IMG/VR virus record: IMGVR_UViG_3300044539_000060
Coordinates: 1 to 37,375 of that record
Strand: one strand, 5' to 3'
DNA length: 37,375 nt
DNA from: a virus
Under the pieces are notes generated by a model. That model worked only from the letters and a program-made list of their open reading frames with translations, was not told the origin of the DNA and searched no databases. The number at the start of each line of letters is the position of its first letter. Positions within the stretch are counted from its first letter, which is position 1. Of this stretch, positions 1-37,375 are shown piece after piece. Made by a program: the position numbers and the translations under genes.

Positions 1-1063
1 CCAAACAGTCACCGCAGCACAAGCAGTTAGTACTATGTTATCTCAACCTTTAGGTGGCGTGAGTATGTTTCTTGAGCCGATCTATGTGAATCCAGGCGAA
101 TTTATCTCATTATCGGTTAAACATATCGGAACTGTTGGAACAAGTGGAACAATCGCAACAAGTATGCAATACATTTATTCTTGGGAATAATTTAAAACAA
201 TGGCAAAAACTAAAATAGAAGTAGACTTAGTCATCAAAGGTGGCGAAAGTGTTGAGCAGGTAGAACAAAAAACCAAGAGTTTAAAAACTCAACTAAAGGA
301 AATGAAGGCTTTATTAGCTTCAGGGACTTTAGACAATGCTCAATTTAATAAACTATCAAAAGAGGCGGGTGATTTACAAGACAAGATAGGTGACGTAAAT
401 CAACAAGTCAAAAACTTAGCGAGTGACTCTAAAAGTTTAGACGGTATGATATCAATCACGCAAGGTATTGTAGGGGGTTTCGCTGCGGTTGAGGGTATAA
501 CTGCAATGGTCGGTGAGGGGAATGAGGACTTGCAAAAGACAATGGTCAAGCTTCAAGGTGCAATGTCGGCACTTGCAGGGATTCAGGCGGTTGCTAACAC
601 ACTTAATAAAACGAGTGCAGCCTACACTACTGCGAACACCATCGCAACCAATGTAAGCACATTTGCTCAGAAGAGATATGCAGCCGCAGTCGGAACTACA
701 ACGGGTGCAATGAGGTTGTTAAGAATAGCAGGTGCAGCGTTAGGAATTGGTTTAATAATTGGGGCGATTGCTTTACTTGTAGCCAATTTTGACAAGCTTA
801 AAAATGTAGTCGGCAAATTTATCCCAAGTTTAGACACTATTACAAAAGGGTTTAAGGCTGCTTACAATGCAGTGACTGACTTTTTAGGAATCACAAACGA
901 CCAAACGAGAGCGGCTGATAAATTAAAAGAAAGTTCTGATAAACTTTTAAAATCCCAACAAGATGAATTAGAAGTGTTAAAAGCCAGTGGAGCAACTAAA
1001 AGAGAATTATATTTAGCCGAATATGATATGATGGCAACCCGTATTGCTACTTTAGATAAGATG
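1..1063. repeat. Left copy of a 1,063-bp imperfect end repeat
   Basis: Position 1 aligns with 36313 and position 1063 with 37375 without any gap. By hand I count about 4 mismatches in the first 199 bases and about 86 in the following 864, so identity falls from about 98% to about 90% at the start codon of the tape-measure gene. Nearly all coding differences are synonymous. It covers the end of the 487-aa virion protein gene and the first 288 codons of the tape-measure gene. A physical terminal repeat would normally be identical, so this is more likely a circular genome whose overlap came from a second strain, or a true tandem duplication. Confidence 0.95.
2..190 (+). CDS. C-terminal fragment of the 487-aa putative virion protein (5' end cut by the window)
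   Basis: An open frame enters at base 2 and stops at TAA 188-190. Its 62 residues are identical to the last 62 residues of the protein at 35039-36502, ending in QYIYSWE. The DNA differs from the other copy at two silent positions. It is cut by the window edge rather than broken. In the circular reading it is the same gene as 35039-36502, seen in a second haplotype, and it leads into the tape-measure gene at 200. Confidence 0.85.
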   Translation, partial: QTVTAAQAVSTMLSQPLGGVSMFLEPIYVNPGEFISLSVKHIGTVGTSGTIATSMQYIYSWE

Positions 1064-2011
1064 GCAAAACTAAATAAAAAGTATTCAACGGAAGAGGCAG
1101 CCGAAAGAGCAGAGTTAATTCAATCTATAAAAGTTTTAAACGCAGAGTATAGAAAAGAAGAGTCCGATTCAGATAAGCAAAAAGGAAAAGAATCAAAAGA
1201 AGCACAAACAAAAGCTAATGAAGCAGCAAGAGTTAAAAGGGAAGAAGCATTAAAACAAAGAATTAAGCAAGACCAACAAGCTTTAAAAGATAGAGAACAA
1301 AACGCAAAAAATGAAAAGGAACTTATAGAGGGTTTAGAAGAAGATGATAAAGCAGCGGAAGATAAAAAAATAGAAGAGGGGAAAGCCGCAGATGCTTATA
1401 ATCTTCAGGTAAAAATAGATTCATATAAGTTACACAAAGACATAGATGCAAAAGCATTAGAGGATAAAAAATCATACAAAGACCAAATTTTAGCCATTGA
1501 GCAATCTATTGTAGATTCTCAAATAGGGATAGCTCAACAAGCTGGTCAATTCTTAAACCAAGTTGCAGGGGATAATAAAAACATATCTTTAGCAGCATTA
1601 GCAATTGAAAAGGGAGCAGCAATAGCCAGTATAATAATAAATACACAAAGAGAAATAGCAGGTTACTATGTTGCAGCATCGGCAAGGTCAGCCTTAACTG
1701 CAGGGACTACAACTGCATTCGACCAAGCTTTAGCAGCTAAGCAATCTATCTTTGCTAAAGTCAGAGCAGGAATCGGCATAGCAAGTATTGGAGCAGCAGG
1801 TTTAAATGGTGCTAAACAAATATCGGGGGGTGGTGGTTCTGCAGGTGGTGGGGGTGGTGGTTCAATCTCAAGTCAGCCTCCTCGTTTAGATACATTCCAA
1901 AGCAATAGACCTGCGATGAATCCAAATCAAAGAGTTTACGTTTTAGAAAAGGACATCACCGATTCACAAGGTCGAGTAGCCAGGATTAGGCATAACGCAA
2001 CTTTGATTTAA
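200..2011 (+). CDS. Putative tail tape-measure protein
   Basis: A 603-aa protein that probably sets tail length inside the tail tube. Seen: an N-terminal helical/coiled region (residues about 1-75); an Ala/Gly-rich central part with a strong hydrophobic segment near residues 172-198 (LRIAGAALGIGLIIGAIALL); a long charged coiled coil rich in K, E, A and Q (about 320-430); a second Ala-rich helical part (about 440-540); a Gly-rich linker; and a C-terminus with YVLEKDITDSQGRVARIR. This helix-hydrophobic-coiled-coil plan is typical of tape measures. At 603 aa it is short for a long tail. It starts 9 nt after the preceding stop and follows the tail-tip genes in the circular reading. A minor tail or virion protein is the main alternative. 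Confidence 0.72.
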   Translation: MAKTKIEVDLVIKGGESVEQVEQKTKSLKTQLKEMKALLASGTLDNAQFNKLSKEAGDLQDKIGDVNQQVKNLASDSKSLDGMISITQGIVGGFAAVEGITAMVGEGNEDLQKTMVKLQGAMSALAGIQAVANTLNKTSAAYTTANTIATNVSTFAQKRYAAAVGTTTGAMRLLRIAGAALGIGLIIGAIALLVANFDKLKNVVGKFIPSLDTITKGFKAAYNAVTDFLGITNDQTRAADKLKESSDKLLKSQQDELEVLKASGATKRELYLAEYDMMATRIATLDKMAKLNKKYSTEEAAERAELIQSIKVLNAEYRKEESDSDKQKGKESKEAQTKANEAARVKREEALKQRIKQDQQALKDREQNAKNEKELIEGLEEDDKAAEDKKIEEGKAADAYNLQVKIDSYKLHKDIDAKALEDKKSYKDQILAIEQSIVDSQIGIAQQAGQFLNQVAGDNKNISLAALAIEKGAAIASIIINTQREIAGYYVAASARSALTAGTTTAFDQALAAKQSIFAKVRAGIGIASIGAAGLNGAKQISGGGGSAGGGGGGSISSQPPRLDTFQSNRPAMNPNQRVYVLEKDITDSQGRVARIRHNATLI

Positions 2012-2018
2012 GTCTATA

Positions 2019-2049
2019 TTGTACATAGTTTAATTATAAATATAATATA
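2019..2049 (+). promoter_or_regulatory. Candidate phage late promoter, copy 1 (upstream of the protease)
   Basis: TTGTAC at 2019-2024 and AATATAATATA at 2039-2049, with 14 nt between TGTAC and the A/T element, and the ATG exactly 4 nt downstream at 2054. The same arrangement occurs before 4785 and 30420. It reads like a -35/-10 pair (TTGTAC, N16, TATAAT) and not like the host TAnnTTTG form. Predicted transcription would begin at or just before the ATG. Promoter function is inferred. Confidence 0.6.
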
Positions 2050-2053
2050 ATCA

Positions 2054-3217
2054 ATGAAGCTACCTTTATATGTTTTGGATATAGACGAGAATCTTGAGGA
2101 TGAAACTTCAGTTTTCGCAGTAGGTCTTGTATTACAACCTGCTATTGAGCGTAATTGGCAGACTTTTTCAGCGCAAGAACCTATAATTGAACACAAATTC
2201 ACTGTTGTAGATGAGGAAAAACGCATTTTAGGTGGCTTTTTAATGGCTGCTGAGCAACCAATTTACCGCAGAGACGAAGACGGAACGGAGTATTATGTGA
2301 AATTTACCGCTGAAAGCATTGCAAGAATCGTTAATAAGTTGGCTAAAAGTGGCAAACCATTGTCTTTTAACCTTAATCACGACGATAATCTACCTGTAAA
2401 AGGAGCTTATTTACTCTCTCATTTTATAATTGATAGCAAATTAGGCATTAAAACGCCTGATGGATTCACCCCTGCACCCGATGGCTCTTGGTTTGGGTAT
2501 GTTAAAATTGAAGACGATGCAGTATGGGACATGGCAAAGAAAGGTGACATCAAAGGTTTTTCAGTTGAGGGTTACTTTAACGATAAGAAAGTAGACGAAG
2601 CCGAGCAAAACGAATACGAAGAATTAAAAAATAAAATAATATCGAATATGGAATTTAATAAATTAAAAAAGGTCTTGGGCGAAGACCTTACTAACCAACT
2701 TAAAAAAGTTTTTAGTGAAGAAACGCCCGTTGTAGAACCTGCGATTGAATTAGCAATGACAAGTTTGTTAGACGGTAGCGCAAGTGTTAAAGGAACTATC
2801 GCAGTAGGCGAAAGTGTAACTTTAATTATGGCTGACGGTAGCGAAGTTGAAGTACCTGACGGTGAACACACTCTTGAAGGTGACATTGTTATCACTGTAA
2901 CGGGTGGAGTTATCGAAGAGGTAAGTACACCTGAAGAAGAAAACCCGTTGAATGACGAAGCAATGATGTCTAAGGTAAACGAAGCATTAGAGGCTCAAGC
3001 AAATGACTTTAACACTCAGATTGCTGAAATCCACTCAAAGTACGCTTCTGAAATTGAAGCATTAAACGCAAAGACAACCGCTTTATTTTCAGCAGTTGGA
3101 ATCCTTGCTAAGACCGAAGAAGCTGAACCCGTTAAGGATGATGCAAAGAGAAAATCAGTAAGCGTTGGTGCTTCTCAATTCTCAAGATTAACTGAAATAT
3201 TAAACAAAATAAAATAA
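2054..3217 (+). CDS. XkdF-like prohead protease fused to a scaffold-like C-terminus
   Basis: A 387-aa protein. Residues about 40-175 resemble the putative phage serine protease XkdF family: a GGFLMAAEQPIYRRDEDG entry motif, LNHDD with candidate catalytic His109, and GFSVEGYF with candidate nucleophile Ser170. Residues about 235-300 form a small beta-type domain (PDGEHTLEGD). The last ~85 residues are acidic, helical and scaffold-like. The gene directly precedes the major capsid gene, as expected for a protease-scaffold. An in-frame ATG at 2648 (Met199) could give a free scaffold protein. It opens a transcription unit behind a candidate late promoter. The protease call is by motif; the scaffold role is inferred. 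Confidence 0.8.
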   Translation: MKLPLYVLDIDENLEDETSVFAVGLVLQPAIERNWQTFSAQEPIIEHKFTVVDEEKRILGGFLMAAEQPIYRRDEDGTEYYVKFTAESIARIVNKLAKSGKPLSFNLNHDDNLPVKGAYLLSHFIIDSKLGIKTPDGFTPAPDGSWFGYVKIEDDAVWDMAKKGDIKGFSVEGYFNDKKVDEAEQNEYEELKNKIISNMEFNKLKKVLGEDLTNQLKKVFSEETPVVEPAIELAMTSLLDGSASVKGTIAVGESVTLIMADGSEVEVPDGEHTLEGDIVITVTGGVIEEVSTPEEENPLNDEAMMSKVNEALEAQANDFNTQIAEIHSKYASEIEALNAKTTALFSAVGILAKTEEAEPVKDDAKRKSVSVGASQFSRLTEILNKIK

Positions 3218-3222
3218 ATAAG

Positions 3223-4185
3223 ATGAAACTTAAAAAATTCGCCTATGACACCACAGGATTACCTGCGGTAGTTAACGACCAATCACTTGAACTATTAATC
3301 CGTTCTTTCTACGAAGGCAAAACGGGAGCAACTTTCGCAAAACAAACGGGTATCAAAAGTACTGCTGATTTGCATTACATCACCACTGAATTGTTCTACC
3401 AAGCTGACACTGCTTGTGCATTTAACGCTTCAGGTAAGACTGGTTTCTCAAAGAGAACTATCACTGTTGGTAAAATCAAAGTGCAACAAGAATTTTGCGC
3501 AAAAGAACTTGAAGGATTTTGGACTGAAAGAGCATTGCGCCCAGGCACTATGTATGACTACATTGCATTCGAAGCTGACTTTACAAACTTCTTAGTAGGT
3601 TTGTTGACCGAAGCAAAAGAAACTGCATTGTGGCAATCTGCAATCGGTGGTTCAGGTGGTTCTAATTTGACTCAATTTGATGGTTTCAACAAAATCATCC
3701 TTGATGCAAGTGCTACTACTATCAACGGAAACCCAAGCGGTATCACTACTGGAACGGGCATCACTTCTGCAAACGTAGTATCTATATTTGACGGAATATG
3801 GGCGTTGCTTCCTGCTAAATTGAAAGGTAAGGCTGATTTGCAATTCATGTGTGGTAGCGATATTTTCGACAAATTAATCCTTGCATTGAAAGCTGCTAAT
3901 TTATTCCACTATGATGGTGTAAATGGTTCTGCTTACCAAAGCCAAGAGTTGATTTTGCCAGGCACTGGAATCAAGGTAGTTGCTTTCTTCGGATTAGACG
4001 GAACAAATAGAATCCATTTAGGTAGAACTTCTAACTTCATTATCGGTACTGACTTGGAAAGCGATGAGGATATGTTCAACATCAGAGAAAACCCTATCAG
4101 TTTGACTATGATGCTTGATATCCATTTCAAGGTTGGTACTCAAGTGAAATTCCCGAATGAAATCGTAACCTTTAAATTAGTTTAA
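3223..4185 (+). CDS. Major capsid protein
   Basis: A 320-aa protein starting 5 nt after the protease stop. It has the size, position and character expected of a major capsid protein: no signal peptide or membrane segment, mixed alpha/beta, an N-terminal arm (LLIRSFYEGKTGATFAKQTG), and many Gly/Thr/Asp-rich turns such as GITTGTGITSANV. It lies between the protease-scaffold and a tail-tube-like protein. An HK97-type fold is expected from this context but I cannot show it from sequence alone. Confidence 0.8.
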   Translation: MKLKKFAYDTTGLPAVVNDQSLELLIRSFYEGKTGATFAKQTGIKSTADLHYITTELFYQADTACAFNASGKTGFSKRTITVGKIKVQQEFCAKELEGFWTERALRPGTMYDYIAFEADFTNFLVGLLTEAKETALWQSAIGGSGGSNLTQFDGFNKIILDASATTINGNPSGITTGTGITSANVVSIFDGIWALLPAKLKGKADLQFMCGSDIFDKLILALKAANLFHYDGVNGSAYQSQELILPGTGIKVVAFFGLDGTNRIHLGRTSNFIIGTDLESDEDMFNIRENPISLTMMLDIHFKVGTQVKFPNEIVTFKLV

Positions 4186-4187
4186 TT

Positions 4188-4703
4188 ATGGCTTGTTTAC
4201 TATCAACTGGATTTACCCTTGACTGTCGTGATAGTATCGGGGGCGTAGACGAAGTTTACATTGGAGAATTAGAGTATCTTAATACTACTACTTTCACAAC
4301 TTCAGCAGGTTTAGTTTCAGCAATGGCAATGACGGGTGGCAAAAAGTTCTATAAATATGAACTTCGCAGAAACACGGCAGAGGCTAAAGCAGACAACGCA
4401 GGTGAGGTTACAAGTGGAAGTGGTTACATCATGCAGTCAGTTGAGTTTCAACTCGATCGTTTTGATGTTGCTAAACGTAACGAAATAAGAGTACTTGCTC
4501 AGAAGCCTTTAATGTTTATCGTTAAAGACAAGAACGGTTTGTTTAGTTTGTTCGGTTCTGAGAATGGTTTAGACCTTTCAACGGGAACTGCGGGAACGGG
4601 CAAAGGTGCAAGTGACTTAAACGGTTTTGTTTTGACATTTACTGGAGAAGAGAAGACTTATCCTTATGGAATCTCTCAAGCTATTGTTACTACATTAATC
4701 TAA
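4188..4703 (+). CDS. Putative major tail tube protein
   Basis: A 171-aa, beta-rich protein that starts 2 nt after the capsid stop and ends the capsid transcription unit at a strong terminator. The N-terminus (CLLSTGFTLDCRDSIGGVDEVYIG) and the Gly/Thr-rich C-terminus with LNGFVLTFTGEEKTYPYG fit small tail-tube proteins of phages with this layout. An adjacent head-decoration role is a weaker alternative. The two Cys at positions 3 and 13 are notable in an otherwise Cys-free protein. Confidence 0.6.
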   Translation: MACLLSTGFTLDCRDSIGGVDEVYIGELEYLNTTTFTTSAGLVSAMAMTGGKKFYKYELRRNTAEAKADNAGEVTSGSGYIMQSVEFQLDRFDVAKRNEIRVLAQKPLMFIVKDKNGLFSLFGSENGLDLSTGTAGTGKGASDLNGFVLTFTGEEKTYPYGISQAIVTTLI

Positions 4704-4719
4704 TAAATTATAATTAAAT

Positions 4720-4751
4720 AAAGGGAGGCTTAACGGCTTCCCTTTTTTTTT
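4720..4751 (+). terminator. Rho-independent terminator after the capsid/tail-tube unit
   Basis: GGGAGGC (4723-4729) pairs with GGCTTCCC (4735-4742, one G-T wobble) around a short loop, followed by nine T (4743-4751). It separates the tail-tube gene from the next late promoter, whose TGTAC element begins on the last T of this terminator. Confidence 0.9.
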
Positions 4752-4780
4752 GTACTTAAGTGACTTTTTAATATAATATA
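4750..4780 (+). promoter_or_regulatory. Candidate phage late promoter, copy 2 (upstream of the portal unit)
   Basis: TTGTAC at 4750-4755 and AATATAATATA at 4770-4780, with the same 14-nt spacer and 4-nt gap to the ATG at 4785 as the copies before 2054 and 30420. It follows the terminator directly, so it restarts transcription for the portal-to-lysis block. Confidence 0.65.
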
Positions 4781-4784
4781 AGTA

Positions 4785-5177
4785 ATGATAAGACTTAATC
4801 TTGGAAGTAACGTTGTGGTATTGACTTTGTCTGAAAAGATAACGATATCAAGTCCTAACTTCTTGTTTGAATTTATTAATAATCAAACGCAAATAAAGTA
4901 CTATTGTATATCAAGTGATTTAAGCCTATATCCCGAAAGATATAATAAGTTTACAATAATAGTAAAGACTACAACCCCAAGTCCATTAGTAGGCGAAATT
5001 CAGATACCTTTAGGAGATGAATACACCTATAATGTTTACGAGCAAGTGAGTTCAACTAATTTAGTGCCTACTGGTTTAAATGTGGTTGAAAATGGACTAA
5101 TGACCTATGATAAAGTAATAACCTCAAGAGTAGAACAAGAATCTACCTTAACACGCAAAGCATATGAGCCAAACTAA
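4785..5177 (+). CDS. Unknown virion-block protein (130 aa)
   Basis: First gene of the unit behind late promoter copy 2, overlapping the portal gene by 14 nt. The protein is beta-rich, with no Cys cluster or membrane segment. It has an N-terminal MIRLNLGSNVVVLTLSEK, a central RYNKFTIIV, and GDEYTYNVYEQ. I associate this kind of sequence with a recurrent but uncharacterised gene in Bacteroidota phage structural modules. A head or neck role follows only from its tight coupling to the portal. Confidence 0.7.
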   Translation: MIRLNLGSNVVVLTLSEKITISSPNFLFEFINNQTQIKYYCISSDLSLYPERYNKFTIIVKTTTPSPLVGEIQIPLGDEYTYNVYEQVSSTNLVPTGLNVVENGLMTYDKVITSRVEQESTLTRKAYEPN

Positions 5178-7134
5178 AAATTATTCATTCAGTAAGTTTC
5201 CACTTTATGCGAATGAAACACCCATATTTCGCAGACAACCTAATATGTTGTATGTGCCTTATGGTAAAAATAACGATTACTCAGATTATCTTAGTTATCT
5301 TTATAACAATTCAGGAATACACGGAGCAATCATAAAAGGTAAGGCAACTTATATTTACGGTAAAGGTTTTAAAATTAAAGCCGATTGGAACGGTGACAAA
5401 GTCGCTTTAGAAAAAACTTTAAACTCAATTAACAATTCTCAAACTGCGGATGAGTTAGCGAGAAAGAAAATCTTTGAACGTACTTTATACGGTGGATGTG
5501 CTTATCTTATTGAATGGGATGTTTTTGGTGCAATCAAAAGTGTAAAGCTACAACCGTTTAACACAATTAGAACCAACGTTGACAAGTCAGAATTTTATAT
5601 CTCTAAAGAATGGACAAGAGAACAAAGTACAAACGCTAAATGGAAACGCTCAAACGGTAAACTTCCCGAAGATACGGTCACTTTACCTGCATTCGACCCT
5701 TTAAAAAGACAAGGGAAACAAATCCTTTATTTAATAGACGATAACCCTGCGAGTGACATATACCCTTTGCCTGAGTACAATAGTGGCGCAACGCCTATTG
5801 AAACGGACATTGAGTGTAACTTCTTTCAATTAAACAATGTTAAGACGGGATTTAGTGCGGGAACAATGGTTACTTTCTTTAATGGAACGGCTATTAATGA
5901 CGAAGAACAAGTAGAGATTGAACACGCATTTAAAAGTAAGGCTTCGGGAACGGATAATGCAGGTGAGATTCTTTTAAACTTCCAAAACCCAAATACTACA
6001 CCTCCTGAAATTAGTCCTTTGCGTTCTAATGACCTCGATAAACAATACGAACAACTAAGCAAGGACACAATAAATAAGATACTTTATTCTCATCGAGTTT
6101 CTAACGGTTTACTTTTTGGGATAAAAACACCTGGCGAATTGGGTGGCGGGAGGTCTGAGTTTGATTTGTCTTGGGAACACTTTTCTAATACCTATGTAAA
6201 GCCTAAACAACAAGAAGAGGAGGAGGATATGAATTATATTCTTAGTCTTTATGGATTTATCGGTAACCCAGTTGAATTAACAACACTTGACCCTATCGGT
6301 ATAGAGTTGACAAGTGAAGTAATTAGTAGAACAATAGATGCGGATTCATTCGCTGACATGGTTTATGAAAGATTAGGAATTGAGAAACCGAACCTTGTAA
6401 AGAAGGATGACATCTTAACTATTATCAATTCAAATCCTATTATTGCTCCTAAGATTCTTGAAAGTTTAACTACGAACGAAATTAGAAGTTTTATAAATTT
6501 ACCTGCGATTGTCGGAGGCGATGTTTTAAAGTCAAGTTTTGAAACGCAAGAAGATTTTATACTTAATGAGTTTTTGAAAATAGGCGAATCGGCTGAAAAT
6601 TACGAGATAGTAAAATCTTGTTTTGTTTATTCGGATTCGGATAAGTTTGCAAAAGAAGACGATCAAAAATTATTAGATGAAATAAAAAAGGGCAAGAGTT
6701 ACAAGATTAGCGACCTTGCAAAAAAATTAAAGATTTCAGAAAGTGAACTTTACAAATCTTTAGAACGATTAAATAAGGCAAACATTCTACAAGTAAAATA
6801 CACTGAGGTTAAAGGCGAAATAAGCATCATTCCCGAAGAGATTCAAGAACCCCCAAGCCAAGAGGTCGGCTTAGAAACTAAATGGCGTTACACTACAAAT
6901 TTAGAACCTCCTATTATTGATGGGACAAGGGAGTTTTGTCGTAAAATGTTAGGAGCAAATAAATTGTATTCAAGAGCAGAAATAGATAATTTACAAAACG
7001 ATGCAAGTACAAAGGGTTATAATGATGACGTATTCAAGTATAAGGGTGGATGGCAAACAATCAAAGGAACAGTCACTCATATACCAAGTTGTAGACATTT
7101 CTTTGAGTCAGTGTTAGTAAGAAAGAAAAAATAA
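5164..7134 (+). CDS. Portal protein with C-terminal winged-helix-like and MuF-like extension
   Basis: A 656-aa protein. Residues about 1-410 look like a phage portal: an N-terminal YVPYGKNNDYSDYLSYLYNNS, IIKGKATYIYGKGF, a long middle, and RVSNGLLFGIKTPGELGGGR followed by a helical crown-like part. Residues about 505-560 resemble a winged helix (ISDLAKKLKISESELYKSLE). Residues 573-656 resemble the C-terminal part of Mu gpF-like head-morphogenesis proteins: TREFCRKML, YSRAEID and a final CRHFFES (Cys592 and Cys643/His645 may bind metal). No separate MuF gene is seen. The extension may have absorbed that role, which is inference. It overlaps the upstream gene by 14 nt and lies 2 nt before the connector. 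Confidence 0.85.
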   Translation: MSQTKNYSFSKFPLYANETPIFRRQPNMLYVPYGKNNDYSDYLSYLYNNSGIHGAIIKGKATYIYGKGFKIKADWNGDKVALEKTLNSINNSQTADELARKKIFERTLYGGCAYLIEWDVFGAIKSVKLQPFNTIRTNVDKSEFYISKEWTREQSTNAKWKRSNGKLPEDTVTLPAFDPLKRQGKQILYLIDDNPASDIYPLPEYNSGATPIETDIECNFFQLNNVKTGFSAGTMVTFFNGTAINDEEQVEIEHAFKSKASGTDNAGEILLNFQNPNTTPPEISPLRSNDLDKQYEQLSKDTINKILYSHRVSNGLLFGIKTPGELGGGRSEFDLSWEHFSNTYVKPKQQEEEEDMNYILSLYGFIGNPVELTTLDPIGIELTSEVISRTIDADSFADMVYERLGIEKPNLVKKDDILTIINSNPIIAPKILESLTTNEIRSFINLPAIVGGDVLKSSFETQEDFILNEFLKIGESAENYEIVKSCFVYSDSDKFAKEDDQKLLDEIKKGKSYKISDLAKKLKISESELYKSLERLNKANILQVKYTEVKGEISIIPEEIQEPPSQEVGLETKWRYTTNLEPPIIDGTREFCRKMLGANKLYSRAEIDNLQNDASTKGYNDDVFKYKGGWQTIKGTVTHIPSCRHFFESVLVRKKK

Positions 7135-7136
7135 TC

Positions 7137-7703
7137 ATGAGTTTAAAACCACTTTTCGTAAGCACCGCCACCATTAAAAAATATGGTGTAATTGAGAATA
7201 ATGTAGACGATAAATTAATCGCTCAGACTATTATCATGGTGCAAGATTTACAACTGCAACAAATTTTAGGAAGCGACCTTTACAATGAAATTGCAGACCA
7301 AATCAACGCATCGACTTTAACGGGGTTGAACCAAACCTTGTTAGATGATTATATCAGAGATTTTATTATCAACGCAACCATTGCTGATGGGGCGATAATA
7401 TTCAACTACCGATTCTCAAACAAAGGAGTAGTAACCCAAAATTCAGATAATCAGCAACCAGTAAGCCAAAGAGAATTAGAATTGATAGAACAAAAATGGG
7501 GACGTATGGCTGAGTTTTACGGCAAAAGGTTGTCAGGTTATCTAAGCGAGTTTAACACCTCTTATCCTTTGTGGATGAGTGGCAATAATAACGCTCAAGA
7601 CATTCAATCAAGAGAATTAGGATATAATACGGGAATTTATTTAGGACGCTCAAGAAGAAAAAACAATGAAAGAAAATACTGGCCCTACTGCAAAGATTGC
7701 TAA
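7137..7703 (+). CDS. Head-tail connector/adaptor (gp6-like)
   Basis: A 188-aa, mostly helical protein just after the portal. The N-terminus (STATIKKYGVIENNVDDKLI, then VQDLQLQQILGSDLYNEI) matches the head-tail connector type found in Bacteroidota phages, where helices pack beneath the portal ring. The C-terminus is basic and ends in YWPYCKDC, a possible metal site. Position and size support the call; I have no structural proof. Confidence 0.68.
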   Translation: MSLKPLFVSTATIKKYGVIENNVDDKLIAQTIIMVQDLQLQQILGSDLYNEIADQINASTLTGLNQTLLDDYIRDFIINATIADGAIIFNYRFSNKGVVTQNSDNQQPVSQRELELIEQKWGRMAEFYGKRLSGYLSEFNTSYPLWMSGNNNAQDIQSRELGYNTGIYLGRSRRKNNERKYWPYCKDC

Positions 7704-7764
7704 TAAGAAAATCACTAAAAAGAATCTTCAGAAATTGATGGTTTACATAGAGAAAAAGAAATGA
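7666..7764 (+). CDS. Small basic protein (32 aa), unknown
   Basis: ATG at 7666 lies inside the end of the connector gene (38-nt overlap) and the frame stops at TGA 7762-7764, sharing an ATGA overlap with the next ATG at 7761. The peptide MKENTGPTAKIANKKITKKN is Lys-rich with no membrane segment. The ATGA coupling, which this genome uses often, is the main support. Without this gene a 57-nt stretch would be empty. Confidence 0.5.
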   Translation: MKENTGPTAKIANKKITKKNLQKLMVYIEKKK

Positions 7765-9425
7765 TTACTAAAAACATTCTTTACAAATATTTTAAGGATT
7801 TTGCAGACAACCATTTGCAGATTAAAGACTATGGCTATGGTGACCTATCGGAAATTAGTTCATCTACGGCTACAACTTATCCTTTGTTTTGGGTTAGTCC
7901 GCAACCGAGTAACATTTCAGGCAATGAAATAACTTACAACTTTAATATCTTAATAGGCGATAGGCTTGAGGATGGGGATGCAAACAAAGTCGAAGTAGAA
8001 TCGGATACTTTTCAAATTGGGTTAGACCTTTTAGCGACTTTAAATATAAATAGAGATGTTGACTTAGACAAGAACAATACTTTAACTCCTTTCATTCACG
8101 ATTTCAAGGATAGGATAGCAGGGCATTTAATAACTGTTAGCGTAACGGCTGATTTTGATTATAATGAGTGTGCAGTTCCAACTACGGGAACGCCAACACC
8201 TCCGACAAGTTCTTGCCCAGTTGCAATAATAACAATTAATGGTGTTGCTTACGGAAGTGTGGGGAGTGGAAACACCGAAGATATAGCAGTCGTGAATACT
8301 TTAGGTGTTCCTGTTGGCTCGTTAGTGAGTGGTAATTGGGTAGTGACTGCAAGTGGTGGAGATGCAACGGCAGTACTTAAGAATAGTGCAGGAACAACAC
8401 TCTCAACCACTACTATACCAAGTGGAACAAGTGCAAACATAACTGCTCCCGATTCATCGGCAGTAATTAAAGATGACTCAGGGAATATTTTAAAAACTTC
8501 AGTAATACCAAGCAATGTTAGTCAAGATGTAACAATCAATGACTCAACTGCAGTTCTTAAAAATACTTTAAATACAACATTATCAACTACAAGTATAAAC
8601 GCTGAATCTTCTGCAAACATTACCGCCCCTGATTCCACAATAACAATTAACTCAGCAAGTTTTTCTCCTTATCCAAGTGGCGTAACTTCAAATATTCTTG
8701 TAAAGGATGGAACGGGGACTCAAGTAGGTAGTAAAGTAGGGAGTGAATGGATAGTGCCAACGGGGTTAAGTCCAAGTGGAGTACAATTCCAAGTTGTAGA
8801 TGCACGACAATATACTTCATATCGTACTGGCGATGAGGGTTGGAGAGTGCAAAATGGTTGGTTTGATTATGACCCACCATTATACCCAAAAGCAGTAGCA
8901 GAATTGGATTTTACAAATGCTAATTTTTTCTATATTTTGAAAAATCCATTAGTAGTAAATGGAGTAAGTTCAACGGTTAGATTTGTTGATATTAATGGAA
9001 TACAAGCATTTTCAACAACAGGAAATGCGGATGATGTTGTAATTGATAAATTGACTGGATTGATGTATAATAGGACTGCATTGTTTACTGGGAATTGGAA
9101 TGATTGTATAGATTTTGGGCTTTCTTTTTCAATAACAGTAAAATCAGTTGTTTATGATGATTGGTATTTAATCACATTGCAAGAATATATGTCAACTTTT
9201 AGTAATTTTGCAGGGTCAAGTCCTGTATTAGATGCTGCTACAGGTGTTACAATATTACAAGCAGCATACGATTCAAACTGGACTTCAAGCACATATGCAA
9301 CTATAACTACTTCTGCATCCTCTATTCAATATGTTCCAAGACTTATTTTTACAGGTCAGTCTAAAGCAATTAGTTTCGGAAGTATTTTTGTCCGTAACGC
9401 AAGAAATTTAATAACCGCACCATAA
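7761..9425 (+). CDS. Tail-terminator-like N-terminus fused to repeats and a DUF1566-like C-terminus
   Basis: A 554-aa protein. Residues about 1-135 resemble tail-terminator/tail-completion proteins, with a YFKDFADNHLQIKDYGYGDL start. After a Pro/Thr linker there are three 30-residue repeats (203-232, 233-262, 263-292) with the pattern TAVLKN..GTTLSTT..PSG. Residues about 425-554 resemble DUF1566/Lcl domains: DKLTGLMYNR, WNDCIDFG, DDWYLITLQEY, NWTSSTYAT and a terminal VRNARNL. That C-type-lectin-like fold often binds ligands, so a host-receptor or glycan-binding role is possible. The DNA from about 8880 on is more AT-rich than upstream, which suggests module exchange. Confidence 0.6.
   Translation: MITKNILYKYFKDFADNHLQIKDYGYGDLSEISSSTATTYPLFWVSPQPSNISGNEITYNFNILIGDRLEDGDANKVEVESDTFQIGLDLLATLNINRDVDLDKNNTLTPFIHDFKDRIAGHLITVSVTADFDYNECAVPTTGTPTPPTSSCPVAIITINGVAYGSVGSGNTEDIAVVNTLGVPVGSLVSGNWVVTASGGDATAVLKNSAGTTLSTTTIPSGTSANITAPDSSAVIKDDSGNILKTSVIPSNVSQDVTINDSTAVLKNTLNTTLSTTSINAESSANITAPDSTITINSASFSPYPSGVTSNILVKDGTGTQVGSKVGSEWIVPTGLSPSGVQFQVVDARQYTSYRTGDEGWRVQNGWFDYDPPLYPKAVAELDFTNANFFYILKNPLVVNGVSSTVRFVDINGIQAFSTTGNADDVVIDKLTGLMYNRTALFTGNWNDCIDFGLSFSITVKSVVYDDWYLITLQEYMSTFSNFAGSSPVLDAATGVTILQAAYDSNWTSSTYATITTSASSIQYVPRLIFTGQSKAISFGSIFVRNARNLITAP
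8367..8636 (+). repeat. Three in-frame 90-bp protein repeats
   Basis: Three consecutive 30-codon units encode TAVLKNSAGTTLSTT..., SAVIKDDSGNILKTS... and TAVLKNTLNTTLSTT..., each ending in a D-S pair. Units 1 and 3 are closer to each other than to unit 2. They separate the terminator-like N-terminal part from the DUF1566-like C-terminal part and probably form a beta-rich stalk. Confidence 0.85.
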
Positions 9426-9426
9426 T

Positions 9427-9897
9427 ATGATAATAGGATTTTTTGATAAAAAAGAATTAAAGGTATACGCAGACTATTATTTCAATGATAATGGTTTAGA
9501 TGTTGCCCGACAATTAGGCTATTTTGACTTTTTAAATAATTGGAATAAAGTAAGTACTAATCCTGATTTAGAAAGTGTTTTTGAAGATGTGACTTTAGAG
9601 TCATTAAACATTGAGGATGTAAACTATTTTACCCCTCCGACATTGAGTGATTATGCAGTTGAAATCCCTGAGATATATCAATGGGCATTCCCTGAGGATA
9701 AATTTATTTTAAGTGGCTTTATAATTCCTTTAGATACCTATCAAAGTAATAAAGTAGTAAACCTTGCATATTTTCAATGGGCAGAATTTAGGGCAGAATT
9801 AGACTCAGGTAATTATGAGGCTTTAAAAAGGTCTTTGATGCCTTTATGGGACTATGTAGCCGAGCAAGTTGCAATAGGTAATGTAATAATATTATGA
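9427..9897 (+). CDS. Unknown structural-block protein (156 aa)
   Basis: It starts 1 nt after the preceding stop and overlaps the next gene by ATGA. It is acidic, with many aromatic residues and no membrane segment: MIIGFFDKKELKVYADYYF at the N-terminus and two aromatic-rich stretches near PEIYQWAFPED and VVNLAYFQWAEFRAELDSG. Tight coupling to the DUF1566-like gene suggests an accessory or chaperone role for it, as tail-fibre genes are often followed by one. I do not recognise the family. Confidence 0.65.
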   Translation: MIIGFFDKKELKVYADYYFNDNGLDVARQLGYFDFLNNWNKVSTNPDLESVFEDVTLESLNIEDVNYFTPPTLSDYAVEIPEIYQWAFPEDKFILSGFIIPLDTYQSNKVVNLAYFQWAEFRAELDSGNYEALKRSLMPLWDYVAEQVAIGNVIIL

Positions 9898-10250
9898 GGG
9901 GTTTAATCTTGTTTCTAACGGCTTTAATTCTAAAAAGTATATTCTACCCTATTGGGTTTACTTACTCGTGCTTACTGACGTTGTTTAAAAACGGCTATGC
10001 AGAATTAGACGGGTATCTTTTTAAGTGTGCGATTGCGGATGACCAACACGCAAACACTTATCTTGCTAAATTGTTTAACGATATTTTAATTAAAAAAGGC
10101 GGTCATAAGTTCGGCAATCCCGATGAAACAATATCCAGTGTTTTAGGTAAGAATTTGATTAAAGGGAAACTTTCTTTAGCAGGAAAACTTTTAAATTGGA
10201 TTCTAAACTTAATCGAAAAAGACCATAGTGTCAAATCAATAGAATCATGA
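9894..10250 (+). CDS. Conserved membrane-anchored protein upstream of the lysis genes (118 aa)
   Basis: The N-terminus is hydrophobic (LILFLTALILKSIFYPIGF, then TYSCLLTLF), giving one or two membrane passes. The soluble part has a distinctive stretch: DDQHANTYLAKLFNDILI, then FGNPDETISSVLGKN, and a final DHSVKSIES. I associate this motif set with an uncharacterised gene common in Bacteroidota phages next to lysis genes. It overlaps neighbours on both sides by ATGA. Function is unknown; a link to lysis rests on position only. Confidence 0.7.
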   Translation: MRGLILFLTALILKSIFYPIGFTYSCLLTLFKNGYAELDGYLFKCAIADDQHANTYLAKLFNDILIKKGGHKFGNPDETISSVLGKNLIKGKLSLAGKLLNWILNLIEKDHSVKSIES

Positions 10251-10348
10251 AGTTAGAATTTATATTTTTTTGGTGTGCTAAAATTTGGAAGCAAAGGTAT
10301 GAAGAATTTATAGCAGTCGGTGTTTCTTTAGGCCTTTCGATGATATGA
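10247..10348 (+). CDS. Small membrane-like protein (33 aa)
   Basis: ATG 10247 overlaps the previous stop (ATGA) and its TGA 10346-10348 overlaps the next ATG at 10345 (ATGA again). The peptide begins MKLEFIFFWCAKIWKQRYEE and ends with the hydrophobic FIAVGVSLGLSMI. Double translational coupling within the lysis block makes a real gene likely. It might help the holin, which is inference. Confidence 0.55.
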   Translation: MKLEFIFFWCAKIWKQRYEEFIAVGVSLGLSMI

Positions 10349-10572
10349 TTTACCAGGCAATATTTATGGCACACAACATTGAGAACCACATCGGGGGAAT
10401 TTTCGGTACAATCCTATTCCTTTTTTTAGGGCATAACATCGACATGACGGATAAACTAATCACGTTTATTTTTTCAGTAAGTGCAGGTTTGTTCGTACAC
10501 ATTTTAAAAGAGATAAACATCGGTAAATTATTAATACAATTATTTAAGAAAAACCATGACAAGAAAAACTAA
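10345..10572 (+). CDS. Candidate holin or holin-like membrane protein (75 aa)
   Basis: Two hydrophobic segments, about residues 18-30 (GGIFGTILFLFLG) and 37-53 (LITFIFSVSAGLFVHIL), and a basic C-terminus (LFKKNHDKKN). Small size, two membrane passes, a charged tail and location three genes before the endolysin fit a class II holin. It overlaps the next, similar gene by 17 nt, so the pair may work as holin/antiholin. Confidence 0.55.
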   Translation: MIYQAIFMAHNIENHIGGIFGTILFLFLGHNIDMTDKLITFIFSVSAGLFVHILKEINIGKLLIQLFKKNHDKKN

Positions 10573-10768
10573 TACACCACGCTATTTATCTATAACCCGT
10601 AAGGTTATGATTTATTTGGGGGGTGCGACATTCCTCCCGATGTTTTTTACAAAGGCAGGGATTCACGATGTTGAGTTCGCATTACAGTGTTGGATGACGG
10701 CATTAGGTTTTTTACAAATTTACATCGATACATTTTATAGAAAAGAAAAAGACGTTTATACACCATGA
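10556..10768 (+). CDS. Candidate holin-like membrane protein (70 aa)
   Basis: A basic N-terminus (TRKTNTPRYLSITRK) precedes two hydrophobic segments (about 18-32 and 41-57), with a charged C-terminus (FYRKEKDVYTP). It ends with an ATGA overlap on the endolysin gene. It is either the true holin or the partner of the 75-aa protein upstream. The sequence alone does not decide which. Confidence 0.55.
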   Translation: MTRKTNTPRYLSITRKVMIYLGGATFLPMFFTKAGIHDVEFALQCWMTALGFLQIYIDTFYRKEKDVYTP

Positions 10769-11199
10769 AACACATAGAAATAGCAATAGGACAAATAGGA
10801 GTCCAAGAAGTCCCAAAGGGCAGTAATTGGGGTGCAGACGTTAAAAAGTATCTTAACAGTGTCGGGATCAATTTCCCCGCTTCATGGTGTATGGCGTTTG
10901 TTTATTGGTGTTGTAAAGAAGCAGGGGTGAACCTTTTTAAAACGGGAGGAGTATTGGCCCAATGGAATAAAACACCAAAAGAAAAGAAGTCATTGACTCC
11001 AGTAGTAGGCTCAATATTTATAATGGACTTTGGCAAAGGTTTAGGACATACTGGCTTTGTTGAAAGGATAGACGGTTTAAGTATTCACACCATAGAGGGT
11101 AATACGAACGATACGGGAAGTAGAGAGGGGTATGAGGTGTGTAAAAGAATTAGAAAAATGTCGCAGATTAAAGGATACATTTTAGTATCTTTGCCTTAA
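10765..11199 (+). CDS. Endolysin, CHAP-type peptidoglycan amidase/peptidase
   Basis: A 144-aa single-domain enzyme. The CHAP signature is visible: SWCMAFVYWC with nucleophile Cys42, GLGHTGFVE with catalytic His95, and IEGNTN with the third polar residue around Glu111/Asn113. There is no signal peptide, so it should need a holin to reach the periplasm. The length is normal for a minimal CHAP enzyme without a cell-wall-binding domain, as in phages of Gram-negative hosts. It is the last gene before a terminator. Confidence 0.9.
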   Translation: MKHIEIAIGQIGVQEVPKGSNWGADVKKYLNSVGINFPASWCMAFVYWCCKEAGVNLFKTGGVLAQWNKTPKEKKSLTPVVGSIFIMDFGKGLGHTGFVERIDGLSIHTIEGNTNDTGSREGYEVCKRIRKMSQIKGYILVSLP

Positions 11200-11229
11200 A
11201 TAATAGTTGTTGTTTTTCATAAGTTCAAG

Positions 11230-11254
11230 AAGCCCTCAGAAATGGGGGTTTTTT
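11230..11254 (+). terminator. Rho-independent terminator after the endolysin
   Basis: AAGCCCTC (11230-11237) pairs with GGGGGTTT (11244-11251, with G-T wobbles) around AGAAAT, and the T tract runs to 11254. It isolates the lysis genes from the early control region. The stretch 11200-11413 has no gene; it holds this terminator, the operator-like repeats and the early promoter. Confidence 0.85.
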
Positions 11255-11290
11255 GTTTATCACAATTTTAGCAAGAACTGTGAGATGCAA

Positions 11291-11348
11291 ATGCGTATAA
11301 TATCATACATTAAGCCCTTTTTATACGTTAATGCGTACTTTATCATAC
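11291..11348. promoter_or_regulatory. Operator-like direct repeats, 40 bp apart
   Basis: Two 18-bp repeats, ATGCGTATAATATCATAC (11291-11308) and ATGCGTACTTTATCATAC (11331-11348), differ at 3 positions and start exactly 40 bp apart, about four helical turns. The first contains an imperfect palindrome (GTATAATATCATAC, 12 of 14 positions symmetric). They lie 30 bp upstream of the early promoter. A regulator-binding site is most likely; a replication-origin iteron is possible. Confidence 0.55.
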
Positions 11349-11378
11349 TAATATTGTGTATCGCAATTTAAAATATAT

Positions 11379-11409
11379 TTTGTTTTGTAACTTTAAAGGT
11401 GTAATATTG
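11379..11409 (+). promoter_or_regulatory. Candidate early promoter
   Basis: TTTG at 11379-11382, 19 nt, then TAATATTG at 11402-11409: one mismatch from the Bacteroidota consensus TTTG-N19-TAnnTTTG. The ATG of the first early gene lies 5 nt further at 11414, so the mRNA would be leaderless or nearly so. The same TAATATTG box occurs before 20684. Confidence 0.6.
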
Positions 11410-11413
11410 CAAT

Positions 11414-11548
11414 ATGATAGAGAACTTAATAACAGTTAGAAACTTTGCCCTCTTAAACGGCAAGACTACACAATGGGCATACGACCAAGTAAAGAAAAAA
11501 ACGGTTAAATCGGTGGAAATTGATGGCGTAAAATTTATTGTAAAATGA
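11414..11548 (+). CDS. Mini DNA-binding protein (44 aa), excisionase/HTH-like
   Basis: First gene after the operator-like repeats. The peptide MIENLITVRNFALLNGKTTQ continues WAYDQVKKKTVKSVEIDGVK, which has the layout of a MerR/excisionase-type helix-turn-helix: a V..FA helix, GKT turn, recognition helix, then a beta wing around IDGVKFIV. It overlaps the next gene by ATGA. It may bind the repeats at 11291-11348 and control the early promoter. The fold is by eye and the target is inferred. Confidence 0.6.
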   Translation: MIENLITVRNFALLNGKTTQWAYDQVKKKTVKSVEIDGVKFIVK

Positions 11549-11751
11549 CCGAACAAGAATACATCCACTTTTTAGAAATTGAACTTAAAAAGAAGTACGC
11601 AATTGTAAAAATTGTAGAATATCAATGGCGATACACTGTTCACTTTGGACAAACTGAATTTGTATCCTTTGCGAATCTTTCTAAATCAACAATCAAACCT
11701 CTTTTAGCAGAGGGGTTACTACCTTTAACAATTAAAAACTTATTAAAATGA
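11545..11751 (+). CDS. Small early protein, unknown (68 aa)
   Basis: Coupled on both sides by ATGA overlaps. A soluble, basic peptide: MTEQEYIHFLEIELKKKYAI at the N-terminus, an aromatic strand (YQWRYTVHFGQTEF), and a helical C-terminus (STIKPLLAEGLLPLTIKNLL). I do not recognise the family. Position directly after a predicted regulator suggests a host-takeover or regulatory role, which is only positional. Confidence 0.65.
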   Translation: MTEQEYIHFLEIELKKKYAIVKIVEYQWRYTVHFGQTEFVSFANLSKSTIKPLLAEGLLPLTIKNLLK

Positions 11752-11975
11752 AAAATAAAAAACAAACGGCAGTCGAATGGTTATATGAACAAATGTTCTT
11801 ATCTCCAAAAAGCATTATCGAATATCGAAACATTCTTGACCAAGCCAAAGCAATGCACAAAGAAGAGATTATAAATGCTTGTAATCAAAATGAATTTGAA
11901 GAGGAAGACAATTTGGGAATTGCTGAGAACTTAACTAAAGGAGAACAATACTACAACGAAACCTATGAAAAATAA
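11748..11975 (+). CDS. Small early protein, unknown (75 aa)
   Basis: An acidic helical protein with TAVEWLYEQMFLSPKSIIEY and AKAMHKEEIINACNQ, a motif pair I know as common and uncharacterised in Bacteroidota phages. It overlaps the upstream gene by ATGA and the next one by 11 nt. No domain of known function is visible. Confidence 0.7.
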   Translation: MKNKKQTAVEWLYEQMFLSPKSIIEYRNILDQAKAMHKEEIINACNQNEFEEEDNLGIAENLTKGEQYYNETYEK

Positions 11976-12384
11976 ATTAATATTAGCACTAATCTGCTTA
12001 CTGGCATCGTGCCAAAGTTATAGGGCAGAAAGAAAAATAAGTAAGCTTCGTGCTTGGGGCTACTTGTCAGACAGTACAATAACCAAGTATGACACCATCA
12101 GAGGCTTCACTTTGGATTCGGTTTATCTATTCGACACTACAACTATTTTAGACACCATTACACGCATTGAAAATGGGTTAAAGATTACTACGGTAATTAA
12201 ATGGAAGCAAAGAGAGGTAAGACAAATAGTAACTCAGAACGATACTATCTTTGAACATAAATTCCAAACCAAAGTAATTAAGCAACCTATTTCTTGGTGG
12301 AATCGTTTTAAAATCGGTTTAATCTTTGGAATCGTTTTGACAATTGCAATTTTTTATTTAACTTATAAATTTAATAAAGTATGA
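11965..12384 (+). CDS. Candidate unimolecular spanin (lipoprotein plus C-terminal membrane anchor)
   Basis: A 139-aa protein. The N-terminus MKNKLILALICLLASC is a lipoprotein signal with lipobox LASC (Cys16). The C-terminus has one membrane segment (about 113-134, FKIGLIFGIVLTIAIFYLTY) after WWNR, with a basic tail. An outer-membrane lipid anchor joined by a beta-rich periplasmic middle to an inner-membrane anchor is the plan of u-spanins such as phage T1 gp11, which is of similar length. No other spanin gene is evident. It lies in the early block, outside the lysis cassette, so a different envelope role is possible. Confidence 0.6.
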   Translation: MKNKLILALICLLASCQSYRAERKISKLRAWGYLSDSTITKYDTIRGFTLDSVYLFDTTTILDTITRIENGLKITTVIKWKQREVRQIVTQNDTIFEHKFQTKVIKQPISWWNRFKIGLIFGIVLTIAIFYLTYKFNKV

Positions 12385-12770
12385 CACTTAAAGAACAACA
12401 AACACACTTTAAGGAGTTGACTAAACTAATGGAGCATACATTATTTAGTAAAGGCGATGACTACGCTAATGCAGACCGTTTAAGCAACTTTAAACTAAGC
12501 GGTGCAATATCAGGGACTGATGCAAAACAAATCGCTTTAGATTTAATAGCAGTCAAAGTTTCCAGGTTGGGCAACTTATTCCATTCTGAGAAAGTAAACA
12601 ACGAAAGTATATCGGATTCTATTTTGGATCTCGCCAACTATTCAATTTTACTTCACATGATAGTAAACGAGGGGCTACACTCTCAAGAAAGTAAACACGT
12701 TTGCTATGAATCATCCCAGTTTACTTGCAATTGTAAAATACTTTGTGAACGTAACCCATCGAACTTATGA
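12381..12770 (+). CDS. MazG-like / DUF1599-type nucleotide-modification-associated protein
   Basis: A 129-aa protein with the all-helical pattern of this family: KGDDYANADRLSNFK near residues 24-38, KQIALDLIAVKVSRL, and NESISDSILDLANYSILL. Acidic residues in these helices would hold metal and a nucleoside triphosphate. Relatives are linked to nucleotide pool or modified-nucleotide metabolism. The C-terminus adds a short Cys-rich tail (CYESSQFTCNCKILCE). It overlaps the spanin candidate and the next small gene by ATGA. Confidence 0.75.
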   Translation: MTLKEQQTHFKELTKLMEHTLFSKGDDYANADRLSNFKLSGAISGTDAKQIALDLIAVKVSRLGNLFHSEKVNNESISDSILDLANYSILLHMIVNEGLHSQESKHVCYESSQFTCNCKILCERNPSNL

Positions 12771-12841
12771 TTTACTTATTATTTTACCTTATTGGTGCAG
12801 TTTTATGTGTGGGTTTTGTAGGCCAAGATGATTCACTTTAA
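12767..12841 (+). CDS. Very small membrane peptide (24 aa)
   Basis: ATGA overlap with the MazG-like gene. The peptide MIYLLFYLIGAVLCVGFVGQ ends DDSL, a single membrane pass with an acidic tail. It is the last frame before an intergenic promoter region. The only support is coupling and composition; chance is possible. Confidence 0.4.
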   Translation: MIYLLFYLIGAVLCVGFVGQDDSL

Positions 12842-12874
12842 AAAATAATTGGCTAATTTTCACATAGTTACAAA

Positions 12875-12931
12875 TATCTTTAGACTATTTACACTTTTAA
12901 TGTTTAAAATATCAAATAAAGTGTATCTTTG
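12875..12931 (+). promoter_or_regulatory. Bacteroidota-type promoter with a second upstream box
   Basis: TATCTTTG at 12924-12931 is an exact TAnnTTTG box. A near-copy TATCTTTA sits at 12875-12882, with TTTACACTTTT between them (12888-12898). The region upstream of 30007 has the same order: TATCTTTA, TTTACACTTT, TATCTTTG, with box spacing 49 and 48 nt. No clean TTTG -33 box is seen at the expected distance. The ATG follows the box by only 4 nt. Confidence 0.6.
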
Positions 12932-12935
12932 CCCT

Positions 12936-13028
12936 ATGAAAAACAAATTAAAAAACATCGCTTTAGGCATTTTTACACTTGCCTTATTATTCACTTTCGT
13001 TTGGAACATCTTAATCAATTTAGTATAA
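12936..13028 (+). CDS. Small membrane peptide (30 aa) directly behind a promoter
   Basis: ATG 4 nt after the TATCTTTG box. The peptide has a basic start (MKNKLKNIALG) and one membrane segment (IFTLALLFTFVWNILINLV). Its TAA overlaps the next ATG (TAATG at 13026-13030), so it is translationally coupled to the 112-aa gene. A role in envelope change or as a leader ORF is possible. Confidence 0.55.
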   Translation: MKNKLKNIALGIFTLALLFTFVWNILINLV

Positions 13029-13366
13029 TGTACACACCTAAAAACAACTGGCATTTTAAAAATACGGTAAATAAATGCTTTGCCCCCGAAGAGTTCGAAC
13101 AACTTGAAGAAGAATATGCGTTCTCAGGTAAAGACATTTATATCAAACAATTAGCATGTGATATATTTGGAGATTTCCATTTTGATTTTACATTTATGGG
13201 TGTAGAGTTTAAAGGCAAAAGAAAACTTGATTCAGTCAACCGAGCCTTATGGAATAGCACAAACGATGATAGACATAGAGAATACATTGTATTTGAATTG
13301 TCATCAGAGTTACTTGCGTCTGACAATATGAACGATGTATACCAAAACCACGAACTTTATTTATAA
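13028..13366 (+). CDS. Unknown early protein (112 aa)
   Basis: I choose ATG 13028 (MYTPKNNWHFKNTVNKCFAP) because it couples to the preceding peptide by TAATG. A longer frame back to 12929 would run through the promoter and that peptide. The protein is acidic and aromatic, with LEEEYAFSGKDIYIKQL, FGDFHFDFTFMGVEFKGKRK and a C-terminal DVYQNHELYL. No known domain is visible. The next gene again starts at a TAATG overlap. Confidence 0.65.
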   Translation: MYTPKNNWHFKNTVNKCFAPEEFEQLEEEYAFSGKDIYIKQLACDIFGDFHFDFTFMGVEFKGKRKLDSVNRALWNSTNDDRHREYIVFELSSELLASDNMNDVYQNHELYL

Positions 13367-13611
13367 TGAAAATAACAATCAACAAAACAATCGAAACGGA
13401 ATTAGACGTACCTCAGTACTGGGCTAACCAAAGTGAGGGCGTTTTCAAATTACTACCTGAAGGAAGATGCCTTTGCGTTTTACCTTATGAAAAATCTCCG
13501 TTATTATCAATCGGGGCGGTACAAAACAACTTATTAGAAAGTTCACTCGAAATCACTGAGCAAGTTTTTAACCTTAGACTTAACGAAACTAAACAATATT
13601 TAAACCTTTAA
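13366..13611 (+). CDS. Unknown early protein (81 aa)
   Basis: Starts by TAATG overlap. A beta-rich N-terminus (MKITINKTIETELDVPQYW) suggests a substrate- or protein-binding strand hairpin, followed by SEGVFKLLPEGRCLCVLPYE and a helical C-terminus (EQVFNLRLNETKQYL). It lies 4 nt before the annealase gene, so it may belong to the recombination group. I do not recognise it. Confidence 0.6.
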   Translation: MKITINKTIETELDVPQYWANQSEGVFKLLPEGRCLCVLPYEKSPLLSIGAVQNNLLESSLEITEQVFNLRLNETKQYLNL

Positions 13612-13615
13612 GTTT

Positions 13616-14260
13616 ATGAGCAACCTACCAACTATACAAGAACTACACGAGGAGAACGCCTTAGTTAGTTACAAGAATGACCAACTTAATCTCTTGTTAA
13701 ACCAAGAGCCAAAGAAAGAATGGGTTAAGGAGCATCCATTTGTTAAAGGTCACAAATATATCCCTATCGACAAAGTTGAGTTTATGCTTAGAAAGATTTT
13801 TAAAAAGTACTCAATCGAAATTACTAATCAGGGGACTTCTTTTAACGGAGTTTGGGTAACTGTCAGAGTACATTACTTTCATCCAACCGAAGCGACTATG
13901 ATGTATCACGATGGAATCGGAGCGGTGCAATTGCAAACTGCAAAAGGGACAAGTCCTGCTGACCTTGCTAATATAAACAACGGTGCTTTAAGCATGGCTT
14001 ATCCGATTGCTAAAACTTTGGCTATTAAAGATGCGTGTGACCACTTCGGGAAATTATTCGGATGTGACCTTAACCGCAAAGATACAATGGCTTTTAAAAT
14101 TGACACTACACCTGAAGACCTTAGACAACAGTTGCTTGAATTGTTTGATATCAAAAAAGAATCTTTATCTTTGAATGAGCAAGAACATTTTGATCGTATC
14201 ATAAAAGGCAACGAAAGAAAATCTTATCAAAAATCAATCGACTATTTAAAGAACTTATGA
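13616..14260 (+). CDS. Rad52-like single-strand annealing protein
   Basis: A 214-aa protein. The core (residues about 30-160) has strand YSIEITNQGTSFNGVWVTVR, then YHDGIGAVQLQTAKG, and the hallmark C-terminal core helix region LSMAYPIAKTLAIKDACDHF followed by GKLFGCDLNR, typical of phage Rad52-superfamily annealases. It would anneal complementary strands during recombination-dependent replication. It overlaps the exonuclease gene by ATGA and is followed by an SSB, giving the classic exonuclease/annealase/SSB set. The ERF family is the alternative; the Rad52 group fits better. Confidence 0.78.
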   Translation: MSNLPTIQELHEENALVSYKNDQLNLLLNQEPKKEWVKEHPFVKGHKYIPIDKVEFMLRKIFKKYSIEITNQGTSFNGVWVTVRVHYFHPTEATMMYHDGIGAVQLQTAKGTSPADLANINNGALSMAYPIAKTLAIKDACDHFGKLFGCDLNRKDTMAFKIDTTPEDLRQQLLELFDIKKESLSLNEQEHFDRIIKGNERKSYQKSIDYLKNL

Positions 14261-14931
14261 GCATACAACTAAATAAAAACCGCATCGGCAATATCTCATC
14301 TTCAAACATCCATAAATTAATGGGTTCTAAGAAGCCAAAAGAAACCTACTTAACTGAGTTATCTTATGAGAGAAGATTAGGCAGGTCACTAAGCAACGAA
14401 ACAACCTCAAGACCGACATCTTGGGGGCATCTCCTGGAGGGAATTGTTTTCAATCAATTAGGATTTGAATACTCCCTTGTTTCAGATGAAACTATTAAAC
14501 ATTCTGACTTTGACTATTGGTGTGGAAGCCCTGACGGTTACACGATTGACTCAGTTATTGACATTAAGTGTCCGTTTACCCTTAAATCGTTCGTAGAACT
14601 TGTAGATATTCAAGATATTGATACTTTTAAATACGAGCGACCTGAGTATTACTGGCAACTTGTAAGCAATAGTATCCTTTTAGGGAAACAATTTGCAGAA
14701 TTAATCGTATATTGCCCGTATGAGGATGACTTGGGGCTTATTAAACATGAGGCACAAAATGTGGATGCTCAAGACCTTTACAAATATTATTGGTTGGCAT
14801 CAGCAACAAACGAAGAGATACCCTACATATTACCAAACAACGACTTTATAGACCTAAACATCTTTAAATTTGAAGTACCTCAAGAAGACAAAGACCTTTT
14901 AACCGAAACAATTAAATCAATTAAATTATAA
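14257..14931 (+). CDS. Lambda-exonuclease-like (YqaJ) 5'-3' recombination nuclease
   Basis: A 224-aa PD-(D/E)XK nuclease. Candidate active-site residues in order: Glu61 (WGHLLEG), Asp93 (GSPDG), Asp102 and Lys104 (VIDIKCP) and Gln134 (YYWQLVSN), matching the lambda exonuclease/YqaJ arrangement. Asp replaces the more usual Glu in the E-x-K motif. It degrades one strand of duplex ends so the neighbouring annealase can load. Length is normal. The ATGA overlap with the annealase gene supports a two-component system. Confidence 0.85.
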   Translation: MSIQLNKNRIGNISSSNIHKLMGSKKPKETYLTELSYERRLGRSLSNETTSRPTSWGHLLEGIVFNQLGFEYSLVSDETIKHSDFDYWCGSPDGYTIDSVIDIKCPFTLKSFVELVDIQDIDTFKYERPEYYWQLVSNSILLGKQFAELIVYCPYEDDLGLIKHEAQNVDAQDLYKYYWLASATNEEIPYILPNNDFIDLNIFKFEVPQEDKDLLTETIKSIKL

Positions 14932-14933
14932 TC

Positions 14934-15134
14934 ATGAAAACAAAAATTAAAGAAACAAACGAAAAGGATTATCCTTGCTTAAAGTCATTTAACAACAAAG
15001 ATGAATTAATAGTATTATTCACTTCAAGAAAAATTGGCACTTGCGTACACGGGGAAAGGCTTGGGGATTATGCAACAGATTGGTGTGATGAAAATTTTAC
15101 CCCATTTAACAAAGAAATCATATTAACAAATTAA
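14934..15134 (+). CDS. Unknown small recombination-block protein (66 aa)
   Basis: It lies 2 nt after the exonuclease and 4 nt before the SSB. The pattern DYPCLKSFNNKDELIVLFTS, GTCVHGERLGDYATDW and FTPFNKEIIL resembles a small beta-rich protein I associate with Bacteroidota phage early regions, without known function. Confidence 0.7.
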   Translation: MKTKIKETNEKDYPCLKSFNNKDELIVLFTSRKIGTCVHGERLGDYATDWCDENFTPFNKEIILTN

Positions 15135-15138
15135 CATC

Positions 15139-15435
15139 ATGGCAGAAATTTTATCAGGGTCAATTGACCTATCAAAAATCGACAAAAGTAAAATCGTTGA
15201 AAAGAAACTTAAAGACGGTTCAACCGCTAAATTTTTAAACATCAACATCTCAATCAACAATGAGGTTGACCAGTACGGCAATGTCGCAGGTTTAACCATC
15301 TCTCAGAGTCAAGAGGAAAGACAAGCCAAGACTAAGAAAGTTTACTTAGGTAACCTTAAACGAGTTTGGAGCGACACGCCTCCTGCATTGGAAGTGACAA
15401 TTAAAGACGAGGATATTTCAGATTTACCATTTTAA
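15139..15435 (+). CDS. Single-stranded DNA-binding protein
   Basis: A 98-aa OB-like protein: SGSIDLSKIDKSKIVEKKLK, a strand KFLNINISIN, NEVDQYGNVAGLTISQSQEE and KKVYLGNLKRVW. The C-terminus DEDISDLPF is the acidic tip with terminal Phe that SSBs use to recruit partners. It is shorter than bacterial SSB but usual for phage versions of this type. Location after annealase and exonuclease supports a role in recombination and replication. Confidence 0.78.
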   Translation: MAEILSGSIDLSKIDKSKIVEKKLKDGSTAKFLNINISINNEVDQYGNVAGLTISQSQEERQAKTKKVYLGNLKRVWSDTPPALEVTIKDEDISDLPF

Positions 15436-15444
15436 TCTAATCTT

Positions 15445-15627
15445 ATGAACTTACAACTACTATCTACTAACCCAAACAAACAATCCTCAGGCGTAATGCT
15501 TGAGGGTGTTTGTCTGCAACATTTAAACAACATCAGAGCTGAGATTTTAACATCTAAGAACTTTGCTAAGTGGAGAAAATCAATTAAAAAAGAACTTAAT
15601 AAAATTCAAAATGCACATAACAGTTAA
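15445..15627 (+). CDS. Small unknown protein (60 aa)
   Basis: It starts 9 nt after the SSB and overlaps the next gene by 17 nt. The second half is basic and helical (LTSKNFAKWRKSIKKELNKI). No known motif is visible. It may be nucleic-acid-binding on charge alone. Confidence 0.5.
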   Translation: MNLQLLSTNPNKQSSGVMLEGVCLQHLNNIRAEILTSKNFAKWRKSIKKELNKIQNAHNS

Positions 15628-15916
15628 AAAAATCGGAATGTTTTTCAACACGATTAAAGAATCGGGACAAGAACTGGAAGCTTCAAAAGAAAAAACATTG
15701 AAGCAAGACCAAATCATTTTAAACGCTTTTAAGCCAAACGGAATGAATAGTGCTTGGTTAATGTATAATGCTAATGTATTGCCTCATGGAACGCCCATTA
15801 CGAGCATACGAAGGACATTAAACACTCTTGAGAAGCAAGGTAAAATAGAAAGAGTCGGTCAAAGAATCGGCAACCTGGATAAAAAAGAATTTACTTATAA
15901 ATTAAATTTACAATGA
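15611..15916 (+). CDS. Winged-helix-like regulatory protein (101 aa)
   Basis: I choose ATG 15611 (MHITVKKIGMFFNTIKESG); a longer frame back to 15563 would overlap the previous gene further with an unlikely, Lys-rich extension. The C-terminal two thirds look like a winged helix: KQDQIILNAF, a helix, TPITSIRRTLNTLEKQGKIE as recognition helix, and a wing GQRIGNLDKKEFTYKL. It overlaps the lipoprotein gene by ATGA. A phage transcription or replication regulator is likely. Confidence 0.6.
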   Translation: MHITVKKIGMFFNTIKESGQELEASKEKTLKQDQIILNAFKPNGMNSAWLMYNANVLPHGTPITSIRRTLNTLEKQGKIERVGQRIGNLDKKEFTYKLNLQ

Positions 15917-16332
15917 AAAAAATAATAACCATAGCCCTTTGCCTATTAGTAATAGGTGGGTGCAAAAAAAACTTTATCAAACCTAAAAACAAAACCTATC
16001 AAGTTATCGTTTCTTGGGATACTACGATAAATAAAATGAGGTTAAATCATTGCTCAAGGGGTAGTATTGGAGGTCAAACAATTGACGGTCTTAGGGGCGA
16101 ACCTAAGTACTTTGAACGAGGCTCAGATACCTTATATTATACTGAAAAAGATTCATGTTTTTTTTGGTTTGGAGGAGTTTTGACAACTGTACTTAAAACT
16201 AAACCTATTATGAGAGTTCATATTAATTCAAAATTATGTTGGATGGACACACTAATGGTAGCTAACAAGGGTTTTCATTTTGACTTAAATGTTCATGTAA
16301 TGGACTATTTAATAAAAAATAATAAAATATAA
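15913..16332 (+). CDS. Phage lipoprotein, unknown role (139 aa)
   Basis: MKKIITIALCLLVIGGC is a lipoprotein signal with Cys17 as the lipidated residue. The rest is beta-rich with Cys at several positions (NHCSRGS, KDSCFFWFGG, KLCWMDT) and no membrane segment, so it should sit on the envelope facing the periplasm. Phage lipoproteins expressed early often block superinfection or receptor use. That is an analogy. It ends a run of early genes before the promoter at 16333. Confidence 0.6.
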   Translation: MKKIITIALCLLVIGGCKKNFIKPKNKTYQVIVSWDTTINKMRLNHCSRGSIGGQTIDGLRGEPKYFERGSDTLYYTEKDSCFFWFGGVLTTVLKTKPIMRVHINSKLCWMDTLMVANKGFHFDLNVHVMDYLIKNNKI

Positions 16333-16363
16333 TTTGGAAAGTTAATTATTTAGTTTATCTTTG
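16333..16363 (+). promoter_or_regulatory. Bacteroidota-type promoter (best consensus in the window)
   Basis: TTTG at 16333-16336, exactly 19 nt, then TATCTTTG at 16356-16363: a full match to TTTG-N19-TAnnTTTG. It begins right after the lipoprotein gene and drives a structured leader with a small ORF and then the replication genes. Confidence 0.85.
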
Positions 16364-16389
16364 CAACGGACTCGCACTCCACAAAATCA

Positions 16390-16503
16390 ATGATTATAAA
16401 AATCTTTTTAAACGAGGTATCTATTAGTATCAAACTGGGTTTACATTGTACCCGTGCGAAGTTTGTGAACGTAGATACCTTTTTTATTATACAAAAATTA
16501 TGA
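16390..16503 (+). CDS. Leader ORF (37 aa) upstream of the replication genes
   Basis: ATG 16390, 26 nt after the TATCTTTG box, to TGA 16501-16503, which overlaps the ATG at 16500 by ATGA. The peptide starts MIIKIFLNEVSISIKLGLHC and ends FFIIQKL. It spans a long inverted repeat ending in six T. It may be a leader peptide whose translation controls that hairpin, or an ordinary small gene. Confidence 0.45.
   Translation: MIIKIFLNEVSISIKLGLHCTRAKFVNVDTFFIIQKL
16414..16485 (+). terminator. Nested hairpin with T-tract: candidate attenuator
   Basis: AGGTATCTA (16415-16423) is perfectly complementary to TAGATACCT (16472-16480), and the T-run continues to 16485. Nested inside are CAAACT/AGTTTG and GGGT/ACCC. 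The hairpin lies between a perfect promoter and the replication genes, within the leader ORF. This could end transcription early to make a ~115-nt RNA, or be opened by ribosomes or a regulator. Function is inferred. Confidence 0.6.
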
Positions 16504-17198
16504 GCGGATGGATTAAACTGCATAGGTCAATTACTGACCACTGGCTATACACTGAAAAGAGAGTTTATAGCAGATTTGAAGCATGGAACGACATACTTTT
16601 AACTGTGAACTATTCAGATGCTAAGACAATTATTAAAGGAAAGATGTACACCATTAAACGTGGGGAAAGCATACTATCATTAGAGAGTTGGGCTAAGCGT
16701 TGGAATTGGGATAAATCTAAGGTTCGTAGGTTTTTTAGTTTGTTGCAAACTGATGCAATGATAGTTGTAAAAGGTGATTCAATAACGACACACTTAATCG
16801 TTTGTAAATATGATAGTTATCAAGGTGACCGACACGCAGATGAAACGCAGAAGAAACACAAACGAAACGCAGACGACATTCAAACGACACCAATAGAAGA
16901 AGAAGAAGAATATAAGAAGAATAAAGAAGAAAAAGAAATATTATTTGAGCGGTTTTGGGATTTGTATGATAAGAAGGTTGGTGATAAAGATAAGATAAAA
17001 TCTAAGTTTGATAATTTAAAGGGTAGTGAAATTGAATTAATATTTATTCATATACCTAAATATAAAATTGCAAGACCTGATAAAAAATATCGCAAAGACC
17101 CATCAGCATACTTAAATCAAAAAAGTTGGAACGATGAAATAATAGGAGCAGGGAATATCCCTAATAACGAACCACATTGGAAATCATTTGCAAGATAA
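16500..17198 (+). CDS. Replication initiation / helicase-loader-like protein
   Basis: I choose ATG 16500 (MSGWIKLHRSITDHWLYTEK), coupled by ATGA to the leader ORF; a longer frame to 16446 runs through the hairpin. The 232-aa protein has an N-terminal winged-helix type seen in phage replisome organisers (KRGESILSLESWAKRWNWDK, then VRRFFSLL), a low-complexity acidic linker (EEEEEYKKNKEEKE) and a C-terminal FWDLYDKKVGDK... with KDPSAYLNQKSWNDE, typical of DnaD-like/helicase-loader partners. It directly precedes the primase-helicase. Confidence 0.7.
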   Translation: MSGWIKLHRSITDHWLYTEKRVYSRFEAWNDILLTVNYSDAKTIIKGKMYTIKRGESILSLESWAKRWNWDKSKVRRFFSLLQTDAMIVVKGDSITTHLIVCKYDSYQGDRHADETQKKHKRNADDIQTTPIEEEEEYKKNKEEKEILFERFWDLYDKKVGDKDKIKSKFDNLKGSEIELIFIHIPKYKIARPDKKYRKDPSAYLNQKSWNDEIIGAGNIPNNEPHWKSFAR

Positions 17199-17201
17199 AT
17201 T

Positions 17202-18857
17202 ATGACATACTCAGACTACGGAATAGAACTAAAAACAAGTAAGACTTCAGGCGAAGTTCAAACTACTTGCCCAGCGTGTTCACATGAACGCAAAAAGAAA
17301 ACGGACAAATGCCTTTCAGTCAATTTAGATAAAGAAGTTTGGTATTGTGCGCATTGTGGACATAAAGGAAGATTGAAACAAGAACGCAACATTGAATACA
17401 AAGTCCCTGAATGGAAAAACAAAACGGACTTATCGGATTTAGTAATTAAGTTTTTTGAATCTCGTAAAATATCTCAAGGGACTTTACAAAGAGCAAAGGT
17501 TACCGATGGGAACGAATGGATGCCAAAGGCTCAAAAAGAAATTTCAACTATCCAATTTAATTATTTTAGAGATGACAAATTAATCAATGTAAAGTATAGA
17601 GGCAAGGACAAAGATTTTAAAATGTTTAAAGATGGCGAATTAATATTCTACAATTTAGACTGTTTAAAAAATACTACCGATGTTTTTATTGTTGAGGGTG
17701 AAATGGATGCGCTAAGCTTTATTGAATGTGGCATTTTAAACGTTATTAGCGTACCTAATGGAGCGACATTAACCAATAACAACCTGAACTATGTTGACAA
17801 TTGTTTGGATGCCTTAGAAGGCAAAAGATTTATTTTAGCATTAGACAACGATACACCAGGCAGAAAGTTAAGACAAGAACTTTGCGATAGGCTTGGGATT
17901 GAAAATTGTTTCTTTTTAGAATTTGAAGGGTGCAAGGATGCAAATGAATATTTAATCAAAGAAGATGTAAACCGATTTAGAGAAGCAGTTAAGAACGTCA
18001 AAGAGTTTCCTTTAGAGGGTAGTTTTACAATCTCAGACATTGGCGATGATATTTTTGATCTATACACAAATGGTTTGGACATGGGAGTCAATACTCATAT
18101 TCCTAATTTTAATTTGCGATTTGTAAAAGGATATATCACAACAGTAACGGGTATCCCATCACATGGCAAGTCTGACTTCTTAGATTACATTTGTTTGAGT
18201 CTTCATAGACAAGCAGGTTGGAAGGGTGCATTTTATTCGCCTGAGAATAAACCTACACAATTACACTTTAGCAAAATGGCCCGTAAGATATTAGGCAAGT
18301 CTTGGCATGGTGATAATAAGATGACTTGGGAGGAAGTCCAAAAGGTAGGCACTTATTTAGACTCTGAGGTATTTTTTATTAAACCTGAAAAGGATTTCAC
18401 AATAGAATCAATATTGAAATCGGTTAAGATTTTGAAGAGAAGATTTGGTTTAGACTATTTTGTTATAGATGCTTGGAATAAGTTAGAACATAAGTACACT
18501 GGGAATGAAACTAAGTACATTGGTGAAACCTTAGACAAGATTGCACAGTTTTGCGAGGTTGAGAATATCCATTGTTTTATTGTGGCCCATCCTACCAAGA
18601 TGCAAAAGATAAAAGATTCAGACATTTACCAAGTCCCAAGCTTATACGATGTCAGCGGTTCGTCAAACTTCTATAATAAGTCCGACAATGGATTGGTAGT
18701 TTATAGGGACTTTGCTTCAGGGCAAACAATAGTGAATATTCTAAAGGTTAAATTCTCACATTGGGGCGAAACGAGTCAATCAATCTTTAGCTATGACCTG
18801 GCAAGTGGTCGATATTACAACGATGAATATACAAGAACTGAAAAATGGATAAAATAA
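17202..18857 (+). CDS. Bifunctional primase-helicase (T7 gp4/Twinkle-like)
   Basis: A 551-aa protein with three parts. Zinc ribbon: Cys23, Cys26, Cys49, Cys52 (TTCPACSHE and YCAHCGHKG). TOPRIM primase: IVEGEMDALSF near residue 160, VPNGA, and LALDNDTPGRK near 212. RecA-fold DnaB-type helicase: Walker A GIPSHGKS (residues 317-324, Lys323), SPENKP, Walker B FVIDAWNK and FIVAHPTKM. It unwinds DNA and primes lagging strands; no DNA polymerase gene is present, so host polymerase is presumably used. Spacing to the loader-like gene is 3 nt. Confidence 0.92.
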   Translation: MTYSDYGIELKTSKTSGEVQTTCPACSHERKKKTDKCLSVNLDKEVWYCAHCGHKGRLKQERNIEYKVPEWKNKTDLSDLVIKFFESRKISQGTLQRAKVTDGNEWMPKAQKEISTIQFNYFRDDKLINVKYRGKDKDFKMFKDGELIFYNLDCLKNTTDVFIVEGEMDALSFIECGILNVISVPNGATLTNNNLNYVDNCLDALEGKRFILALDNDTPGRKLRQELCDRLGIENCFFLEFEGCKDANEYLIKEDVNRFREAVKNVKEFPLEGSFTISDIGDDIFDLYTNGLDMGVNTHIPNFNLRFVKGYITTVTGIPSHGKSDFLDYICLSLHRQAGWKGAFYSPENKPTQLHFSKMARKILGKSWHGDNKMTWEEVQKVGTYLDSEVFFIKPEKDFTIESILKSVKILKRRFGLDYFVIDAWNKLEHKYTGNETKYIGETLDKIAQFCEVENIHCFIVAHPTKMQKIKDSDIYQVPSLYDVSGSSNFYNKSDNGLVVYRDFASGQTIVNILKVKFSHWGETSQSIFSYDLASGRYYNDEYTRTEKWIK

Positions 18858-19030
18858 TAGACATAATTAAAGAAAAATTCCCTACTGCAAACTACCAACA
18901 TCAAGGAAATTTGCTATGGGTTTGGGAGAACGGGGAATTAATTCAAAGATTTGATTTGAATTACTGCAAAAATTTATTAGATTGCAACGAATTAGAAACA
19001 TACTTAAACAATTTAAAAGAAAAATATTAA
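18845..19030 (+). CDS. Small unknown protein (61 aa)
   Basis: It overlaps the end of the primase-helicase by 13 nt. It begins MDKIIDIIKEKFPTANYQHQ, then NLLWVWENGELIQRF and a helical C-terminus (CNELETYLNNLKEKY). It is soluble and acidic. No family recognised. It is the last gene of the replication operon before a promoter. Confidence 0.6.
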   Translation: MDKIIDIIKEKFPTANYQHQGNLLWVWENGELIQRFDLNYCKNLLDCNELETYLNNLKEKY

Positions 19031-19092
19031 CTTAATTATCAATAACTTACAAATATTACAATTTAAAAGTATAAATTATTCAATTATAATAT

Positions 19093-19100
19093 TACCTTTG
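19093..19100 (+). promoter_or_regulatory. Bacteroidota-type promoter box before a lipoprotein gene
   Basis: TACCTTTG, an exact TAnnTTTG match, followed by TACTA as in the box before 30007 (both read CTTTGTACTA). No TTTG is seen 19-21 nt upstream, so the -33 part is weak. The leader to the ATG at 19121 is about 20 nt. Confidence 0.55.
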
Positions 19101-19120
19101 TACTACTTAATAACAATAAA

Positions 19121-19531
19121 ATGAAAAAAATTACAAAAACAAACATGGTTAAAAACTTTGCGATTGCATTATTTAGCCTTTCAACTTTAGCAGGGTGTCA
19201 AAAAGAAACTGTTACCCCAAGTCAATCTACAACGGTTAAACCTACAACTCACACCCTGATGCTTGTAAATTGGTCAAGGCTTGATGTAACATTATTCAAT
19301 AGAATAGACCAAAGCTTAAATAGGGATTTAATGGGTAGAGATGACTTATTTGGTAGAGATACAGTTTACTTAAATGTTGATGAAATTGAATATGCAGTAG
19401 AAATACATCCTAAATATAGTGGCTATTTTGTTTGGGGCGATGTTAGATTAGCATTATATGACAATGGAGTTTTAAAGCAAACATACGAAAGAATAAATAA
19501 AAAGTTTTACATAAGATACCAAGCAAAATAA
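19121..19531 (+). CDS. Phage lipoprotein, unknown role (136 aa)
   Basis: Signal with lipobox LAGC (Cys26) after IALFSLSTLAGC; ATG at codon 9 (MVKNF) would give a shorter signal and is a possible start. The linker is Thr/Ser/Pro-rich and the body carries LMLVNWSRLDVTLFNR and WGDVRLALYDNG, a beta-rich extracytoplasmic domain. It has its own promoter box, like an accessory (moron) gene. Superinfection exclusion is an analogy to other phage lipoproteins. Confidence 0.6.
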   Translation: MKKITKTNMVKNFAIALFSLSTLAGCQKETVTPSQSTTVKPTTHTLMLVNWSRLDVTLFNRIDQSLNRDLMGRDDLFGRDTVYLNVDEIEYAVEIHPKYSGYFVWGDVRLALYDNGVLKQTYERINKKFYIRYQAK

Positions 19532-19550
19532 AAAACAACAACTTTAAAAA

Positions 19551-20015
19551 ATGACAACAACTGACCAACAAATAGAACAAATAAAGTATAAGCAACTTTA
19601 TCAAACAACCTTAAGAGAAAACAAATTACTCTCCGCAAGGGTTACAAAACTAAACAGTGAAATAAGAATACTACAAAGTAAACTAAATAAAGAAGTTAAA
19701 ACGGAATTATCTGCACCACTTCAGAAAATCAAAGATGCAATCAACAATTACTTTAATGTTGACATCGATGTAAAGATAAGACAAGGCAATTATGTGAGAG
19801 GTAGAGTAGTTTATTATTTCATCTTAAGAAGTTCAACATCTATGAGTTACCGAGATATTGGGGACACGTTAAACACTCGTCATGATCACGCTAGTATTAT
19901 TCACGCCATAAATAACCATCATGATTGGATTGAGTACGATAGAACCTACAAGAGAGATTTTGAAGCTATCATGTTAGAATTAAACACACAAAATGCCACC
20001 ACAAATAACGATTAA
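19551..20015 (+). CDS. DnaA-domain-IV-like DNA-binding protein with coiled coil
   Basis: A 154-aa protein. Residues about 5-55 form a coiled coil (LYQTTLRENKLLSARVTKLN). Residues about 80-125 resemble the DnaA C-terminal DNA-binding domain: VVYYFILRSSTSMSYRDIGD, then TRHDHASIIHAINN, close to the DnaA signature around RDHTTVLHA. There is no AAA+ domain. It might bind DnaA-box-like sites in the phage origin or compete with host DnaA. The family resemblance is visible; the role is inferred. Confidence 0.72.
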   Translation: MTTTDQQIEQIKYKQLYQTTLRENKLLSARVTKLNSEIRILQSKLNKEVKTELSAPLQKIKDAINNYFNVDIDVKIRQGNYVRGRVVYYFILRSSTSMSYRDIGDTLNTRHDHASIIHAINNHHDWIEYDRTYKRDFEAIMLELNTQNATTNND

Positions 20016-20121
20016 GTATACCAAAGGTCTTGAAAGTAGCACTCAGGTAATTAACTTAAACGATTTTTACAAGGCCAAATCAAGACTGGAGAAATTAGGA
20101 TATAAAGTAGAAAAATTATGA
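19993..20121 (+). CDS. Small unknown protein (42 aa)
   Basis: ATG 19993 overlaps the DnaA-like gene by 23 nt and the TGA 20119-20121 overlaps the NinG ATG (ATGA). The peptide MPPQITIKYTKGLESSTQVI continues NLNDFYKAKSRLEKLGYKVE, a beta-then-helix pattern. It fills what would otherwise be a 100-nt gap in an operon with none. Confidence 0.55.
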   Translation: MPPQITIKYTKGLESSTQVINLNDFYKAKSRLEKLGYKVEKL

Positions 20122-20636
20122 AGACCTGCAAAATATGTTTAAACGAGTTTGAACCGAGTAAACCTCTCCAGGTAACTTGTTCTTATTCCTGCGCATTATC
20201 GTACGCAAGAGGTCACATGGCCAAGAAAGTAAAGGCAGAGAACAAGGTTAAAAAAGAAAGAATGAAGACCAAGAGCCAACACTTAAAGGAACTGCAAACC
20301 ATATTTAACAAGTTTATTAGACTTAGAGACAAGGGGCAAAATTGTATCAGTTGCGATGCTAAGATAAAAGGCAACGGTCATGCTTCACACTTTTTTTCGG
20401 TAGGCTCAAACCCAGCATTAAGATTCAATGAGAATAATTGTTTTGTATCTTGCGAGTATTGTAACACCTATTTGCATGGGAATTTATTTGAATATTCAAT
20501 AAGGTTACCCGAAAGAATAGGCGAAGATGCTTACCAAAAATTACTAAGTTCTAAAGGGGAGAAACTACACTTAAGCATTCCCGAAATAGAATTGCTTAAA
20601 ACCATTTATAAAAATAAAATAAAAGACTACCTTTAA
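20118..20636 (+). CDS. ninG: NinG-like recombination protein
   Basis: A 172-aa protein with the NinG/Rap plan: an N-terminal zinc-finger-like set Cys4, Cys7, Cys21, Cys25; a basic helix (KVKAENKVKKERMKTKSQ); then Cys76/Cys79, GHASHFFS (His88, His91), Cys112/Cys115 and LHGN. In lambda this protein stimulates Holliday-junction/recombination processing. It fits with the annealase-exonuclease-SSB set upstream. Start is fixed by the ATGA overlap with the 42-aa gene. Confidence 0.85.
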   Translation: MKTCKICLNEFEPSKPLQVTCSYSCALSYARGHMAKKVKAENKVKKERMKTKSQHLKELQTIFNKFIRLRDKGQNCISCDAKIKGNGHASHFFSVGSNPALRFNENNCFVSCEYCNTYLHGNLFEYSIRLPERIGEDAYQKLLSSKGEKLHLSIPEIELLKTIYKNKIKDYL

Positions 20637-20643
20637 AAAATAA

Positions 20644-20675
20644 TTTGGTACTTTCAAGATAAAATTGTAATATTG
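20644..20675 (+). promoter_or_regulatory. Candidate promoter for the middle gene block
   Basis: TTTG (20644-20647), 20 nt, then TAATATTG (20668-20675): one mismatch to TAnnTTTG and the same box as the early promoter at 11402. It starts 8 nt after NinG, and the next ATG is at 20684, so the leader would be only a few nt. Confidence 0.6.
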
Positions 20676-20683
20676 TAAACATT

Positions 20684-20905
20684 ATGAACGATTTGATATA
20701 CAACTATATCGATAAATTAGTAGAGAAAATAGCCGCTAAAGAGGGCGGATGTTCTCGAAATCGTAAGCCTGAAAAGGTTGAGTTTTGGATTCACCGACCA
20801 AACTACACAACGGTAGTTACAGTGACCTACAAAGAGTTAGAGAAGTGTATGATGTTGGCTTGTTATCCTGAACATTTAATTAAATACATTGAGCGAGAAG
20901 TTTAA
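20684..20905 (+). CDS. Small unknown protein (73 aa)
   Basis: First gene behind the promoter, overlapping the sigma-like gene by 17 nt. MNDLIYNYIDKLVEKIAAKE is helical; then GGCSRNRKPEKVEFWIHRP and VVTVTYKELEKCMMLACYPE. A conserved-looking Cys pair is present. Function unknown. Confidence 0.65.
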   Translation: MNDLIYNYIDKLVEKIAAKEGGCSRNRKPEKVEFWIHRPNYTTVVTVTYKELEKCMMLACYPEHLIKYIEREV

Positions 20906-21488
20906 CATATTGCTTTGTGAGTTTAATGACTCAAAAATCTTTAACGATTATTGTAAGAGATACGGACATAAAGACCATCAAGAACTAAAGTCAGAAGTAC
21001 TTTCAATCCTACTTGAATTGCCACAACACAAAAAAGAAACAATAGCTGAAAACAACTACCTTACTCCTTACGCTTTGCAGATTCTTAAGTTCCAAGTCAG
21101 CCATTGCAATTGGACTGCATTTAGAAAAAAGTTTGGTAATAGAGAAAAGTTAATAATGTTTGATGATATTAAGATGGGGGCAGGATGTGATAAGAATAAT
21201 GATATAACCGATAAATTTGTAGTATGGCGGAATTTGTTTGATATTCCTATGTATGATTTACACGATATAGAAGAAGTTGAGATAGAAGTTGAAAAAGTAG
21301 TAGCTAAAATTGAGGAGGATATGCTTAATCAAGATAACAAATACTTTTATCATTCAAGATTATTAAACGAACTTATCATCACTGGAGTAAACACAAAACA
21401 ACTGAGCCGAGATATCGGGATACCTTATACCTCAGTCCGTCACGCCATAAAAGAATATAGACAACACCTTAAAGAATGGTTAAAATAA
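20889..21488 (+). CDS. Sigma-factor-like transcription protein (199 aa)
   Basis: Only a TTG start (20889) gives the full frame; the first in-frame ATG is far inside. Residues about 10-90 resemble the sigma region-2 part of Bacteroidota phage sigma-like proteins (FNDYCKRYGHKDHQELKSEV, LSILLELP, then FRKKFGN). Residues about 155-195 form a region-4-like helix-turn-helix: LLNELIITGVNTKQLSRDIG, then IPYTSVRHAIKEYRQHL. It may redirect host RNA polymerase to the three AATATAATATA promoters. The resemblance is by eye; the target is inference. It overlaps both neighbours. Confidence 0.6.
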   Translation: MSEKFNILLCEFNDSKIFNDYCKRYGHKDHQELKSEVLSILLELPQHKKETIAENNYLTPYALQILKFQVSHCNWTAFRKKFGNREKLIMFDDIKMGAGCDKNNDITDKFVVWRNLFDIPMYDLHDIEEVEIEVEKVVAKIEEDMLNQDNKYFYHSRLLNELIITGVNTKQLSRDIGIPYTSVRHAIKEYRQHLKEWLK

Positions 21489-22495
21489 TATACATTAACG
21501 AAAAGGATTCGGGTATAGGCTACCATCGTTTGCAGATTCCGTTTGCGAATATGGATGAGGACTATAAAGACTTGGACATAAAGGGGACTAATGGTTTTAC
21601 GTTAGACTTTCATCCTCGCCAATTTGATATCGTAGTTTTAAACCGTATGTACAAACATGATGAGGACTATTTGTTAAAGGCAAAGGATAGTGGGTGTAAA
21701 ATCATACTGGATATTGACGATTGGATTCAACTTCCAAACTATCATTATCGGGATGGCGTAAAGGACTCAATAGTAGAGCAAAGAATATTAGATGCTATTG
21801 GATATGCAGATGTCATTTGGACTGCCTCAGAATACCTTAAAGAGTGTTTAAAGGACTATCATTCAAACATAGTTTACATACCTAACGGCATTGATTTTAA
21901 ACAACCACAATTTATACCACAAAGAAACAAACAAGAAAAATATACCATTGGATGGATTGGGGCAAATAACCATCATCTTGACTTAAAGAAGTTAGCCGAA
22001 CCATTTAGCAAGTTATTAAAGAATAAAAATCATAAGTTATTACTTGGTGGTTATAATGATACCTCCCCTGAGTATTATGAATTGATTGAGAGTTTTTTTA
22101 CTTCAAATGGGCAAAGACCCCCATCACAATATATTCGTGTTGAATGGATGGACATTAGGAACTATGCACTTATGTATAATTTAATGGACTGCGCCCTTGC
22201 TCCCTTGAGTAGTGACAAGTTTAGTTTATGCAAATCAAACATTAAGGTCTTAGAAGCAGGGGCGTTTTCATTACCGATTATTTGCAGTAATGTAGCACCT
22301 TACAAAGAGTTTATCGAACAAGGCTTAGTGCTTACACCTAAAGGGGATTGGGATGGAACAATGAAAGGGTTAATCAGCAACCCGATAAAAGGTATTCAGT
22401 TAGGGGCGAAGCTTCACGAATATGTCAAAGAGAATTACAACATCAAAACAATAAATAAAAAAAGATATGCAAGTATTACAAGCCTTATGGATTAG
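21476..22495 (+). CDS. GT-B glycosyltransferase, family 4-like
   Basis: A 339-aa protein of two Rossmann-like halves. First half: GIGYHRLQIPFANM and IILDIDDW. Second half: YTIGWIGANNHHLDLKKLA, LLLGGYND, YALMYNLMDCALAPLS, and SNIKVLEAGAFSLPIICSNV with the E-x-x-x-x-x-x-E-like donor-site Glu typical of GT4. It transfers a sugar from a nucleotide donor. Targets could be a phage structural protein, DNA or host surface glycan. It overlaps the sigma-like gene by 13 nt, and a second glycosyltransferase lies two genes on. Confidence 0.82.
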   Translation: MVKIIYINEKDSGIGYHRLQIPFANMDEDYKDLDIKGTNGFTLDFHPRQFDIVVLNRMYKHDEDYLLKAKDSGCKIILDIDDWIQLPNYHYRDGVKDSIVEQRILDAIGYADVIWTASEYLKECLKDYHSNIVYIPNGIDFKQPQFIPQRNKQEKYTIGWIGANNHHLDLKKLAEPFSKLLKNKNHKLLLGGYNDTSPEYYELIESFFTSNGQRPPSQYIRVEWMDIRNYALMYNLMDCALAPLSSDKFSLCKSNIKVLEAGAFSLPIICSNVAPYKEFIEQGLVLTPKGDWDGTMKGLISNPIKGIQLGAKLHEYVKENYNIKTINKKRYASITSLMD

Positions 22496-22697
22496 TGGTT
22501 TAGCACTTGGCTTCCACGAAATTATGACCTACATTATTACAAAGTTTCCCAATAGGAAACTAAAAAAACCATTTAGTTGCCCAACCTGTATGTCCTTTTG
22601 GTTTGGTTTAATCGCATCAGTTATTCTTTTTGATCCTTTGTTAATTTTCTTACCGTTTGTCTTCACTAAAGTAATTAACAAGTTTTTATGGAATTAA
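22467..22697 (+). CDS. Small membrane protein with CPxC motif (76 aa)
   Basis: Two hydrophobic segments (about 4-25 and 44-70) flank a basic loop and PFSCPTCMSFWFGL (Cys38, Cys41). Small phage and bacterial membrane proteins with this CxxC-W signature resemble DUF1360. It overlaps the glycosyltransferase by 29 nt. Function unknown; an anchor for the envelope-modifying enzymes is only positional. Confidence 0.65.
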   Translation: MQVLQALWISGLALGFHEIMTYIITKFPNRKLKKPFSCPTCMSFWFGLIASVILFDPLLIFLPFVFTKVINKFLWN

Positions 22698-22930
22698 CGA
22701 AGGCGCAATATGAGCTTATTGTAGACTCAATCGGTAGATACCGTTTAACAATGTCTGAAAGATTCATGGTCTACCATGATGAAGACCAACATAAGGCAAG
22801 AGTCTTGCGAAAAGATTTAGGAATAGATACACCATTGCCGAACTGTTCATCCTGCGACGGGTTGGCATACTCTGAGGCATTATTTGGAGAGTTAAATAAA
22901 TTAGTAATAGAATATGAAAAAATACATTAA
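22688..22930 (+). CDS. Small unknown protein (80 aa)
   Basis: Overlaps the membrane protein by 10 nt and the GT9-like gene by 17 nt. Soluble and helical, with MELTKAQYELIVDSIGRYRL, KARVLRKDLGIDTPLP and a Cys pair in NCSSCDGLAYSE. Family not recognised. Confidence 0.65.
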   Translation: MELTKAQYELIVDSIGRYRLTMSERFMVYHDEDQHKARVLRKDLGIDTPLPNCSSCDGLAYSEALFGELNKLVIEYEKIH

Positions 22931-23687
22931 GGTAGTTCATTCAGGGAATGCAGGGGATATAATTTACTCCCTTTCAAGTTTGTACCAATATAGTTTAGAG
23001 AATGACTGCAAGATAGTTTACTATATTAGAATAGGAACACCGAGTGGATTTACTGATGAGACACACCCCGTAGGCGATGTTATGTGCAATGATGCGATGT
23101 TTGACTTTATTGCACCACTACTTAAGGCGCAACCATACATACATGATGTTATCAAATTAGCCAAAGGAGAGAACATGGTTGTAGATTATGACTTGGACTT
23201 GTTTAGAAAAGAATACAAGAACTTGTCAGCAGGTAACATTCAGAATTGGATAGCAAACGCTTATCACGAATTTAGACCGAACTTAAGTAAGCAATGCCTT
23301 TTTATTCCGGAGAACATCGGCAACAATTACATCATAGTTAATAGGACTACCCGATACAATAACTTTTTTATTGATTATTCAGTATTGGAGGAGTATGAGA
23401 ATGTTTACTTTGTAGGGACTGACAAGGAGTTTAAGAGGTTTTCTATTCACAATGATAAGATACAACATTTAAAAGTTTCAAACGCCTTAGAGATGGCAAT
23501 AGCAATTAATGGTTGTAAGTTATTTATAGGCGGTCAGAGTTTAGCGTTTAGCATAGCAGAACAATTAAAAGTCAAAAGGGTATTAGAACAGTACTTATAC
23601 GCACCCAATGTAATTCCTCAGGGTGGCGAGTGGTTCACTTTTCACACCAACGAACAATTTAAAAACATTTTAGATAAAACATTATGA
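22914..23687 (+). CDS. Glycosyltransferase family 9-like protein
   Basis: A 257-aa protein. The N-terminus VVHSGNAGDIIYSLSSLYQY is the GT9/heptosyltransferase-like G-x-x-GD start. The C-terminal half has FVGTDKEFKRF, ALEMAIAINGCKLFIGGQSL, FSIAEQLKVKRVLEQ, like the nucleotide-sugar side of that fold. It is shorter than bacterial heptosyltransferases (about 330 aa), as in several phage relatives. It probably cooperates with the GT4-like enzyme and the two methyltransferases downstream. Confidence 0.68.
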   Translation: MKKYIKVVHSGNAGDIIYSLSSLYQYSLENDCKIVYYIRIGTPSGFTDETHPVGDVMCNDAMFDFIAPLLKAQPYIHDVIKLAKGENMVVDYDLDLFRKEYKNLSAGNIQNWIANAYHEFRPNLSKQCLFIPENIGNNYIIVNRTTRYNNFFIDYSVLEEYENVYFVGTDKEFKRFSIHNDKIQHLKVSNALEMAIAINGCKLFIGGQSLAFSIAEQLKVKRVLEQYLYAPNVIPQGGEWFTFHTNEQFKNILDKTL

Positions 23688-23911
23688 TTGCATTAGAACA
23701 TAAAGATAGGGCTAAAGAATTAGTTGAAAAATTCAAAAACAACACACGAGCCTTTAATGAAACAAATGGGTGGGAAGATACATTACATGATGCTAAACAA
23801 TGTGCATTGATTTGTGTAGATGAGATATTAAAAGCAAATGCAATTTGGTATGTAGACAGCATTCCTTATAAATATTACATGGAAGTTAAAAAACAAATAG
23901 AAAAATTATGA
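23684..23911 (+). CDS. Small conserved unknown protein (75 aa)
   Basis: ATGA overlaps on both sides. KDRAKELVEKF, HDAKQCALICVDEILKAN and YYMEVKKQIEKL make a helical protein of a type I know as frequent and uncharacterised in Bacteroidota phages. No catalytic motif. Confidence 0.7.
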   Translation: MIALEHKDRAKELVEKFKNNTRAFNETNGWEDTLHDAKQCALICVDEILKANAIWYVDSIPYKYYMEVKKQIEKL

Positions 23912-24558
23912 TAGACGAATACGAAAAAATAGGCAACAGTTACAAGAGCAAAGTCTTTGGCAACCCTCAAGAGATTTATACCGACAACTACTGGAGTACA
24001 CCGATAAGGTCATCCATTGACGAACAAGTGTCTAATGTTGTAGACAAGAATAGACTTGTCATTGAAAACTTAACACACATTGAACCTAAGATGAGTTTAG
24101 AGATTGCTTGTTCGCCTGGTATTTTATTAGGCGAGATGACTGATTTAGGATTTGAGTGCGTAGGTATTGAAGTTGATGAGAAATACAAAGACCAAATATC
24201 AAAATACTCAGGAGATTCAGTTCTTATGTTTGGTTTCTTCCCTGAAATAACTAAAGATTTAGAAGTAACTAAGTTTTCAAATATCATAGCATTAGATGTA
24301 TTTGAACACATAGAAGATTCAAACGGATTCCTTGAGGAGTGCAACCGATTAATGGTAACGGGTGGACATTTAATAATTCAAAGTCCTATTATCCTTGAGG
24401 ATGGGCAAATGGATGACAAGATGTTCAATGGACTTGAGCACATTTGGATTTATGGCATAGAGGATTTAAAAGAACTATTACTTAAGAATGGTTTTGAAGT
24501 CTTGAAAGTAGATAGGCACAAAGTCGGACACGAACAAATTGTAGCTAAAAAACTATAA
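23908..24558 (+). CDS. SAM-dependent methyltransferase (216 aa)
   Basis: Class I methyltransferase: motif I LEIACSPGILLGEM (the usual E-x-G-x-G is partly changed), acidic motif II CVGIEVDEKY, motif IV NIIALDVFEHIED and motif V GGHLIIQSP. A C-terminal part with EHIWIYGIEDLKELLLKNGF fits enzymes acting on small molecules or sugars. It lies between the glycosyltransferases and a second methyltransferase. Confidence 0.8.
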   Translation: MIDEYEKIGNSYKSKVFGNPQEIYTDNYWSTPIRSSIDEQVSNVVDKNRLVIENLTHIEPKMSLEIACSPGILLGEMTDLGFECVGIEVDEKYKDQISKYSGDSVLMFGFFPEITKDLEVTKFSNIIALDVFEHIEDSNGFLEECNRLMVTGGHLIIQSPIILEDGQMDDKMFNGLEHIWIYGIEDLKELLLKNGFEVLKVDRHKVGHEQIVAKKL

Positions 24559-24560
24559 TT

Positions 24561-25124
24561 ATGGCAGAAACAAGCAAATCAAGACTACGCAGAGAAGCTT
24601 CAGGCTTTTTTGACAAATATGTTCAAGGCAAAGTCATTGACATCGGAGTTGGTCGAATAGACACACACGACGGTGCAGATGCTTTAACTGATTGGTGCGA
24701 GACTTGGGACAAAGACAACGGTAACGCAGAGTTAATGGAATCAGTCCCTGACAATACCTATGACCTTGTTTATAATTCTCATTTGTTAGAACACCTTGAC
24801 CGCCCTGAACTGGCGATAATGAATTGGATGCGAATCACTAAACAAGGCGGATATTTAATCATGGCCGTACCTCATAGAGATTTGTATGAACGTAAAACCA
24901 AGATGCCGAGTAAATGGAATAAAGACCATAAATTCTTTATTCTACCTGACACCGAAGACTTGCCCGACACCCGAAGTTTGAAACACCTTATCGAAGTAGG
25001 ATGCAGGAATTTTAACTATAAAATAATCAGCATTGAAACCAATGACACCTCAACAAATAAGGATGAACCCGAAGAACACGGAAACGGTGAATACCAAATA
25101 GAGACAATTATTCAGAAATTATAA
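24561..25124 (+). CDS. SAM-dependent methyltransferase (187 aa)
   Basis: Motif I KVIDIGVGR, a D-W acidic stretch, motif IV YDLVYNSHLLEHLDRPELAI and motif V GGYLIMAVPHRDLYE mark a class I fold. It has an acidic, polar C-terminus. The N-terminus (SRLRREASGFFDKY) suits sugar-chain methyltransferases. It starts 2 nt after the first methyltransferase; the two may act on the same product as the glycosyltransferases. Confidence 0.8.
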   Translation: MAETSKSRLRREASGFFDKYVQGKVIDIGVGRIDTHDGADALTDWCETWDKDNGNAELMESVPDNTYDLVYNSHLLEHLDRPELAIMNWMRITKQGGYLIMAVPHRDLYERKTKMPSKWNKDHKFFILPDTEDLPDTRSLKHLIEVGCRNFNYKIISIETNDTSTNKDEPEEHGNGEYQIETIIQKL

Positions 25125-25145
25125 ACAAAAAACAATATATTACTT

Positions 25146-26153
25146 ATGATGGGACGCAACAAATTACCAGTAAACAAATTAACTGAAGATGCAATACTTA
25201 AGTTTCCTGAAATGTCGAAGTCGGCAATAGCAAGATACTTACACGCCACGCACCCTCTTCATTTTAATTCAGTAGAGAACGCAAGGTCAATGATTCGTAA
25301 GCTGACGGGTTCGCAAGGCGATGGGAGAAGACATTATAAACAAGTTGACCATGTGCCGAATGTTGAAACACAATTCAACTTACCAAAGTCAGAAGGTAAG
25401 TCAAGAGAGTTCTACCATTTAGATAAGACCATCACAAACGCTTTAATCCTTTCAGACATACATTTCCCTAATCATGATGTTGAAGCTTTAAGGAATGCTT
25501 TAATCTACGGCAAGGAGAATAACATTGACTGTATAATATTAAACGGGGATATATTAGACAACGAACCGTTCACGAACCACGATGCACCACCTCAGAAGTT
25601 GACCGCAGTTGCTGATTGGTTTCAGATGGCAGAAGACTTTTTGGATATGTTAATTAAAGAGTTTAACGTGCCGATACATTGGACTGAGGGCAACCACGAT
25701 AATTGGTATAAGAGATGGCTGATGAAAAAAGCACCAATCCTTTTTAATGATGCTTACTATACCATGTCATCAAGACTAAAGCTAAGAGAGAAAGGAATCA
25801 AGTTCCATGACCAAGACGTTATCTTCATGGCAGGGAAACTCCCAATCACTCACGGTCACTTATTAGTAAGGGGAGCGTTTAGTCCAGTGAACCCATCAAA
25901 GGGAATCTTCAACAAGTTAAAAGGTTCAATGCTTATAGGACATTGCCATCAAACCTCCGAACACTCTGAGAGTTTATTGGATGGTTCTTTGATTACAACT
26001 TATTCAACGGGTTGCCTTTGTACTTTAGCACCTTCATATGATCCTCACAACATGCGCCATAATTTAGGATTTGCAAGAGTAGAGATAAGGGAGAACGGAC
26101 ACTACCGAGTACACAATAAAAGAATAGATTACTTTACTAAACAAATATACTAA
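25146..26153 (+). CDS. Metallophosphoesterase with N-terminal helix-turn-helix-like part
   Basis: A 335-aa calcineurin-like enzyme. Metal-binding motifs: LSDIHFP (Asp104, His106), NGDILD (Asp135), EGNHD (Asn184, His185), THGH, and GHCHQ. Residues 1-60 are basic and helical (MSKSAIARYLHAT, NARSMIRKLTG) and could bind DNA. Possible substrates are DNA ends, cyclic or dinucleotide messengers, or phosphoesters. ATGATG at 25146 offers two starts one codon apart. It precedes the packaging genes. Confidence 0.85.
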   Translation: MMGRNKLPVNKLTEDAILKFPEMSKSAIARYLHATHPLHFNSVENARSMIRKLTGSQGDGRRHYKQVDHVPNVETQFNLPKSEGKSREFYHLDKTITNALILSDIHFPNHDVEALRNALIYGKENNIDCIILNGDILDNEPFTNHDAPPQKLTAVADWFQMAEDFLDMLIKEFNVPIHWTEGNHDNWYKRWLMKKAPILFNDAYYTMSSRLKLREKGIKFHDQDVIFMAGKLPITHGHLLVRGAFSPVNPSKGIFNKLKGSMLIGHCHQTSEHSESLLDGSLITTYSTGCLCTLAPSYDPHNMRHNLGFARVEIRENGHYRVHNKRIDYFTKQIY

Positions 26154-26154
26154 T

Positions 26155-26385
26155 ATGTGGATAGAAGTATTTGAACTAACGGCCAAGCAAGAAGACGAAG
26201 ACTTTTACACCTTAACTGATTGTAATGTAGTAAAGAGGTATTTCTTAACGATGGATAGCTTTGCCCCATACACTGACTATGACGGGTTGGAATACACCTC
26301 GTTTTATTCGGGAGGTATGGAGTGGATATCATGGCTAAGCTTACAAGAATTTATGGATATTTATATTAACCCAAAACAAGTATGA
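26155..26385 (+). CDS. Small unknown protein (76 aa)
   Basis: It starts 1 nt after the phosphoesterase stop and ends with an ATGA overlap. It is acidic and aromatic (MWIEVFELTAKQEDEDFYTL, YDGLEYTSFYSGGMEWISWL). No domain recognised. Confidence 0.65.
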   Translation: MWIEVFELTAKQEDEDFYTLTDCNVVKRYFLTMDSFAPYTDYDGLEYTSFYSGGMEWISWLSLQEFMDIYINPKQV

Positions 26386-26528
26386 AACCAAAACGAAAAA
26401 CCGACAATGACAAGTACAGTAAGCAAGGAGAGGCAACACCAAAGATTAAACGCCCCCAGTTTACAAGTAACTTCACAACCGACAATAGACTATTTTACCT
26501 TTACTTAGATATCATTAGACAAAAATAA
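26382..26528 (+). CDS. Small basic protein (48 aa) before TerS
   Basis: ATG 26382 overlaps the previous stop (ATGA) and TAA 26526-26528 lies 1 nt before the TerS ATG. The peptide begins MKPKRKTDNDKYSKQGEATP and ends LFYLYLDIIRQK. It has a basic, disordered-looking N-terminus and a short hydrophobic C-terminus. Tight spacing on both sides supports a real gene; function unknown. Confidence 0.55.
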   Translation: MKPKRKTDNDKYSKQGEATPKIKRPQFTSNFTTDNRLFYLYLDIIRQK

Positions 26529-26529
26529 T

Positions 26530-26943
26530 ATGGCAGGACATCCAAGAAACATAGAAACACCCGAAAAGATGTGGGAACTATTCTTAGCTTATAGCAAACA
26601 AACCAAAGAAAACCCAAGATACAAAGTACAATTTGTAGGGAGGGACGGAGACATGGTCAGAGAACCTTTAGAAAGACCTTTAACATTTGAGGGGTTTAAA
26701 TTATATTGCTATGATTTAGTGGGAGTTATACATCAGTATTTTACAAATTCAGATAATGTTTATAACGAATACTTGGAAGTCTGCACGTGCATACGTGAGA
26801 CGATTCGCCAAGACCAAATCGAGGGGGGCATGGTTGGTCAATACAACGCTTCAATCACTCAAAGGCTGAATGGATTGGTAGAAAAGCAAGAAACAACCAT
26901 CAAAGAACAACCTTTATTCCCTGACGAACCTGCAAAAGATTAA
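26530..26943 (+). CDS. Terminase small subunit
   Basis: A 137-aa protein with the small-terminase pattern: an N-terminal MAGHPRNIETPEKMWELFLA, a helical DNA-binding part (LTFEGFKLYCYDL) and GGMVGQYNASITQRLNGLVE near the C-terminus. It recognises the packaging start on phage DNA and brings in TerL. It lies two genes upstream of TerL, with an HNH nuclease gene between. Confidence 0.85.
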   Translation: MAGHPRNIETPEKMWELFLAYSKQTKENPRYKVQFVGRDGDMVREPLERPLTFEGFKLYCYDLVGVIHQYFTNSDNVYNEYLEVCTCIRETIRQDQIEGGMVGQYNASITQRLNGLVEKQETTIKEQPLFPDEPAKD

Positions 26944-26946
26944 TTT

Positions 26947-27363
26947 ATGTTTAAAAATTATTCAATAGTCGATATGATTAATTCTGGCATAAAGCCACGA
27001 ATGAGATACAAAGATGATTATATCTTAGTTTTTGATAAAGAAAAGATAATAAAAAAAGATAAGGCAAAAACCAAAGATAGGAAAGGTAGACCTTATTATA
27101 AATTAGTATGGCAATATACTGATATGTATTCACCATTGATTGATGGGATAGAGTTAAGAGGTTGGAGAGGTTTGCATATTGACCACATAGTCCCTATAAG
27201 TTACGGAGAAAAAAACAATATTCCCCCACACTTGATAGGTAGCTATGAGAATCTTATAATGTTAAGATATGATGAAAATATAAAAAAGAGTACAAAGATA
27301 ACCGAAAACTCAGTTAAACTACTTAATAAATGGGGTTATAAAACCAAGACAAAAAAAAGTTAA
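26947..27363 (+). CDS. HNH endonuclease between the terminase subunits
   Basis: A 138-aa protein. HIDHIVPIS gives the HNH His/Asp/His set (His77, Asp79, His80), with ENLIMLRYDENIKKSTK carrying the later Asn (102 or 111) and Lys. The DNA is visibly more A-rich than TerS and TerL. HNH proteins beside terminases can be part of the packaging nuclease machinery in HK97-like phages; they can also be free-standing homing endonucleases. The position favours the first, the composition the second. Confidence 0.8.
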   Translation: MFKNYSIVDMINSGIKPRMRYKDDYILVFDKEKIIKKDKAKTKDRKGRPYYKLVWQYTDMYSPLIDGIELRGWRGLHIDHIVPISYGEKNNIPPHLIGSYENLIMLRYDENIKKSTKITENSVKLLNKWGYKTKTKKS

Positions 27364-27368
27364 ACAAA

Positions 27369-28529
27369 GTGTTCAAACGGACTACCTCAATCAATAAACT
27401 TCTAAAACTAACCAAAAGAAAAAGGGTAGTTCAGGGGGGAACGAGTGCAGGAAAAACCTTTGGCATACTTCCTATTTTAATTGACTATGCAACCAAGAAC
27501 GCAAGGACTGAGATAAGTGTAGTTTCAGAAACCATCCCACATTTAAGGAGAGGTGCAATGAAAGACTTTCTTAAGATAATGGATTGGACTGGGCGTTACA
27601 TTGATACGAATTGGAATAGAACTTTATTAACTTACACTTTTGCAAACGGAAGTTACATTGAGTTCTTTTCAGCCGATCAAGAAGCGAAGTTAAGAGGAGC
27701 GAGAAGAAACATTCTTTACATAAACGAGGCGAACAACTTAACCTTTGAAGCTTACCATCAATTAGCCATAAGAACCTCACATCATATTTGGTTAGACTTT
27801 AACCCGACGGCTGAGTTTTGGGCGCATACGGAAGTATTAAAAGAGGATGACTCAGAGTTAATCATTCTTACATACCAAGATAACGAGAGCCTAAGTGAAA
27901 CGATTGTAAAGGATATTGAGTCAGCAAAGGAGAAAGCCAAGACATCAACCTATTGGGAAAACTGGTGGCGTGTTTATGGACTCGGGGAGGTCGGAAGCGT
28001 TCAAGGTACCATCTTTAGTAATTGGTCGACAATAGACACCATACCGAACGATGCAAGGTTGTTAGGTATAGGATTAGACTTTGGATATTCAGTTGACCCA
28101 ACGGCTTGTATAGGCATTTACAAATACAATGATTCATTTATCCTGCATGAACTTATCTACCAAAAGGAACTGAGCAATAAGAATATTTTTGACCTTATTA
28201 AGTCAGAGCCGACAATGGTAATTTGTGACTCAGCAGAACCCAAGTCAATAGCAGAACTACAAAGCTACGGTCTTAAGTGTATGGGGGCTTTAAAAGGCAA
28301 GGATTCAATACTACACGGAATACAACTAATACAGCAACAAAACTTATTAGTAACTAAACACTCAACAAACCTTATCAAAGAATTAAGGTCTTATGTTTGG
28401 GCAACTGATAGGAACAATAAACCAACGGGAGAACCGATTGAAATACACAACCACTTAATGGATGCGATGAGATACGGCTTCACACACATTATACAATCGC
28501 CAGGACTTGGCACATACAGAATACGATGA
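27369..28529 (+). CDS. Terminase large subunit
   Basis: A 386-aa protein with a GTG start. Packaging ATPase: Walker A GGTSAGKT (23-30, Lys29), Walker B ILYINEAN (about 115-122). Nuclease domain: GLDFGYSVDPTA (about 235), ICDSAEPKS (about 282) and HLMDAMRYG (about 365), the acidic RNase-H-like residues. It translocates and cuts DNA at the portal. It overlaps the next gene by ATGA. The length is on the short side for TerL but domains are complete. Confidence 0.93.
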   Translation: MFKRTTSINKLLKLTKRKRVVQGGTSAGKTFGILPILIDYATKNARTEISVVSETIPHLRRGAMKDFLKIMDWTGRYIDTNWNRTLLTYTFANGSYIEFFSADQEAKLRGARRNILYINEANNLTFEAYHQLAIRTSHHIWLDFNPTAEFWAHTEVLKEDDSELIILTYQDNESLSETIVKDIESAKEKAKTSTYWENWWRVYGLGEVGSVQGTIFSNWSTIDTIPNDARLLGIGLDFGYSVDPTACIGIYKYNDSFILHELIYQKELSNKNIFDLIKSEPTMVICDSAEPKSIAELQSYGLKCMGALKGKDSILHGIQLIQQQNLLVTKHSTNLIKELRSYVWATDRNNKPTGEPIEIHNHLMDAMRYGFTHIIQSPGLGTYRIR

Positions 28530-29226
28530 ACATTAAAACATACCAAGAACTTTACAACGCCATTAAGTTAGGCGACAACAATGAAATTAGAACGGCATAC
28601 AATGTATTGTCAGTTCTTACCGGCAAACCGATATCCGAATACAAGAGAATGAAATGGACTGACTTTCTTAAAGAGCAAGAGAGTGTAACCATTCCCGACA
28701 TCAGTACATTCCCTGATGCTTGGGTAACTGAGTTTGAAGTGAAAGGCGAAAAGTTCTTTGTGAATCAATACTTAACCGATTGGAATACCGAGCAGTTTAT
28801 TTCCATGTCATCATTGACTAAAGAGAAAGAGGCTATTGTAGACAACTTACATTTAATCTTAGCGACTATGTGCTACAAGGAGAAAGATGAGGATGTTCAG
28901 ATGACCGAGTTTAATCGGAGGGCAGAGTTATTCCAATACAATTTAGATGTTGACGTGGCTTATCCGATAGGGTTTTTTTTTGCACTTCTTTTAGTGAAAT
29001 TATCGGAGGGTATCCAGTCCTCTTTAACAAAGAAAAGGAAACCGAAGAAGAAGAACAAGAGTCGGATTGGTTCGCTTCTAAGTGGTCTTGGTATGCGACG
29101 ATTGACAAACTATTTGCTAAAGAAGATAGGTCAAAGTTTCCGTTCTATTTTAAAATGAACGCTTATGACTTCTTGAACCATCTATGTTATTTAAAAGATA
29201 AAGCCGATAATCAACCAAAGAAATAA
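28526..29226 (+). CDS. Candidate tail assembly chaperone with -1 frameshift at T9
   Basis: Frame 0 runs from 28526 to 29158 (210 aa), but after the nine-T run 28973-28981 it turns into a Lys-rich tail (KKRKPKKKNKSR). A -1 shift there opens a frame to TAA 29224-29226 with normal-looking protein (SEIIGGYPVLFNKEKETEEE, then SKWSWYATIDKLFAKEDRSK and FPFYFKMNAYDFLNHLCYLK), giving 233 aa. The N-terminal part (AYNVLSVLTGKPISEYK, FFVNQYLTDWNTEQF) fits tail assembly chaperones, which often use exactly this kind of frameshift. A missing T in the assembly (T10 would be in frame) is the alternative. Confidence 0.72.
28973..28981 (+). promoter_or_regulatory. Slippery T9 run, candidate -1 frameshift site
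   Basis: Nine T between GGG and GCAC, read GGG TTT TTT TTT GCA in frame 0. It allows T-TTT-TTT slippage by one base with perfect re-pairing. Codon use and protein composition switch frames exactly here. Confidence 0.65.
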
Positions 29227-29304
29227 ATGTTTTTTAGTTTACATTTCTACACCCAAAGTAAACTAAGTATAGAATTAGATTACATTCAAAATGAAAATAA
29301 GTGA
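29227..29304 (+). CDS. Possible very small protein (25 aa)
   Basis: ATG 29227 directly abuts the stop of the frameshifted frame (TAAATG) and the frame stops at TGA 29302-29304, overlapping the next gene by 14 nt. The peptide MFFSLHFYTQSKLSIELDYI ends QNENK. A 9-bp inverted repeat, TTAGTTTAC/GTAAACTAA (29234-29242, 29258-29266), lies within it with no T-tract. Support is weak. Confidence 0.35.
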   Translation: MFFSLHFYTQSKLSIELDYIQNENK

Positions 29305-29887
29305 TGAAATATTAGACAAGTGTGCCGATGTCCTTTTAGAATGGGGCAACGCAAACGCAAATGAGATGCGCAGACTCTTGAGAGAAAGACTTAAGCATAA
29401 GAAGACTGAAAGTAATTTGGCTCAGAGTATAGTTTTAAAGAATCCAACGGTCAAAGGGACTGTGGTTAATATGGCTATTGAGTTAAACGATTACTGGATG
29501 TTCATAGATTTGGGAGTAAAGGGTTTAAAGAATCAATCAGCTTCAGGCGTTCCAACAAAAACCTACACAAACAAAGACTTTCCTCAAGGGTTTGCATTTA
29601 AGAACATGGCAACACCGCCTCAAATGATTAGTAGCTTACAAGACTTTATTGCAAGGAAAGGAATACCGGTAAGGACAAGCAAGAATCAAAGTGGAGCAGA
29701 GGTAATACAAAACTCATTTACAATGGCTCAGGCGATGGCGGATTCAATTAAAAAGAAAGGTATTGACGGAACTAAGTTCTATACCGACACATTTAACCAA
29801 GAGAGTTACAACGAGCTTACAACTATGCTGAGTGATATTATCGGCAAAGAAGTAGAGTTCAAATTAATAACCGAGTTTAAAAAATAA
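29291..29887 (+). CDS. Putative neck / tail-completion protein (gp10-like)
   Basis: A 198-aa protein after the chaperone candidate. MRRLLRERLKHKKTES with SQ..V..NPTV, then NDYWMFIDLGVKGLKNQSAS, MISSLQDFIARKGIPVR and a basic C-terminal part resemble HK97 gp10-type proteins that complete the head-tail interface. Position between TerL and the tail genes fits. It ends before the accessory gene insert at 29927-30380. Confidence 0.6.
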   Translation: MKISDEILDKCADVLLEWGNANANEMRRLLRERLKHKKTESNLAQSIVLKNPTVKGTVVNMAIELNDYWMFIDLGVKGLKNQSASGVPTKTYTNKDFPQGFAFKNMATPPQMISSLQDFIARKGIPVRTSKNQSGAEVIQNSFTMAQAMADSIKKKGIDGTKFYTDTFNQESYNELTTMLSDIIGKEVEFKLITEFKK

Positions 29888-29926
29888 CTAAATTGATTTT
29901 CAGCAAGTTATAACATATTTATAAAT

Positions 29927-29982
29927 TATCTTTACAGTTTACACTTTAAAGGTTGCAAGTATGGATAATAGCATTATCTTTG
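29927..29982 (+). promoter_or_regulatory. Bacteroidota-type promoter of the accessory gene, with upstream box
   Basis: TTG (29953-29955), 19 nt, then TATCTTTG (29975-29982). Upstream are TATCTTTA (29927-29934) and TTTACACTTT (29938-29947), the same order as in the region before 12936. It lies within a block otherwise driven by the late-type promoters. Confidence 0.75.
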
Positions 29983-30006
29983 TACTATACAATTAGATAA
30001 AATATT

Positions 30007-30321
30007 ATGACAACAACAGAAGCAATGCAAATGACACATCAAGAAGTAATGGCATTAAGCAAATTAGAAAAGGAAAATTATGCTGATTTAAGAAATTTAG
30101 ACTTTCACAACAAAGTTCAAATTGCAATTGATAATGGATTTACTCATATTCAGATTGGATATGCTGGATGCATTAAAGTAAGGAAAAACAAGAATGGCAT
30201 TTTCTATTCAATTAGAAATGGCAAAGGTACAGGTGTAGATTGCAATCAATATAAAGACTTAAGAGATTGCACAAAATCTTTGCAAGGTAGTGGATGGGGT
30301 AATGACATAACTTGGAGTTAA
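30007..30321 (+). CDS. Accessory (moron-like) gene product, unknown (104 aa)
   Basis: A self-contained unit in the structural block: its own host-type promoter upstream and a strong terminator 32 nt downstream, then a fresh late promoter. The protein is soluble: a helical N-terminus (MTTTEAMQMTHQEVMALSKL, then EKENYADLRNL), IAIDNGFTHIQIGYAGCIKV and RNGKGTGVDCNQYKDLRDCT with three Cys. No domain recognised. Independent expression while the rest is silent suggests host modification, superinfection immunity or anti-defence, without direct evidence. Confidence 0.7.
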   Translation: MTTTEAMQMTHQEVMALSKLEKENYADLRNLDFHNKVQIAIDNGFTHIQIGYAGCIKVRKNKNGIFYSIRNGKGTGVDCNQYKDLRDCTKSLQGSGWGNDITWS

Positions 30322-30352
30322 AGACCTTTTGTGATAAATGGTTCATTAAAAT

Positions 30353-30380
30353 GGTAGGCAGAAATGTCTACCTTTTTTTT
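30353..30380 (+). terminator. Strong rho-independent terminator of the accessory gene
   Basis: GGTAGGCA (30353-30360) pairs with TGTCTACC (30365-30372, one G-T wobble) closed by a GAAA tetraloop, followed by eight T (30373-30380). It isolates the accessory gene from the tail genes. Confidence 0.92.
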
Positions 30381-30384
30381 GTAT

Positions 30385-30415
30385 GTGTATTTTTAACCTT
30401 AAATAATATAATATA
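30385..30415 (+). promoter_or_regulatory. Candidate phage late promoter, copy 3 (tail genes)
   Basis: GTGTAT at 30385-30390 and AATATAATATA at 30405-30415, with a 14-nt spacer after TGTAT and a 4-nt gap to the ATG at 30420. The -35-like part has T for C in the last position compared with copies 1 and 2. It follows the accessory gene's terminator. Confidence 0.6.
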
Positions 30416-30419
30416 GATA

Positions 30420-31649
30420 ATGGCAGTTACATTCATTCAACAACCTGACCTTTTTGTAAGTGGGTTTGACCCGATAATATACTTAGCTTCGAGTTCGCAA
30501 ACTACTCAAACGAACTTTAGATATAGGATTCAAGTCTTAGATGCTTCAGCTAATGTAATAACCGAACTTAGAAAACCTGCCTACTATGCTGACGGGACGG
30601 TTGACTTAGATGCTCATAGAATCATTGAGAACTATTTGAGTTATGACATGACTAACTTGATTGCAGGTTCAGTTGGTTTTAAAACGGGTGTGAATGTCTA
30701 CAAAAAATTCAAGATTAATATAAGGGAAGAATACGGAGCGGTTGTCAGTGGTTATGCCAGTGCAGAGAGTACTTACATTTACGCTATTAATTCGGCTCAG
30801 ACTTACCTGAAACAAATTAACTCACCTATTGATGACTTAGTTTATAAAGGCATTCCTACAACCTTTGGGACATTCTTAACCAACCAACCATCGACCATTG
30901 ATATTAGAGTAGGGGATAGTTACGAGTTAGGATTCTTAAACTATGCGACTAATGGAACTGACCACATGAGAGTAAAGACCTACGATGAAAGTGGAACGCT
31001 ACTTAAAAGTTCAACATTCGCCAATGCGTTTGTAGCTGACACAACGGACAAGGAACACTTTTTAAGTGTCTTGGTTGGTCCTGCAAACCTTAACTCATGG
31101 ACTGTGGCTTCGGGTTCGGCTCAACCGATGATTGCTGACAACGTAGCTAAGTATGAAATCAGTTTTGAAAACAACACACCGACAATAGTATCGAATACTC
31201 TGACATTTAAAATTGATCGGGAATGCACACGTGATGGTAATTACAATAGATTATTTTGGCTTAATTCTTTGGGTAGGATGGATGCCTTTAATTTCACTCA
31301 AATAGCTGATGACAACATAACCGTACAAAGTTCTAATTATAATCGTTTACAAGGAACAAGGACAAGTTCAGGGATAACATTCAATACTTACTCACACGAA
31401 CGAAGTAACTTCTTTAATTCGTCTAAACAAAAATACACTCTTAACTCAGGATATGTGAATAGCGAAACAAGTCTTTGGCTTAAGGAGTTAGTTCAATCGC
31501 CTTTAATTTATATGATAATCGGAGGTCAGTTTGTAGCGGTCAATATTTTGACAACTGAATACCAAGCTAAGTCAACCATAAAAGAAAAACTATTTAATGT
31601 GACTATGGAAGTGGAATTGAGTGCAGACACTAAAAGACAAAGACTATAA
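30420..31649 (+). CDS. Distal-tail-like protein (409 aa)
   Basis: First gene of the tail unit. Beta-rich, no membrane segment. MAVTFIQQPDLFVSGFDPII, FRYRIQVLDAS, and NYNRLFWLNSLGRMDAFNFT, a signature I associate with Bacteroidota phage distal-tail or baseplate proteins. The C-terminus (LWLKELVQSPLIYMIIGG) is a second conserved-looking part. It abuts the large tail-tip gene (TAATG overlap at 31649). A Dit-like ring at the tail tip is the best guess. Confidence 0.62.
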   Translation: MAVTFIQQPDLFVSGFDPIIYLASSSQTTQTNFRYRIQVLDASANVITELRKPAYYADGTVDLDAHRIIENYLSYDMTNLIAGSVGFKTGVNVYKKFKINIREEYGAVVSGYASAESTYIYAINSAQTYLKQINSPIDDLVYKGIPTTFGTFLTNQPSTIDIRVGDSYELGFLNYATNGTDHMRVKTYDESGTLLKSSTFANAFVADTTDKEHFLSVLVGPANLNSWTVASGSAQPMIADNVAKYEISFENNTPTIVSNTLTFKIDRECTRDGNYNRLFWLNSLGRMDAFNFTQIADDNITVQSSNYNRLQGTRTSSGITFNTYSHERSNFFNSSKQKYTLNSGYVNSETSLWLKELVQSPLIYMIIGGQFVAVNILTTEYQAKSTIKEKLFNVTMEVELSADTKRQRL

Positions 31650-34600
31650 TGCGTAACGAACTCGTAATAGGTGGATACTCAATTGACACCATTGAAGACA
31701 TAGACATCAACATAACAAAGGAAGTCTACAACATAGATGACCCGTCTAAAAGACAATCAGACTTTAGCAAGTCAGTAGATATACCTGGCAGCAAGTTAAA
31801 CGATTTTGTTTTTAAGTCTTTGTTCGATGTATCGTTCTCAATAAGGAATAGCGACCAACTCAATCCCGACTTTAACCCAAGCAAGAAAGCATCTTGTATT
31901 TACTACCAAGATACACTACAACAAATAAGCGGTTACTGTCAGTTAAACGAGATTAAGGTTTTAAACAATGACCAAGTAACCTACTCGATTACTATCTACG
32001 GTAAGAACATTGATATATTTTCAAGGCTGACCGATAAAACGTTAAACGATTTAACCAGTTTAGGAACTGCAACGTGGAACGATACTGAGATAGTAAATTC
32101 ATGGACTGCAACCTTTGACCCGACAATTAAACTGACTTACCCTATGGTCGATGTTGGTTTAGATAAGTTCGGTTTCAATGGCGATGCTTCTACGGTAATA
32201 AGTCATAACTACAATAGTTTTAAACCTTTTATTTATGTCGGGCATATTATCAACGCAATCTTTGAAGAGGCTGAAGTACCTTTGGAGGTTGCAAGTTTTT
32301 TTAATACGGCACAATTTCAAAAGTTAATCATTCAATGTGATATTACTAAGTTCCAACAAAACCAAACACTTGTAGATACAACATTAGTAACGGCTTCAAG
32401 AAATGCAACCCAAACAATCACTCCCGTAGCGACAAGTAGTAGTAATGACCTATCGGCTATTTGGGCAAAGCAAATACAATGGAACATAGAAACCATAGAC
32501 CCTGCAACCCAATTTGATACTGCAACGGGGACTTTTACAATGGTTGAAAATGCCTTTACTAACTTTGAGGTAAACTTTACGGGAAACATAACTAAAGTAA
32601 ATGCAACGGCAGGGACTCAACAATTCTTAGCAATAAGGAAACGAGGCACGGATTATAAAATAATAGGATATAAAAGCACCGTAGTAAGTGGCTCGGGTGC
32701 GCAAACTTGTAACTTTAATATTGCAGTTGATTCGGCAGCCTTACTTACGGGTGATGAGGTGCGTATTTGTATGGGTGGATTTATGGTCGGGGGGACTTTT
32801 GATAATATTCAAGTCACTAATTATATCATTGATAGTTCGGGGAACTCATTTAAACAATTCCAAGACGGGCAAATAAACTACGGGCAAACATTTAATATCT
32901 ACGATATCCTACCTAACATGAAACAAACGGATTTCTTAATGGCAATAATTAAGATGTTCAATTTGTATATGAGTCCTATCTATGAAACTGGAGTTGTAAT
33001 TGAACCGAGAGATACATATTACACTGATGATATAGTTGATTGGACTGAGTTGTTAGATACGAGCAAGGACTTTACTATAAAGCCTCAGGGACTTTTAGAA
33101 AACAAGGAGTTAGTGTTTACCTACACCGAGAACGGGGATGACCTTAATAAGAAGTTTAAACAAGCGACATCTTTTAATTTTGGGTATAGGGATTTGATAT
33201 TTGATAACGAGTTTGTAAAAGAGACTAAAAAAGTAGAAATACCCTTTTGTTTAATCCCCTTACAACCTGATGACGATAAGAACGTAGTAATGAGAACCAT
33301 CTTTGATGGGGAAACGCAAGAGAAAAGTCCAAAACCTATTATCGCATACTTTGGGGGGATGAAGTCAGGGAAGTTGAGGTATTGGAATTACAATAATACT
33401 TCAGCGACTAACTACTCTACTTATCCATACGCAGGACACGTCGATGACTTAAACTCTCCTAACTATGATTTAGCTTTTGACGTGCAAGACTTTTATTATT
33501 ACTTAACTCCAAATAGTTCGGGAGTTACCACAACTGATAATAATTTATACAACCAATTCCATAAGAGTCAATGGGAACAAATAGGGAATAAGGATAGTAA
33601 GTTAGTTGAAGCTTGGTTTAAACTTAGACCTAATGACATTGCAAATTTAGACTTCCGTAAAACATACTGGGTTAAGGATAATGCTTATAGACTTTTAACG
33701 GTTCAAGATTATGACCCGAACGGAAACTCTACAACACTTTGCAAACTTTTAAAGTTTGCTTATCAAGATGCGTTTGTCCCTACTATCTTACAATCAAGTG
33801 GAGGTAACGGGCAAGGCGAGAAAGACGGAGGCTATAACACTACACGCAATGTAATTAAGAAAGGCATTCTAAGAACTGGAGGAACAGTCTTAAACGATGG
33901 GAACACCAACGGAATAGTAGTAACGGGGAACGGCAATAACTTAGGAGGTGATAACGCAAACATTGTAATTTTAGGGGACGATAACGTCATATTGCCAGGC
34001 ATTGTAAATGTAACCTTAATCAATACAAGTGGACTTACAATTGCTGAGAGTGATGTTCAATACATTGATAATATTAAGGTTGACTTTGGGACTCCCGTTA
34101 ACGGTTACAACCTTGCTTATAATTCTGCAACTAACTCAGTTAAGTTCACCGCTCCAGGTGGTGGCGGTGGAGGGGATATGTATAAAAGTGTTTACGATAC
34201 GGATGACGATGGAATCGTAGACAATGCAGAGACTATAAATGTAATAGTTCGGAATAGCACGGGTGCCACATTGCATAGGGGTAAGATAGTTTATTTAGAT
34301 GGGTCTACGGGCAACCGACCAAATGCGAAATTGGCTCAGGCAAATTCAGAGGCAACAAGTTCAGGGACTTTTGGTGTGGTAATGGCTGACATTGCGAATA
34401 ATGCTGACGGCAAAGTTTGTGCGGTTGGGACACTACATAATTTAGATACAAGAAACACCGCCCCTAATCCATTTACTTCTTTGGTCCTTTCGGATGGAGA
34501 TATCGTTTGGCTTGATCCTGCCAATGCAGGTTATATCACAAATGTAAAACCATCTGCCCCAAATCACGCAGTAAGAATTGGAGTGGTTGCAAGAACAAGT

Positions 34601-35032
34601 CCGACAAATGGTAGAATAATTTACTCAATTATAAACGGGTTTGAATTAAACGAGCTTCACAATGTGAGTTTAAGTTCTGAGGCTAATTTTGATTTATTAG
34701 TTTACGAGACTTCAACGGGATTATGGAAGAATAAATCTTTAGCAACCATAAATAATGGGGCAGGATACTCAGGTCAAGTTACAATAGACTTTGGAACGGT
34801 AGAAAGTTCTTTCGTTAGACATACGGTTACTAACTCAAAGGCTTTAACGGGGAGTATTATATTAGTTTCGCCATCGGGATTAGCAACGGCTGACCACGAC
34901 CCTGATGATTACCAGTGGGACAATGTGAGCGGTTATGCGACTAACATAGTTAACGGGGTTTCTTTTGACATTATCGGAGTCGCACCGAATGAAACTTGGG
35001 GAAGATATACAATGAATTACATAATAAAATAA
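31649..35032 (+). CDS. Large tail tip / Tal-like protein with fibre-like C-terminus (1127 aa)
   Basis: Largest gene in the window. The N-terminal ~500 residues (ELVIGGYSIDTIEDIDINIT, KRQSDFSKSVDIPGS, YSITIYGKNIDIFSRL) resemble tail-tip or baseplate hub proteins. Around residues 730-830 there is a beta-helix-like Asn/Gly-rich part (NGIVVTGNGNNLGGDNAN), then a Gly linker (GGGGGG) and DTDDDGIVDNAET, which looks like a calcium-binding loop. The C-terminal 250 residues form repeated short beta strands typical of fibre or host-binding parts. Start and end are tight to neighbours. Confidence 0.72.
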   Translation: MRNELVIGGYSIDTIEDIDINITKEVYNIDDPSKRQSDFSKSVDIPGSKLNDFVFKSLFDVSFSIRNSDQLNPDFNPSKKASCIYYQDTLQQISGYCQLNEIKVLNNDQVTYSITIYGKNIDIFSRLTDKTLNDLTSLGTATWNDTEIVNSWTATFDPTIKLTYPMVDVGLDKFGFNGDASTVISHNYNSFKPFIYVGHIINAIFEEAEVPLEVASFFNTAQFQKLIIQCDITKFQQNQTLVDTTLVTASRNATQTITPVATSSSNDLSAIWAKQIQWNIETIDPATQFDTATGTFTMVENAFTNFEVNFTGNITKVNATAGTQQFLAIRKRGTDYKIIGYKSTVVSGSGAQTCNFNIAVDSAALLTGDEVRICMGGFMVGGTFDNIQVTNYIIDSSGNSFKQFQDGQINYGQTFNIYDILPNMKQTDFLMAIIKMFNLYMSPIYETGVVIEPRDTYYTDDIVDWTELLDTSKDFTIKPQGLLENKELVFTYTENGDDLNKKFKQATSFNFGYRDLIFDNEFVKETKKVEIPFCLIPLQPDDDKNVVMRTIFDGETQEKSPKPIIAYFGGMKSGKLRYWNYNNTSATNYSTYPYAGHVDDLNSPNYDLAFDVQDFYYYLTPNSSGVTTTDNNLYNQFHKSQWEQIGNKDSKLVEAWFKLRPNDIANLDFRKTYWVKDNAYRLLTVQDYDPNGNSTTLCKLLKFAYQDAFVPTILQSSGGNGQGEKDGGYNTTRNVIKKGILRTGGTVLNDGNTNGIVVTGNGNNLGGDNANIVILGDDNVILPGIVNVTLINTSGLTIAESDVQYIDNIKVDFGTPVNGYNLAYNSATNSVKFTAPGGGGGGDMYKSVYDTDDDGIVDNAETINVIVRNSTGATLHRGKIVYLDGSTGNRPNAKLAQANSEATSSGTFGVVMADIANNADGKVCAVGTLHNLDTRNTAPNPFTSLVLSDGDIVWLDPANAGYITNVKPSAPNHAVRIGVVARTSPTNGRIIYSIINGFELNELHNVSLSSEANFDLLVYETSTGLWKNKSLATINNGAGYSGQVTIDFGTVESSFVRHTVTNSKALTGSIILVSPSGLATADHDPDDYQWDNVSGYATNIVNGVSFDIIGVAPNETWGRYTMNYIIK

Positions 35033-35038
35033 ATAAAT

Positions 35039-36502
35039 ATGGCAAACAAAATACAAGGCGGAACAAACAACGCAGGAATCGTAAATGTAGATGCAAACTA
35101 CCAACTAAAGGTAAGCCCTGAAGTGGACATCTTAAACAATCCCGAATTTATTGGGGCGGTTAAAATTGTTTCAGAGAATGACGGTGGAACTAAAACAGGT
35201 ACTCCTTACTTATTAAGTCCTGAGACTGATGACGATTATCGTTTAAGGGTTGCAATGGATACTCAGTTAGATGACGAAACATTCAACTACACTGCACAAA
35301 ATACAGGTAAGCATAATAACCAATCTACAACCATGACTTACACTTATGGAACGGGTGGTTTGTTAACAAATGGTTCTTCAATTACTACTACTACTACTGG
35401 CTTATCATTGTCTACTTATGCTATGTTTGCCTTTCCGTCTAATGGTGCGGTATTGTACAATCAAGCTGATTTATCTTTCTCTAATCAACCCGTTGCAAAT
35501 ACTATTGTAGACTTTGGTTTATTCTTAAGGCCGACATCAAATCCATACGCTCCGACGGATGGGGCTTACTTTAGATTAAACGCTTCAGGTTTATTTGGGG
35601 TTGTCAATCATAACGGTACTGAAAATACTACATCTGCATTTGCATTTACTTATAACAATACTCAAGTTTATAAATTCATTGTAGCAACTTCTAATAATAG
35701 GGTTAATTTTTGGATAGACGATGTTCTTTACGGTTCTATTTCCACTCCGATATCTCAAGGGCAACCTTTCATGGCATCTGCTTTACCTTTCTCATTAAGA
35801 CACGTTATAACGGGAGGCGCAGCAGGTGGAGTGTTCCAAACTACTTTAAGGGGTTATGGAGTTTCAGTTTGTGGATTGAATCAACCAAGAACATTAGGTG
35901 AAACGGGTAACGCAATGTATGGTGCTTATCAAGGGTTAAGCGGTGGAACGATGGGAAGTTTATCAACTTATGTAAACTCAACGAACCCGACTGCGGCTGT
36001 CCCTGCTAACGCATCTTTAACGGCTAACTTACCAAGTGGATTAGGTGGTATGGCATTTGAAACATTTACATTAGCAGTTAACACTGATGGTATTTTAATG
36101 TCTTATCAAGTTCCTGCGGGTACGGTTTCGGTTATGGGGAAACGATTGAAAATATTAGGTGTTAAATTATCTTCATTTGTTCAGACTGTTTTAGTGGGTG
36201 GGCCAATGGTTAGAACATTCGCTTTGAACTTTGGGCATACGGTTGTATCAATAGCAGCAGCAGAGTCAGCGATTGCAAAAGCAAGGAGAGTAGTTTTACT
36301 TCCCGAACTTAGCCAAACAGTCACCGCAGCACAAGCAGTTAGTACTATGTTATCTCAACCTTTAGGTGGCGTGAGTATGTTTCTTGAGCCGATCTATGTG
36401 AATCCAGGCGAATTTATCTCACTATCGGTTAAACACATCGGAACTGTTGGAACAAGTGGAACAATCGCAACAAGTATGCAATACATTTATTCTTGGGAAT
36501 AA
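35039..36502 (+). CDS. Putative virion protein with lectin-like domain (487 aa)
   Basis: It starts 6 nt after the tail-tip gene. N-terminal 60 residues are virion-like (QGGTNNAGIVNVDANYQLKV). Residues about 90-285 are Ser/Thr/Gly-rich with VDFGLFLRPTSNPYAPTDGA, YKFIVATSNNRVNFWIDDVL and LPFSLRHVITGGAAGG, like a concanavalin-type jelly-roll fold. The last 180 residues form a second beta domain. Possibly a tail or surface glycan-binding component. In the circular reading it leads into the tape-measure gene. Residues 426-487 recur at the window start. Confidence 0.6.
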   Translation: MANKIQGGTNNAGIVNVDANYQLKVSPEVDILNNPEFIGAVKIVSENDGGTKTGTPYLLSPETDDDYRLRVAMDTQLDDETFNYTAQNTGKHNNQSTTMTYTYGTGGLLTNGSSITTTTTGLSLSTYAMFAFPSNGAVLYNQADLSFSNQPVANTIVDFGLFLRPTSNPYAPTDGAYFRLNASGLFGVVNHNGTENTTSAFAFTYNNTQVYKFIVATSNNRVNFWIDDVLYGSISTPISQGQPFMASALPFSLRHVITGGAAGGVFQTTLRGYGVSVCGLNQPRTLGETGNAMYGAYQGLSGGTMGSLSTYVNSTNPTAAVPANASLTANLPSGLGGMAFETFTLAVNTDGILMSYQVPAGTVSVMGKRLKILGVKLSSFVQTVLVGGPMVRTFALNFGHTVVSIAAAESAIAKARRVVLLPELSQTVTAAQAVSTMLSQPLGGVSMFLEPIYVNPGEFISLSVKHIGTVGTSGTIATSMQYIYSWE

Positions 36503-37375
36503 TTTTAAACTATGGCAAAAACTAAAATAGAGGTCGACCTCGTCATCAAAGGTGGCGAAAGTGTTGAGCAGGTAGAACAAAAAACCAAGAGTCTAAAAAC
36601 TCAGCTAAAGGAAATGAAAGCCTTATTGGCTTCGGGTACTTTAGACAATGCGCAGTTTAATAAGTTATCAAAAGAGGCAGGGGATTTACAAGACAAGATA
36701 GGTGATGTAAACCAACAAGTCAAAAACTTAGCGTCCGATTCTAAGAAATTAGACGGCATGATATCAATCACTCAAGGTATTGTCGGTGGATTCGCTGCGG
36801 TTGAGGGTATAACTGCAATGGTCGGTGAAGGGAATGAAGACTTGCAAAAAACAATGGTCAAGCTTCAAGGGGCAATGTCGGCTCTTGCAGGTATTCAGGC
36901 AGTCGCTAACACACTTAATAAAACGAGTGCAGCGTATACTACTGCGAATACTATCGCTACCAATGTGAGTACATTTGCTCAGAAGAGATACGCAGCCGCA
37001 GTCGGAACTACAACGGGTGCAATGAGGTTGTTAAGAATTGCAGGTGCAGCGTTAGGAATCGGATTAATAATTGGGGCGATTGCTTTACTCGTCACCAATT
37101 TTGACAAGTTAAAGAATGTAGTTGGGAAGTTTATCCCAAGTTTAGACACAATTACAAAAGGATTTAAAGCGGCTTACAATGCGGTCACTGACTTTTTAGG
37201 AATTACAAACGATCAAACGAGGGCAGCCGATAAATTAAAAATCAGTTCAGACAAACTTTTAAAATCTCAACAAGATGAATTAGAAGTTTTAAAAGCCAGT
37301 GGGGCGACTAAAGAAGAATTATATTTAGCCGAATACAATATGATGGTTACCCGTATTGCGACTTTAGATAAGATG
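36313..37375. repeat. Right copy of the 1,063-bp imperfect end repeat
   Basis: Aligns base for base with positions 1-1063, ending at the window edge. It contains the end of the 487-aa protein gene and the first 288 codons of the tape-measure homologue. Substitutions are concentrated in the tape-measure part and are mainly at third codon positions. Confidence 0.95.
36512..37375 (+). CDS. Tape-measure protein homologue, N-terminal part (cut by the window end)
   Basis: The first 288 residues match the protein at 200 with only six changes that I can see: S-to-K in SDSKSLDG, A-to-T in LLVANF, E-to-I in KLKESSDK, R-to-E in ATKREL, and D-to-N plus A-to-V in EYDMMATR. About 86 DNA differences, mostly silent, show selection on the protein. 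The frame is open to the last base, so it is truncated by the window, not broken. Confidence 0.88.
   Translation, partial: MAKTKIEVDLVIKGGESVEQVEQKTKSLKTQLKEMKALLASGTLDNAQFNKLSKEAGDLQDKIGDVNQQVKNLASDSKKLDGMISITQGIVGGFAAVEGITAMVGEGNEDLQKTMVKLQGAMSALAGIQAVANTLNKTSAAYTTANTIATNVSTFAQKRYAAAVGTTTGAMRLLRIAGAALGIGLIIGAIALLVTNFDKLKNVVGKFIPSLDTITKGFKAAYNAVTDFLGITNDQTRAADKLKISSDKLLKSQQDELEVLKASGATKEELYLAEYNMMVTRIATLDKM

What the first reader, a model, noticed from the sequence alone, without database searches (positions are those of the whole stretch)
20889..21488. Phage sigma-like factor as the possible driver of the late promoters
The 199-aa protein has a region-2-like N-terminus and a region-4-like HTH (IPYTSVRHAIKEYRQHL), starts at TTG and lies behind an early-type promoter. 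The genome also has a separate, non-host-like late promoter class. Together these suggest a compact early-to-late switch without a phage RNA polymerase.
Basis: inference. Interest (0 to 1): 0.75.

Follow-up and report, generated by a model that had tools for sequence, protein, structure and literature searches.

The report
Likely phage sigma factor for late genes
A small virus of Bacteroidota-type bacteria carries its own, very divergent sigma-factor-like protein, and its capsid and tail genes are preceded by a conserved promoter type unlike the host's, which suggests that the protein redirects the host's RNA polymerase to late viral genes.

Summary
The ORF (20889-21488, 199 aa, TTG start) is a real, conserved gene in at least 27 related virus contigs plus three divergent ones that start with ATG. 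Its C-terminus (about 132-199) is sigma region 4 by profile comparison (score 43, permuted maximum 21) and by fold. The N-terminus is not recognisable as region 2 by sequence, but an AlphaFold model of the whole protein draws only sigma factors as its best PDB matches, many aligned end to end. The gene follows a conserved host-type promoter (TTTG-N20-TAATATTG). The non-host-like late promoter class is real: GTAYTTA...AATATWWTATA, 4-5 nt before ATG. It occurs exactly three times in the window (2021, 4752, 30387), each before structural genes, two just after intrinsic terminators. It is conserved at orthologous genes while spacers diverge, and shifts as a class to GCAYWTT...TCATATAC in an outgroup. 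No phage RNA polymerase or second sigma was recognised. I conclude: a divergent ECF-like phage sigma (about 0.8) that most likely drives the late promoters (about 0.65). That link is inferred; no transcription data exist. It works like the phiEco32 sigma: a new member of a known kind, with an apparently undescribed protein family and promoter class.

The parts
20889..21488 (+). sigma-factor-like protein, 199 aa, TTG start: N-terminal helical domain about 5-90 (region-2-like by fold only), variable acidic linker about 91-131, region-4-like HTH about 132-199
20644..20675 (+). host-type (Bacteroidota sigma-A-like) promoter TTTG-N20-TAATATTG of the sigma-like operon, conserved in relatives
   Evidence: consensus in PMC9723704
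20684..20905 (+). 73-aa conserved gene of unknown function, first gene of the operon, overlaps the sigma-like gene by 17 nt
2021..2049 (+). late promoter GTACATAGTTTAATTATAAATATAATATA, 4 nt before ATG of 2054 (head maturation protease-like, then probable major capsid)
4752..4780 (+). late promoter GTACTTAAGTGACTTTTTAATATAATATA, 4 nt before ATG of 4785 (unknown gene, then portal)
30387..30415 (+). late promoter GTATTTTTAACCTTAAATAATATAATATA, 4 nt before ATG of 30420 (virion/tail region)
4720..4745 (+). intrinsic-terminator-like hairpin with T run abutting the late promoter at 4752
30353..30372 (+). intrinsic-terminator-like hairpin with T run just before the late promoter at 30387
25134..25142 (+). 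possible fourth, weaker late-type -10 box (AATATATTA) before 25146 and the terminase genes; upstream box degenerate; tentative
16333..16363 (+). host-type promoter TTTG-N19-TATCTTTG before the replication genes

Best explanation
The gene encodes a divergent, ECF-like (region 2 - linker - region 4, no region 3) phage sigma factor. It is made from a host-type promoter in the early/middle transcription unit. It binds the host core RNA polymerase and directs it to a phage-specific two-box promoter (about GTAYTTA at roughly -33 and AATATWWTATA at roughly -10) placed 4-5 nt before the first codon of the structural operons, which so become transcribed late on nearly leaderless mRNAs. Shown: gene, conservation, region 4, predicted sigma-like fold, promoter class and its position, terminators. 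Inferred: binding to core RNA polymerase, recognition of these boxes by this protein, timing, start sites.
For: C-terminal region 4: hhalign against 13 ECF-type sigmas 43.0, P 88.7%, E 2.6e-6 versus 100 column-permuted controls (mean 12.8, max 21.4); HMM of region 4 gives 14-20 bits for all members, shuffled max 8.9; NCBIfam SigZ C-terminal match in 11 of 12 members, best E 0.0014. Predicted fold: all 50 listed Foldseek PDB matches are sigma factors aligned over the protein or its region 4; VIA-align 1or7_B (E. coli sigma-E) Z 8.4, 134 residues, 1-199, and region-4 chains Z up to 8.8; viral matches include annotated phage ECF sigmas, best E of the list 7.8e-4. Genome: conserved order NinG - small gene - sigma-like - glycosyltransferase in distant relatives. 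Late class: exactly three PWM sites of 22.6-33.6 bits, next best 7.2, still found with a PWM built without them; footprint at orthologues with diverged spacers; no such site at a gene start in 75 kb of Bacteroidota phages in which no sigma-like gene was found. A site not used in the PWM, before a clade-2 virion-region gene, fits the boxes. No RNA polymerase or second sigma recognised.
Against: Region 2 is not detectable by sequence: PF04542 none at E 10, hhalign of residues 1-92 at noise (11.9 versus 12.1 permuted mean), HMM 0.8-7.6 bits (99th percentile of shuffles 5.5). The model is of medium confidence (pLDDT 65, pTM 0.39) and full-length PDB Foldseek E-values are weak (best 0.063). No experiment links protein and promoter. 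Two other DNA-binding candidates exist (19551 DnaA_C-like; 15563). Two of the three control phages were only partly covered.
Confidence: 0.65

Rival explanations
1. It is a late transcriptional activator (working like RinA/ArpU/Ltr of Gram-positive phages): its region-4-like HTH binds the upstream GTAYTTA box and recruits the host sigma-A holoenzyme; it does not replace sigma.
For: Only the HTH is certain by sequence. [quoted passage not shown]
Against: The N-terminal model aligns with region 2 and full-length sigma factors dominate the matches. The -10 region of the late promoters is also conserved and lacks the sigma-A TTTG, which an activator alone does not explain. The known Ltr proteins are about 130 aa (PMC13123087).
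Confidence: 0.2
2. The late motif is served by a host sigma or by another phage regulator (e.g. the DnaA_C-like protein 19551 or 15563), and the sigma-like protein has another target, such as middle genes or host genes.
For: Nothing ties this protein physically to the motif; other DNA-binding candidates are conserved in the same genomes.
Against: The motif is unlike the sigma-A (TAnnTTTG), SM5 (TAnnTTGY) and ECF CGT boxes described for F. psychrophilum (PMC9723704); the promoter class shifts with phage lineage, which favours a phage-encoded specificity factor.
Confidence: 0.12
3. The conserved AATATWWTATA-N4-ATG is a translation-initiation (Kozak-like, A-rich) signal of highly expressed genes rather than a promoter box.
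For: Flavobacterium translation is favoured by A at -3, -6, -12, -13 (PMC6847099), and the box is at a constant distance from ATG.
Against: It comes with a second box about 18 nt upstream at fixed spacing; terminators end immediately upstream at two of three sites; most gene starts of the window lack it.
Confidence: 0.03

Closest known systems
Phage phiEco32 sigma factor (and its 7-11 homologue) with phage-specific middle/late promoters
   Same: phage sigma distantly related to the sigma family; host promoters for early genes; structural genes behind phage-specific promoters; phiEco32 consensus TAATGTATA is a similar AT-rich -10-type element (PMC4331800)
   Different: here a small all-plus-strand genome of Bacteroidota-phage type, an additional conserved upstream box GTAYTTA, promoters 4-5 nt from ATG, protein not alignable to known families beyond region 4, no recognised RNA polymerase inhibitor
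ECF (group 4) sigma factors, e.g. E. coli RpoE, and RNA polymerase sigma factors annotated in crAss-like phages
   Same: size, region 2 - linker - region 4 layout in the model; region 4 similar by profile
   Different: region 2 not recognisable by sequence; hypervariable linker (174-199 aa in all)
RinA/ArpU/Ltr late activators of Gram-positive phages
   Same: position near the end of the early module, likely role in the late switch
   Different: larger, sigma-like fold over the whole length, promoter class with its own -10-type box
phrog_11138 (unknown function)
   Same: weak C-terminal profile match, best E 0.0088, in 9 of 12 members
   Different: not significant; no function known

Membership tests
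sigma-70 family, ECF-like | sigma region 4 (HTH that binds the -35 element) | tested here: met
   hhalign 43 versus permuted max 21; 14-20 bits versus shuffled max 8.9; VIA-align Z 8.3-8.8 to isolated region 4 chains
sigma-70 family, ECF-like | sigma region 2 (core binding, -10 recognition) | tested here: inconclusive
   no PF04542 match at E 10; hhalign at noise; HMM 0.8-7.6 bits, only the three divergent members above the 99th percentile of shuffles; full-length fold alignments include residues 1-90
sigma-70 family, ECF-like | two-domain layout with flexible linker, no region 3 | tested here: inconclusive
   AlphaFold model with low-confidence 72-131 and two helical domains, pLDDT 65; only sigma factors among the listed PDB matches, but E 0.06 or worse
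sigma-70 family, ECF-like | binds core RNA polymerase and starts transcription at a cognate promoter | not testable with these tools
   needs biochemistry; a candidate cognate promoter class is described
RinA/ArpU/Ltr late activators | sequence similarity to those families | tested here: inconclusive
   no Pfam or PHROGs match of that kind, but no direct profile comparison was made
T7-like phage RNA polymerase strategy | phage-encoded RNA polymerase | tested here: not met
   none among the window proteins scanned with Pfam/PHROGs; most genes scanned, a few small ORFs not

The most novel reading that the evidence does not exclude
A previously undescribed family of minimal phage sigma factors in Bacteroidota viruses co-evolves with its promoter: whole late-promoter classes (GTAYTTA/AATATWWTATA versus GCAYWTT/TCATATAC) have switched together between sister lineages, giving ready-made orthogonal sigma-promoter pairs that make nearly leaderless late mRNAs.
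Probability: 0.35. Interest if true: 0.65.

Novelty: new member of a known kind. Interest (0 to 1): 0.52.

Why it matters
Bacteroidota phages are abundant, yet I found no paper in the held library on an early-to-late switch in Flavobacterium-type phages. A paired sigma-like protein and promoter class makes that switch directly testable. Orthogonal sigma-promoter pairs would also be useful genetic tools in Bacteroidota, whose expression signals differ from those of other bacteria. The lineage-wise shift of the promoters offers a natural experiment on how a sigma factor and its promoters change together.

Tried and rejected
Single-sequence AlphaFold: pLDDT 41, not used. tblastn of the protein and of two relatives against 50,697 phage records: nothing meaningful; one weak hit proved to be an HTH regulator next to a recombinase. 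Two scans of 84,980 genomes: no relative. PDB by sequence: only chance matches. Flavobacterium, Tenacibaculum and Riemerella-type phages with related replication genes: no homologue in the stretches read, and no late motif at a gene start. The idea that each genome has its own -10 variant was dropped: two variants occur within one genome (G008, G013). E. coli-type sigma-70 promoter scan: no clear excess over shuffles. A sigma-like gene in the outgroup could not be sought: its contigs do not cover that region.

Full report
What is there. The window is a 37,375-base IMG/VR virus record with 35.8% G+C and essentially all genes on the + strand. Its ends repeat each other (1-1063 and 36313-37375, 91.5% identical), so it is close to a complete, circularly mapped genome of about 36.3 kb. 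Replication genes (11.5-20.6 kb) are followed by the sigma-like gene, a glycosyltransferase/methyltransferase cluster, terminase, head, tail and lysis genes. The host type is Bacteroidota: the related replication genes lie in Flavobacterium, Tenacibaculum and Riemerella-type phages and the early-side promoters carry TAnnTTTG-type boxes (consensus from PMC9723704).

The protein. The ORF at 20889-21488 is real. Close relatives at 66-92% identity occur in about 27 IMG/VR contigs. Walking along the neighbouring glycosyltransferase gave three divergent relatives, about 55% identical overall, which begin with ATG at the matching place. Substitutions in both domains are overwhelmingly synonymous, while the linker (91-130) varies freely in sequence and length. 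No relative was found in 84,980 prokaryote genomes or in 50,697 phage records; the tools warn that very near records may be left out.

Is it a sigma factor? Region 4: yes. Profile comparison with an ECF-type panel (E. coli RpoE and FecI, six crAss-like phage sigmas, one Bacteroides phage protein, four plasmid-borne sigmas) scores 43 against a permuted maximum of 21, and all members score 14-20 bits with a region-4 HMM. Region 2: not by sequence. By predicted fold, the alignment-based model has helices at 3-82 and 134-198 with a low-confidence stretch at 72-131, and all 50 PDB matches listed by Foldseek are sigma factors, many aligned over the whole length. VIA-align gives Z 8.4 to E. coli sigma-E over 134 residues, and annotated phage ECF sigmas appear among the viral matches. 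The confidence values are moderate, so I put the sigma identity at about 0.8.

Its expression. The sigma-like gene is second in a two-gene unit behind TTTG-N20-TAATATTG (20644-20675), conserved in relatives and one base from the sigma-A -7 box. A similar element lies before the first early genes at about 11.4 kb, and TTTG-N19-TATCTTTG lies at 16333.

The late promoters. GTAY-N16-TATAATATA occurs three times in the window with no mismatch, always 4 nt before ATG, and never on the other strand; 0.25 matches are expected, and no shuffle of 100 reached three. A 20-site weight matrix scores the three at 33.6, 30.5 and 22.6 bits, with the next place at 7.2; with the window's own sites left out of the matrix they still stand well clear of the rest (32.4, 29.8, 16.4 against 8.3). 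The genes behind them begin the maturation-protease/capsid unit (2054), the unit with the portal (4785) and the virion/tail unit (30420). Strong terminator-like hairpins end just before two of them (4720-4745 and 30353-30372), so a transcript of the gene must begin within about 34-45 nt of the start codon, unless the terminators are read through. If the AATATWWTATA box acts as a -10 element, the start is at or next to the first codon; this is an inference.

Conservation of the promoters. At orthologues the two boxes persist while the spacer changes. Among relatives found through the capsid gene, 34 of 43 regions upstream of the 4785 orthologue fit the two-box pattern and two more differ by one base. 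The other seven belong to an outgroup with a roughly 66%-identical capsid protein; six of these share GCACTTTT...TCATATAC, and four members show GCATATT...TCATATAC upstream of the 2054 orthologue. The third site of one such genome ends in TCATATAG. Thus the class changes as a class between lineages, as expected if a phage-encoded specificity factor reads it. Three other Bacteroidota phages without a detected sigma-like gene show no such site at a gene start.

How it most likely works. Host polymerase with sigma-A transcribes the early and middle units, including the sigma-like gene. The protein then joins core polymerase and reads GTAYTTA with region 4 and AATATWWTATA with its N-terminal domain, turning on the structural operons. 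The recognition helix (IPYTSVRHA) is identical in both fully sequenced sigma-bearing clades, whose upstream box is also the same, which fits. Everything from the binding to core polymerase onwards is inferred. The main rival is an activator that leaves host sigma in place.

Relation to known systems. It works like the sigma of phiEco32 and 7-11 (PMC4331800): host promoters early, phage sigma for middle and late promoters with a short AT-rich element. As family membership, region 4 is met, region 2 is inconclusive, and core binding is untestable here. Jumbo phages of Bacteroidota also carry sigma factors (PMC7824862). So the kind is known; the protein family (no significant Pfam, NCBIfam or PHROGs match) and the promoter class appear undescribed in the sources I could search.

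Noticed in passing
window 1-1063 and 36313-37375: The two ends overlap at 91.5% identity: the record is a near-complete genome of about 36.3 kb whose ends come from slightly different strains, although classed as linear.
   Followed up: partly
window 21476-25124: A conserved cluster of glycosyltransferase, membrane and methyltransferase genes sits between the sigma-like gene and the terminase, as if for surface or DNA modification.
   Followed up: no
window 29234-29266: Inverted repeat TTAGTTTAC...GTAAACTAA upstream of gene 29291, conserved in several relatives: a possible operator or processing site.
   Followed up: no
window 29953-30321: Small gene with its own host-type promoter (TTG-N19-TATCTTTG) inserted among late genes; found in only one relative (L038 genome).
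   Followed up: no
window 19551-20015: Protein with a DnaA C-terminal (DNA-binding) domain, conserved near NinG in sigma-bearing relatives; another candidate regulator or replication initiator.
   Followed up: no
L033 (same virus as L164/L165): A homing-type HNH gene and a split cytosine methyltransferase lie between the DnaA_C-like gene and NinG; the large terminase is replaced by a very different version in some relatives.
   Followed up: no
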